Shown here one piece after another: positions 1 to 46,094 of a stretch of 46,094 bases of DNA. This DNA comes from Parazoarcus communis SWub3 = DSM 12120 (GTDB taxonomy: Bacteria; Pseudomonadota; Gammaproteobacteria; Burkholderiales; Rhodocyclaceae). The DNA lies in NCBI RefSeq assembly GCF_003226565.1, contig NZ_QKOE01000025.1, forward strand, positions 1 through 46,094, given 5' to 3'. How positions within the stretch are numbered: the stretch's first letter is position 1; every line of letters starts with the position of its first letter. The translations under genes were made by a program, and so were the position numbers. Below the pieces are notes generated by a model. The model saw nothing but the letters and a program-made list of their open reading frames with translations. It was not told the DNA's origin and did not search any database.

Positions 1-257
1 AGCCGAGCCTGGGGCTGGCGCCGCTGATCGTGCGCGAGATCTTCCGGATCATTGCCGAGCTGCGCCGTCGCGGGGTGTCGATCCTGCTGGTGGAGCAGAA
101 CGCACGGGCGGCGCTGCAGGTGGCCGACTACGCCTATGTGCTCGAGACCGGGCAGGTGGCAATGGAGGGGCCGGCGGCGCAGTTGAAGGACGACCCGCGG
201 GTGATCGAGGCCTACCTCGGTCTGGGCGGGAAGCATCAGGAGATGCTGGCAACCTGA
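1..257 (+). CDS. Branched-chain-type ABC transporter ATP-binding protein, LivF family (3' fragment)
   Basis: Only the C-terminal ~85 residues are in the window; the reading frame is open from base 3 and runs to TGA at 255-257. The visible part begins with the end of the Walker B/D-loop region (PSLGLAP), followed by the switch histidine-region strand [12 protein letters not shown], and ends in the [14 protein letters not shown] and [10 protein letters not shown] segments typical of LivF proteins. This ATPase would pair with a LivG partner to power uptake of a branched-chain amino acid or, in catabolic bacteria, an aromatic or organic acid. The ketopantoate-reductase-family gene follows on the same strand after 215 bp, so the two may or may not share a transcript. 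The family call is firm; the substrate cannot be read from the fragment. Confidence 0.9.
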
Positions 258-335
258 GTCCGTGGGCGACGAACCCTGAACCGCCCCCACAACGGCAAGG
301 AGACGGGACACCGCCCACTTCGTCACATCCGTGTC

Positions 336-348
336 TATCTTCAAGATA
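336..348. promoter_or_regulatory. Short perfect palindrome in the gap before the reductase gene
   Basis: TATCTTCAAGATA has 6-nt arms around a single central base. It lies about 125 bp upstream of the reductase start at 473, in a gap of 215 bp (258-472) that otherwise shows no gene. It could be an operator half for the downstream reductase/aldolase pair, but a 13-bp palindrome can arise by chance and no regulator gene is adjacent. Confidence 0.2.
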
Positions 349-472
349 ACGGTGTGCGAAGACACCGGGCAACCCGTCCCGACCCAACCCACGCGACGCC
401 CCGCCATACCCCGGCGGAGCGGACGCAAACCGGCGCATGGGCCACCCCCGTGCGCCTCACATGGAGCTGAAC

Positions 473-1483
473 ATGACTTCCGACCGAAGTCCCAGAATCT
501 GCATCGCAGGTGCCGGCGCCATTGGCGGCACCATTGCCGCCCGCCTGGCCAAGGCCGGCCTCGATGTCAGCGTGCTCGCCCGCGGCGCCACGCTGGAGGC
601 ACTGCGCCGCGACGGCATCACCCTGACCGACCTTGAAGGCACCCACCAGGTACCGGTACGCGCGAGCGACCAGGCTGATTTCGGTGTGCAGGACGTGATC
701 TTCGTCTGCGCCAAGGCGCAGGACCTGCCCGCGATGATGCCGAAACTGACCCCGTTGATCGGCGAACACACTATCGTCGTGCCCGCAGTAAACGGCGTGC
801 CATGGTGGTATTTTCACGGCGACAGCGGTCGCTTTGCGGGCGAACCGGTACATGCAGTAGACCCGGACGGCATCCTTGCTGCCACCCTGCCCGGCCGGCA
901 TGTGATCGGCTGTGTCGTGTTCATCACCGCAGAATCCCCTCAGCCGGGGCATGTGATTGCACGCAATCCGCACCTGATCATGTTCGGCGAACCGGATCAT
1001 CGCGTCAGCGACCGCCTGCGCACACTGTGCGCCACCATCGAGCGTGGCGGTATCGAAGCCCGTCCGCTCGATCGCATCCGCGACAAGCTGTGGACCAAGA
1101 TCATTGCCAACATCAGCACCAACCCGCTGTCGGTGATCAGTGGCGCCACGCTGGAAGAGCTCTACACCCGCCCGGAGCTGAAAGAGACCGTCGTTGCCAT
1201 CATGCGCGAGGTGCTGCTGGTGGCGGCCAGCTACGGTGCGAGGGTCGAGATCGACCCGCTGACCTTTGTCGAACTGGGTGCCGCCATGGGCCCGGTACGG
1301 ACCTCGATGCTGCAGGACTACGAGCGCCGCCGTCCGCTGGAGCTGGCTGCAATTGGCGACGCGGTACTGGAACTGGCACAACGCTTCGACATTCCGATGC
1401 CGGTTACCCGCAAGGTGATCGACCTCGCCCGTTTCCGCGGCACGCATCCCCACGACCCGCAGGCAGTCGCCGCAAGCGCCTGA
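473..1483 (+). CDS. Ketopantoate reductase (PanE/ApbA) family oxidoreductase
   Basis: 336 residues. The N-terminal Rossmann motif GAGAIGG is at about residues 13-19, and the C-terminal helical domain carries the family signature KLWTKIIANISTNPLS with the catalytic lysine. Known members reduce 2-dehydropantoate with NADPH in pantothenate synthesis. Many paralogues in catabolic operons act on other 2-oxo or 3-oxo acids, or in reverse as dehydrogenases. The ATG at 473 is chosen because GGAGCTGAAC directly precedes it; upstream in-frame starts lack such a site. The class II aldolase gene follows after 39 bp and the two form one transcription unit behind a LivF gene. That setting suggests a catabolic role rather than vitamin synthesis. 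Family confident, substrate unknown. Confidence 0.82.
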   Translation: MTSDRSPRICIAGAGAIGGTIAARLAKAGLDVSVLARGATLEALRRDGITLTDLEGTHQVPVRASDQADFGVQDVIFVCAKAQDLPAMMPKLTPLIGEHTIVVPAVNGVPWWYFHGDSGRFAGEPVHAVDPDGILAATLPGRHVIGCVVFITAESPQPGHVIARNPHLIMFGEPDHRVSDRLRTLCATIERGGIEARPLDRIRDKLWTKIIANISTNPLSVISGATLEELYTRPELKETVVAIMREVLLVAASYGARVEIDPLTFVELGAAMGPVRTSMLQDYERRRPLELAAIGDAVLELAQRFDIPMPVTRKVIDLARFRGTHPHDPQAVAASA

Positions 1484-1522
1484 GTTCCCCTCTCCCTCCC
1501 TCTCAGATCCAAGGAACACGAC

Positions 1523-2296
1523 ATGAACGCAGCCATCCACCCGGCCGTCGTCAAGCCGGCACACTGCAGCGATGAAGAATGGGCCCTGCGCATCCAGCTC
1601 GCCGAGTGCTATCACCTGGTCGATTATTTCGGCTGGACCGAGACCATCTTCAACCACATCTCCGCCCGCCTGCCCGGCGGCGACAACTATTACCTGGTGA
1701 ACCCCTTCGGCCTGAACTACACCGAAGTCACCCCAGCCAACTTGCTGAAGGTCGATCTGCAGGGTAACAAGGTCGAGCCTTCGCCCTACGATGCCAACCC
1801 CGCCGGCTTCGCCCTGCACAGCGCCATTCACGGCGCCCGTGAGGATATCCATTGCGTGATCCACACCCACACCAATGCGGTGTCGGCAGTGGCCAACAAG
1901 AAGGCCGGTTTCAGCCACGACAACTTCTACGGTGCCCAACTGTACGGCCGCGTCGGCTACCACACCTTTGAGGGCATCACCCTGTTCCCCGAAGAGAAGG
2001 TGCGCATGCTCGCCAGCCTGGGTGACAAGCACATCCTGGTCCTGCGCAACCACGGCGTGGCCGTCGGCGAAATGGACATCGCCAAGACCTTCTTCCTGCT
2101 CTGGACGGTGCAGCGCGCCGCAGAGATCCAGTGCCACGCCGGCATGATCCCCGGTGAGGACAACCCGCTGCCCGCCGAGATCGGCCAGAAATGCGCCGAC
2201 CTGACCCAGATGCTGATCCGCGACAGCGGCTTCGCGGTGAAGTTTTTTGAGGCGATGGTGCGCAAGATGCGCGCCGAGCGCGGCGCACTGTGGTGA
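1523..2296 (+). CDS. Class II aldolase/adducin family protein
   Basis: 257 residues, spanning the whole Aldolase_II domain. Zinc-binding histidines are visible in HTHT (about H114 and H116) and RNHG (about H177). The position that holds the catalytic glutamate in L-fuculose-1-phosphate aldolase (just before the first conserved LH) reads NPAGFALH, so that glutamate is missing. This is characteristic of the adducin-like branch. Some enzymes of this superfamily decarboxylate aromatic acids (for example 3,4-dihydroxyphthalate 2-decarboxylases), others are aldolases. AAGGAA lies 9 bases before the ATG. It is co-transcribed with the upstream reductase gene and ends just before a 13-bp-stem hairpin. 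The exact reaction is not identifiable from sequence alone. Confidence 0.8.
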   Translation: MNAAIHPAVVKPAHCSDEEWALRIQLAECYHLVDYFGWTETIFNHISARLPGGDNYYLVNPFGLNYTEVTPANLLKVDLQGNKVEPSPYDANPAGFALHSAIHGAREDIHCVIHTHTNAVSAVANKKAGFSHDNFYGAQLYGRVGYHTFEGITLFPEEKVRMLASLGDKHILVLRNHGVAVGEMDIAKTFFLLWTVQRAAEIQCHAGMIPGEDNPLPAEIGQKCADLTQMLIRDSGFAVKFFEAMVRKMRAERGALW

Positions 2297-2307
2297 TCGA
2301 CTGAGGT

Positions 2308-2341
2308 GGGACGGTGCCACACGTCCGGGTGGCACCGTCCC
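2308..2341. terminator. Bidirectional terminator-like hairpin
   Basis: Perfect 13-bp stem (GGGACGGTGCCAC paired with its complement at 2329-2341) around an 8-nt loop, 11 bases after the aldolase stop and between convergent genes. There is no clear T tract on either strand, so it may act as a Rho-independent-like stop or as a 3' end stabiliser for both transcripts. Confidence 0.6.
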
Positions 2342-2407
2342 GCCAGGGCAGCAAGCTCCGTCCCTGTCATCAATGCGTCGATTCCATTTCCAGCCGCGGG
2401 CAGTCAC

Positions 2408-2830
2408 TCAGACGAGTGGGTTGAGGATGCGGATACCCGGCAAGGTGTGCCCGTCATGCATGTCTTCGCTGAGCAAGGTATCGCATCCGGCTTCGATGGC
2501 GGCAGCAACGATAAGGCTATCCCAGTAGGCGAGGCGGTGAGCGTTGCGCAGATCGAGTGCGAGCAGGTGCCACTGCGCAGAGGGAATATGCAGCCGGCAA
2601 TCGGATTGCAACTGTTCGATGAATGGACGAAGCTCGGCATCCTGCCAACCTTGTTTTCGCCGCAGAACAAAACCGAGTTCATTGATGATCTGTGGAGTGA
2701 TCAACACTGACTCGGTGGCCTGAATGGCTTGCTGCGCACGCTCGTGCCGGCTTGGATCACCGCTTGTTGGACGTGTCAGTGCGTAGACCCAGATATTGGT
2801 ATCAACGCAGACGGTCGTCATAGAGTTCAT
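2408..2830 (-). CDS. PIN-domain ribonuclease toxin, VapC-like
   Basis: 140 residues. The PIN acidic residues appear in the expected order: VDTNIW near the N-terminus, INELG, YWDSLIVAAA and LLSEDM. Such proteins are Mg2+-dependent RNases and usually the toxin of type II toxin-antitoxin pairs; PIN toxins commonly cleave tRNA or rRNA. The start region overlaps the 3' end of the preceding small gene (2802-3038) by up to 29 bp, as usual for translationally coupled pairs. An alternative start is the ATG three codons in (MTTVCVDTN). The full set of active-site residues suggests an active enzyme. Toxic activity is inferred from family and gene arrangement. Confidence 0.85.
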   Translation of the reverse strand: MNSMTTVCVDTNIWVYALTRPTSGDPSRHERAQQAIQATESVLITPQIINELGFVLRRKQGWQDAELRPFIEQLQSDCRLHIPSAQWHLLALDLRNAHRLAYWDSLIVAAAIEAGCDTLLSEDMHDGHTLPGIRILNPLV

Positions 2831-3038
2831 CCCTTTCGAAACTGGGGTCGACGTCGGAGTTACGGGTAAAGCGCTGAAACAACTCCGACCACCGTGGCTT
2901 CGGCGTGTCGACGTCCGCGTTGTCCGATTGAGCGCCCTCCAGCGGCCAGAAGATGACCTCCACCTTGCGATGGCGAAGCTCCTCCGGGATTGGAATGTAG
3001 GCCGGGGTGTCTTCGTAGATGACGCGAGCGGGATTCAT
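2802..3038 (-). CDS. Small VapB-like antitoxin of the PIN toxin
   Basis: 78 residues, acidic and small, encoded immediately upstream of and overlapping the PIN-domain gene. The N-terminal half (AYIPIPEELRHRKVEVIFWPLE) resembles the short N-terminal segment of DUF104/DUF2281-type antitoxins, where the beta strand KVEVIFWPL follows IPIPEEL. The C-terminal half (RWSELFQRF...SFERDELYDDRLR) is charged and probably forms the toxin-wrapping tail. AGGAGCTGCC precedes the ATG. It would neutralise the PIN toxin by direct binding and possibly repress its own promoter. The role is inferred mainly from position, size and charge. Confidence 0.7.
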   Translation of the reverse strand: MNPARVIYEDTPAYIPIPEELRHRKVEVIFWPLEGAQSDNADVDTPKPRWSELFQRFTRNSDVDPSFERDELYDDRLR

Positions 3039-3049
3039 GGCAGCTCCTT

Positions 3050-3296
3050 TCAGAAGATCGCGCGTTTTGTTAGTCCCTCATACCACTTCGCGATGCCGAT
3101 CTGGTGGGCTAACAGGCGCTGCAGGTCGACGAAGTATGGGGGTTCGTGCAAAAAGCCCGGCTTTGAGTGCCCGGTCCAATTCGCGGTCCACACTGGACAG
3201 CGAGGCGGCCAGATCCCTGCGGCGGAACACTTTGCTGGCATGCTGTCGGGCGCCCTTGACCAGGCGGAAATGATCGACCGAAACAGTAGCAGGCAT
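3050..3296 (-). pseudogene. Frameshifted small gene upstream of the toxin-antitoxin pair
   Basis: Two minus-strand reading frames join into one plausible 81-residue protein if a single base is removed from the run of five G at 3138-3142. The first part reads MPATVSVDHFRLVKG...LKAGLFART. The second continues PYFVDLQRLLAHQIGIAKWY and ends EGLTKRAIF. TTAAGGATTTTTGCA precedes the ATG at 3296, giving a good ribosome-binding site, and the restored stop lies 11 bases before the antitoxin start, so all three genes form one unit. No family is recognised. The break could be a real homopolymer indel, a sequencing error, or less likely a +1 translational slip on the CCC-CC of the mRNA. Confidence 0.55.
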
Positions 3297-3525
3297 TGCA
3301 AAAATCCTTAATGACGTTTCATGCAGTATGACATGAGTGGCGGTGGATCTGCTGCAGCCGGACCCGTTGGCTAGCCGGAATGACCTTGAGCAGTCCGGAC
3401 TTGAGGCGGGTGAGCTAGGCGCCCGCGTCAGCGGCAGCCCCTGCACGCATCATTTTGATGGACACCCTCACGGTGACTACATGGAAGCGCTGCCTGCACC
3501 TGCCACACACTGCTAGCATTCGCCC

Positions 3526-4938
3526 ATGAGCCTCTATCAAGACCTCGCCGACCGCACTGCCCGGCTGATTGCCGACGGCGTGTTGCGCCCCGGCGACCGC
3601 CTGCCTTCAATCCGGCAGACCTGCAGGTCGAATGCAATCAGCCCGGTCACGGTCACCCAGGCCTACCAGTTGCTGGAACAGCGAGGCTTGATCGAAGCAC
3701 GGCCAAAGTCCGGCTATTTCGTCCGCGCACGACTGGGGAGTTCGCTGCCGGAACCGGACATGACCCATCCGGTCGGCGGATCGACTGCGCTCCAGGTCAG
3801 CGACTTCATCTTCCAGATCCTCGACAGCGTCCGTGATCCGGCCGTCGTGCCGCTGGGCTCGAGCTTTCCGAGCCCGCACCTGTTTCCACTCGACAAGCTG
3901 GGGCGCTTCCTTGCCTCTGCGGCGCGTCGGCTGGACCCGCTGGCCACGGTCACCGACCTGCCACCGGGCAACGAGGCGTTACGCCGGCAGCTTGCGCTAC
4001 GCTATCTCGCCCATGGTGCGTCAGTGTCACCGCAGGAAATCATCGTCACTTCAGGGGCTCTGGAGGGGATCAACCTCTGCCTGCAGGCGCTGACTCAACC
4101 GGGCGATCTGATCGCAGTCGAGTCCCCCACTTTCTATGCCGGCCTGCAGGCGAGCGAGCGGCTTGGACTGAGGGTCATCGAGATTCCCAGCCATCCGCGT
4201 GAAGGGGTCAATCTGGCGGCGCTGGCCGATACGCTGCGCCACCATCCGGTGAAGGCCTGCCTGTTCATGCTCAACTTTGCCAATCCGACCGGCAGCCGGG
4301 TGTCAGATGACAACAAGCGGGCCCTGATCGAGTTGCTGCACACGCATCAGGTGCCGCTGATCGAAGACGACGTCTACGCGGAACTGCACTTCGACGCCTC
4401 GGCCCCCCTTTGCAGCAAGGCTGTGGACCATGACGGGCTGGTACTGCACGTGTCCTCGTTCTCAAAATGCCTTGCTCCAGGATATCGCCTGGGCTGGGTC
4501 GCCGCCGGGCGCTACGCGCAAGCGGTACAGCGGCAAAAATATGCAACCAGCCTGGCGACCACGGTTCCCGTACAGATCGCGGTGGCTGAATACCTGAAGC
4601 ACGGCGGTTTCGACCTGCACCTTCGCCGCCTGCGCCAGCAACTGGCCACGCAGGAGAGACAACTGGTGGCCGACATCGAGGCATTGTTCCCGGCAGGCAC
4701 GCGCCTTGCCCGACCCGGGGGCGGCTACTTCGTCTGGCTGGAACTACCCGGTCACGTCGACACCCTGCGCCTGCACGAGGACGCGCTTGCGCGCCGCATC
4801 AGCATTGCGCCCGGCCCTCTCTTCTCCGCAAAGCGCGAGTTCAGCCACTACCTGCGGCTGAACTTCGGCCACCCCGCAAACGCGCAACAGCGGGATGCCC
4901 TTGCGACCCTGGGTGATTTGATCCGCAATCAATCTTGA
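3526..4938 (+). CDS. MocR-type transcriptional regulator (GntR HTH plus aminotransferase-like domain)
   Basis: 470 residues. Residues 1-70 form a GntR winged helix (YQDLADRTARLIADGVLRPGDRLPSIR, then VTVTQAYQLLEQRGLIEARPKSGYFV). The rest is a class I aminotransferase fold with NFANPTG, the PLP-ring aspartate in IEDDVYAEL (about 281-282) and the PLP lysine in SSFSKCLAPGYRLGW (about K314). MocR proteins bind PLP and regulate adjacent genes, for example vitamin B6, GABA or taurine use. Here no obvious target lies next to it: the toxin-antitoxin unit is divergent and a bacteriocin-like gene is convergent, overlapping its last 10 bases. The target is therefore unknown. Confidence 0.88.
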   Translation: MSLYQDLADRTARLIADGVLRPGDRLPSIRQTCRSNAISPVTVTQAYQLLEQRGLIEARPKSGYFVRARLGSSLPEPDMTHPVGGSTALQVSDFIFQILDSVRDPAVVPLGSSFPSPHLFPLDKLGRFLASAARRLDPLATVTDLPPGNEALRRQLALRYLAHGASVSPQEIIVTSGALEGINLCLQALTQPGDLIAVESPTFYAGLQASERLGLRVIEIPSHPREGVNLAALADTLRHHPVKACLFMLNFANPTGSRVSDDNKRALIELLHTHQVPLIEDDVYAELHFDASAPLCSKAVDHDGLVLHVSSFSKCLAPGYRLGWVAAGRYAQAVQRQKYATSLATTVPVQIAVAEYLKHGGFDLHLRRLRQQLATQERQLVADIEALFPAGTRLARPGGGYFVWLELPGHVDTLRLHEDALARRISIAPGPLFSAKREFSHYLRLNFGHPANAQQRDALATLGDLIRNQS

Positions 4939-5192
4939 TATCTGACTCCCGCCTGGTTGTTGTAGTTGGTTCCGGCGAGTGCATCGAGCCCATCGGCAAT
5001 CCAAGCTTGCACGGGAGTGTTGTCATTGAGCCACGAGCCGATGGTGTACCCCAGTCCAAACGCCGACCCCAGAACCCCCCATCCTTTGAATGACTCCACA
5101 GCAATCCTGGCATCCATCCGTGGATGTAGGTTTGTAGGTGGAGCCAAACCCCCCGAAACCACTTCCAGATCCTTGACTGCAAGCTCTCTCAT
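4929..5192 (-). CDS. Double-glycine-leader bacteriocin-like peptide
   Basis: 87 residues from the ATG at 5192 (a GTG at 5201 is also in frame). The N-terminus MRELAVKDLEVVSGG matches the leader consensus of class II bacteriocins and microcins that are cut after Gly-Gly by C39-peptidase ABC exporters. The core of ~72 residues is glycine-rich with repeated GxxxG spacing in GWGVLGSAFGLGYTIGSWL, as in membrane-inserting class II peptides, followed by a more polar tail ending NNQAGVRYQD. The stop codon overlaps the end of the convergent MocR gene. A small membrane-protein gene lies directly upstream and its stop is within about 6 bases of this start, suggesting a coupled peptide/immunity pair. No exporter or peptidase gene is in the window. 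Function inferred from leader and core only. Confidence 0.65.
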   Translation of the reverse strand: MRELAVKDLEVVSGGLAPPTNLHPRMDARIAVESFKGWGVLGSAFGLGYTIGSWLNDNTPVQAWIADGLDALAGTNYNNQAGVRYQD

Positions 5193-5197
5193 AATAT

Positions 5198-5524
5198 TCA
5201 CCCGCCCAAGATTGCAATGAAAACACCGAGAATCATGACAACAAAACCCGAATGCCCTAAAAAGTCCCCCAAATTTGGTTCATGATCCCGAAGTACGAGG
5301 GCACGCCATTCAAAACGCTGAACGACTCTCTCGGGATTGATACTTACCCCATAGATGCTCAATCCAGCACCGATACCAATCAGTCCCACGCCGGAATTTC
5401 CAGCACTGAGCAGATCGCCCCCCACCCATACTGAGACGATAGACATCGCGATCAACACGTTTCTTGCCATTGATACGCTGAAACGACATGCCGAAGTCTT
5501 TCTCCCCCCTTTTGCACGAACCAT
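5198..5524 (-). CDS. Small membrane protein, candidate immunity protein
   Basis: 108 residues from the ATG at 5524, preceded by GAGGTGAGG. After a basic N-terminus there are two hydrophobic stretches (NVLIAMSIVSVWVGG and SGVGLIGIGAGLSIYGVSI), a polar loop RVVQRFEWRALVLRDHEPN, and a C-terminal membrane segment FVVMILGVFIAILGG, so two or three membrane passes are expected. It is immediately upstream of, and probably co-transcribed with, the double-glycine peptide gene. Class II bacteriocin immunity proteins are often small membrane proteins of this kind. No homologous family is recognised. The region has lower GC than its surroundings, which hints at horizontal acquisition. The immunity role is inference from context. 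Confidence 0.55.
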   Translation of the reverse strand: MVRAKGGRKTSACRFSVSMARNVLIAMSIVSVWVGGDLLSAGNSGVGLIGIGAGLSIYGVSINPERVVQRFEWRALVLRDHEPNLGDFLGHSGFVVMILGVFIAILGG

Positions 5525-5837
5525 CTGCCTCACCTCGGGAAATTGCTATCGACCTAACCGAACATGTACAGATCATACTTAAAAGACCATGCACATAACA
5601 TCCTGCACATGTAGGGTGGAATCGATTCTCGAAGCCTCTCCACGACAGACTAATTGACCATTTACCTTTTTTTTTGCACCCGGATCTGGTAGAAAACGGA
5701 ACCCCACCCATCAACGACTTTGTCCTTCGGCAGACACCCTTCCAATCTGTACCTATCAAAAATCGCACAATCTGAATCTGCCCTCATTTTCGTCTGAATG
5801 ATGTACTGCGCGCCATTGTCAGACGTGGAGCAGGTGC
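5525..5837. other. Low-GC intergenic region between divergent genes
   Basis: About 310 bp between the candidate immunity gene (minus) and ccoG (plus). It is visibly richer in A/T than the flanking genes and contains a run of nine T at 5667-5675 and two copies of the hexamer ACATGT (in AACATGTACAG and CACATGTAGG). It must hold the promoters of both directions. I looked for an FNR-type box upstream of ccoG and did not find a convincing one. No gene or RNA is recognised. Confidence 0.5.
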
Positions 5838-7247
5838 ATGAATCAGACTGTGAGCAAGGCGCGGGAAGCCAGGCTGGCGTTCTACCGCAAGCAAGGGACG
5901 GTGCACGCGAAGTCGGTGGAGGGTCGCTTCAACACCGCACGCTGGGCCATGGTGTGGCTGACCCAGATCGTGTTCTACGGCGCATGCTGGCTGCCATGGA
6001 CGACCGAGACGGGCACGCGCCAGGCGATCCTGTTCGATATCGCCAATGAAAAACTTTATCTCTTCGACCTGGTGCTGTGGCCGCAGGATGCCTTGCTGCT
6101 GGCCTTCTGCCTGATTCTGGCGGCGACCGCGCTGTTTTTCGTGACTGCGTTGGCAGGTCGCCTGTTCTGTGGGTTTGCTTGTCCGCAAACGGTCTATACC
6201 TCGATCTTCGTCTGGATCGAACGCAGCATCGAGGGGGATCACCTCGCCCGCCAGCGCCTGGATGCCAGTCCGGCATCGATACACAAACTCTTGGTCAAGG
6301 CAGCAAAACACAGCATCTGGGTACTGCTCGCAATCTGGACCGCCATCACCTTTGTCGGCTACTTCACTCCGATCCACGACCTGCTGCCGGCCGTTGCCAA
6401 CCTGCAGACCGGGCCCTGGGAGGCTTTCTGGCTGATCCTCTACGCCACGTTCACCTATGTGCAGGCCGGCCTGGCGCGGGAGGCCGTTTGCCAGCACATG
6501 TGTCCGTACTCGCGCTTCCAGGGCGTGATGATCGACGCCGACACCACCAGCGTCAGCTACGACCCGCTTCGCGGCGAACCCCGCGGCGCACTGCGTCGCT
6601 CGGGCAAAGGCGGCACCAGCGGCGACTGTATCGATTGCGGGGTCTGTGTGCAGGTCTGCCCGACCGGCATCGACATCCGCGATGGTCTGCAATACCAGTG
6701 CATCAACTGTGGGCTGTGCATCGATGGCTGCAACCAGGTGATGGACAAGATCGACGCCCCACGCGGCCTGATCCGCTTCATGAGCGAAAACGATGTGGCC
6801 GGCAAACCGACGACGCCCGGCCGGCACCTGCTGCGCCCACGAGTGCTGATCTACGCCGGCCTGTTGCTGCTGTTTTGCGCCCTGACGGGGTGGACGCTGA
6901 GCGAACGGGTGCTGCTGCGGGTGGATGTACTGCGTGATCGAGGCAGCTTGCTGCGTGAGACTGCGGAAGGCCTGATCGAAAACACCTACACACTCAAGCT
7001 CATCAACATGGAAGAGACGCAGCGCAGTTTCCGCATCGGTGTCAGTGGCCTGCCCGGGCTGCGCATCGACGGCACCGACACCTTCACGGTAGAGCCCGGC
7101 AGCCTGCGAACGGTATCACTGACCGTGTCAGCGCCGCTGACGGATCAACTTGCCGGTGTGCAAGCGATCGAGTTCACCACTGCGGCCCTGCATGATGGCA
7201 GCCAGCCCGTCCGAGAGAAAAGCACCTTCATCCTGCCGCCCCGCTGA
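5838..7247 (+). CDS. ccoG: Cytochrome c oxidase accessory protein CcoG (FixG/RdxA family)
   Basis: 469 residues. It is an integral membrane ferredoxin-like protein needed for maturation of the cbb3-type cytochrome oxidase, where CcoG is known to reduce Cu(II) for CuB-site assembly. Membrane segments are visible around residues 38-56, 85-107, 160-178, 196-212 and 345-365. The polytopic part has the CGFACP motif (C111/C115) and the partner motif CQHMCPYSRFQGVM. Two ferredoxin motifs follow: C264-x2-C-x2-C-x3-C274-P and C288-x2-C-x2-C-x3-C298. A C-terminal periplasmic beta-domain ends the protein, which is the usual family length. The ccoNOQP genes are not in the window. The sulfite reductase gene begins 16 bases after the stop. 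Confidence 0.95.
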   Translation: MNQTVSKAREARLAFYRKQGTVHAKSVEGRFNTARWAMVWLTQIVFYGACWLPWTTETGTRQAILFDIANEKLYLFDLVLWPQDALLLAFCLILAATALFFVTALAGRLFCGFACPQTVYTSIFVWIERSIEGDHLARQRLDASPASIHKLLVKAAKHSIWVLLAIWTAITFVGYFTPIHDLLPAVANLQTGPWEAFWLILYATFTYVQAGLAREAVCQHMCPYSRFQGVMIDADTTSVSYDPLRGEPRGALRRSGKGGTSGDCIDCGVCVQVCPTGIDIRDGLQYQCINCGLCIDGCNQVMDKIDAPRGLIRFMSENDVAGKPTTPGRHLLRPRVLIYAGLLLLFCALTGWTLSERVLLRVDVLRDRGSLLRETAEGLIENTYTLKLINMEETQRSFRIGVSGLPGLRIDGTDTFTVEPGSLRTVSLTVSAPLTDQLAGVQAIEFTTAALHDGSQPVREKSTFILPPR

Positions 7248-7263
7248 ACGGAGCATGACCGCC

Positions 7264-8934
7264 ATGTATCGCTACAACGAAACCGATCAACGCCTCGTCG
7301 ACGACCGTGTCCGCCAGTTCCGCGACCAGATGCAGCGGCATCTGGCAGGCAAGCTCAACGAAGACGAGTTTCGCCCGCTCCGGCTGCAGAATGGCCTGTA
7401 TCTGCAGCGTCACGCCCCCATGCTGCGCGTGGCCATCCCGTATGGCACGCTGTCCAGCCAGCAGATGCGTACCCTGGCGCATATCGCGCGTACCTGGGAC
7501 CGGGGCTATGGTCACTTCACCACGCGCAGCAACATTCAGTTCAACTGGGTACGCTTCGCCGAAGTGCCGGACATCCTCGCCTTGCTTGCCACCGCACAGA
7601 TGCACGCCATCCAGACGTCGGGCAACTGCATCCGGAACATCACAACCGACCAGTTCGCCGGGGTCGCACACGACGAGATTCTGGACCCGCGACCGTATTG
7701 CGAGATCGTCCGCCAATGGTCCGCGCTGGCGCCGGAATTTCAGTTCCTGCCGCGCAAGTTCAAGATCGCCATCGCCGGAGGTGAGGAAGACCGTGCTGCG
7801 GTCCGGTTTCACGACATTGGCGCGCGCGCACGACTCAACGAACGGGGTGAGGCGGGTTTCGAGATCCATGTCGGTGGTGGCCTGGGTCGTACCCCGATGG
7901 TCGGCCACTGCATCATGCCCTTCCTGCCGCGCGCCGAACTGCTGAACTATTTCGAAGCCATTCTGCGCGTCTATAACCGCCACGGACGACGTGACAACAA
8001 GTACAAGGCACGCATCAAGATCCTGGTAAAGGATCTGACCGTAGAGGGCTTTGCCAATGAGGTCGATACCGAATGGCAGCATTCACGGGGCTCGGGTCAG
8101 CGCATCCCCGAATCCACCTTCAAGCGCATGGAAGCCTTCTTCGCCCCTCCCATGTATGGCGATGTCCGTGCCACCGACGCGGCCTTCGTCGCACCGCTCG
8201 CCGAAAATCGTCCCTTTGCACGCTGGGTCGAACGCAACGTCGCACCGCATCGTCATCCAGGCCATGGCATTGTCACGCTTTCGCTTAAAAGGACGGGAGT
8301 GCCCCCCGGCGATGCAACCGCGGATCAGATGGATCTGGTCGCCGATCTGGCAGATCGCTTCAGCGCAGGCGAGATCCGGGTCAGCCATGAACAGAACCTG
8401 ATCCTGCCCAACGTACCACTCCGTGAGCTCTATCCGCTGTGGGAAATCATCCGCACACAAGGACTGGCGACGCCCAACATTGGCTTGCTGACCGATGTTG
8501 TGTGCTGCCCAGGTGGCGACTTCTGCTCACTGGCAAACGCCAAGTCGCTACCCGTGGCTGCGGCCATCCAGGCACGCTTCGACGATCTGGACTACCTGTT
8601 CGACCTCGGCCCGGTGGAATTGAACATTTCTGGCTGCGTGAATGCATGCGGGCATCACCACATCGGACATATCGGCATCCTGGGCGTCGATAAGAACAAC
8701 GAAGAGTGGTACCAGGTCACGCTGGGCGGGAGCGAAGGAACACGCTCGCAGTTGGGCAAGGTCATCGGTCCATCGTTTGCCGCCAGCGATATCCCCGATG
8801 TCATCGAACAGCTGATGCAGACCTATGTCCGTGAGCGGCACCCCGAAGAGCCTTTCATCGACACACTCGAACGTATCGGACTCGACCCCTTCAAGCACGC
8901 TGTCTACGGAGAACGCCATGAAAAGGCTCATTAA
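7264..8934 (+). CDS. cysI: Assimilatory siroheme sulfite/nitrite reductase, hemoprotein
   Basis: 556 residues. Duplicated ferredoxin-like half-domains are present: YGTLSSQQMRTLAHIARTWD and TTRSNIQFNW in the first half, ISHE-type region RVSHEQNLILPNV in the second. The siroheme/4Fe-4S cysteines are C415-x5-C421 (CPGGDFC) and C458-x3-C462 (CVNAC). The enzyme reduces sulfite to sulfide with six electrons in cysteine synthesis. The adjacent DUF934 gene is the normal companion of this ferredoxin/NADPH-type sulfite reductase in proteobacteria, favouring sulfite over nitrite. The start ATG at 7264 is chosen because GGAG is 10 bases upstream; the ATG at 7255 would leave no spacing. No flavoprotein (CysJ) gene is adjacent, so the electron donor is probably ferredoxin or a distant reductase. 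Confidence 0.88.
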   Translation: MYRYNETDQRLVDDRVRQFRDQMQRHLAGKLNEDEFRPLRLQNGLYLQRHAPMLRVAIPYGTLSSQQMRTLAHIARTWDRGYGHFTTRSNIQFNWVRFAEVPDILALLATAQMHAIQTSGNCIRNITTDQFAGVAHDEILDPRPYCEIVRQWSALAPEFQFLPRKFKIAIAGGEEDRAAVRFHDIGARARLNERGEAGFEIHVGGGLGRTPMVGHCIMPFLPRAELLNYFEAILRVYNRHGRRDNKYKARIKILVKDLTVEGFANEVDTEWQHSRGSGQRIPESTFKRMEAFFAPPMYGDVRATDAAFVAPLAENRPFARWVERNVAPHRHPGHGIVTLSLKRTGVPPGDATADQMDLVADLADRFSAGEIRVSHEQNLILPNVPLRELYPLWEIIRTQGLATPNIGLLTDVVCCPGGDFCSLANAKSLPVAAAIQARFDDLDYLFDLGPVELNISGCVNACGHHHIGHIGILGVDKNNEEWYQVTLGGSEGTRSQLGKVIGPSFAASDIPDVIEQLMQTYVRERHPEEPFIDTLERIGLDPFKHAVYGERHEKAH

Positions 8935-9430
8935 AGGTGGCCTGGTCGTACCCGACGAATGGGAACGACTGTCCAACGAAGACCTCGACGCCGTCGTCCT
9001 GCAACCGGACGGACCACTGCAGATCCTGCCGCTGGCTCACTATCGCCAGCATGCGGAAACGCTCCGGGTGCAGCACCCGCGCATCGGCATCTGGCTCGGC
9101 CCGGATGATGAGCCCGAAGCCATTGCGCCCTACCTCAACGATATCCGCCTCATTGCAATCCACTTCCCGGTATTCACCGACGGCCGCGGCTACTCCACCG
9201 CACGCCTGCTGCGAAGCCGCTTCGGCTTCACCGGAGAACTGCGCGCGGTTGGCGATATCCTGCGCGACCAGCTTTACTTCCTGCATCGGTGCGGTTTCGA
9301 TGCTTTTTCGTTGCGTGAGGATCAAGATCTGCTGGCGGCGCTGGACGCATTCGGCGACTATGCCTGGTCCCCTTTTTCACCTTCATCGCCAGACACGGAA
9401 CGAGGCCCGGTTGAATCCACTCCCCATTGA
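8918..9430 (+). CDS. DUF934 family protein, sulfite reductase companion
   Basis: 170 residues, overlapping the 3' end of the sulfite reductase gene by 17 bases, which implies translational coupling. The sequence begins MKRLIKGGLVVPDEW. The middle reads IGIWLGPDDEPEAIAPYLNDIRLIAIHFPVFTDGRGYS, the hallmark region of DUF934. It then has LLRSRFGFTGELRAVGDILRDQL and GFDAF. This family is found almost always next to CysI-type reductases in proteobacteria and is assumed to support sulfite reduction; its biochemical role is not established to my knowledge. The start follows GGAGAACGCC. Predicted soluble and cytoplasmic. Confidence 0.85.
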   Translation: MKRLIKGGLVVPDEWERLSNEDLDAVVLQPDGPLQILPLAHYRQHAETLRVQHPRIGIWLGPDDEPEAIAPYLNDIRLIAIHFPVFTDGRGYSTARLLRSRFGFTGELRAVGDILRDQLYFLHRCGFDAFSLREDQDLLAALDAFGDYAWSPFSPSSPDTERGPVESTPH

Positions 9431-10340
9431 GCGCACGGACACCATCAAGGGTTTGCTGGCCGCACTGCTTGTCGTCATCTGCTGGTCGGGTTTCAATCTC
9501 GTGTCCCGCTTCGGTAGTACGGCCAGCTTCACCCCTTTCGACCTTGCCGCCTTGCGCTTCGGTGTATCCGGAACACTTGCCCTGCCCTTTTTCATCAAAC
9601 TGGTGCCGATGCGCGATTGGCCACACTATGCAGTGCTGGCCGTGTTTGGCGGGCTGGGCTACGGCCTCCTGGTGTACGCCGGATTTGCCTTTGCACCAAG
9701 CGCGCATGCCGGCATCTTCGTCAATGGCGGCATCCCGTTCTGGACAGTCGTCATCGTCGCCACGCTCGCGCGCTTTCACATTGCACGCCAGACCGTGCTG
9801 GCGCTGTTGTTGTCGACCAGCGGGCTGGTCCTGATCGGCTTTCACAGTCTGCTCGCGCCGTCGTCGGGCGATGCGTGGATCGGCGATGTCCTGTTCCTGG
9901 CTGCCGCGTTGAGCTGGGCAATCTTCGGTTTGTTGATGCGTCGCTGGCAGATCCGCCCCCAGCAGGGCATCCTCGGCATCGCCAGTCTGTCGATGGTGGT
10001 GTATCTACCGATTTACCTGCTCTGGCTGCCAGGCAACATCGCCCAGGCGGGCTGGGGCGAAATCGGTTTGCAGGCGGTGTATCAGGGCGTCATCGCTGCC
10101 CTGCTCGCGGCCGGCATGTACAGCTACGCCAACCAGAAGATCGGTGCCTGCCAGGCGTCGATGATGCTCGCGCTGGTTCCGGCCTTCACGGCGGGGGGTG
10201 GCGTTCTGATTCTGGACGAGGTGCTGGGAATCACCACCGTGCTTGGCATTGTGATCGTTTCCCTGGGGGCACTGTTGGGCGCACTGCCTACGGGCGGCAT
10301 CGACAGTTGGCGCCGCTTGTTCGGCACGATGCGCGGGTGA
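9411..10340 (+). CDS. DMT-superfamily (EamA) transporter
   Basis: About 309 residues if translation begins at TTG 9411, which has GAGG five bases upstream and overlaps the DUF934 stop by 20 bases. An ATG at 9360 is also in frame but lacks a ribosome-binding site. About ten membrane segments in two EamA repeats are seen, from GLLAALLVVICWSGFNLVSR at the N-terminus to TTVLGIVIVSLGALLGALP at the C-terminus. Family members export amino acids and other metabolites; coupling to the sulfite reductase genes allows a guess at a sulfur metabolite or cysteine-related compound, but this is weak. Substrate unknown. Confidence 0.8.
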   Translation: MNPLPIERTDTIKGLLAALLVVICWSGFNLVSRFGSTASFTPFDLAALRFGVSGTLALPFFIKLVPMRDWPHYAVLAVFGGLGYGLLVYAGFAFAPSAHAGIFVNGGIPFWTVVIVATLARFHIARQTVLALLLSTSGLVLIGFHSLLAPSSGDAWIGDVLFLAAALSWAIFGLLMRRWQIRPQQGILGIASLSMVVYLPIYLLWLPGNIAQAGWGEIGLQAVYQGVIAALLAAGMYSYANQKIGACQASMMLALVPAFTAGGGVLILDEVLGITTVLGIVIVSLGALLGALPTGGIDSWRRLFGTMRG

Positions 10341-10347
10341 TCCAGGA

Positions 10348-10362
10348 GCCCCACAATGGGGC
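10348..10362 (+). terminator. Small hairpin after the DMT transporter gene
   Basis: GCCCC-acaat-GGGGC, a 5-bp stem 7 bases downstream of the transporter stop. It is not followed by a T run, so it is only a weak terminator candidate. The rest of the 234-bp gap to the convergent aldehyde dehydrogenase gene shows no gene. Confidence 0.3.
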
Positions 10363-10574
10363 AGTACCGGAGAGCCTCGGCACGCGTCAATCGACCTGTA
10401 CGGATCAAGATCGATCATCGTCTCCCGCACGCGCCTTGTCCTCTACGCCGCTCAAAAAAACCTGCCGTCCAGCCCGGACCGGACTGAACGGCACTGTCCC
10501 ACACTGGACAAAAACGACCACCCCGCGACACCACATCTCGAGGCGGTCAGGAGGGACTGCGCATTGCGCGCAAG

Positions 10575-11999
10575 TCAGCGTTTCATGACCTTCACGGTCT
10601 GGATCGAGGTGTATTCCTCCAGCCCATAACGTCCAAACTCCACCCCGATGCCGGACTGCTTGACGCCGCCGAAGGGGGCGTCGGGCTGCACGGCGCCATG
10701 CTCGTTGACCCACAGCGTTCCGCACTCCAGCCGCATGCCGATCCGGGTTGCATGGTCAATGTCACTGGACCACACCGAACCGCCCAGGCCGTTGTCGTTG
10801 TCATTGGCGCGGGCGATGACATCGTCCAGGTCGGTGTAGCGGATCACCGGCAGCACGGGGCCGAACTGCTCTTCGTCCACCACCCGCATGCCGTCGATCG
10901 CATCGGCAATGATGGTGGGCGGGTAGAAGTAGCCGTCCCCGGTCGGCATTTCCCCGCCGGACAGGATGCGGGCGCCGCGGGCGCGGGCATCCTCGACCAG
11001 TTCGTGCACATACCGCAGCTGCGCCTTGTTCTGCACCGGACCCAGCTGGGTATCGGACATCATGCCGTCGCCCACCACCGCTTCGCGGGCGATGCGCGCC
11101 AGTTCGCTGACCACCTCGTCGTAGAGGCTGTCATGCACATAAAGGCGTTTGAGGCAGGCGCAGGTCTGACCATTGTTGTGAAAGCCAACAGCGAACAGAC
11201 GTGGCGCCACGGCCTTGGGATCGACATCCGGCAGCACGATGCCGGCATCGTTGCCCCCCAGCTCCAGCGTCAGCCGTTTGAGGTTGCCTGCGGCACTCTG
11301 CATGATCTTGCGTCCGGTCGGCGTCGAGCCGGTGAATACGATCTTGTCGATTCCGGGATGCGCCGCCATCGCCGCGCCGATGTCGCGCTCGCCGGTGACG
11401 ATGTTGAGCACACCCGGCGGCAAGATGGCATTGGCAAGTTCAACAAAGCGCAAGGTGGCCGTCGGGGTCAGTTCGGACGGTTTGATCACCACGGTGTTAC
11501 CCGCACGCAAGGCCGGCATCACATGCCAGATGGCGATCATCAATGGCCAGTTCCATGGCGTGATCGAGCCAACCACGCCCAAGGGTTTGCGATGCACCTC
11601 CACGCGAGCCTCATCGTTGTCCTGGATCACCTCCACCGGCAGCTCCAGTGCGGCGGTCACGCGGGTCCAGGCAATGGCGCCGCCGACTTCCATGCCGGCC
11701 CCGACACCATTCAGGCCACCAAGCGGCTTGCCGGTCTCGCGGGTCACCAGCTCCATGAGCTCGGGCATGTTCGCCTCGAGCGCATCGGCCAATGCCAGAA
11801 TGAGCCGCTGGCGCTCGGCAGCGACGGTGCCACTCCAACCAGGGAAGGCGGCCCGCGCTGCCGCCACTGCACGGTCGACATCGGCCTCGCTCGCTGCAGG
11901 CACGACCGCGAATGGCCGCCCGGAAGCCGGGTTGACGACTTCGAGTCCGCGTACCGCAGACACGGCCTTGCCGTCGATGATCATGTTGAACTCACGCAT
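10575..11999 (-). CDS. NAD(P)+-dependent aldehyde dehydrogenase
   Basis: 474 residues, the usual family length. Cofactor-binding and catalytic motifs are present: ITPWNWPLMIAIWHV, KPSELTP, FTGSTPTGRKIM, the general-base glutamate in LELGGND and the nucleophile cysteine in NNGQTCACLKR. The C-terminal EQFGPVLPV and PFGGVKQSGIGVEFG segments are intact. It oxidises an aldehyde to its acid in the cytoplasm. It is the last gene of a minus-strand unit behind an outer-membrane protein gene (14-bp gap) and the PQQ alcohol dehydrogenase, so it probably removes the aldehyde product. AAGGGGGAG precedes the chosen ATG; an ATG six codons upstream would lie inside that site's region. The chain length or aromatic nature of the substrate is unknown. 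Confidence 0.93.
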   Translation of the reverse strand: MREFNMIIDGKAVSAVRGLEVVNPASGRPFAVVPAASEADVDRAVAAARAAFPGWSGTVAAERQRLILALADALEANMPELMELVTRETGKPLGGLNGVGAGMEVGGAIAWTRVTAALELPVEVIQDNDEARVEVHRKPLGVVGSITPWNWPLMIAIWHVMPALRAGNTVVIKPSELTPTATLRFVELANAILPPGVLNIVTGERDIGAAMAAHPGIDKIVFTGSTPTGRKIMQSAAGNLKRLTLELGGNDAGIVLPDVDPKAVAPRLFAVGFHNNGQTCACLKRLYVHDSLYDEVVSELARIAREAVVGDGMMSDTQLGPVQNKAQLRYVHELVEDARARGARILSGGEMPTGDGYFYPPTIIADAIDGMRVVDEEQFGPVLPVIRYTDLDDVIARANDNDNGLGGSVWSSDIDHATRIGMRLECGTLWVNEHGAVQPDAPFGGVKQSGIGVEFGRYGLEEYTSIQTVKVMKR

Positions 12000-12013
12000 G
12001 TTGCACTCCCCCT

Positions 12014-12856
12014 TCAAAAGATCTTGAGCAGACGCGTCTGGATGCCGCGGGTCAGCGGACCTTCCCGCACCTGAGTGTCGTGGCTGTACTGCAGCTGAAC
12101 CTGCCAGGTGGGGGCGATGAAGGAGGCCCAGGTCAGCGTCAGGTTGCCATTGTTGCGCTCGCTGGCCAGCGTGGTACCGGACAGGCGTTCACGCGCACCC
12201 CAGTTGTGACGGTAGGACACCGCCAGATGGGTCGCATCGGAGACGTGATGGCGCAAGTGGGTGTGGATCTGCAGCAGCGGATCGCGCTGACTGCCGGTCT
12301 TGCGGTCGTCCTCGTAGAACTCGACCTCGCCAATGGCGTCGACGGACCACTTGGGCGCGAGCTTGCGCACATAGCCCACCTGAAAATCCGCTGCCCAACG
12401 ATTCTGGCTGAGCGCGAAACCCCTGTTCTTGTCGCTGCCGGTCGGGGCCGTAATGAACACTGACCAGCCGAGATGCTCGCCACGCTCGAAGTCAGCAATG
12501 GTCCACAAGGTACCGCCAAAAATCAGGTCGCCAATGCCGGACGTCTTGCTGTCGGCAAGACCGACACGCTGCTGACCGAATGGCAGGATGACCTGCGGGT
12601 CGACGATGTAGTCGCCCCAGCGGGTGAAATGGACGTAGCGAAGGAGACCGACGTCAAGCTCGAGATCGAGCTTGTCCGCCACCCGCTTACCACGGCTATA
12701 GGCCTTGTCAGCTTCGTGATGCTGATAGTAGAGCAACAGCAGGTCAGTGCCCGGCGGGGCGGCCTGGTAATCGCCGGCATCGGGCTTGACGTCAGCATGA
12801 GCCACGCCGGACGTGAGTGCGACAAGGGCCGCCAGGCCGCGTAAGGTCTGTTTCAT
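12014..12856 (-). CDS. Outer-membrane transporter of the Phenol_MetA_deg family
   Basis: 280 residues with a signal peptide (MKQTLRGLAALVALTSGVAHA). The mature part alternates amphipathic strands ending in aromatic residues (for example LELDVGLLRYVHFTRWGDY, LSGTTLASERNNGNLTLTWASF) and closes with ...GIQTRLLKIF, typical of a beta-barrel outer-membrane protein. It matches the family annotated as putative MetA-pathway of phenol degradation, thought to be pores for hydrophobic substrates. It lies between the PQQ alcohol dehydrogenase (69-bp gap) and the aldehyde dehydrogenase gene. A role in bringing an alcohol to the periplasmic enzyme is inferred from this arrangement. Confidence 0.8.
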   Translation of the reverse strand: MKQTLRGLAALVALTSGVAHADVKPDAGDYQAAPPGTDLLLLYYQHHEADKAYSRGKRVADKLDLELDVGLLRYVHFTRWGDYIVDPQVILPFGQQRVGLADSKTSGIGDLIFGGTLWTIADFERGEHLGWSVFITAPTGSDKNRGFALSQNRWAADFQVGYVRKLAPKWSVDAIGEVEFYEDDRKTGSQRDPLLQIHTHLRHHVSDATHLAVSYRHNWGARERLSGTTLASERNNGNLTLTWASFIAPTWQVQLQYSHDTQVREGPLTRGIQTRLLKIF

Positions 12857-12925
12857 GGTTCGTCTCCGTTATCGGTGTTATGTGGGTGAAGCAGAAACGG
12901 GGAGCCCGGGGCTCCCCGGTGGGAT

Positions 12926-15043
12926 TCAGGGTCGAGCACGGGCCGTTTCCTGCCGCAGGTCGTGCGCACGCTTGATCAGGTATTGATGAATACGCTCGGC
13001 ATCGGCGTCGGACACCGTACCCGCAAAGGGTGGCATGCCCTTGGCGGCGCGCGCCCCCATCAGCACGATGTCCTTGAACTGGGCATGCTTGCGCGCATCG
13101 AGGTAGCGCAGGTCAGGCAGCACACCGCCGGAAATCGCATTCAAGCCGTGGCAGCTGCCGCAGAAGCCGTTGTACAGCGTGCGGCCGGCGGCAATGTCCT
13201 CGGCGCTGGCGGTGACTGCCGGCGGTTGTGGCACCGCTTGCGGCAACTGCGCCGGTGGCGGCAATACCGCCTTGCCACCCAGCTTGTAGGTCAGGACCCG
13301 AGCTTCGGGCTGCACCTTGGCTTCAAGCGACAAGGGCCCCAGAATCAGCGGAAAGGTGCCGCCCCAACCGGCCATGAAGGTCACGTACTGTTCGCCATCA
13401 ACCTCATAGGTGACCGGCCCGGCCATGACCCCGGTATTGGCCGGTGACGACCACAGCAGCTTGCCGCTGTCCGCTGCATAAGCGGTGACCCGACCGTCGG
13501 CCGTGCCCTGGAACACCAGATTGCCCGCGGTACTCAGCGTGCCACCGTTGTAGATGGTGCGATAGTCCTGCGTCCACGCCGCCTGCTGCCTGACCGGATC
13601 CCAGGCCAGCAGCTTGCCCTTGAAGCTGGCGGCAATCTGCTTGACCACCTCGGGATCCTCCGGCAGGTCCGGCACATCCACCCCCAGGTTGACCACCGAC
13701 TTGTGGGCGATCCGCTGCGGATTGGCAGGTGCCGACAACATGCCGGCGGTCTCCTGCATCGGGATATACACCAGCCCGGTGGCCGGATTGAAGGACATCG
13801 GGTGCCAGTTGTGCGCACCGATGAAGGCCGGCGAGATCACCTTCGGCCCCTTCAGGTAGTTGGCCGCCTCCTCGTCCACCACTGGCCGACCGGTGGCGAG
13901 ATCAACGTGGGTGGCCCAATTGACCGGCGCGAACTTCTCCGCCGACAGCAGCTTGCCGTTGGTTCGGTCAAGGACGTAGAAGAAGCCGTTCTTCGGCGCC
14001 TGCATCAGCACCTTACGCTGTTTGCCGTCGATCGGCAGCTCGGCCAGGATGATGTGCTGGGTGGCGGTGTAATCCCACATGTCGCCCGGCGTGGTCTGGT
14101 AGTGCCACACGTATTCGCCACTGTCGGGACGCAGGGCGACGATGGAGGACACGAACAGATTGTCGCCCTTGCCTTCGGAGCGGGCCTGGCGGTTCCACCA
14201 CGACGCATTGCCCGTACCGATGTACAACAGGTCGAGCTCAGGATCGTAGGCCATCGAATCCCACACCGTACCGCCGCCGCCCTGCTTCCAGTACTCGGTA
14301 CCGTGCCAGGTCTTGCGAGCGATTTCCATCGCGCGATCGTCCTTCTCCTGAGCCGGATCACCAGGCACGGTGTAAAAACGCCAGGCCAGCTTGCCGGTAT
14401 CGGCATCATAGGCAGACACATAGCCGCGTACGCCGTACTCTGCTCCGCCGTTACCGATCAGCACCTTGCCCTTGACCACGCGTGGCGCACCGGTGATGGT
14501 GTAGCTGCGGGCGGGGTCGACCACGGTATCGGTCTCCCACAATTTGCGCCCGTCGCGTGCATCGAGTGCAATCAACCTGCCGTCATAGGCGCCGACATAA
14601 ACCTTGCCCTGCCACACCGCCACGCCGCGATTGACCACATCGCAACAGCCCTCGGACAGGCGGATGCCGGGCACTTCGGGATCGAACTTCCACAGCAGCG
14701 TGCCAGAGCGCGCATCGAAGGCGTAGACAATGCTCTTGGCGCCGGTGGTGTACATCACCCCATCGACCACGATCGGCGTTGCCTCGACGCCTCGATCGAT
14801 ATCAAGCCTGGCGGTCCAGGCCAGGCCCAGTTCGCCAACGTTGCGATCATTGATGCTTTTGAGTGGCGAGTGACGTTGCTCGTCGTAGGTTCGGCCGTGG
14901 CTCATCCAGTTACCCGGCTCGCGATCGGCTGCAATGATCCGTGCAGCATCGACCGCGGCCGGCGCACCGGCGGCACTGGCGCCAAACGCCAGCGGAAGGA
15001 TCAGGCAGGCACCGGCGAGGTGCAGGCGTGACGGCAGTTTCAT
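12926..15043 (-). CDS. PQQ-dependent quinohemoprotein alcohol dehydrogenase (type II-like, with C-terminal cytochrome c domain)
   Basis: 705 residues with a signal peptide (about 1-26). The eight-bladed PQQ propeller is followed from about residue 610 by a cytochrome c domain with CGSCH (C628, C631, H632) and Met ligand near 670 (KGMPPF). The vicinal disulfide of PQQ enzymes is C133-C134 in EGCCDVVNRG, and the catalytic Asp is D324 in GDMWDYTATQ. Residue +2 from it is Thr, not the extra Asp of lanthanide-dependent XoxF/PedH-type enzymes, so Ca2+ is expected. It oxidises alcohols in the periplasm and passes electrons through its own heme to a soluble carrier. The ATG at 15043 follows GGGGAGACAC. 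No PQQ synthesis genes are in the window. Confidence 0.93.
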   Translation of the reverse strand: MKLPSRLHLAGACLILPLAFGASAAGAPAAVDAARIIAADREPGNWMSHGRTYDEQRHSPLKSINDRNVGELGLAWTARLDIDRGVEATPIVVDGVMYTTGAKSIVYAFDARSGTLLWKFDPEVPGIRLSEGCCDVVNRGVAVWQGKVYVGAYDGRLIALDARDGRKLWETDTVVDPARSYTITGAPRVVKGKVLIGNGGAEYGVRGYVSAYDADTGKLAWRFYTVPGDPAQEKDDRAMEIARKTWHGTEYWKQGGGGTVWDSMAYDPELDLLYIGTGNASWWNRQARSEGKGDNLFVSSIVALRPDSGEYVWHYQTTPGDMWDYTATQHIILAELPIDGKQRKVLMQAPKNGFFYVLDRTNGKLLSAEKFAPVNWATHVDLATGRPVVDEEAANYLKGPKVISPAFIGAHNWHPMSFNPATGLVYIPMQETAGMLSAPANPQRIAHKSVVNLGVDVPDLPEDPEVVKQIAASFKGKLLAWDPVRQQAAWTQDYRTIYNGGTLSTAGNLVFQGTADGRVTAYAADSGKLLWSSPANTGVMAGPVTYEVDGEQYVTFMAGWGGTFPLILGPLSLEAKVQPEARVLTYKLGGKAVLPPPAQLPQAVPQPPAVTASAEDIAAGRTLYNGFCGSCHGLNAISGGVLPDLRYLDARKHAQFKDIVLMGARAAKGMPPFAGTVSDADAERIHQYLIKRAHDLRQETARARP

Positions 15044-15047
15044 GTGT

Positions 15048-15079
15048 CTCCCCATCGTTTTGTTGAATGCGATGGGGAG
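15048..15079 (-). promoter_or_regulatory. Hairpin sequestering the ribosome-binding site of the PQQ dehydrogenase gene
   Basis: On the transcript, CTCCCCATCG pairs perfectly (10 bp) with CGATGGGGAG across a 12-nt loop. The 3' arm contains the GGGGAG Shine-Dalgarno sequence that lies 4 bases before the ATG. This would limit translation unless the hairpin is opened. Whether it responds to a signal or a factor is unknown. Confidence 0.55.
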
Positions 15080-15110
15080 TCTGGCAGGCACGCGCCGCGC
15101 TAACTTTTAC

Positions 15111-15145
15111 GACCGTGCACCGGCACTTGTACCGACGTGCACGCC
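15111..15145 (-). promoter_or_regulatory. Candidate AraC-family operator: two GTGCAC sites 22 bp apart
   Basis: GACCGTGCACCGG and GACGTGCACGCCGG are direct repeats whose GTGCAC cores start at 15115 and 15137. The spacing of 22 bp equals two helical turns, as is common for AraC-family activators. They lie in the 115-bp gap between the AraC gene and the PQQ dehydrogenase start, about 70-100 bp upstream of that start. No binding data exist here; assignment is by position and spacing. Confidence 0.4.
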
Positions 15146-15158
15146 GGGGCTCGGAAAT

Positions 15159-16109
15159 TCAGCTGCGCTCCCGCCATTGCCTTGGGGTCACGCCATAGCG
15201 GCGTTTGAACAGGCGGCTGAAATGGGCGCTGTCACAAAAGCCGTTGTCGAGCGCAATTTCGGTGATCGTTCGATGACGGTGTATCGAATCCGACAGCGCC
15301 GTGCGGCAGCATTCCAGCCTTTCCTCGAGAATGAAATTGGCCGGCGTCACCCCCAGTGCGTTGAACAAGCCGTACAGCGCGCGTCGGGACATATTCAGCG
15401 CAGCCGCGAGACGATCCGGCGTCAACCTGGCATCTCCCAGGTGTGCCATGACATAACGCCTGGCCTCCTGCAGGCGGCGTTCCAGACGGCCACCACGCTC
15501 ATGCGTACACGCCTGGGTGAGGATCGAGGCCGACAGCATCCGCCCGACCGCATCAACCACCGCGCTACCCTCTTCCTGACCGCCGGTTGCAGGTGCGTCG
15601 AACATCGACAGCAGCGCAAACAAGGCGCTGCGCGAGCAGGTATCGGTTTCCAGCGGCCGTCCACACAGGGTATCGGCAAAAGCTTGCCATTCGCGACATG
15701 TGCCTTGCGGCATCAGCAGCACCAGAAACTGACTGCCATCATCAATCTCCACCGAGTAAGGCCGTGCGGTGTCGTACACCGTCCAGTACCCCGGCTGCAG
15801 GATGCTGCGATTGTCACCCTGCTCGATCTCGCAACGCCCGCGCAGCAACCAGAAGGCCTTGAAGTAGGCCTCGTCGGACCTTGCAGCCAGCGTCGGCGTA
15901 CGCGTGACGCGATGGGCCTGGGTGCGGATCATGGCCAACACACTGGGCATGCGGTCGAGGACATCGATATGCGCAACGAACTCACTGGTGTGCCGTGGTG
16001 TGTGCTCCAGCGGCAGGAATCCGGCATTGACCGCATCGGCCCAGGCCGCAGGCGAACAAATGGGGCGGGAACGGGGCGGCGCTCCCAACGCGAACGACGG
16101 GAAATCCAT
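15159..16109 (-). CDS. AraC-family transcriptional activator of the alcohol-oxidation genes
   Basis: 316 residues. The N-terminal ~190 residues form the AraC_binding_2-like domain (VTRTPTLAARSDEAYFKAFWLLRGRCEIEQGD and LQPGYWTVYDTARPYSVEI). The C-terminal ~100 residues form the double helix-turn-helix, ending RTITEIALDNGFCDSAHFSRLFKRRYGVTPRQWRE, which is the AraC signature. The gene is directly upstream of and in the same direction as the PQQ dehydrogenase operon. By analogy with other AraC activators beside alcohol dehydrogenases, it likely senses an alcohol or aldehyde and switches the operon on. The ATG at 16109 is preceded by GGAG at a spacing of 10; a further start at 16157 is less likely. 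Confidence 0.87.
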   Translation of the reverse strand: MDFPSFALGAPPRSRPICSPAAWADAVNAGFLPLEHTPRHTSEFVAHIDVLDRMPSVLAMIRTQAHRVTRTPTLAARSDEAYFKAFWLLRGRCEIEQGDNRSILQPGYWTVYDTARPYSVEIDDGSQFLVLLMPQGTCREWQAFADTLCGRPLETDTCSRSALFALLSMFDAPATGGQEEGSAVVDAVGRMLSASILTQACTHERGGRLERRLQEARRYVMAHLGDARLTPDRLAAALNMSRRALYGLFNALGVTPANFILEERLECCRTALSDSIHRHRTITEIALDNGFCDSAHFSRLFKRRYGVTPRQWRERS

Positions 16110-16583
16110 GGCTTTCTGTCTCCGACTGGTGCAGTTCGCCGCGCTCGACGACCGCACTTCCTATTTAACCGCTGTCACGCGCCGCCACAGCAGCGCATTG
16201 GCGGGCGATGATAAGACCAGTCTTGCACGCTTGTCACGATCTGATCGGGACGCCCAGCACGCAGGCCAGCAATCTGCACCTCACGACCGCCTGGTCGAAC
16301 GGATCCTGGCACGACGGCAAGTCGCCACATGAGGCACTCATTTCTCGTCGGCGGACAAAAGTATCAAATTATTTAAAATCATATAGTTGTATATTTTCCA
16401 TTCCATTTCATATAGTTCATTTATAAATTATTCTTCTTTCTACTATTTACCTATTGACTTCATCTGCCGATTGGAAAAAACTTGTCTCACACCGTCATCC
16501 TGCGCATCTCAGGCAGGGCTGCAGCGGACCGTCAGAGTCCGGTATTGAACCAGGGCCCCCAGCCCCAGGCAGAGGAAAGAAAC
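16110..16583. promoter_or_regulatory. Long intergenic region with AT-rich promoter island and direct repeats
   Basis: 474 bp between the divergent AraC and CoA-ligase genes. The stretch about 16355-16465 is strongly AT-rich in a GC-rich neighbourhood. It contains TCATATAGTT twice (16379-16388 and 16408-16417, 29 bp apart), the segment TTTATAAATTA, and TTGACT at 16454-16459, a possible -35 element. This is where the promoter of the aromatic-acid operon and its MarR operator are expected. The binding protein is not shown by the sequence. No gene is recognised in the region. Confidence 0.5.
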
Positions 16584-18191
16584 ATGAGCAGCAGTGCGCA
16601 CCTCGATCGCTTCGTCATCGACAACCTGCCACCGGCAGCGCAGTGGCCCGAATTTTTGTTCGAGCAGCCGGAACTGCAGTTTCCCGAACAACTCAACGCC
16701 TGCGTCGAACTGGTCGATCGCGCCATCGACGAAGGCCACGGCGACCGCACCGCGATCATCGGCAAGGACATCCACTGGTACTATCGCGAGCTTCAGCGCC
16801 AGGTCAACCTGCTGGCCCGGGTACTGGTCGAGGACATGGGCCTGGTGCCCGGCAACCGGGTGCTGCTGCGCGGCGCCAACACCCCCTGGCTGGCGGCATG
16901 CTGGCTGGCCGTGTGGAAGGCTGGCGGCGTGGCCGTTGGCACCATGCCCCTGCTGCGTGCCAAGGAGCTGAAAGAGATCATCCACCTGGCGCAGATCAGC
17001 CATGCGCTGTGCGATGCCGGCCTGGCCGAGGAGCTGGAGCTGGCCCGTGCCGACAGCCCCACGCTGCGTCAGTTGATGCGCTATGGCGAAGGTGGCGAAC
17101 TAGCCGCCGCGATGCGTGACAAGGCAGATCACTTCGACGCGGTACCCACCGCAGCCACCGACCCGGCACTGATCGGCTTTACTTCCGGCACGACCGGCAT
17201 TCCCAAGGGCACCATCCACTTCCATCGCGACGTGATGGCAATGTGCGAGGTGTTCCCCCGCCACTGTCTCAAACCCACGCAGGACGACGTCTTCATCGGC
17301 ACGCCGCCGCTGGCCTTCACCTTCGGCCTGGGGGGGCTGCTGTGCTTCCCGCTGTGGGCACGCGCCGCCACCGTGCTGCTGGAAAAGCTCGCGCCCGAAC
17401 CGCTGATGCAGGCCATCGCCACACACAAGGCAACGATCTGCTTCACCTCACCCACCGCCTACCGGCAGATGGCGGGCATGGTTGGCAAATACGATGTATC
17501 CAGCCTGAAGAAATGCGTCTCCGCCGGCGAAGCCCTGCCCACCGACACCCGCGACAAGTGGCGCGAGGCTTCCGGCATCCAGATCCATGACGGCATCGGC
17601 GGCACCGAGATGATCCACATCTACATCGCCTCCGGTCCCGAGGACTACCGCCCCGGTGCGCTGGGCAAGCTGCTGCCCGGCTACATCGGCATGATCGTCG
17701 ACGACGAGATGAATCCGCTGCCGCCGGGTGAAGTCGGCAAGCTGGCGATCAAGGGCCCCACCGGCTGCCGCTACCTGGCCGACGAACGCCAGAAGAACTA
17801 TGTGCGCGATGGCTGGAACCTGCCCGGCGACGCCTTCCACATGGATGCCGACGGCTATTTCTACTACCACGCGCGGGTCGACGACATCATCGTCACTTCG
17901 GGCTACAACGTCTCCAGTCCCGAAGTCGAGTGGGCACTGCTGGCCCATCCGGCGGTGGCCGAATGCGGCGTGATCGGTGTGCCCGACCCGGACCGCGGTC
18001 AGATCATCAAGGCCTTCATCGTGCTCAAGCCTGGCTTCACCGGTGATGAAGCACTGACCAAGACCTTGCAGGACTTCGTCAAGAACACGGTGGCCCCGTA
18101 CAAGTACCCACGGGCGATCGATTACGTCGACACCCTGCCCCGAACCGAAACCGGCAAGCTGCAACGCTTCCGGCTGAAGTCCCTCGGCTGA
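16584..18191 (+). CDS. Aryl-CoA ligase of the benzoate/2-aminobenzoate-CoA ligase family
   Basis: 535 residues, acyl-adenylate-forming superfamily. The P-loop-like motif FTSGTTGIPKG is at about 199-209, the A5 region GIGGTEMIHIYIAS at about 340, the A7/A8 segment DAFHMDADGYFYYHARVDDIIVTSGYNVSS follows, and the catalytic lysine is K525 in ETGKLQRF. The HYIDNLPP-like N-terminus and the MGLVPGNRVLLRGANTPWLAACWLAVWKAGG segment resemble 2-aminobenzoate-CoA and benzoate-CoA ligases. It would convert an aromatic acid, ATP and CoA to the CoA thioester. AGAGGAAAG precedes the ATG at 16584. It leads an operon with an ABC importer, a hydrolase and a MarR gene. No monooxygenase/reductase or ring-reducing genes are present nearby, so the substrate (2-aminobenzoate or another benzoate) remains a guess. 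Confidence 0.85.
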   Translation: MSSSAHLDRFVIDNLPPAAQWPEFLFEQPELQFPEQLNACVELVDRAIDEGHGDRTAIIGKDIHWYYRELQRQVNLLARVLVEDMGLVPGNRVLLRGANTPWLAACWLAVWKAGGVAVGTMPLLRAKELKEIIHLAQISHALCDAGLAEELELARADSPTLRQLMRYGEGGELAAAMRDKADHFDAVPTAATDPALIGFTSGTTGIPKGTIHFHRDVMAMCEVFPRHCLKPTQDDVFIGTPPLAFTFGLGGLLCFPLWARAATVLLEKLAPEPLMQAIATHKATICFTSPTAYRQMAGMVGKYDVSSLKKCVSAGEALPTDTRDKWREASGIQIHDGIGGTEMIHIYIASGPEDYRPGALGKLLPGYIGMIVDDEMNPLPPGEVGKLAIKGPTGCRYLADERQKNYVRDGWNLPGDAFHMDADGYFYYHARVDDIIVTSGYNVSSPEVEWALLAHPAVAECGVIGVPDPDRGQIIKAFIVLKPGFTGDEALTKTLQDFVKNTVAPYKYPRAIDYVDTLPRTETGKLQRFRLKSLG

Positions 18192-18297
18192 ACGATCCCA
18201 CCGCCGCACGCACCGTTGCGCCCGCTCGCGGGTCGCCGGCAGCTGCGCGCCATGAGAAGATCGCGCCTGCAACACGTCCTACCTCTGGAGATAAATA

Positions 18298-19464
18298 ATG
18301 ATCAAGAAGACTTGCGTTGCACTCGCCTGCTCCACCCTGCTGGCCGGCACCGCGCTGGCTGCGGACAGCATCAAGGTCGGCATGATGACCACGCTCTCCG
18401 GCCCCGGAGCCGGACTGGGCATCGACATCCGCGACGGCTTCAACCTCGCACTGAAGCACCTCGACGGCAAGATCGGCGGACTGAACACCGAAGTCATCAC
18501 CGCCGATGACGCGCAGAACCCGGAGACCGCCAAACAGATCACCGAGCGCTTCGTCAAGCGCGACAAGGTCGATATCGCCACCGGCGTCGTGTTCTCCAAT
18601 CTGATGCTGGCCGTCGGCCCGGCCTTCTTCGCGTCCGAGACCTTCTACATCAGCGCCAACGCCGGCCCCAGCCAGTATGCCGGCGCCGAGTGCAACCCCT
18701 TCTTCTTCAATGTTGCCTGGCAGAACGACAACCTCCACGAAGCCATGGGCAAGCATGTGCAGGACAAGGGTTACAAGAAGGTCGCCCTGATCGCCCCCAA
18801 CTACCCTGCCGGCAAGGACGCGCTGACCGGGTTCAAGCGCTTCTACCAGGGTGCCGTTGCGGAAGAGGTCTATACCAAGCTCGGCCAACTCGACTACGCC
18901 GCCGAGATTGCCCAGATCCGCGCATCCGGCGCAGACGCGCTGTACATCTTCCTGCCCGGCGGCATGGGCATCAACTTCATCAAGCAATACTCTCAGTCGG
19001 GCATGCTCAAGCGCACGCCCCTGTTCGCACCGGGCTTCTCGGGTGACGAGGATGTGGTCAAGGCCGTCGGTCCGGCAATGGAAGGCACCTTCAACACCAG
19101 CCACTGGTACCGCGAGATGGACAACCCGGTGAATCAGCGTTTTGTCGCCGACTTCCAGAAGGATTTCGGCCGTCTGCCGACGCTGTATGCCTCGCAGGGC
19201 TACGATGCAGCCATGTTGATGGATGCCGCAGTCAAGGCCGTAGGCGGCAAGATCGAGGACAAGGCCGCCTTCGGCAAGGCGCTGGCCACGGTCAAGGCGC
19301 CCTCCACCCGCGGCGAGTACCGCTTCGGCAACAATCACTATCCGATCCAGGCCTATTACCTGCGCGAAGTGGTGAAGAACGCCGATGGCAGCGTCAGCAA
19401 CAAGTTCGTCGGCAAGGTCATGGACGAACACGTCGACGCCTACGCCAAGGACTGCAAGATGTAA
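18298..19464 (+). CDS. ABC transporter periplasmic substrate-binding protein (LivK-like, aromatic acid type)
   Basis: 388 residues with a signal peptide (MIKKTCVALACSTLLAGTALA). The mature protein begins ADSIKVGMMTTLSGPGAGLG and shows the type I periplasmic binding fold (Peripla_BP_6), with GFNLALKHLDGKIGG, ITADDAQNPETAKQITERF and ALIAPNYPAGKDALTGF. It binds the transported compound and delivers it to the LivH/LivM permease. Position directly after the CoA ligase suggests an aromatic acid rather than a branched-chain amino acid. CTGGAGATAAATA precedes the ATG. The gap to the CoA ligase is 106 bp, and a hairpin follows the gene. Confidence 0.92.
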   Translation: MIKKTCVALACSTLLAGTALAADSIKVGMMTTLSGPGAGLGIDIRDGFNLALKHLDGKIGGLNTEVITADDAQNPETAKQITERFVKRDKVDIATGVVFSNLMLAVGPAFFASETFYISANAGPSQYAGAECNPFFFNVAWQNDNLHEAMGKHVQDKGYKKVALIAPNYPAGKDALTGFKRFYQGAVAEEVYTKLGQLDYAAEIAQIRASGADALYIFLPGGMGINFIKQYSQSGMLKRTPLFAPGFSGDEDVVKAVGPAMEGTFNTSHWYREMDNPVNQRFVADFQKDFGRLPTLYASQGYDAAMLMDAAVKAVGGKIEDKAAFGKALATVKAPSTRGEYRFGNNHYPIQAYYLREVVKNADGSVSNKFVGKVMDEHVDAYAKDCKM

Positions 19465-19473
19465 TCGTCGGTG

Positions 19474-19489
19474 GAGGGCCCCGGCCCTC
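19474..19489 (+). terminator. Intercistronic hairpin between binding-protein and permease genes
   Basis: GAGGGCC-cc-GGCCCTC, 7-bp arms, starts 10 bases after the binding-protein stop. Such hairpins often protect binding-protein mRNA from 3' exonucleases or partly terminate, so that more binding protein than permease is made. There is no T tract. Confidence 0.45.
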
Positions 19490-19577
19490 TGCTGAACGAT
19501 CTACGTGCCCGGCCTGCCGGACTGCCTGAAAAGGCGTCTGGCGGGACTTCTGTCGCCCTCACTCAGGCAGATCCGAC

Positions 19578-20498
19578 ATGCTCTATCTGATTCTCGAGCA
19601 GGCCCTCAATGGCCTGCAGTACGGCTTGATGCTCTTCCTGCTGGCCGCCGGCCTGACGCTGGTATTCGGCATCATGGATCTCATCAACCTTGCCCATGGC
19701 TCGCTGTACATGATCGGCGCCTTCCTGGCGGCCGCTTTCTACCAGTGGCTGGGCAGCTTCTTCCCCGCGCTGTTCCTCGCCATCATCGCCACGGCACTGA
19801 TTGGCGTGATCCTCGAACGCCTGCTCTACCGCAGGCTGCAGGGCATGAGCCACCTGTCCCAGGTGCTCGCCACCTTCGCACTGATCCTGATCGCGAACGA
19901 GACGATCAAGATCATCTTTGGCGCTCAGCCGCTGATGATCGGCATGCCGGCAAGCCTGTCCGGCCCGGTCGAACTGGTCACCGACGAACTGTACTACCCG
20001 GCTTACCGCCTGTTGATCATTGCCGTCGGCCTGGTGGTGGCAGTCGGCCTGTATGTGCTGGTCAACCGCACCCGCATCGGCATGTGGATGCGCGCCGGCG
20101 CCTCCAACCCGCAGATGGCCGCGGTCATGGGGGTACGCATCAAGCCGCTGTTTACCTTCGTGTTCGCACTGGGTGCAGCCTTGTGTGCGCTGGCGGGTGC
20201 CTTGCTGGGCCCCTTGCTGGCGGTATCGGTGGGCATGGGTGAATCGATCCTGATCCCGGCCTTCGAGGTGATCGTGATCGGCGGCATCGGCTCGATGCGC
20301 GGTGCGCTGGTGGGCTCGCTGCTGGTGGGCATGATCGACACCGTCGGCCGCCTGCTGCTGACCTTCGGCCTGAAGCTGGTGGTCGACGGCAGCACCGCCG
20401 CAACCTTGGGGCCGACGCTGGCCTCGATGATGGTCAGCCTGCTGATGGTGGCGGTGCTGTTCTTCCGGCCCCAGGGCCTGTTCCCGGCAAGGGGGTAA
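19578..20498 (+). CDS. ABC transporter permease, LivH family
   Basis: 306 residues with about eight membrane segments. The N-terminus MLYLILEQALNGLQYGLMLFLLAAGLTLVFGIMDLINLAHGS is the LivH hallmark, and the later GGIGSMRGALVGSLLVGMIDTVGR loop is the cytoplasmic EAA-like coupling region. It forms the inner-membrane channel together with the LivM-type protein encoded next (5-bp gap). Part of the import system of the CoA-ligase operon. Substrate inferred from context only. Confidence 0.92.
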   Translation: MLYLILEQALNGLQYGLMLFLLAAGLTLVFGIMDLINLAHGSLYMIGAFLAAAFYQWLGSFFPALFLAIIATALIGVILERLLYRRLQGMSHLSQVLATFALILIANETIKIIFGAQPLMIGMPASLSGPVELVTDELYYPAYRLLIIAVGLVVAVGLYVLVNRTRIGMWMRAGASNPQMAAVMGVRIKPLFTFVFALGAALCALAGALLGPLLAVSVGMGESILIPAFEVIVIGGIGSMRGALVGSLLVGMIDTVGRLLLTFGLKLVVDGSTAATLGPTLASMMVSLLMVAVLFFRPQGLFPARG

Positions 20499-20503
20499 TC
20501 GAC

Positions 20504-21553
20504 ATGATCTCCAGATTCGGACCTAGCCGCAGCACCGAAACCCCTTTGCTGATCGGCCTGCCCGGTCCATGGACCGCGATCGCGGTAGCCGTCATCCTGG
20601 CCATCTACCCGCTGGTGATGAACTCGATGGGCGAGGACTTCTACATCAGCATGGGCAGCCGGGTGCTGATCCTGGCGCTGGCGGCCAGCGCACTCAACCT
20701 GGCGCTGGGCTACGGCGGCATGATCAGCCTGGGCCATGCGGCCTTCCTTGGTATCGGCGGCTATGCGGTGGCGATCCTGGCCAAGTCCGGCATCGACGCA
20801 GCGTGGATTGCGGTGCCGGTGGCAGTCGGGTGTGCGGCAGCCGCAGCCTGCCTGATCGGCGCGATCAGTCTGAGGACGCGTGGGGTGTACTTCATCATGA
20901 TCACGCTCGCCTTTGCCCAGCTGTTCTACTACCTCGCCATCTCATTGCCGCAGTTCGGTGGCGACGATGGCCTGCCGATGACGGCACGTTCGGTGATTCC
21001 CGGTCTGCCGCTCGATGGCGACCTGGGCTTTTACTACTTCGTGTATTTCACTGCCGGCCTTGCCTTCGTGCTGCTGTACCGCCTGGTGTCCTCGCGCTTC
21101 GGTCGCGCACTGGTAGCCATCCGCGAGAACGAGCGGCGCATGGCAGCGATCGGCTATCCGGTGTACCGGCTCAAGCTGATGGCCTTCACCTTGTCTGGCG
21201 GTCTGGCCGGGCTGGCGGGTGCGCTGCTTGCCAATCTCAGCCTGGGCGTCACGCCACACACCCTGACCTGGCACCAGTCCGGCATCCTGATGGTAATGGT
21301 GATCATCGGCGGTTCGGGCTATTTCTGGGGTGGCATCACCGGCGCGGCAATCTTCCTGCTGCTGGAGGAAACCATCTCTGCCCACACCGAACACTGGAAT
21401 CTGGTATTGGGTGCCCTGCTGCTGTTCATCGTGCTGGTCGCGCCCGATGGCGTCATGAGCCTGCGCGAGCGGGTGCGTGCGCTGCTCGGACGCAAGCCCG
21501 CTGGAGGAGCCGAGGCCCAGTCTTCAATCGCTGCCGGGGAGAAAGCGCAATGA
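20504..21553 (+). CDS. ABC transporter permease, LivM family
   Basis: 349 residues. Typical LivM features are LILALAASALNLALGYGGMISLGHAAFLGIGGYAVAIL, the RTRGVYFIMITLAFAQLFYYLA segment, GRALVAIRENERRMAAIGYPVYRLKLMAFTLSGGLAGLAGALLA, and a C-terminal cytoplasmic tail. Around ten membrane helices are expected. The stop overlaps the ATG of the following ATPase gene (ATGA at 21550-21553), so translation is coupled. Partner of the LivH-type permease upstream. Confidence 0.92.
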   Translation: MISRFGPSRSTETPLLIGLPGPWTAIAVAVILAIYPLVMNSMGEDFYISMGSRVLILALAASALNLALGYGGMISLGHAAFLGIGGYAVAILAKSGIDAAWIAVPVAVGCAAAAACLIGAISLRTRGVYFIMITLAFAQLFYYLAISLPQFGGDDGLPMTARSVIPGLPLDGDLGFYYFVYFTAGLAFVLLYRLVSSRFGRALVAIRENERRMAAIGYPVYRLKLMAFTLSGGLAGLAGALLANLSLGVTPHTLTWHQSGILMVMVIIGGSGYFWGGITGAAIFLLLEETISAHTEHWNLVLGALLLFIVLVAPDGVMSLRERVRALLGRKPAGGAEAQSSIAAGEKAQ

Positions 21554-22320
21554 GCCAACCCATCCTGCAGGTCGACCAACTGGTCAAACGCTTCGGTGGC
21601 CTGGTGGCCACCGACCACTGCAACCTGGAGATCCGCGCCGGCGAAGTCCATGCGCTGATCGGCCCCAACGGGGCGGGCAAGACCACACTGCTGGCGCAAC
21701 TCTCCGGCGAGCTGGCCTCGGACAGCGGCCGCATCCTGTTCGAAGGCCGCGACATCACTCGTCTGCCCATCCACAAGCGGGTGGCTGAGGGCATCGTCCG
21801 CTCGTTCCAGATCACCACCCTGTTGCCGCGCCTGACCGTACGCGAGAATCTGGCGCTCGCGGTACAGGCGCGTACCGGACACTCCTTCGACTTCCTCGGC
21901 ACGGTCGCGGACGAATCCGACCTCGACGAAGGCGCCGAAGAGGCCGCGCGCCGTGTCGGGCTGCTCGACCTGATGGAGCACATCGTCGGCACGCTGTCTC
22001 ACGGCCGCCAGCGCGCACTCGAGCTGGGCATGGCACTGGCCTGCAAGCCGCGCCTGCTGCTGCTCGACGAACCCATGGCCGGCACCGATCCGGAAGAATC
22101 AAAGAAGATGGGCGACCTGATCAACAGCCTGCGCGAGGAGCACACCCTGATCCTGGTCGAGCACGACATGGATGCGGTGTTCCGCCTCGCTGACCGGGTT
22201 TCGGTGCTGGTTGCCGGCCACGTCATTGCCAGCGGCCAGCCGGACGAGATCCGCAATGACCCGCAGGTGATCGCCGCCTATCTTGGCGAGGACGAGACCG
22301 CCACGGAGAACATGCAATGA
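21550..22320 (+). CDS. ABC transporter ATP-binding protein, LivG family
   Basis: 256 residues. Walker A GPNGAGKTT (about 39-47), Q-loop region RSFQITTLLPRLTVRENL, signature LSHGRQRALELGMALA, Walker B LLLLDEPMAG and the switch region LILVEHDMDAVFRLADRV are all intact. The C-terminal DPQVIAAYLGEDE is the LivG-type tail. The signature has H-G-R-Q instead of the more common Y-G-Q-Q, a change also seen in active members. Its end overlaps the LivF start by four bases. Confidence 0.93.
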   Translation: MSQPILQVDQLVKRFGGLVATDHCNLEIRAGEVHALIGPNGAGKTTLLAQLSGELASDSGRILFEGRDITRLPIHKRVAEGIVRSFQITTLLPRLTVRENLALAVQARTGHSFDFLGTVADESDLDEGAEEAARRVGLLDLMEHIVGTLSHGRQRALELGMALACKPRLLLLDEPMAGTDPEESKKMGDLINSLREEHTLILVEHDMDAVFRLADRVSVLVAGHVIASGQPDEIRNDPQVIAAYLGEDETATENMQ

Positions 22321-23027
22321 GTGCCCTGCTTTCGATCGAAAATCTGGAAACCGGCTATGGCCCCAGCCAGGTGCTGTTCGGCATGAACATGGAAATCCGC
22401 GAGGGTGAAGCGGCAACCCTGCTCGGGCGCAATGGCATGGGCAAGACCACCACGCTGCGTGCAGTGTTCGGCCAACTGCCCGCGTGGTCCGGTGAGATCC
22501 GCTTTCTTGGCGAACGCATCGATGGCCGCCCGACCGAGCAGATTGCGCAGATGGGACTGGCGCTGGTACCGGAAGGCCGACAGATCTTCCCCAACCTGTC
22601 GGTCAAGGAGAACCTGCTGGCCTTCGCCGCCAACCGCAGCGGTAATCGTGACCCGTGGACGCTGGACAAGATCTATCACCTGTTCCCCCGCCTGGAAGAG
22701 CGCGCGCAGAACATGGGCAACCAGCTCTCCGGTGGCGAACAGCAGATGCTGGCAATCGGCCGCGCGTTGATGACCAATCCACACCTGCTGATCCTGGACG
22801 AAGCCACCGAGGGCATCTCGCCCTTGATCCGTAAGGAGATCTGGCGCGTACTCGGTCAGCTCAAGCAAGCCGGGCAGGCCATCCTGGTGATCGACAAGTA
22901 CCTGGCCGAGCTGATGCGGGTGGCGGACCGCCACGCCTTCATCGAAAAAGGGCGCAGCCCGTGGAGTGGCGACAACGCTGCGCTGGCAGCCGAACCCGAA
23001 CTATGGGAGCGCTATCTTGGTGTCTGA
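22317..23027 (+). CDS. ABC transporter ATP-binding protein, LivF family
   Basis: 236 residues. Walker A GRNGMGKTT, the segment VPEGRQIFPNLSVKENLL, signature QLSGGEQQMLAIGRAL, Walker B LLILDEATEGISP and the late strand ILVIDKYLAELMRVADR identify LivF. The residue usually written as H/E in the LVEQ/VVEH switch is K (IDKY); this may lower or alter the switch function but occurs in relatives. It completes the five-component importer with the upstream genes. The hydrolase gene begins inside its last codons at 23020. Confidence 0.92.
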   Translation: MSALLSIENLETGYGPSQVLFGMNMEIREGEAATLLGRNGMGKTTTLRAVFGQLPAWSGEIRFLGERIDGRPTEQIAQMGLALVPEGRQIFPNLSVKENLLAFAANRSGNRDPWTLDKIYHLFPRLEERAQNMGNQLSGGEQQMLAIGRALMTNPHLLILDEATEGISPLIRKEIWRVLGQLKQAGQAILVIDKYLAELMRVADRHAFIEKGRSPWSGDNAALAAEPELWERYLGV

Positions 23028-23934
23028 CCCCTTTGATCTTGACCCCTTCGATCTGCCGCCCGCGCTTCAGCCCGCGACCGGCACCGACTTCGCCCACGAG
23101 TACGATGTAAGGCAGTGGGCACCGGACTCGCCCGGCCACCAGGCGGGCTGGACCCGCCGCGCCGCCGAGGCGCGCGACACCCTGCCAGGACTGCGCGACC
23201 TGCGCTATGGACCCACAGAAGCAGAAACGCTGGACCTGTTCCTGCCAGCCCCCGACACACGACCTGCTCCGCTACTGGTGTTTCTGCACGGGGGCTTCTG
23301 GCGCAAGCTGCACAAGGACGATTTCTCGTGGATTGCACCGCCCTGGGTGGCCGAAGGCGTTGCCGTCGCGATCGTCAATTACGGGCTGGCGCCCTCAACC
23401 CCGCTGGAAGAGATTGTCGCCCAGACCCGTCGCAGCCTGGTCTGGCTGCACCGGCAAGCCGGTCACTACGGTATCGACGCCGGGCGGCTGGTGGTTTCCG
23501 GCCACTCGGCCGGTGGTCACCTTAGCTGCATGGCGCTGGCAACCCACTGGCCGGCGCAGGCGGCCGACCTGCCGGCCCGCATGATCGCGGCGGGTGTGGC
23601 GCTGAGCCCTGTGGTGGACCTGGCCCCGCTCGCAGCCGTGCCGATGCTGCACGACGATGTCGATTTCACCGCAGAGCGCATTGCCCAACTCAGCCCCATC
23701 CGGCTGACACCCGCCACCGCGGCCCCGTTGATCGGGGCCGTCGGCGGTGCCGAGAGCCCCGAGTTCCGCCGCCATCTCGCACTGCTGGCGCACTGCTGGT
23801 CTGCGGTATGGCAAGGCACGGTACCGATGCCCGGGCATGATCACCTGACCCTGTGCGACGCCTTTGCCGACCCGCATTCGGCGCTGTTCAAACGGAGTCT
23901 CGAACTGATTCGCGCTTTGCCAGCATCTGTTTGA
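23020..23934 (+). CDS. Alpha/beta hydrolase, kynurenine-formamidase-like
   Basis: 304 residues starting at GTG 23020, which overlaps the LivF stop and is preceded by GGGAG. The oxyanion-hole motif HGGFW (about 88-92), the nucleophile motif SGHSAGGH (GxSxG) and a C-terminal catalytic histidine in PGHDHLTL are present. These features place it in the esterase/lipase group containing arylformamidases (HGGYW plus GHSAGGHL). A kynurenine formamidase would hydrolyse an N-formyl aromatic amine, giving a link to 2-aminobenzoate, the possible substrate of the CoA ligase in the same operon. It could equally be an esterase or a CoA-thioesterase for proofreading. Function uncertain; family clear. Confidence 0.8.
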   Translation: MSDPFDLDPFDLPPALQPATGTDFAHEYDVRQWAPDSPGHQAGWTRRAAEARDTLPGLRDLRYGPTEAETLDLFLPAPDTRPAPLLVFLHGGFWRKLHKDDFSWIAPPWVAEGVAVAIVNYGLAPSTPLEEIVAQTRRSLVWLHRQAGHYGIDAGRLVVSGHSAGGHLSCMALATHWPAQAADLPARMIAAGVALSPVVDLAPLAAVPMLHDDVDFTAERIAQLSPIRLTPATAAPLIGAVGGAESPEFRRHLALLAHCWSAVWQGTVPMPGHDHLTLCDAFADPHSALFKRSLELIRALPASV

Positions 23935-23986
23935 CACGCTTATCCGGCGCCAAGCCATCGGCATCAATTTAGAAATGAATGTTTTA

Positions 23987-23998
23987 CTCGATTTCGAG
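23987..23998. promoter_or_regulatory. Inverted repeat upstream of marR
   Basis: CTCGA-TT-TCGAG, with a wider TACTC...GAGTA around it, lies about 70 bp before the MarR start in a short AT-richer gap (23935-24064). It is a candidate operator for autoregulation, as MarR-type dimers bind palindromes. The evidence is only symmetry and position. Confidence 0.3.
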
Positions 23999-24064
23999 GA
24001 GTAGAATAGCGAAAAATCCAGCGGGATCAGCCCGCTGCACTATTCAGATATTGCAGGTGAAGCC

Positions 24065-24589
24065 ATGACATTAGCTCAATACGAAGCCCTTTCGGCCCAG
24101 GATCCGGAAATCGTCGATCACGAAACCCGTGCCACCGACGACGACCACGAAGCGCTGCGTGTCTGGCTGCGGCTACTGACCTGCACCAATATCGTCGAAT
24201 CACGCCTGCGCAATCAACTGCGCACCGGTTTCGACTCCACCCTTCCGCGTTTCGACCTGATGGCCCAGCTTGATCGCAACCCGGACGGTCTGAAGATGCG
24301 CGAGCTGTCGCGCCGCCTGATGGTCACGGGTGGCAATGTCACCGGCCTGACCGACAAACTGGTGGAGGAAGGCCTGGTCGAACGCCGCGACGATCCGCGC
24401 GATCGCCGCGCCTATTCAGTCCATCTGACGCCGGCAGGCAAGCGCGCTTTCCGCGACATGGCCCAGTCGCACGAAAGCTGGGTCATCGAACTGTTCAGCG
24501 GCCTCGACCACGGCGAAAAGATGCAGTTGCTTGAATTACTGAACCGTCTCAAGCGCCACCTGACCCAACTCGAGTCTGGCAACGCCTGA
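24065..24589 (+). CDS. MarR-family transcriptional regulator of the aromatic-CoA operon
   Basis: 174 residues. The winged-helix domain is clear: LPRFDLMAQLDRNPDGLKMRELSRRLMVTGGNVTGLTDKLVEEGLVERRDDPRDRRAYSVHLTPAGKR, including the DxRxxxVxLT wing motif. The N-terminal ~35 residues are an extension. MarR proteins beside aryl-CoA ligases (for example BadR, CouR) typically respond to the free acid or to the CoA thioester. Here it is the last gene of the cluster and probably represses the promoter at 16.4 kb. Its stop codon TGA is part of the target duplication of the MITE that follows, so the protein end is unchanged by the insertion. Confidence 0.9.
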   Translation: MTLAQYEALSAQDPEIVDHETRATDDDHEALRVWLRLLTCTNIVESRLRNQLRTGFDSTLPRFDLMAQLDRNPDGLKMRELSRRLMVTGGNVTGLTDKLVEEGLVERRDDPRDRRAYSVHLTPAGKRAFRDMAQSHESWVIELFSGLDHGEKMQLLELLNRLKRHLTQLESGNA

Positions 24590-24590
24590 G

Positions 24591-24731
24591 AACTTGTGAA
24601 GAAATCGTAACGAGCGGGTCGAGTGCAAGGCGCGAGCGATGCGAACGACGAGACATATCAAATGGATAGGCAAGGAGTGAGCGAGTGAGCAACACCGCAA
24701 TCGAGCCGCGCAGTAGATTTATTCACAAGTT
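24591..24731. mobile_element. MITE-like element, 141 bp, with terminal inverted repeats and 5-bp target duplication
   Basis: The ends read AACTTGTGAAgAAAT and, as inverted complement, ATTTaTTCACAAGTT: 15-bp terminal inverted repeats with one mismatch. CTGAG occurs directly on both sides (24586-24590 and 24732-24736), which fits a 5-bp target-site duplication. The interior (TCGAGTGCAAGGCGCGAGCG...) encodes nothing. The element sits exactly at the marR stop codon. No transposase with these ends is in the window, so it would be mobilised in trans. Confidence 0.75.
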
Positions 24732-24756
24732 CTGAGACTTCACCTTCCGCCGGGCA

Positions 24757-25944
24757 TCAACCTGCCTTGCCATCCACCCGCGCATAAAGCAGATAAGGCG
24801 TGTAGCGCCACAAGTACAGCGCAAATGCCAGCGTCCAGGCGGTTGCCGCCAGATGGATGCCACCGACCACCGCCGCCGGAATCGCGACCAGGGTCAACAC
24901 CCTGGCGACTGCGGCAAGCTGCACCAGCGCATAGGCAATCGCCTCCAGGCGGCCCGCTACCAGCATCCGGCCCGTGTGGCCCAGCGCGGTGCGGGTGATC
25001 ATGCCGATGATCAACCCACCGGTGGCGCCGATCGCCAGGGCATGCACCGCGGCCGAGCGCGGCATCACCCCCCATTGCGCCAGCGCCGTCAGCAGCAGGC
25101 CCAGCGGAATCCACAGGTAGGACAGGTGCAGCACCCACAGCAGGGGCGTACGCCGGGTGGCCCACGGGTTCCAGCCTCCCCAGCGAACCAGTTGCAGCAA
25201 TGCGGCCAGCAGCGACACCCCGCCCGCCCAGCCCACCGCCCCTGCCGCCCACAGCACAAGCGCCAGACCCGTGCATAGTGCCGCAATCAGGTCAAAGCGG
25301 GCATTGCGCCACTGCCGGACACCACGCAGGGCATTGAAGGTGAACATCGGGATCACCCGCCCACCAATGATGGTCTCGAGTACCACCACCAGGCCGAGGG
25401 CAACATACACTGCCGCCAGCGGATCGATGGCCAGCCAGCCATTCACCGCAAGATGAAAGGCCAGGTTGGCCAGCGACAACATCGCCGGCAAGACCCCGAC
25501 AAAGTAGTTGCGCCAACTGCGAGCCTTGATCAAAACCCGCAACAAAGCCGCCGCGGCCAGCGGCAGGAACGCCACATCGAGCACGGCGACCCACAGCCCG
25601 CTACCGAAGGCCATCGCCAAGCGACCGGCCAGCCACAATCCCGCCAGTCCGGCCAGCAAGCCACCACTGGGCGTGTCCAGGCCTGTCCAGTTGCGACCGG
25701 CGGTGAACAGGAAGCCAATGATCACCGCCACCGCAAAGCCGAACACCATCTCGTGCGCGTGCCACCAGATGCCGGGAATCGGTGTGGCGAGCACACCGGC
25801 GAACACCAGCACCCATACCGGAATCGCCAGTACGGCCAACAGCGCAGCCAGCAGGTAGAAAGGCCGGAAGCCAAGTGCGAACAGGGAGAAGACATCAGGC
25901 GCGATGCGCCGCGTCGTCGGCTCTTCGAGGGGAATCAGTGCCAT
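24757..25944 (-). CDS. nnrS: NnrS family heme/copper membrane protein
   Basis: 395 residues with about twelve hydrophobic segments. NnrS motifs are present: FSLFALGFRPFYLLAALLAVLAIPVW near the N-terminus, GIWWHAHEMVFGFAVAVIIGFLFTAGRNWTGL, GGRVIPMFTFNALRG and the C-terminal MITRTALGHTGR. NnrS proteins bind heme and copper and protect against nitrosative stress; expression under NO or anaerobic denitrification is typical. The gene stands alone on the minus strand, with a FNR/Dnr-type box at 26007-26020 placed 63 bp upstream of the start. Functional assignment to NO-related physiology is based on the family and this box. Confidence 0.93.
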   Translation of the reverse strand: MALIPLEEPTTRRIAPDVFSLFALGFRPFYLLAALLAVLAIPVWVLVFAGVLATPIPGIWWHAHEMVFGFAVAVIIGFLFTAGRNWTGLDTPSGGLLAGLAGLWLAGRLAMAFGSGLWVAVLDVAFLPLAAAALLRVLIKARSWRNYFVGVLPAMLSLANLAFHLAVNGWLAIDPLAAVYVALGLVVVLETIIGGRVIPMFTFNALRGVRQWRNARFDLIAALCTGLALVLWAAGAVGWAGGVSLLAALLQLVRWGGWNPWATRRTPLLWVLHLSYLWIPLGLLLTALAQWGVMPRSAAVHALAIGATGGLIIGMITRTALGHTGRMLVAGRLEAIAYALVQLAAVARVLTLVAIPAAVVGGIHLAATAWTLAFALYLWRYTPYLLYARVDGKAG

Positions 25945-26006
25945 CTTGCTCTCTGGGGAATGAAGTTGTTGTCAGCGGATTACAACGCGTGCCCCATCGA
26001 AAGAAA

Positions 26007-26020
26007 ATGACCAGGATCAA
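26007..26020 (-). promoter_or_regulatory. FNR/Dnr-type box upstream of nnrS
   Basis: On the coding strand TTGATCCTGGTCAT, a match to TTGAT-N4-GTCAA at all but the last position, 63-76 bp upstream of the nnrS start. If centred at -41.5, transcription would begin around 25972, leaving a ~28-nt leader. It fits activation by an FNR/Dnr/NnrR-type regulator under low oxygen or NO. Confidence 0.6.
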
Positions 26021-26196
26021 GTGCTTCATGCTCGCGCGCCTTCCTACGTCCGTAGCCGGTCTCCGTGTCGTGACCCGGTGGGCCCCGTTGCCCCGTCATC
26101 GTCCGTCCTGTCGATATCGCATGGATGAAAACCCTGCTTGCGGGCGAGACTCGATCGGCTATGCTGAATCAATGTCATTCAGACTGGAATGCGGTC

Positions 26197-27249
26197 ATGG
26201 ATACACGATCATCCGGCGCGACGCAGGCATTGGGCGAAGACGCCTTTCGCCGTGTCGTCGAATGGGCACCGACCGCCATGGTGCTGATCGACGGTTCCGG
26301 CCGCATCGCCCTGATCAATGCCCAGGCCGAGCGCCTGTTTGGTTACAGCCGTGAAGACCTGCAAGGCCAGACCGTCGAATGCCTGATCCCGGAACGTTAT
26401 ACCGCCACGCACGGCGGTTTTCGGGAAGGCTTTTTTGCCAACCCGCACCCGCGGCCCATGGGAAGTGGTCGTGATCTTTATGCACGACACCAGGACGGCA
26501 GCGAGTTTCCTGTCGAAATCGGCCTGAATCCGATCGACACGCCGGAAGGCACCATGGTGCTGGCCTCGATCGTCGACATGAGCGAGCGCAGGCGGGCGCA
26601 ACAACGCATCGAGAACGCACTGGCGGAAAAGACGGTGCTGCTCAACGAAGTGCATCACCGGGTCAAGAACAACCTTCAGCTGGTTTCCAGCCTGCTGAAC
26701 CTGCAGGCCCTCCATGCCACCGACCCCCAGTTGCGCGCCATCCTGGGCGAGAGCCAGAGCCGGGTCCGGGCCATGGCGCTGACACATCAACTGCTTTACG
26801 AGCGCAAGGACTACTCACGCATCGACCTGGGCGACTACCTCAATCGCCTGGTACAACTGCTGATTGGCAGCTATCGTGAAACAGGCAAGCAGATTGCCGT
26901 GCATAAGATACTGCCGGAACACCCCCAGTATCTCGACTTCGAACGCACCATTCCCTGCGGGCTGATGGTCAACGAACTGGTGACCAATGCCTACAAGCAT
27001 GCCTTTGCCGGCATGCAGGGGGGTGAGATCCGCATTGAGTTGCGGACGCGGGGAGACGAGATCGAACTCAGCGTGGCCGACAACGGCGTCGGCCTGCCCG
27101 CCGGCTTCGACATGGCCAATGTCACCTCACTCGGCCTGCAGTTGGTCCCCTTGCTGGCGGATCAGATCGGCGGACAACTGGCGATCGAGGGGCACCCCGG
27201 ATGCTGCATCACCCTGCGCTTTGCGAGCGATCCGTCCAGAAGGATCTGA
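26197..27249 (+). CDS. PAS-domain sensor histidine kinase (HisKA_2 type)
   Basis: 350 residues from the ATG at 26197 (others at 26125 and 26161 are possible). A PAS domain covers about 15-130 (APTAMVLIDGSGRIALINAQAERLFGY...). The HisKA_2 dimerisation box EVHHRVKNNLQLVSSLLNLQ follows, with the phospho-accepting histidine near H153. The ATPase domain has VNELVTNAYKHAF (N box) and ADNGVGLP (G1 box). No membrane segment is seen, so the kinase is cytoplasmic and senses an internal signal, possibly redox or a ligand of the PAS domain. The response-regulator gene starts 2 bases after the stop, so the pair is a cognate two-component system. Confidence 0.85.
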   Translation: MDTRSSGATQALGEDAFRRVVEWAPTAMVLIDGSGRIALINAQAERLFGYSREDLQGQTVECLIPERYTATHGGFREGFFANPHPRPMGSGRDLYARHQDGSEFPVEIGLNPIDTPEGTMVLASIVDMSERRRAQQRIENALAEKTVLLNEVHHRVKNNLQLVSSLLNLQALHATDPQLRAILGESQSRVRAMALTHQLLYERKDYSRIDLGDYLNRLVQLLIGSYRETGKQIAVHKILPEHPQYLDFERTIPCGLMVNELVTNAYKHAFAGMQGGEIRIELRTRGDEIELSVADNGVGLPAGFDMANVTSLGLQLVPLLADQIGGQLAIEGHPGCCITLRFASDPSRRI

Positions 27250-27251
27250 TC

Positions 27252-29699
27252 ATGAATCGAACCGAGCCTATCAACCTGATGCTGGTCGAGGACGAACGTG
27301 TCGTGGCCTTCGACCTGAAGCACCAGTTGCAATCCTTTGGCTATCGTGTCGGCGCAACGGTGGCCAGCGGCGAGATGGCCGTGCAGCGCGTCACCGAACT
27401 GGCACCCGACCTGATCCTGATGGACATTCATCTCGACGGGGCAATGGACGGCGTCGAGGCCGCACTCGAGATCCAGCGCCGGATGCCCGTGCCCATCATT
27501 TACCTGACCGCGTTTGCCGAGGACGACACCTTGAATCGCGCGCTGGCCAGCCGCCCCTTTGGTTACCTGGTAAAACCCTGGGATGCTCGCGAGCTGCATG
27601 CCACCATACAGATGGCGCTTGCCCGCCGCGAAGCCGAGATCGCGGTCGAGATGAGCGAGCAGCGGCTGAAGCTGGCACTGGATGCTGCCTCGCTGGGCGT
27701 GTTCGAGTGGCGGCCAGAGGGCAACCTGCTGCGCAGCGACGGGCATCTGGGCCGCTTCTTTGGCGAACGGTCAGCGACGCTCGACGAATCCTGCCCTGCC
27801 TTTCTCGCCCGGGTACACCGCGATGATCGTGCGAAAGTGGTCGCCGCGCTCGATCGTGAGCGCAGTCTGGGTAAAGGCACACAGATCGAGTTCCGCACCG
27901 CACCGGATGAAAAAGCGTTGTATTTCGTCGAAGCCAATGTCAAGGCGTACCACACCCCTGGCGAAGGCCAGCGCGTGGTTGGCGTGCTGCGCGACGTCAC
28001 CGAACGACGGCTGCTGGAGGACAAGCTGCACAAATCCAGCGTCGTGTTCCGCACCGCGGCAGAAGCCATCGTGATTGTCGACCATGAACGTCGGGTCACC
28101 ACGGTTAACGACGCCTTTACCCGCATCGCCGGCTATACCGAAGAGCAGGCCAGCGGGCTGGATATCGACGTGCTGCTCCGGACCCGGCGCGCGACGGCGG
28201 ACGGCGTCTACTTCTTCGAAGAGCTTGCGACCGGCCAGGAAGGCTACTGGCAGGGCGAAGTCGAATGCCAGCGCAGCAGCGGTGAGCGCTTTCCGGCCTG
28301 GCAGAGCATCAGCGTCGTGTACAACACGCATGGCAAGGTCAGCAACTTCGTCATCGCGTTCTCCGATGTCAGCGAGATTCACGCGGCCGAGCAGCAACTG
28401 AGCCATCTGGCGCATCACGATCCGCTGACCGGCCTGCCCAATCGCCTGCTGTTCGAGGACCGATTCGAGCAGGCGCTTGAACTGGCGCGTAGGGAGCAAC
28501 ACTACTGCCTGCTGCTGTTTCTCGACCTCGACAGTTTCAAGGTGGTGAACGACACCCTGGGTCACATCCATGGCGATACCTTGCTGTGCATCGTCGCCGA
28601 ACGTTTGCGCAACACCCTGCGTGCCACCGACACCATAGCCCGCCTGGGCGGCGACGAATTCGTGATTCTGGCCGGCAGCCACAACCCGGGTTATGCCGCC
28701 GACCTTGCGCAGAAGATTCTCGATGTCCTGTGCGAGCCTGTGCCGCTGAGTGGCGATTCGATCACCATTTCCGGCAGCATCGGTATCGCCACCTATCCCA
28801 GCGATGGTGTCGATCGCCATGCCTTGATGCGCGCCGCCGACATCGCGATGTATTCGGCCAAGGCTGAAGGCCGCAATCGTTACCAGTTCTACTCCCAGGA
28901 CATGGCCGAACGCAGCAATCAGCGCCTGCATCTGGAACAAGGCCTGCGTCGCGCAATCGACGGCGGGCAACTCACCTTGCACTTCCAGCCACAGGTGACC
29001 CTGCCGGACCGCCAGATCGTTGGCGTCGAGGCCTTGGTCCGCTGGCAACACCCCGAACTTGGCATGATTCCACCGGCCCGCTTCATTCCGATCGCGGAGG
29101 AAAGCGGCGTCATCGACGCGCTGGGCCGCTGGGTGCTGGAGCACGCCTGCCTGGAGATGGCCGGGCTAAAGGACGGGCTTGGCGGTCAGTTGCATCTGGC
29201 GGTCAACGTTTCGGCACGCGAGTTCATGCGCAGCGACTTCATCGACGCCTTGCGCGAAACCCTAGCACGTACCGGTTTTCCGGCTGCTGCGCTGGAGCTG
29301 GAGATTACCGAAAGCACCCTGCAGACGATCGACCGCAGTCTGGAAATCCTGGGCGAGCTGAAGAAACTTGGCATTGCCGTCAGTATCGACGACTTTGGTA
29401 CGGGCTATTCTTCGCTGAGTGTCCTGCGCAATCTGCCCATCGACCGCATCAAGATCGACCGCTCCTTCATCCACGACCTGCAGCACAATCCCGACGGTGC
29501 GGCAATTGTAAAGGCCATGGTTGCACTGGCCGAATCCCTGCGCATGGACATCATCGTCGAGGGCATCGAGACGGCGGAACAGGCAGTCATCCTCACCCGC
29601 ATGGGCTGTGCCGGCGGCCAGGGCTATCTGTTCAGCCGTCCGATTCCGGTCGCTGACCTGATCAAGCTGCTCGCCACACCGGATGGGGACAACGGCTGA
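27252..29699 (+). CDS. Response regulator with PAS, GGDEF and EAL domains (c-di-GMP turnover)
   Basis: 815 residues. A receiver domain covers 1-120 with phospho-acceptor D58 (LILMDIH) and lysine K108 (LVKPW). Two PAS-like regions span about 135-255 and 260-380. The diguanylate cyclase domain has GGDEF at 466-470 and an inhibitory I-site RATD at 457-460. The EAL phosphodiesterase domain (about 555-810) has EALVRW at 593, VNVSARE, LEITES, DDFGTGYSSL, IKIDRSF and IVEGIET, i.e. the metal and catalytic residues. Both enzymatic domains therefore look intact, and net activity is not predictable. AAGGATCTGATC precedes the ATG. It follows the histidine kinase gene immediately, giving a phosphorylation-controlled c-di-GMP switch. 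Confidence 0.9.
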   Translation: MNRTEPINLMLVEDERVVAFDLKHQLQSFGYRVGATVASGEMAVQRVTELAPDLILMDIHLDGAMDGVEAALEIQRRMPVPIIYLTAFAEDDTLNRALASRPFGYLVKPWDARELHATIQMALARREAEIAVEMSEQRLKLALDAASLGVFEWRPEGNLLRSDGHLGRFFGERSATLDESCPAFLARVHRDDRAKVVAALDRERSLGKGTQIEFRTAPDEKALYFVEANVKAYHTPGEGQRVVGVLRDVTERRLLEDKLHKSSVVFRTAAEAIVIVDHERRVTTVNDAFTRIAGYTEEQASGLDIDVLLRTRRATADGVYFFEELATGQEGYWQGEVECQRSSGERFPAWQSISVVYNTHGKVSNFVIAFSDVSEIHAAEQQLSHLAHHDPLTGLPNRLLFEDRFEQALELARREQHYCLLLFLDLDSFKVVNDTLGHIHGDTLLCIVAERLRNTLRATDTIARLGGDEFVILAGSHNPGYAADLAQKILDVLCEPVPLSGDSITISGSIGIATYPSDGVDRHALMRAADIAMYSAKAEGRNRYQFYSQDMAERSNQRLHLEQGLRRAIDGGQLTLHFQPQVTLPDRQIVGVEALVRWQHPELGMIPPARFIPIAEESGVIDALGRWVLEHACLEMAGLKDGLGGQLHLAVNVSAREFMRSDFIDALRETLARTGFPAAALELEITESTLQTIDRSLEILGELKKLGIAVSIDDFGTGYSSLSVLRNLPIDRIKIDRSFIHDLQHNPDGAAIVKAMVALAESLRMDIIVEGIETAEQAVILTRMGCAGGQGYLFSRPIPVADLIKLLATPDGDNG

Positions 29700-29717
29700 G
29701 TCCATTCACCGCATGCA

Positions 29718-30224
29718 TCACGGAGCAACGACAAGCCTGGCTAGCATGTAGTACGCCGGCCCCGGATAAGTACGAAGCGCGTCCTGATCGCCCTCTCCCG
29801 GCGCCTGCGAGCAATAACCCAACCGCTTCCAGAACGCCACGCTGGACTGAACCGACACCAGCGAAGAATGCGTCAGCCCAAGCTGCACGGCCTGTGCCCA
29901 TGCATGTCGCACCAGCGCAGGCCCGACGCCCTGCCCCGCCAGTCGCTGCTGCACGGCCAGATCATGGATATACAGGCTGTCCGCCTCGGTCGAGGGGTAA
30001 AACCGGGCGCCCAAGGCACTCAGGCGGCCGCGAACGGACGGGTAAGCCACCAGGTAAGCGCCCACCCTTCCGTCCGCTTCGGCGACCCAGGCGGTCTGCG
30101 GCGCTGCTGCCAGACGCGCACCAATGACCTCGCGCGACTCGATGAACCCTTGCGCATACGCTTCTGCCTGAACGGCGAACACGGCTTCGATGTCGCCCGC
30201 CGACATGGGTCGGATGTTGATCAT
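29718..30224 (-). CDS. GNAT-family N-acetyltransferase
   Basis: 168 residues from the ATG at 30224 (a TTG three codons upstream, closer to GGGGAG, is the alternative). The N-terminal strand INIRPMSAGDIEAVFAVQAEAY, the central YIHDLAVQQRLAGQGVGPALVRHA with the acetyl-CoA loop RLAGQGVG, and the late SSVAFWKRLGY segment are the GNAT pattern. It transfers an acetyl group to an amine of unknown identity. It is convergent with the GGDEF/EAL gene (18-bp gap) and divergent from the secreted protein gene. No substrate can be inferred. Confidence 0.85.
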   Translation of the reverse strand: MINIRPMSAGDIEAVFAVQAEAYAQGFIESREVIGARLAAAPQTAWVAEADGRVGAYLVAYPSVRGRLSALGARFYPSTEADSLYIHDLAVQQRLAGQGVGPALVRHAWAQAVQLGLTHSSLVSVQSSVAFWKRLGYCSQAPGEGDQDALRTYPGPAYYMLARLVVAP

Positions 30225-30376
30225 GATGCTCAAGTACTCCCCGAAGTTTCCATGTCAAAGCCCGCCATTTTGGCATTCCACCTTCCTTTGCGCACGCTTG
30301 CGCCTTTGTTTCAATGCCCCAGCTGCAGTATCCTCAATGGCATGAGGGTAATCTCCCCTGCTCAATCGGACAGAAC

Positions 30377-31033
30377 ATGCACAACACCTTGTTGATGATC
30401 CCCCTGCTCTGGCTGGGCGTCGGCCTTGCCTCTCCCGCCGATGCGGATCAGTCAATGTTCTATGGCGGCTGTGTGGATGCCAGCGGCACACCGGTCATCG
30501 CGCAACTTGCGCCAGACCAAGCGGTTGCGGTGCAGAGCGTGTCCGGCACGGACGGCGCCGTGATCCGCTACAACCCGGCTGTCGTGCCCAAACTGGGCGA
30601 GGCGGGACATCTGTTCCTGTTTGCCCATGAATGCGCCCGGCTCAACCTCGGCATGGCCCCTGGCGAGCCGCGCAACCGCGATGACAGCCGCCGTGCCGAC
30701 TGCTGGGCCGGCAGCAGTCTGTTGCGCTCGGGCCTGATGTCGCTGGACGACCTCGGCGACTTGCAGGCACGTTTTTCCGGACTGGGCGCCGCAGAATGGA
30801 GCCTGCTGCCCGGCCCCCCGCGCCGCATCGACCTGCTGTCCTGTCCGCGACATCTGTCTCCATCGCTCAGCGCCCCAGCCTTCGGTCAGGAAACCTGGAA
30901 CGCCTGCGCACGGCGTTGCGGTGATGCCTTGTATGCCTGTCAGCACGGAAGCGGCTCGAGCAGCAAGGCGCAGTGCGAAACCCGCCACGAAGCCTGCATG
31001 GCCGGTTGCGAAACCGGCCCAGACGCGCGCTGA
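30377..31033 (+). CDS. Secreted cysteine-rich protein with HECxR motif, function unknown
   Basis: 218 residues with a signal peptide (MHNTLLMIPLLWLGVGLASPADA). The segment GHLFLFAHECARLNLGM resembles the HECxH motif of a family of small periplasmic proteins, but the second histidine is replaced by R88, so zinc-protease activity is doubtful. Paired cysteines occur throughout; the C-terminus (CARRCGDALYAC...CETRHEACMAGC) is a compact cysteine-rich module, suggesting disulfides in the periplasm. No known family could be assigned with certainty. An 8-bp-stem hairpin (GGCCGGTT-gcga-AACCGGCC, 31000-31019) lies over the last codons and may stop transcription before the convergent chemoreceptor gene. 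Confidence 0.7.
   Translation: MHNTLLMIPLLWLGVGLASPADADQSMFYGGCVDASGTPVIAQLAPDQAVAVQSVSGTDGAVIRYNPAVVPKLGEAGHLFLFAHECARLNLGMAPGEPRNRDDSRRADCWAGSSLLRSGLMSLDDLGDLQARFSGLGAAEWSLLPGPPRRIDLLSCPRHLSPSLSAPAFGQETWNACARRCGDALYACQHGSGSSSKAQCETRHEACMAGCETGPDAR
31000..31019 (+). terminator. Hairpin over the 3' end of the secreted protein gene
   Basis: 8-bp perfect stem GGCCGGTT/AACCGGCC with a GCGA loop, ending 14 bases before the end of the stop codon, between convergent genes. There is no T run, so terminator activity is uncertain. Confidence 0.35.
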
Positions 31034-31055
31034 AGCAGCCAGAACCGGCGCGGGC

Positions 31056-33077
31056 TCAGACCTTGAAACGCGCCACCAGACCGCGCAGATCTTCCGACAG
31101 CCGTTGCAGACGTTGTGCCTCACCCGCAGCGCCCACAACGGCCTGATCGTTTTGCCCGGCCATGTCGGCAATCTGGCCAACAAAGTCACCAATGCGACGA
31201 ACCGCCTCAGCCTGTTCGCGCATCGCATCGGTGATCCGGTCCACCCCGTCCGAGGTGCGGGCCACCGCTTCACTGGCCGAGGAGAGTTGGCTGGCCACCT
31301 GTGCGAGAAAGCCCTCGCTTGCCGCAAGCGACTCCTGCCCGCGTTGGATCGCACCGCTGACGCCATCTGAGCGTGCATTGATCGCCTGCGTCAGACGATC
31401 AATCTCGGTGGCAGAATTGGCTGACTTCTCGGCCAGCTTTCTGACTTCGTCGGCCACCACCGCAAACCCGCGGCCTTGCTCGCCTGCGCGCGCAGCCTCG
31501 ATGGCCGCATTGAGCGCCAGCAGGTTGGTCTGCTCTGCAATGTCGCGGACCTGTCCGGTCATGCCGCGAATTTCCAGCGTTGTCGCGACAAACGCCGAAA
31601 CCGCGTGGGTGATCTGCTCCACCGCCGTACGCACGATGCGGATCTCGTCCTGCATCCGGGTCAGGCCCTGGTAACCCTCGTCGGTCTGCTGACGCCCCTG
31701 GCGTGCGATCTGGTCGACCTCGTCGGCATGTGCCGCAACCTGTCCGATCCGGGCCGACATCTCCCCCGCGGCGCTCGCGGTATCGTGACTGAGCCGGTTC
31801 TGTTCGGCCGACCCACTTGCCACCCGGGCGGTGGCGCCCGTCATCTCGGCTGCGGCCTGACGCAAAGCTTCGGATGAGGTCTGCAGGGTCCCGACCACGC
31901 CGCGAAAGGCCATTGCCATCCGGTTGAAACGGTCGGCCACATCACCGAGTTCGTCGTGTGTGCCGATATCGATCCGGTAGGCCAGATCACCATCGGCCAG
32001 GCGCTTTCCGCCCTCCAGCAGACGTGCCGTACCTTGCTGCAAGCTCAGGTAGGACCCCATGGACAGGTAGCCGGCAAGCAACAGGCCCAGTCCGACCAAG
32101 GCAAGATTGAGTGCGCGCTGCACAGCCAGCCCTTCGATCCTCAGCTCCAGTCTGGCCCCCAGCGCATCAATGATGCTGCGCTCCATCGCCAACGCTGCCT
32201 GCCGAGGCACCTCGGTCTTCTGCATCACTTCGGCAAACGGAATCTCGATGTTGGCGGTGTTGATCAGGCTGTTGTCGATCAGCCGACGGGTCTGGTCGAT
32301 GCCCGCCTGCACCGCGGCCAGACCGCCCTCGAGCGCCGTCTTGTATTCGGGTGCGGCCCTGCCGATCTTCTCGGTGTTCTCCCGGATACGGGTGAGCTGG
32401 ACATGGGCGTCGGCGACGAGACGTTCGAGACGACCGATGTCAGCACCATCAATCATCTGCACACTGGCGATGGAGGCAGCCTTGAGCCGGATCTGCACCA
32501 CCGCATCGAACAGTTGCGGCAGGCGATTGACCAGCGTGTCGTACAGGTAGTTGGTATCGACCTCAGGATCCAGCGGCAGACCCGCATGATCTGCCGCCAA
32601 GCGAGCCTGTGCCGCAAGCCGATCGCCAAACCGTTGATGAAGCTCGCGAATCTCCGGGGTAGACGAGGCACCGATGACCGTCTGAAACACGTCCCACTCC
32701 TTGTCCAGCCCGGCCCAAGCCTCGTCCAGTACCTTGTCTTGCCCACTTGCATCGGATTGCCTGGCGGCTGCCAGTGCGGCACCCAGGCGTCCACGCAGGG
32801 CTTGTGCCTCCCTCGCCTGATCGTTCTCACCCAGGGAATACAGGGACGAAGCCAGCAGATGTTGATCAAGCAACTGACTGACCGCCCTCAGGGCGACTAC
32901 ATGCCGCACGCCCTGCAACTCGTTCTCGGTGAGGCGGAGGCGCTCGCCGACCGAACTCAGGAACTGGAACAGCAATCCAGCCACCAGCAAGCCACCAGCG
33001 GCGCCGATCAGGAGAAAACGCGGCGCAAAACGCAAGCTGTTCATCAGCTTGACGGCGGGGGCAACAAACGGGGTCAT
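31056..33077 (-). CDS. Methyl-accepting chemotaxis protein (large ligand domain)
   Basis: 673 residues from the ATG preceded by GAGGAGACAGAG. After a first membrane segment ([21 protein letters not shown]) there is a ~300-residue periplasmic region, a second segment ([20 protein letters not shown]), a HAMP domain ([28 protein letters not shown]) and the conserved hairpin tip [47 protein letters not shown]. The long ligand-binding part with several helices suggests a double four-helix-bundle type sensor. It signals to CheA/CheW. It stands alone between a convergent gene for a secreted protein and a divergent deformylase gene. Ligand unknown. Confidence 0.92.
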
Positions 33078-33319
33078 CTCTGTCTCCTCGGGGCATTGTT
33101 CTTGCCACCCCGTGGCGCGGGGCGCATGTTGTACCCGGATTCTAGGAAACATCCCCCTTGGTGCGCGCCTGTGGTTTTCCGCAAGCCAAGTGCGAAGCAC
33201 GTCCCGACGTGACAGCGTCAGGGCCCCCTTATCAAGCGAACCCAAGTCAAGTGAGCAGTTCACGGCGCCCGAACCAGCGCTACACTGGGCACCATGATGA
33301 ACCGCCACCGGAAACAGCA

Positions 33320-33844
33320 ATGACCATACGCGAGATCTTGCGCATGGGAGACCCGCGCCTGCTGACGCCAGCCGAACCGGTCACCCGCTTCCCCTCACCC
33401 GAACTCGACACCCTCATTGCCGACATGTTCGACACCATGGCGGCGGCCGGTGGCGTCGGCCTGGCTGCACCTCAGATTGGCGTAGGCCTGCAGGTGGTGA
33501 TCTTCGGTTTCGACCATAGCGAACGCTATCCCGACGCCGAAGCGGTGCCCAGGACCGTGCTGATCAACCCGGTGATCACACCACTGACAGACGATCTGGA
33601 GGACGGCTGGGAGGGTTGCCTGTCAGTGCCAGGGCTACGTGGCGTGGTGCCCCGCCACACCGCCATCAGGTATCAAGGCCATACGCCCGATGGCAGCCCG
33701 ATCGATCGTCAGGTCAGTGGCTTTCATGCCCGGGTCGTGCAACACGAGTGCGACCATCTGACTGGAACGCTATACCCGATGCGGGTGCGTGATTTCACCC
33801 GCTTCGGCTATACCGAGGTGCTATTCCCCACCCAGCCAGACTGA
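33320..33844 (+). CDS. def: Peptide deformylase
   Basis: 174 residues. The three deformylase motifs are all present: GVGLAAPQ (45-52), WEGCLSVPG with C100, and QHECDHL (H142, E143, H146). The enzyme removes the formyl group from nascent N-terminal methionine with an Fe2+ ion held by Cys and two His. It is probably a second or housekeeping copy; the usual companion gene fmt (methionyl-tRNA formyltransferase) is not adjacent, and the gene stands alone, convergent with the aldo/keto reductase gene. The ATG at 33320 is preceded by GGAAACAGCA. The N-terminus [14 protein letters not shown] is standard. Confidence 0.93.
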
Positions 33845-33864
33845 AAGGCTGCCAGCGCGCCGAC

Positions 33865-34866
33865 TCAGGCTGGAAACTCTTCGGTGTCGATCTCGGTCTG
33901 GGTGGCGGCGTTGTAGCGCGGACCGGACACGGTGCTGCGGTTGATCAGGCGCTCGACCCGCGCCACCATGTCGGCACTCAGCACGACATCTGCTGCAGCC
34001 AGATCTTCCTCCAGATGATCCAGCCGGGTCGTCCCCGGAATGGGCAGGACATGCTCACCACGCTGTAGCAGCCAGGCCAGTGCAAGCTGCGCCGGGGTGC
34101 AGCCGGCCTCGGCGGCCAGCGCAGTATAGTCGCCCAGCAAGCTCAGGTTGGCGCTCAGGTGCTCGCCCTGGAAACGCGGCATGGCACGGCGTATGTCCTT
34201 GGCGTCGAACGCGGCAACCTGGGCGGGGTCAGTCAGCGCAGCAGTGAGGAATCCGCGCCCAAGCGGGCTGAAGGCCACAAAGCTCACACCCAGTTCTCGG
34301 CAAGCATCGAGCACCGCGATTTCCGGGTTGCGCGTCCACAGGGAATACTCGGTCTGCAACGCCGCGACCGGATGAACCGCATGCGCCCGACGCAGGGTGT
34401 CGGCCGAGACTTCGGACAGGCCGATGCTGCGGATTTTGCCTTCGCGCACCAATTCGGCCATGGCGCCCACGCTGTCCTCGATCGGAACCTTCCTGTCCCA
34501 GCGGTGCAGATAATAAAGGTCGATGACGTCCGTAGCCAGACGCTGCAAGGCCTCCTCACAGGTCCGCTTGATCGTCTCGGGCCGGCCGTCAATGACGCGC
34601 TTGCCGTCCACGCCGGTCATCCCGCACTTGCTTGCCAGGGTGAAGCGCGAGCGATACGGTGACAGTACCTTGCCCACCAGGGTCTCGTTGGCACCGAAGC
34701 CATACAAGGCAGCCGTATCGAAGTGGGTCACGCCCAGGTCCAGCGCCCGGGACAGCACCTCAGCCCCTTGCTCGGGCGACGGCGGCACACCGTAGGCATG
34801 ACTCAGATTCATGCAACCCAGACCAATGGCACTGACCTGAAAGGGACCGAGTTTGCGCTGCTTCAT
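33865..34866 (-). CDS. Aldo/keto reductase
   Basis: 333 residues, TIM-barrel aldo/keto reductase. Catalytic tetrad regions are present: FDTAALYGFGANE (Asp, Tyr), LASKCG (Lys) and YYLHRW (His). The N-terminus MKQRKLGPFQVSAIGLGCMNLSHAYG and the C-terminal PIPGTTRLDHLEEDL segment are typical of the YajO/Tas-like group. It reduces an aldehyde or ketone with NADPH. CAAGGAGAGGTC precedes the start. It is the last gene after the protocatechuate operon on the same strand, separated from ligC by a 96-bp gap with a strong hairpin. It may be co-transcribed by readthrough. Its substrate in the pathway is not apparent, since protocatechuate degradation does not need it. Confidence 0.88.
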   Translation of the reverse strand: MKQRKLGPFQVSAIGLGCMNLSHAYGVPPSPEQGAEVLSRALDLGVTHFDTAALYGFGANETLVGKVLSPYRSRFTLASKCGMTGVDGKRVIDGRPETIKRTCEEALQRLATDVIDLYYLHRWDRKVPIEDSVGAMAELVREGKIRSIGLSEVSADTLRRAHAVHPVAALQTEYSLWTRNPEIAVLDACRELGVSFVAFSPLGRGFLTAALTDPAQVAAFDAKDIRRAMPRFQGEHLSANLSLLGDYTALAAEAGCTPAQLALAWLLQRGEHVLPIPGTTRLDHLEEDLAAADVVLSADMVARVERLINRSTVSGPRYNAATQTEIDTEEFPA

Positions 34867-34888
34867 GACCTCTCCTTGACGATGCAAA

Positions 34889-34914
34889 CGGCCCCAGCGG
34901 TAAGGCTGGGGCCG
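34889..34914 (-). terminator. Hairpin between the CHMS dehydrogenase and aldo/keto reductase genes
   Basis: 10-bp perfect stem CGGCCCCAGC/GCTGGGGCCG with a 6-nt loop, about 50 bases after the ligC stop (34963). It is the expected end of the protocatechuate operon or a partial terminator before the reductase gene. No strong T tract follows. Confidence 0.5.
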
Positions 34915-34962
34915 GTCAGCCGGCTGCAGACCTGCAGTCGGCATGCTCTCTTCAACTCAGAC

Positions 34963-35922
34963 TCAGGCCGCGTTCAACTGTTGTTCGAGCTGATGCAGCA
35001 CCTGGTAGCACGGCAGCACCTTTGCCACGCTTGAATTGGGCTCACGCCCTTCGCGGATGGCGGCGAAGAACTCGCGGTCCTGCAGCTCGATGCCGTTCAT
35101 CGACACCGCGACCTGCGATACATCGATCTGCTCTTCCTTGCCGTTGTACAGATCGTCGTAACGCGCGATGTAGGTGCCGGTATCGCCGATGTAGCGGAAG
35201 AAGGTGCCGAGCGGCCCATCGTTGTTGAACGACAGCGACAGGGTGCAGATTGCACCGTTGGCGGCCTTGAGCTGGATCGACATGTCCATGGCAATGCCCA
35301 GCACCGAATGAATCGGCCCCTGGATTGCGTTGGCCTGCACGATCGGGCTGCCGGCCTGGTAGGCGAACAGGTCCACCGTGTGGGCTGCATGATGCCACAG
35401 CAGATGGTCCGTCCAGCTGCGCGGCTGGCCGAGCGCATTCATGTTGGTGCGACGGAAGAAATAGGTCTGCACATCCATCTGCTGGATGTTGAACTCCCCC
35501 GCCTTGACCTTATTGTGCACCCACTGATGGCTGGGGTTGAAACGGCGGGTGTGGCCCACCATCGCCACCAGTCCGGTCTCCTTCTGCAGGCGGGCCACTT
35601 CGTCCGCACCTTTGAGGGTGTCAGCCAGCGGAATCTCGACCTGCACGTGCTTGCCCGCCTTCAGGCACTGAATGGACTGGTCGGCGTGCATCTGCGTCGG
35701 CGTACACAGGATCACTGCATCCACTTCAGCCAATGCCAGGCTGTCGGCAAGGTTGGTGGTGACATGGCCGATACCGTACTTGCCGGCCACCTCACGGGTC
35801 TTCTCCAGATCACGGCCGATCAGGGAAACGACTTCCACGCCGTCGATATTCTTGATGCCGTCCAGATGCTTGATGCCGAAGGCGCCGGCGCCGGCCAGCG
35901 CTACCTTGATCGTCTTGCTCAT
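34963..35922 (-). CDS. ligC: 4-carboxy-2-hydroxymuconate-6-semialdehyde dehydrogenase (LigC/PmdC type)
   Basis: 319 residues, GFO/IDH/MocA fold. The N-terminal NAD(P) motif ALAGAGAFGIKHLDGI is followed by the C-terminal substrate domain with NPSHQWVHNKVKAGEFNIQQMD, typical of LigC. It oxidises CHMS (in its hemiacetal form) to 2-pyrone-4,6-dicarboxylate using NADP+. It follows ligB on the same strand; its ATG is 1 base after the ligB stop, so the two are coupled. This gene completes the dioxygenase/dehydrogenase part of protocatechuate 4,5-cleavage. Assignment is strong because the complete pathway is in order around it. Confidence 0.92.
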   Translation of the reverse strand: MSKTIKVALAGAGAFGIKHLDGIKNIDGVEVVSLIGRDLEKTREVAGKYGIGHVTTNLADSLALAEVDAVILCTPTQMHADQSIQCLKAGKHVQVEIPLADTLKGADEVARLQKETGLVAMVGHTRRFNPSHQWVHNKVKAGEFNIQQMDVQTYFFRRTNMNALGQPRSWTDHLLWHHAAHTVDLFAYQAGSPIVQANAIQGPIHSVLGIAMDMSIQLKAANGAICTLSLSFNNDGPLGTFFRYIGDTGTYIARYDDLYNGKEEQIDVSQVAVSMNGIELQDREFFAAIREGREPNSSVAKVLPCYQVLHQLEQQLNAA

Positions 35923-35923
35923 G

Positions 35924-37221
<1,298 letters not shown>

Positions 37222-37223
37222 GA

Positions 37224-38138
37224 TCAGCACTCCTCCGGCCAGTAGAGACGCATCGGGTTATCCACCAGCAGCTTGTGCTGCAGCTCGGCGGTAGGGGCAA
37301 TGTGCGGAATGAAGTCCACCAGCAGGCCGTCATCGGGCATGTGGTCCTTGAGGTTGGGATGCGGCCAGTCGGTGCCCCACAACACACGATCGGGAAACAG
37401 CTCGACGATGCGCCGGGCAAACGGCACCACGTCCTGATAGGCCGCCTGCTCACCCTCCAGTGCCTTCGGCCCGGTGACCGACAGACGTTCGGGGCAGCTG
37501 ACCTTGGACCATACGTTGGGGTTGTCGCGCATGAACTTCACGAACAGCTCGAACTCGGGCCCGTCGATCGGCTTGGTGACATCCGGACGCCCCATGTGAT
37601 CCACCACCACAGTGGTCGGCAGTGCAGTGAAGAAGTCCCACAGCTCGGGCAGGTCGACCGCCTCGAAGTAGATGACCACATGCCAGCCCAGCGGCGCAAT
37701 ACGGTTGGCGATCTCGAGCAGTTCGTCCTTGGGGGTGAAATCCACCAGACGCTTGACGAAGTTGAAGCGCACGCCGCGTACGCCGGCTGCATGCAGGTCC
37801 TGCAGTTCCTGATCGGTGATCGAGCGGCGCACGGTGGCAATGCCACGGGCCTTGCCGTTGGACGCCTTGCAGGCATCGACCATCGCGCGGTTGTCGGCAC
37901 CGTGGCAGGTGGCCTGTACGATCACATTGCGGGCAAAGCCGAGATGATCACGCAGCGCAAACAACTGGGCCTTGCTGGCATCGCACGGGGTGTACTTGCG
38001 CTCGGGCGCATAGGGAAATTCGGCGCCGGGACCGAATACATGGCAGTGGGCGTCCACCGCACCCACAGGCAGCTGGAAGCGGGGCTTGCTGGGACCGGCG
38101 TACCAGTCAAGCCAGCCGGGGGTTTTCTGGAATTCCAT
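37224..38138 (-). CDS. ligI: 2-pyrone-4,6-dicarboxylate hydrolase (LigI/PmdD)
   Basis: 304 residues, amidohydrolase superfamily without metal ligands in the usual triad. Features: VDAHCHVFGPGAEFPYAPERKYTP near the N-terminus, GVRGVRFNFVKRLVDFTP, HVVIYFEAVDLPELWDFF, VDHMGRPDV and DRVLWGTDWPHPNLKDHMPDDG at the end. It hydrolyses PDC to 4-oxalomesaconate/4-carboxy-2-hydroxymuconate. It sits after the aldolase gene with a 75-bp gap containing a long hairpin, and its stop precedes the ligA start by 2 bases. Confidence 0.93.
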   Translation of the reverse strand: MEFQKTPGWLDWYAGPSKPRFQLPVGAVDAHCHVFGPGAEFPYAPERKYTPCDASKAQLFALRDHLGFARNVIVQATCHGADNRAMVDACKASNGKARGIATVRRSITDQELQDLHAAGVRGVRFNFVKRLVDFTPKDELLEIANRIAPLGWHVVIYFEAVDLPELWDFFTALPTTVVVDHMGRPDVTKPIDGPEFELFVKFMRDNPNVWSKVSCPERLSVTGPKALEGEQAAYQDVVPFARRIVELFPDRVLWGTDWPHPNLKDHMPDDGLLVDFIPHIAPTAELQHKLLVDNPMRLYWPEEC

Positions 38139-38166
38139 CAGGGGATCCTTTTTGGTGTGGGAAGCG

Positions 38167-38204
38167 CGCCCCTCTGGTCCCGCTGGATTGCGGGGACCGG
38201 GGCG
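38167..38204 (-). promoter_or_regulatory. Imperfect hairpin in the ligK-ligI gap
   Basis: CGCCCC and GGTCCCGC on one side pair with GCGGGGACC and GGGGCG on the other (one bulged base, a small mismatch, 6-nt loop TGGATT). It is the only sizeable structured gap within the operon and could tune expression of the genes from ligI onwards. Confidence 0.35.
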
Positions 38205-38213
38205 TCGAGGTGA

Positions 38214-38909
38214 TCAGTCGATGTACTTCAGCCCGGCCTTCTCGAGGCCTTCACGCATCTTGTACAGGTCCAGGCCGAGCACGCCGGCGGCAAACTTCTC
38301 GCGCTTCTCGCCTTCGAACGATTCGCGCTTTTCGGCCGCATCGGCAACCTGCCGGGCAAGCGCGGCAGGTACCACCACCACGCCGTCAACATCCGCAATC
38401 ACCACATCGCCCGGATTGACCAGCGCACCGGCACACACCACCGGCACGTTGACCGAACCCAGCGTGGCCTTGATCGTGCCCTTGGCATGGATGGCCTTGG
38501 CAAACACCGGAAAACCCATCTTCTCCAGATCGGCCACATCCCTGACTCCACCGTCGATGATCAGGCCACGCGCACCACGGGCCTGGAAAGAGGTGGCAAG
38601 CAGATCGCCAAAAAAGCCGTCGGCATTGTCGGTGGTACATGCGGCTACCGCGACATCGCCCTCCTGCAACTGCTCGGCAGCCACATGCATCATCCAGTTG
38701 TCGCCCGGTTGCAGCAGGATGGTGACGGCGGTGCCACACATCCTGGCGCCGTTGTACACCGGACGCATATAGGGCTTCATCAGGCCGACACGGCCCATGG
38801 CTTCGTGGATGGTGGCCACGCCAAAACGTGACAGCTTGTCGACAGCGGCCTTGTCGGCGCGGACGATATTGCGCTTGACAACGCCGAGCTGGTTCAATGC
38901 CTGGGTCAT
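38214..38909 (-). CDS. ligK: 4-carboxy-4-hydroxy-2-oxoadipate aldolase (LigK/PmdF)
   Basis: 231 residues, RraA-like class II aldolase. The divalent-metal site is visible in the DGGVRD motif, and [28 protein letters not shown] is the characteristic region. It cleaves CHA to pyruvate and oxaloacetate, the last step of the 4,5-pathway, and also decarboxylates oxaloacetate in known members. The gene begins 12 bases after the hydratase stop, with GAGAGTAC near the start. Strong family match and complete pathway context. Confidence 0.93.
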
Positions 38910-38920
38910 TCGTACTCTCC

Positions 38921-39946
38921 TTACAGGCCCTTGGCCTTGAGTGCGGCATCCAGACGCGGATAGACGCGACGGGCGTTGCCTTCGTAGATGGCGTAGCGGT
39001 CTTCGGCACTGATCGCCGCCGCTTCGATGTAGCGCTTGGTATCGTCGAAGTAGTGACCGGTTTCCGGGTCGATACCACGTACCGCGCCGATCATTTCAGA
39101 GGCGAACAGCACGTTCTCGACCGGAATCACCTTGGTCAGCAGGTCAATACCCGGCTGGTGATACACACAGGTATCGAAGAAGATGTTGTTGAGCAGGTGC
39201 TCGGTCAGCAAGGGCTTCTTCAGCTCCTGCGCCAGACCGCGGAAGCGGCCCCAGTGATACGGCACCGCGCCGCCACCGTGCGGGATGACGAACTTCAGCG
39301 TCGGGAAGTCCTTGAACAGATCGGAGGTCAGGCACTGCATGAAGGCCGTGGTATCGGCATTCAGGTAGTGCGCACCCGTGGTATGGAAGCAGCCGTTGCA
39401 GCTGGTGCTGACGTGCACCATGGCCGGAATGTCGTACTCGACCATCTTTTCGTAAATCGGGTACCACTGACGGTCGGACAGCGGCGGGCTGGTCCAGTGG
39501 CCACCGGACGGATCGGGATTCAGGTTGATGCCGACAAAACCATACTCCTTGACGCATTTTTCCAGTTCGGGAATGCAGGTCGCAGGATCGACGCCCGGCG
39601 ACTGCGGCAGCATGGCCGCACCGATGAAGTTGTCCGGAAACAGTTCGGAGACGCGGTAGCACAATTCATTGCAGATCGCGGCCCAGGTCGAGCTGATGTT
39701 GAAGTCGCCAATGTGGTGCGCCATGAAGCTGGCACGGGGCGAGAAGATGGTCAGGTCCGAACCGCGCTCCTTCATCAGGCGCAACTGGTTCTTCTCGATG
39801 GTTTCGCGCAGCTCGTCATCGGAGATCTTGAGCTCCGAAACCTTGGGCATGACCGAGGGATCCTTGATGCCGGCGATCTGTCTGGCGCGCCATTCTTCAA
39901 GGGCCTTGGGCGCGGTGGTGTAATGACCGTGGCAATCGATGATCAT
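38921..39946 (-). CDS. ligJ: 4-oxalomesaconate hydratase (LigJ/PmdE)
   Basis: 341 residues, amidohydrolase fold ([19 protein letters not shown] at the N-terminus with metal-binding HGH, then [78 protein letters not shown]). It hydrates 4-oxalomesaconate (enol or keto form) to 4-carboxy-4-hydroxy-2-oxoadipate. Its ATG overlaps the stop of the tautomerase gene (39943-39946). Confidence 0.93.
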
Positions 39947-41040
39947 GCTTTGTCTCCTTGTGTGTTCCAGGTGGATGCGGGCACCATGACTTCGCCACGC
40001 ATGATGAGGCGGGCAGTACGCAACAGCGCCGCACGAGTGACGTTCTGCGGATTGGCCGGGTCGAGCTCCAGCTCGACCGAAAACTCTCCGGTGGGGTGTT
40101 CGACCGATACCGTCCGGGCCTGCCCGTCCGCCACCACGGCGATGCCGTCGGTGACTGCGCCCTTGAGCACACAGGCCGTCCCCACGGTCACCGCCGCCAG
40201 CACGCCGATGGCGTCGTGACAGACATGCGGGATGAAACTGCGGGTGCTCAGGCTGCCGCCGTCACGGGGCGGTGCAATCAGCGTCATCTTGGGGTAGTTC
40301 TTTGGCGTCACGTCGCCCAGCCCCATGGCGTGACCGCAGGCGATGCGCAGGCGCTCGATACATGCCTTGAGCTCGGTGTCGGCATTGAGTTCGGCCACGC
40401 TTTCGTAACCCGTACGTCCGACATCGGCTGCCTTGAAGATGACCAGCGGCATGCCATTGTCGATGCAGGTAACCTCGATGCCGTCGATGATGTCGCGGAC
40501 ATTTCCGGTCGGCAGCAGGCCGGAACAGACCGAACCGGCCGTGTCCAGAAAATTGATCTTGATCGGTGCCGAAGTGCCCGGCACGCCGTCAATGCGCGCG
40601 TCGCCCTCGTAACTCACCTGCCCGCCCGGCGTCTGCACGGTGATGTCGCACTGCATATCGGTGTTGAGGGTGAGGACGCGAAAGGTGGAGACCTCGCCCT
40701 GCGCCCTCACCATGCCGGTTTCCAGCGCAAAAGGTACGACAGCGGCCAGCATGTTGCCGCAGTTTGGGGTGGTATCCACCGTATCCTTTTCCGGCTGCAG
40801 TTGCGCGAACAGGAAATCCAGATCGCAGCCCGGCGTGGTGCTCGGGCGTACGATGCCGACCTTGCTGGTCAATGGATTGGCACCGCCCAGCCCGTCGATC
40901 TGACGGCGGTCGGGCGACCCCATCACGGCAAGCAGGACACGATCGCGGGTCGGGATGTCCGCCGGCAGGTCGCATTCACGGAAGAACGGACCGCGCGAAG
41001 TGCCGCCGCGCATGAACAAGGTAGGAATGGCTTTTTGCAT
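39943..41040 (-). CDS. 4-oxalomesaconate tautomerase (GalD/PmdU, PrpF family)
   Basis: 365 residues, PrpF-like fold. N-terminal MQKAIPTLFMRGGTSRGPFF carries the conserved RGGTSRG, followed by QIDGLGGANPLTSKVGIV and PNCGNMLAAVVPFALETGM. GalD-type enzymes isomerise 4-oxalomesaconate tautomers, which supplies the hydratase with the right form. In Comamonas and related species pmdU is also the first gene of the cluster. It is the first gene of this minus-strand operon and diverges from the LysR gene across 118 bp. Confidence 0.88.
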   Translation of the reverse strand: MQKAIPTLFMRGGTSRGPFFRECDLPADIPTRDRVLLAVMGSPDRRQIDGLGGANPLTSKVGIVRPSTTPGCDLDFLFAQLQPEKDTVDTTPNCGNMLAAVVPFALETGMVRAQGEVSTFRVLTLNTDMQCDITVQTPGGQVSYEGDARIDGVPGTSAPIKINFLDTAGSVCSGLLPTGNVRDIIDGIEVTCIDNGMPLVIFKAADVGRTGYESVAELNADTELKACIERLRIACGHAMGLGDVTPKNYPKMTLIAPPRDGGSLSTRSFIPHVCHDAIGVLAAVTVGTACVLKGAVTDGIAVVADGQARTVSVEHPTGEFSVELELDPANPQNVTRAALLRTARLIMRGEVMVPASTWNTQGDKA

Positions 41041-41097
41041 GAAGTCAATTATGGTCAGCCCCCACGCCCTGTGACAGATCGACTACGCACTAACAGC

Positions 41098-41114
41098 TAT
41101 TGCAGTTTGCGATA
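41098..41114. promoter_or_regulatory. LysR-type binding motif (T-N11-A) in the divergent lig promoter
   Basis: TATTGC-agttt-GCGATA is a 17-bp interrupted dyad with one arm mismatch, ending in the T-N11-A pattern of LysR-family operators. It lies 57 bp upstream of the tautomerase start and 44 bp upstream of the LysR start in the divergent gap, a standard position for an activator that also controls its own gene. Confidence 0.55.
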
Positions 41115-41158
41115 ACATTGAACGAGATATTCCCCGGCTTACTAGATAGATCAAACCC

Positions 41159-42055
41159 ATGGACCTGAAACAACTCGAATACTTCGTGCGTGTTGCCGAG
41201 ATGGGCAGCTTTACCCGCGCCTCGATCGCGCTGGATATCGCACAGCCTGCGCTCAGCCGCCAGATTCGTCTGCTGGAAGTCGAGTTGAGGCAGAACCTGC
41301 TGATCCGCAATGGCCGCGGTGTGACGACGACTGAAGCAGGCAAGCTGTTGCTGGAGCACGCGCGCGGCGTACTGCACCAGATCGAGCGCGCGAAGGAAGA
41401 GCTCTCGCGCATTCGCGGTGCGCTGTCGGGCCGTGTTGCCGTCGGCTTGCCACCCAGCTTGTCAAAGGTGCTGACGGTGCCCTTGGCGCGCGAATTCCGC
41501 GAGCGTCTGCCTGAAGCCACGCTGTCGATCAGCGAGGGGCTTTCGCTGACCATGCAGGAATCCTTGATCAACGGCCGCCTGGACATCGCGCTGCTGTACA
41601 ACGCCCCCCCCTCACCCGAAATCGACACCCTGCCGATCATCGAGGAGGATCTCTTCCTGGTCGAACGCCTGCATCCGAAGAGCAACCTCGGGCCAATCGA
41701 CCTGCGCGAACTGGCAGGTCTGCCACTGGTGATCCCCGGACGGCCGCACTCGATCCGGATGCTGGTCGAAGCCGAACTGGCCAGCCTGGGCTTTCACCCG
41801 CGCGCAGTGCTGGAGGTGGACGGCATCACCGGCATCCTCGACCTGGTCGCCGATGGCGTGGGCTGCGCGGTGCTATCGATGAATGCGGTCACCACCTCGG
41901 GCAAGGCCGGCATGCTCAACGCGCGCGCCATTGTCGAGCCACGCCTGCGCAGCCGTCTCGCCCTCGCGGTCAGCGCCAGGCGTCCAGCGACTGGAACGCA
42001 GCAGTCGATGCTGGAGCTGCTGCAATCCTTGTGCGGACGGCTGCTCAAGCCCTGA
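41159..42055 (+). CDS. LysR-family regulator of the protocatechuate 4,5-cleavage operon
   Basis: 298 residues. Helix-turn-helix domain: MDLKQLEYFVRVAEMGSFTRASIALDIAQPALSRQIRLLEVELRQNLLIRNGRGVTTTEAGKLLLEHAR. The substrate-binding domain follows and contains DIALLYN. The gene is divergent from the pathway operon with a T-N11-A site between. LysR proteins such as LigR and PmdR activate such operons in response to protocatechuate or gallate; the effector here is inferred from this context. Confidence 0.9.
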   Translation: MDLKQLEYFVRVAEMGSFTRASIALDIAQPALSRQIRLLEVELRQNLLIRNGRGVTTTEAGKLLLEHARGVLHQIERAKEELSRIRGALSGRVAVGLPPSLSKVLTVPLAREFRERLPEATLSISEGLSLTMQESLINGRLDIALLYNAPPSPEIDTLPIIEEDLFLVERLHPKSNLGPIDLRELAGLPLVIPGRPHSIRMLVEAELASLGFHPRAVLEVDGITGILDLVADGVGCAVLSMNAVTTSGKAGMLNARAIVEPRLRSRLALAVSARRPATGTQQSMLELLQSLCGRLLKP

Positions 42056-42282
42056 AGCAGATCAAGTCCTGACGCACATCAAATGCTGGTGTTCATCGGT
42101 TGATGCGGTTCATCGCGTGCAGGTGGCGTGACTCCGACTCGTCCCCTCTTCAGCAAGCACTCACCCAACCCGCTTCAAGATTTCCAGTCATGTGCCGTTA
42201 GTAGACGCAGCTGACTTTTCGAATTATCGTTCAATAAGTAACACTCAAAATAAAACGGCGCCACAAGCGCCAGAGGAGACCC

Positions 42283-43929
42283 ATGAGAACAGCGTCCACA
42301 CCCGCATCCGGCGGCAGCCTCGCCGTACGCACCCTGCTATACGCCGCCATTGCCCTGCAGATCTGCTTGGCACTCTTTCTTGGCCTGCTTGGCGTCAAAG
42401 GCATGTATTCCACCTTGAACGGGTTGGACGCGATGTACAACCATCGCGTCATTCCGCTACGCGACCTCAAGGTCATCTCCGACGAATACGCGGTGTCCGT
42501 GGTCAACGCCACCCAGAAAGTCCGCGACGGGACGCTGACGCCGGAAGACGGCGCCGCCGCAATGGAGAACGCCCGCCGCCTGATCGACGAAAAATGGCAG
42601 GCCTACAGCAAGGGTTCGCTGTCGACCACCGAACAGACCTTGGTGGAAACCGCCACACCGCTGATGGCCAAGGGCAATGAGATGGTCGATCTGATGATCG
42701 AACGCCTCAAGCTGGGCGCACTGAGCGAGATTCACGCGATTGCCGAGAGATCGCTATACCCCACCATCGACCCGATCGCGAACGTCATTCGCGAACTGAT
42801 CGAACTGCAACTGGAACAAACCCGTCAGGACTACGATGCGGAACAAGCCAGCTTTCAGCAGGCGGTCGCCATCATGCTGGCACTGATCCTGGTTGGCGGC
42901 CTGGCATCGGGCATCGGCGGCTTTGTCTTTGCGCGCAACTTCCTGATGCGCCCGCTGGACGACGCCCGGCGGTTTGCCGACGACATCGCTTCAGGCAACC
43001 TCGGCACCCACATTCAGATCCGCCGCGACGACGAGATCGGCAAACTGACCGGCTCCCTGCTGAAGATGCAGGCAGAGTTGCGCAACATGGTGCAGCTGAT
43101 TCAAGGTAACGCAGAACAGATGGCATCGGCCAGCGAAGCACTCGCAAACAGCACCGGCGCCATCTCGTCGGCCACCATCCAGCAATCCGAGGCCGCTGAG
43201 TCCATCGCCAGCGCCATCGAGCAGATGACAGTCTCGATCAGCCACGTATCGAATTTCACCGAAGATGCCCGCGTGATTGCGGGCGAATCCGGAGAAGCTT
43301 CGCAACGTGGCGCCGGCGTGATTCACCGCGTCGTCAGTGACATCGAGCGTATTGCCCAATCGGTCAATCAGTCTTCTGCGGCGATTCGCTCACTCGGCCA
43401 GCACAGCAAGGAGATTGCCTCGGTCGTGACCGTGATCAAGGAGGTTGCCGACCAAACCAACCTGCTGGCCCTGAACGCCGCAATCGAGGCCGCCCGTGCC
43501 GGAGAGCAAGGCCGTGGCTTTGCCGTCGTTGCCGACGAGGTGCGCAAGCTGGCCGAACGGACCTCGGCATCGACCGAGGACATCGGCCGTATTGTCGGCC
43601 TGATCACCACCGGTACCGACTCGGCGGTCAGGGCCATGGATGAGCAGGTCCGTAGCGTTCAGAGCAGTGTGACGCTGGCGGCCGAAGCGGGTGAAGCCAT
43701 CTCCCGCATCAATGCGGCCTCCCAGAAAGTGGTCGCCACCGTCACCGAAGTGTCCTCCGCGTTGAACGAGCAATCCGCGACCAGCAGCGAAATCGCCCGT
43801 GGCATCGCCGACATCGCCGACATGAGCGGTCGCAACAGCGAATCTGCCCGCGCGGTGGACAGTTCGACACGCCAGCTCGCGCAGTTGTCCGGGCAGCTAC
43901 GCGAAACGGTCAGGCGCTTCCGTCTGTAG
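42283..43929 (+). CDS. Methyl-accepting chemotaxis protein, 4HB_MCP type
   Basis: 548 residues. First membrane segment [21 protein letters not shown] (about 17-37), a ~150-residue periplasmic four-helix bundle ([38 protein letters not shown]), second membrane segment [28 protein letters not shown] ([31 protein letters not shown]) and the signalling hairpin [43 protein letters not shown]. It follows the lig regulator by 227 bp on the same strand. Receptors with 4HB domains include aromatic-acid sensors (such as PcaY of Pseudomonas putida), so a protocatechuate or benzoate-type ligand is a reasonable guess. GAGGAGACCC precedes the start. Confidence 0.93.
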
Positions 43930-43953
43930 GCGACGACTGGGTAGCAAAGACGC

Positions 43954-43998
43954 ATCGGGGGTGGGCTACGCAGTGCTGCCGCATAGCCCACCCCCGAT
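43954..43998. terminator. Bidirectional terminator-like hairpin between chemoreceptor and ribA-type genes
   Basis: Perfect 15-bp stem ATCGGGGGTGGGCTA with its complement at 43984-43998, around a 15-nt loop that itself contains GCAG-TG-CTGC. It starts 25 bases after the chemoreceptor stop and lies between convergent genes. No U-tract is evident. Confidence 0.65.
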
Positions 43999-44049
43999 AC
44001 CCTGATCCTACTGCCACTGCGGCCAGCGAGGCTACCGCACGCACCGTTC

Positions 44050-45162
44050 TCAGCGCTTGACCGGCGTCGCCAGCAACTCTTCAAGCATGTGGCCGTGACG
44101 ATCCGCCTTGGTCCTCAGATAGTGCTGGTTGTTGTCATTGAGCTGGCCGAACAGGGCACGACGACTGCTGACATCAATGCCGGCGTCACACAGGGCACGC
44201 ACTTTTTCGGGATTATTGGTCAGCAACTCGACTCTCTGGATGCCAAGTGCGTCGAGCATGCGGTGTGCAACTCTGTAATCCCGCTCGTCCTTGCCGAAAC
44301 CGATCACCTCGTCGGCATCGATCGTATCCAGTCCCTGATCCTGCAGGCGGTAAGCACGCAGCTTGTTGGCCAGTCCGATGCCCCTGCCTTCCTGGGCCAG
44401 GTAAAGCACGATACCGCCACCCAGCGCGTGAATGGCCGATAGGCTGTTACGCAATTGCGCGCCGCAGTCGCAGCGTTCGCTACCGAACAGATCGCCGGTC
44501 AGGCAGGCAGAATGCACCCGAAGTGGCACCGCCTCGGGCCAGGCATTACGCTCTCCAAGCAGCACCGCAACATGCTCACGAATGCCATCCTCCTCCCGGA
44601 ACAGCACAAACTGGGCGTCACCCAGCCCGGCAAGCGGCACGCGTGCATCACTGACCATGGTCAGCTGACCCGCACTGTCCTGGCACAAGGCCAGCGCCGC
44701 AGCGGAATCCACTTTTAGGACGTCTCCCGCCAAACGAACAGCCTCTACCGCGGCACCTTGCGTCGCCTCAACCTTGAACACCAACGCGGCTGGAATAAGC
44801 TGCGCTCTACGCATCAACTGCAGGGCTGCAGACTCCGCCACGGAAGGCATCCTCAAGGCTGGCGGCGGATCTGCCGCCAGCGCCTCCGCCCGAGCCAATG
44901 CAAACCTGATGACCTGTGCAGCCTGCACATCCTCTGCCAAGGGCAGACAGGCGCAATCACCATCCACGGTCATTCCCAGGCTTGCAAGCCGGTGACTCGA
45001 CAAAACCAGCACCGGGCAAGCGCCCGCTAATGCAACCGCCTCCGCAATCCGTTCGCTGACCAGACCTTCAACTGGCAGCACCAGCGTATCTCCGTCCTCA
45101 CTGCCAAGAAGCACCGGCAAACCACGACGCAAATCAAAAATGGCGCGCTCTGCTTGGCGCAT
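44050..45162 (-). CDS. ribA: GTP cyclohydrolase II (RibA) with an N-terminal domain of RibB-like descent
   Basis: 370 residues. The C-terminal half is RibA: zinc cysteines in RVHSACLTGDLFGSERCDCGAQL (C220, C231, C233), then LYLAQEGRGIGLANKLRAYRLQDQGLDTIDAD and GIQRVELLTNNPEK. It opens the imidazole ring of GTP in riboflavin synthesis. The N-terminal ~190 residues lack the acidic RENEGD-type motif of DHBP synthase, so if that part derives from RibB it is degenerate; this is an inference from layout. It is convergent with the chemoreceptor gene and downstream of an RNase H-like gene (204-bp gap). The upstream gap shows no recognisable FMN riboswitch. Confidence 0.9.
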   Translation of the reverse strand: MRQAERAIFDLRRGLPVLLGSEDGDTLVLPVEGLVSERIAEAVALAGACPVLVLSSHRLASLGMTVDGDCACLPLAEDVQAAQVIRFALARAEALAADPPPALRMPSVAESAALQLMRRAQLIPAALVFKVEATQGAAVEAVRLAGDVLKVDSAAALALCQDSAGQLTMVSDARVPLAGLGDAQFVLFREEDGIREHVAVLLGERNAWPEAVPLRVHSACLTGDLFGSERCDCGAQLRNSLSAIHALGGGIVLYLAQEGRGIGLANKLRAYRLQDQGLDTIDADEVIGFGKDERDYRVAHRMLDALGIQRVELLTNNPEKVRALCDAGIDVSSRRALFGQLNDNNQHYLRTKADRHGHMLEELLATPVKR

Positions 45163-45366
45163 GAATCAGTCTCCATTGGGGTTACAGCCGGCGGTCTGTT
45201 TCGTGGCCACGCAAGCGCATGCCCCCGCAGCGACCACCGGTAACGCGCGACTGCGACGAGTCGTGCGTGTTTTCCCGACTCGCACGGACACGAGCGAAAA
45301 AACTAAAGGTATGAACTATAACAATGGGACTGTGGATGAGGCCAGCAGGAACCGATAAATCCGCAA

Positions 45367-45858
45367 TCAACGTCTCTTTCGATCGCGTTTTCCAGGGTGA
45401 GGGGCAGGCTTTGGGGGCAGGCCCAAAGCGCGCCTGGACAGTGCATCAGCCTCACGATTTCGATATCGGGGCACCCAGCATAGTTTCACCCACTTGAACC
45501 GACTCATCATCTGCTGAACACGCTCGACGAGCAGATTCAAATGCAGCACTGCTGTCCGCTCAGAACCATCGCAGTGACGTACAACGAAGTCGCTGTCGGA
45601 ATGGAGCAGCAAGCGCTCAACCCCATTTTCTTCAGCTTTTTCTAACACACTCTGGCAGGCGAGCAGCTCAGCCACATTGTTGCACCCGGCTCCCAACGCC
45701 CGCTCACTAAACGTGAGGATATTCCCCTCAGGAGAAACAAGGACAAGTCCCAAACCGATCTTTCCAGGATTTGGCCAGGCACAACCATCAAACGAACCCA
45801 GCCACAGTTGCTGTGACGTCTCTCCCGTACCGGTTTGAACTTCACTTTCTGCTTTCAA
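45367..45858 (-). CDS. RNase H-like domain protein
   Basis: 163 residues with the RNase H acidic quartet in order: D24 (GSFDGCAWPNPG), E64 (NNVAELLA), D88 (LHSDSDFVV) and D138 (RNREADALSRRAL). The layout matches the short ribonuclease HI/RnhA-related proteins often labelled reverse-transcriptase-like. It may cleave RNA in RNA-DNA hybrids. The C-terminal tail (PPKPAPHPGKRDRKRR) is basic and probably disordered or nucleic-acid binding. It stands alone between a ribA-type gene and the rRNA operon terminator. Family confident, exact role unproven. Confidence 0.8.
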   Translation of the reverse strand: MKAESEVQTGTGETSQQLWLGSFDGCAWPNPGKIGLGLVLVSPEGNILTFSERALGAGCNNVAELLACQSVLEKAEENGVERLLLHSDSDFVVRHCDGSERTAVLHLNLLVERVQQMMSRFKWVKLCWVPRYRNREADALSRRALGLPPKPAPHPGKRDRKRR

Positions 45859-45975
45859 GGAAAACTATCTCATTTTCGTCATCTAACAGAGCATCTGCTG
45901 CGCTCGTCACGTCCCCCTGCTGCATCAGATCGGAGTCGGCTTTCCGGGGAAATTGCGTGAAGTGGGAGTAGACGT

Positions 45976-46015
45976 AAAACACCCCAGTCTGCGTTTGGGC
46001 GAACTGGGGTGTTTT
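45976..46015 (-). terminator. Rho-independent terminator of the rRNA operon
   Basis: AAAACACCCCAGT pairs perfectly over 13 bp with ACTGGGGTGTTTT around a 14-nt loop. Read on the minus strand it ends in TTTTAC and lies 12 bases downstream of the 5S rRNA 3' end. Confidence 0.85.
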
Positions 46016-46027
46016 GAATGGGTTAAG

Positions 46028-46094
46028 TCTGACGATGACCTACTTTCACGAGAGCGGATCTCACTATCATCGGCGCGTACCTGTTTCACGGTCC
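46028..46094 (-). rRNA. rrf: 5S rRNA (3' part)
   Basis: The complement reads GGACCGTGAAACAGGTACGC, CGATGATAGTGAGATCC and GTGAAAGTAGGTCATCGTCAG, which is the conserved 3' portion of bacterial 5S rRNA. The gene runs off the right edge, so it is on the minus strand at the end of a rRNA operon that lies to the right. The 3' boundary is placed within a few bases. Confidence 0.9.

Follow-up and report, generated by a model that had tools for sequence, protein, structure and literature searches.

The gene pair and its setting

The stretch of DNA analysed here (the window) is one whole contig of 46,094 bases from a 5.0-Mb genome that is assembled in 231 contigs and rated 100% complete. Between two genes of the plus strand, it carries a pair of small minus-strand genes that encode a microcin-like precursor peptide and a membrane protein that is likely to be its immunity partner. 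The features are as follows.

3526–4938, plus strand: flanking GntR/aminotransferase (MocR-type) regulator gene (Pfam PF00392 and PF00155)
4929–5192, minus strand: gene for the microcin-like precursor peptide, 87 aa plus stop (reading frame; plasmid relative; PHROG 28519)
4932–4976, minus strand: variable C-terminal tail of the peptide, residues 73–87, a candidate receptor/uptake module (modular role suggested by passages of PMC13174018)
4939–5837: low-GC gap from the MocR-type gene to ccoG, holding the pair (106–156 bp in three relatives)
4977–5087, minus strand: conserved core of the peptide, residues 36–72, which contains the GxxxG motifs and a block invariant in a two-sequence alignment, WLNDNTP.Q.WI.DG.D
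5148–5192, minus strand: double-glycine leader, residues 1–15, MRELAVKDLEVVSGG (the Acinetobacter relative agrees at 10 of the 15 positions)
5198–5524, minus strand: gene, stop included, for the small membrane protein of 108 aa that is likely to confer immunity (hydrophobicity; model; same position in the plasmid loci L065 and L066)
5838–7247, plus strand: flanking ccoG/FixG-like oxidoreductase gene (Pfam PF13746 and PF11614)

The peptide frame runs on the minus strand from an ATG at 5192 to a stop codon at 4931–4929; its final two codons and the stop are shared with the 3' end of the MocR-type gene, which converges on it. A preliminary description of this DNA had claimed an 87-residue peptide with a double-glycine leader, which is confirmed by the frame and its N-terminus, MRELAVKDLEVVSGG; its further claim of a glycine-rich core with GxxxG motifs holds for the motifs, found at residues 42–46 and 48–52, but less well for the glycine content of the peptide, which at 12.6% is moderate and not extreme. 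A loose pattern for such leaders, applied to 3,266 readings of 40–150 aa that begin with ATG in 389,641 bases (overlapping loci being counted more than once in both totals), picked out four distinct proteins, namely the window peptide, two Acinetobacter comparators and one chance reading. In passages of PMC13174018, class IIa microcins are marked by Cys and class IIb microcins by a Gly/Ser-rich C-terminus for siderophore attachment; the 87-aa peptide is without Cys, its tail, GTNYNNQAGVRYQD, is not Gly/Ser-rich, and it thus bears the mark of neither subclass.

The peptide had also been proposed to be a class II bacteriocin. A double-glycine precursor of bacteriocin type is supported, but the nearest comparators are class II microcins of Gram-negative bacteria and not Gram-positive bacteriocins. 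When the suggested comparison with class II bacteriocin models was made, the peptide proved to share a leader-type N-terminus with the Gram-positive class IIb family of lactobin A/cerein 7B (NCBIfam TIGR03949), yet it scored 18 bits against a curated cut-off of 21.5, with the best stretch confined to the leader (residues 3–18). It is not among the matches of the NCBIfam leader model TIGR01847 and has none in Pfam or PADLOC, and a search of solved structures returned five matches, the best at E 0.5. PHROG 28519, a family of unknown function, matches it at E 6.8e-7, with the best stretch at residues 36–87.

The frame of the membrane protein opens with an ATG at 5524, a GTG at 5533 being a possible earlier start, and closes at 5200–5198, 5 bases from the start of the peptide gene. 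A Kyte-Doolittle scan of 19 residues places two segments above 1.6 (residues 23–41 and 88–106), and an AlphaFold2 model of the 108-aa protein, of low confidence, also has helices at 44–61 and 64–78; the AlphaFold2 models, with mean pLDDT of 58.7 (this protein) and 51.2, are too weak to build upon. The earlier picture of a membrane protein of two to three passes that lies ahead of the peptide and nearly overlaps it agrees with the 5-base spacing and the hydrophobic helices. Passages of PMC9746304 require of an immunity protein in class II microcin systems that it be adjacent, cognate, 51–216 aa long and in the inner membrane, and passages of PMC10233263 describe such proteins as small, inner-membrane, adjacent and often overlapping; the window protein, a candidate for this part, is encoded next to the peptide, has two to three hydrophobic helices and is 108 aa long. 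With tblastn it has no match in phages, and its best match against plasmids stands at E 3.

The pair occupies an 899-bp gap of 50.5% GC, compared with a mean of 62.4% (sd 2.5) in segments of the same size; two of 904 overlapping 899-bp segments, taken at a step of 50, are as low in GC, and both are at the gap. At third codon positions, the genes of the pair have 57% and 49% GC and their neighbours 76% and 80%. In three genus relatives (G001, G002 and G003) the flanking genes are separated by 106, 107 and 156 bases, and the pair is missing. A fourth (G004) was set aside, as no MocR-type frame is seen in the stretch of 1,054 bases ahead of its closest ccoG copy, so that three of the four relatives are informative for the insert. 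The lower-GC islet of the preliminary description is confirmed, and the synteny comparison that it had called for shows an insert that these three relatives lack. BLAST of the insert against the relatives' gap regions gave just two 10-base matches, and the peptide is present in one of five genus genomes, the source genome alone.

Regulatory and mobility signals were sought around the pair with little result. A scan for sigma-70 promoters gave no sites against 0.8 expected, and terminator-like sites numbered one against 1.1 expected; the best Fur box upstream of the pair agrees at 10 of 19 positions, which was equalled in 190 of 200 shuffles. Nothing convincing was seen among repeats around the insert, and the best XerC/XerD-like candidate in 4700–6000 has nine mismatches, so that the insert offers no pointer to the route by which the pair arrived. 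Elsewhere in the window, the minus strand at 2408–3038 encodes a PIN-domain protein (PF01850, E 1.6e-12) and, overlapping it on the upstream side, a 78-aa frame that Pfam does not match, in a region that forms another GC dip (57% at 2501–3000); we take this to be a VapBC-like toxin-antitoxin arrangement.

Relatives on Acinetobacter plasmids and searches elsewhere

The peptide had been called an orphan, but tblastn against 72,556 plasmid records (7.3 Gb, E up to 10) contradicts this. Two Acinetobacter baumannii plasmids encode the closest relative, a 91-aa protein with the annotation "bacteriocin" that matches 94% of the query at 42.7% identity (E 1e-13), and the search gave only these two Acinetobacter records and one Rhodococcus match at E 8.

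NZ_CP040260.1 and NZ_CP050386.1, A. baumannii plasmids: relative WP_137987736.1 with upstream WP_137987737.1

The alignment of the two peptides keeps the leader MREL.K.L..VSGG and the core G.LG.A...G...G.WLNDNTP.Q.WI.DG.D.L. The order of the genes is also kept, a 101-aa membrane-protein gene preceding the bacteriocin gene on both plasmids with 12 bases between them, compared with 5 in the window pair. The relative passes TIGR01847 (16 versus 15.7 bits) and is matched by PHROG 28519 at E 4.1e-8 over residues 2–87. It differs from the window peptide in its tail, which is acidic with a Cys, and in its partner: BLASTP finds no detectable similarity between the window membrane protein and the 101-aa protein. 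Such dissimilarity is not unexpected, since verified microcin immunity proteins have little or no mutual sequence similarity according to passages of PMC9746304 and PMC10233263, and the immunity role of the 108-aa protein, which we hold to be likely, is predicted from its position, size and hydrophobicity. The partner protein in A. baumannii (L065 8683–8988) also has a weak PADLOC match to the RTasSLATT model (E 0.0061).

On the two plasmids, the pair lies on a 1,519-base segment (L065 8232–9751 and L066 4232–5751) that is 99.8% identical and has different local surroundings. The plasmids are themselves related, with a common replicon type, 2,913 and 823 further shared bases in the compared stretches, and several genes. 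Scanned with a consensus that we take to be that of XerC/XerD sites, the 18-kb locus L065 contains five such sites with at most two mismatches versus none in 40 simulated sequences; a site of this kind falls at the left edge of the segment and another lies 35 bases inside its right edge, whereas none was seen in the window insert. No report combining pdif with a bacteriocin or microcin in Acinetobacter was found in the open-access literature among the matches listed.

The tail of the A. baumannii relative (peptide at L065 9001–9276), GNDYCEDGGDY, recurs in a second peptide of this species. With the relative as query, six A. baumannii plasmids matched at E 4, a score that is meaningless alone; the one examined, pMC23.1, encodes a 61-aa peptide (L068 3001–3186) that starts MKELTLTELELVSGA and ends GNDYCEDGGNY. 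Relative and pMC23.1 peptide have the leader type and the tail GNDYCEDGG[DN]Y in common and differ in their cores, whereas the window peptide has the core of the relative and a tail of its own. Downstream of the pMC23.1 peptide lie cupin, HlyD and C39-ABC genes, a layout that passages of PMC10333792 give for the locus of the active microcin Mcc17978; the pMC23.1 peptide is likened to Mcc17978 by this layout. To judge from these sequences, the relative and the pMC23.1 peptide look like a case of tail sharing between different cores, which would fit the division of labour described in passages of PMC13174018 for several characterised microcins, where the C-terminal part binds the receptor and the N-terminal part kills. 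The Acinetobacter relative would then be a natural example of tail sharing among microcin-type peptides with different cores.

Two further groups of known systems resemble the window pair in part. The mca-type Acinetobacter loci (Mcc17978 and pMC23.1) have the GG/GA leader and the small core, and their tail is common to the A. baumannii relative; they differ in their own core and in their own cupin, HlyD and C39-ABC genes, which were not found here. The class II microcins of Enterobacteriaceae (MccV, L, N, PDI, H47 and others), as portrayed in passages of PMC10233263 and PMC9746304, agree in leader type, size class and an adjacent small membrane protein; in contrast, the tblastn of plasmid records as a whole, rather than microcin by microcin, detected no core similarity to the window peptide, which is without Cys, Gly/Ser-rich tail or an exporter that could be found.

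Further relatives were sought in 395 genomes of the family, 300 of the order and 369 of the class, drawn evenly from larger groups, and no convincing one was found outside the source genome, weak matches being judged from their entries in the result tables. With a limit of E 0.1, the peptide matched 22 of the 395 genomes of the family, the source included, with the best other match at E 0.0046, and none besides the source reaches query residues 1–8. The membrane protein matched 42 of the 395, again including the source, and the best other match (E 2.4e-4) has a stop inside it and lies within a 367-aa frame. With a limit of E 0.01, the alignment of the two peptides matched 4 of the 300 genomes of the order and 3 of the 369 of the class, the source being counted in each, and the remaining matches lie within frames of at least 519 aa. 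PHROG 28519 gave one match in 185 class genomes (G766), in a search that missed the source's own peptide (23 of 34 candidates scored) and so is no proof of absence. The G766 match is attributed to chance, as its reading is interrupted by two stops and none of the small frames listed at that place opens with a leader; the plus strand, the one translated, carries a 438-aa frame.

Among phages, tblastn with the window peptide or the A. baumannii peptide reached E 2 at best. Pattern scans of larger collections are limited to sequences in which the short stretches of the pattern are preserved exactly. Within that limit, the peptide gave 38 matches in species-genome contigs, none confirmed, and none was confirmed in viral contigs with the peptide, the membrane protein, the alignment or the A. 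baumannii peptide. The alignment gave 40 matches in species-genome contigs and one was confirmed, a Lachnospiraceae MAG protein (L067 7929–8657) that is presumably a CvpA-like membrane protein. It holds KTPVQAWIADS, near the peptide's NTPVQAWIADG, inside a 242-aa frame without a leader, and was rejected as a relative; the likeness is probably due to chance, the scan having selected for that block. Neither the WLNDNTP block nor anything on class II microcins in Betaproteobacteria was found in the open-access literature searched.

Search for an exporter

According to passages of PMC9746304, a class II microcin depends on an ABC transporter with a C39 peptidase, which cannot cleave without its Cys-His-Asp triad. 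The search of the genome assembly turned up no ABC transporter that has this catalytic triad. In the window contig, PF03412 has no match, and the two ABC matches align to query residues 493–671 and 508–701 only, which is the ATPase part; the remark in the preliminary description that no exporter lies nearby is therefore correct. The pMC23.1 exporter, used as query, located 85 ABC places in the genome. Of these, L087 alone has an alignment that extends to the N-terminal side of query residue 149, and where C, H and D of the triad would be expected it has P, R and F; two others (L085 and L086) have N-terminal extensions that are not alignable to the peptidase. The one PF03412 match in the whole assembly is a 236-aa single-domain protein, not of the ABC type, with a signal-like N-terminus and an intact triad. 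Strong PF03412 matches in 237-aa frames occur in all four genus relatives, so that this single-domain peptidase goes with the genus and not with the insert. Weak matches were also seen in the relatives' frames of 740–748 aa, two of which were checked and have no triad His and Asp.

The A. baumannii plasmids agree with the window in this respect, since PF03412 has no match over the full length of either, in a search that covered the plasmids only; pMC23.1, searched alongside, does match. Microcin hits that lack an exporter are not unusual: in the passages of PMC9746304 on a survey of E. coli, a C39 exporter was present in the same assembly for 81.9% of the hits, and none was found for about 18%. 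Moreover, with an assembly in 231 contigs, a plasmid-borne exporter could be missing. The preliminary description had named, as evidence against its reading, a genome without a C39 exporter together with homologues that do not conserve the leader; no such exporter was found in the genome, but the leader is conserved, at 10 of 15 residues.

Interpretation, rival readings and a separate C39 peptidase

We consider it probable that the insert is a horizontally acquired two-gene cassette for a class II microcin-like precursor and its immunity protein, without an exporter in this assembly. Arguing for it are the conservation of leader and core in a protein annotated as a bacteriocin that itself passes TIGR01847, the succession of small membrane gene and peptide gene in both organisms (12 and 5 bp apart), the recurrence of the relative's tail beside cupin, HlyD and C39-ABC genes, the low-GC insert absent from three relatives, and the lack of a C39 match on both Acinetobacter plasmids as well. 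Weighing against it are the failure to find a catalytic C39 ABC exporter in the assembly, two upstream membrane proteins that cannot be aligned, the lack of a Pfam, PADLOC or TIGR01847 match for the window peptide, the lack of a promoter-like site and of a convincing relative in family, order or class genomes, and support that comes from one homologous family of one species only. As neither subclass mark is present and no exporter was found, the peptide is called microcin-like.

By analogy with characterised class II microcins, the precursor would be cut after Gly15 by a C39-peptidase ABC transporter, and its 72-residue core would leave the cell by way of an HlyD-type adaptor together with TolC. 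On a competing cell, the C-terminal tail might then bind a receptor in the outer membrane, and the glycine-zipper/amphipathic core could harm or obstruct a target in the inner membrane that is protected by the immunity protein. Since no competent exporter was found, the cassette would either borrow one in trans, for example from a plasmid missing in the assembly, or now serve as immunity alone. Under this reading, the WLNDNTP block would define a new core family in a group with few validated members, and, if its activity is true, the peptide would be a member far from the Enterobacteriaceae, the source of most characterised class II microcins.

A possibility that we take seriously without favouring it overlaps the second of these branches: the pair may be a relic, or retained for immunity only, with a peptide that has lost its export and selection, if there is any, acting on the membrane protein as a guard against the microcins of neighbours. 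Speaking for this are the failure to find a competent exporter in the assembly, a promoter-like site, or a copy in the four genus relatives. Both reading frames are intact, however, the close match of leader and core to the relative is unexpected for a long-dead gene, and an exporter on a plasmid could have escaped the fragmented assembly.

Beyond the microcin-like cassette itself lies a broader proposal, which we regard as unlikely. Exporter-less microcin/immunity cassettes might be a mobile kind of their own, of less than 2 kb, exported by helpers as they move between distant Gram-negative bacteria, apparently as XerC/XerD modules on the Acinetobacter plasmids and with a satellite-like dependence on the C39 exporter of a host or co-resident plasmid. 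They would exchange their tails with those of resident microcins and thereby become suited to the receptors present locally. Its probability was lowered slightly because the two Acinetobacter plasmids are themselves related. The window pair itself raises the question of whether microcin/immunity pairs persist and spread without an exporter.

It is improbable that the peptide is a secreted signal or cell-surface factor with the membrane protein as its receptor or modulator. Double-glycine leaders also direct peptide signals, as Dirix et al. are said to have described in 2004, and the core has two GxxxG motifs, which glycine zipper proteins reportedly carry; but the relative's tail is common to a microcin-type gene beside a cupin/HlyD/C39-ABC set, the layout of the pair is that of a microcin with its immunity gene, and the gap between the flanking genes holds no regulator-sized frame of its own. 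That the small frames arose by chance, with no gene there, is very improbable; it might be read from the missing Pfam match and the lack of convincing relatives in family genomes, and is already contradicted for the peptide by a relative of near full length (E 1e-13) with the same partner layout and by PHROG 28519, which matches both peptides.

The single-domain C39 peptidase of the source genome lies on another contig (C155), on the minus strand of locus L001 at 1342–2052. About 1 kb from it, at 3028–3333 of the same strand, a 101-aa frame holds LSQQEMKETEGAWWP, which looks like a leader-type cleavage motif, and the two may possibly form a peptidase/substrate pair unrelated to the insert.
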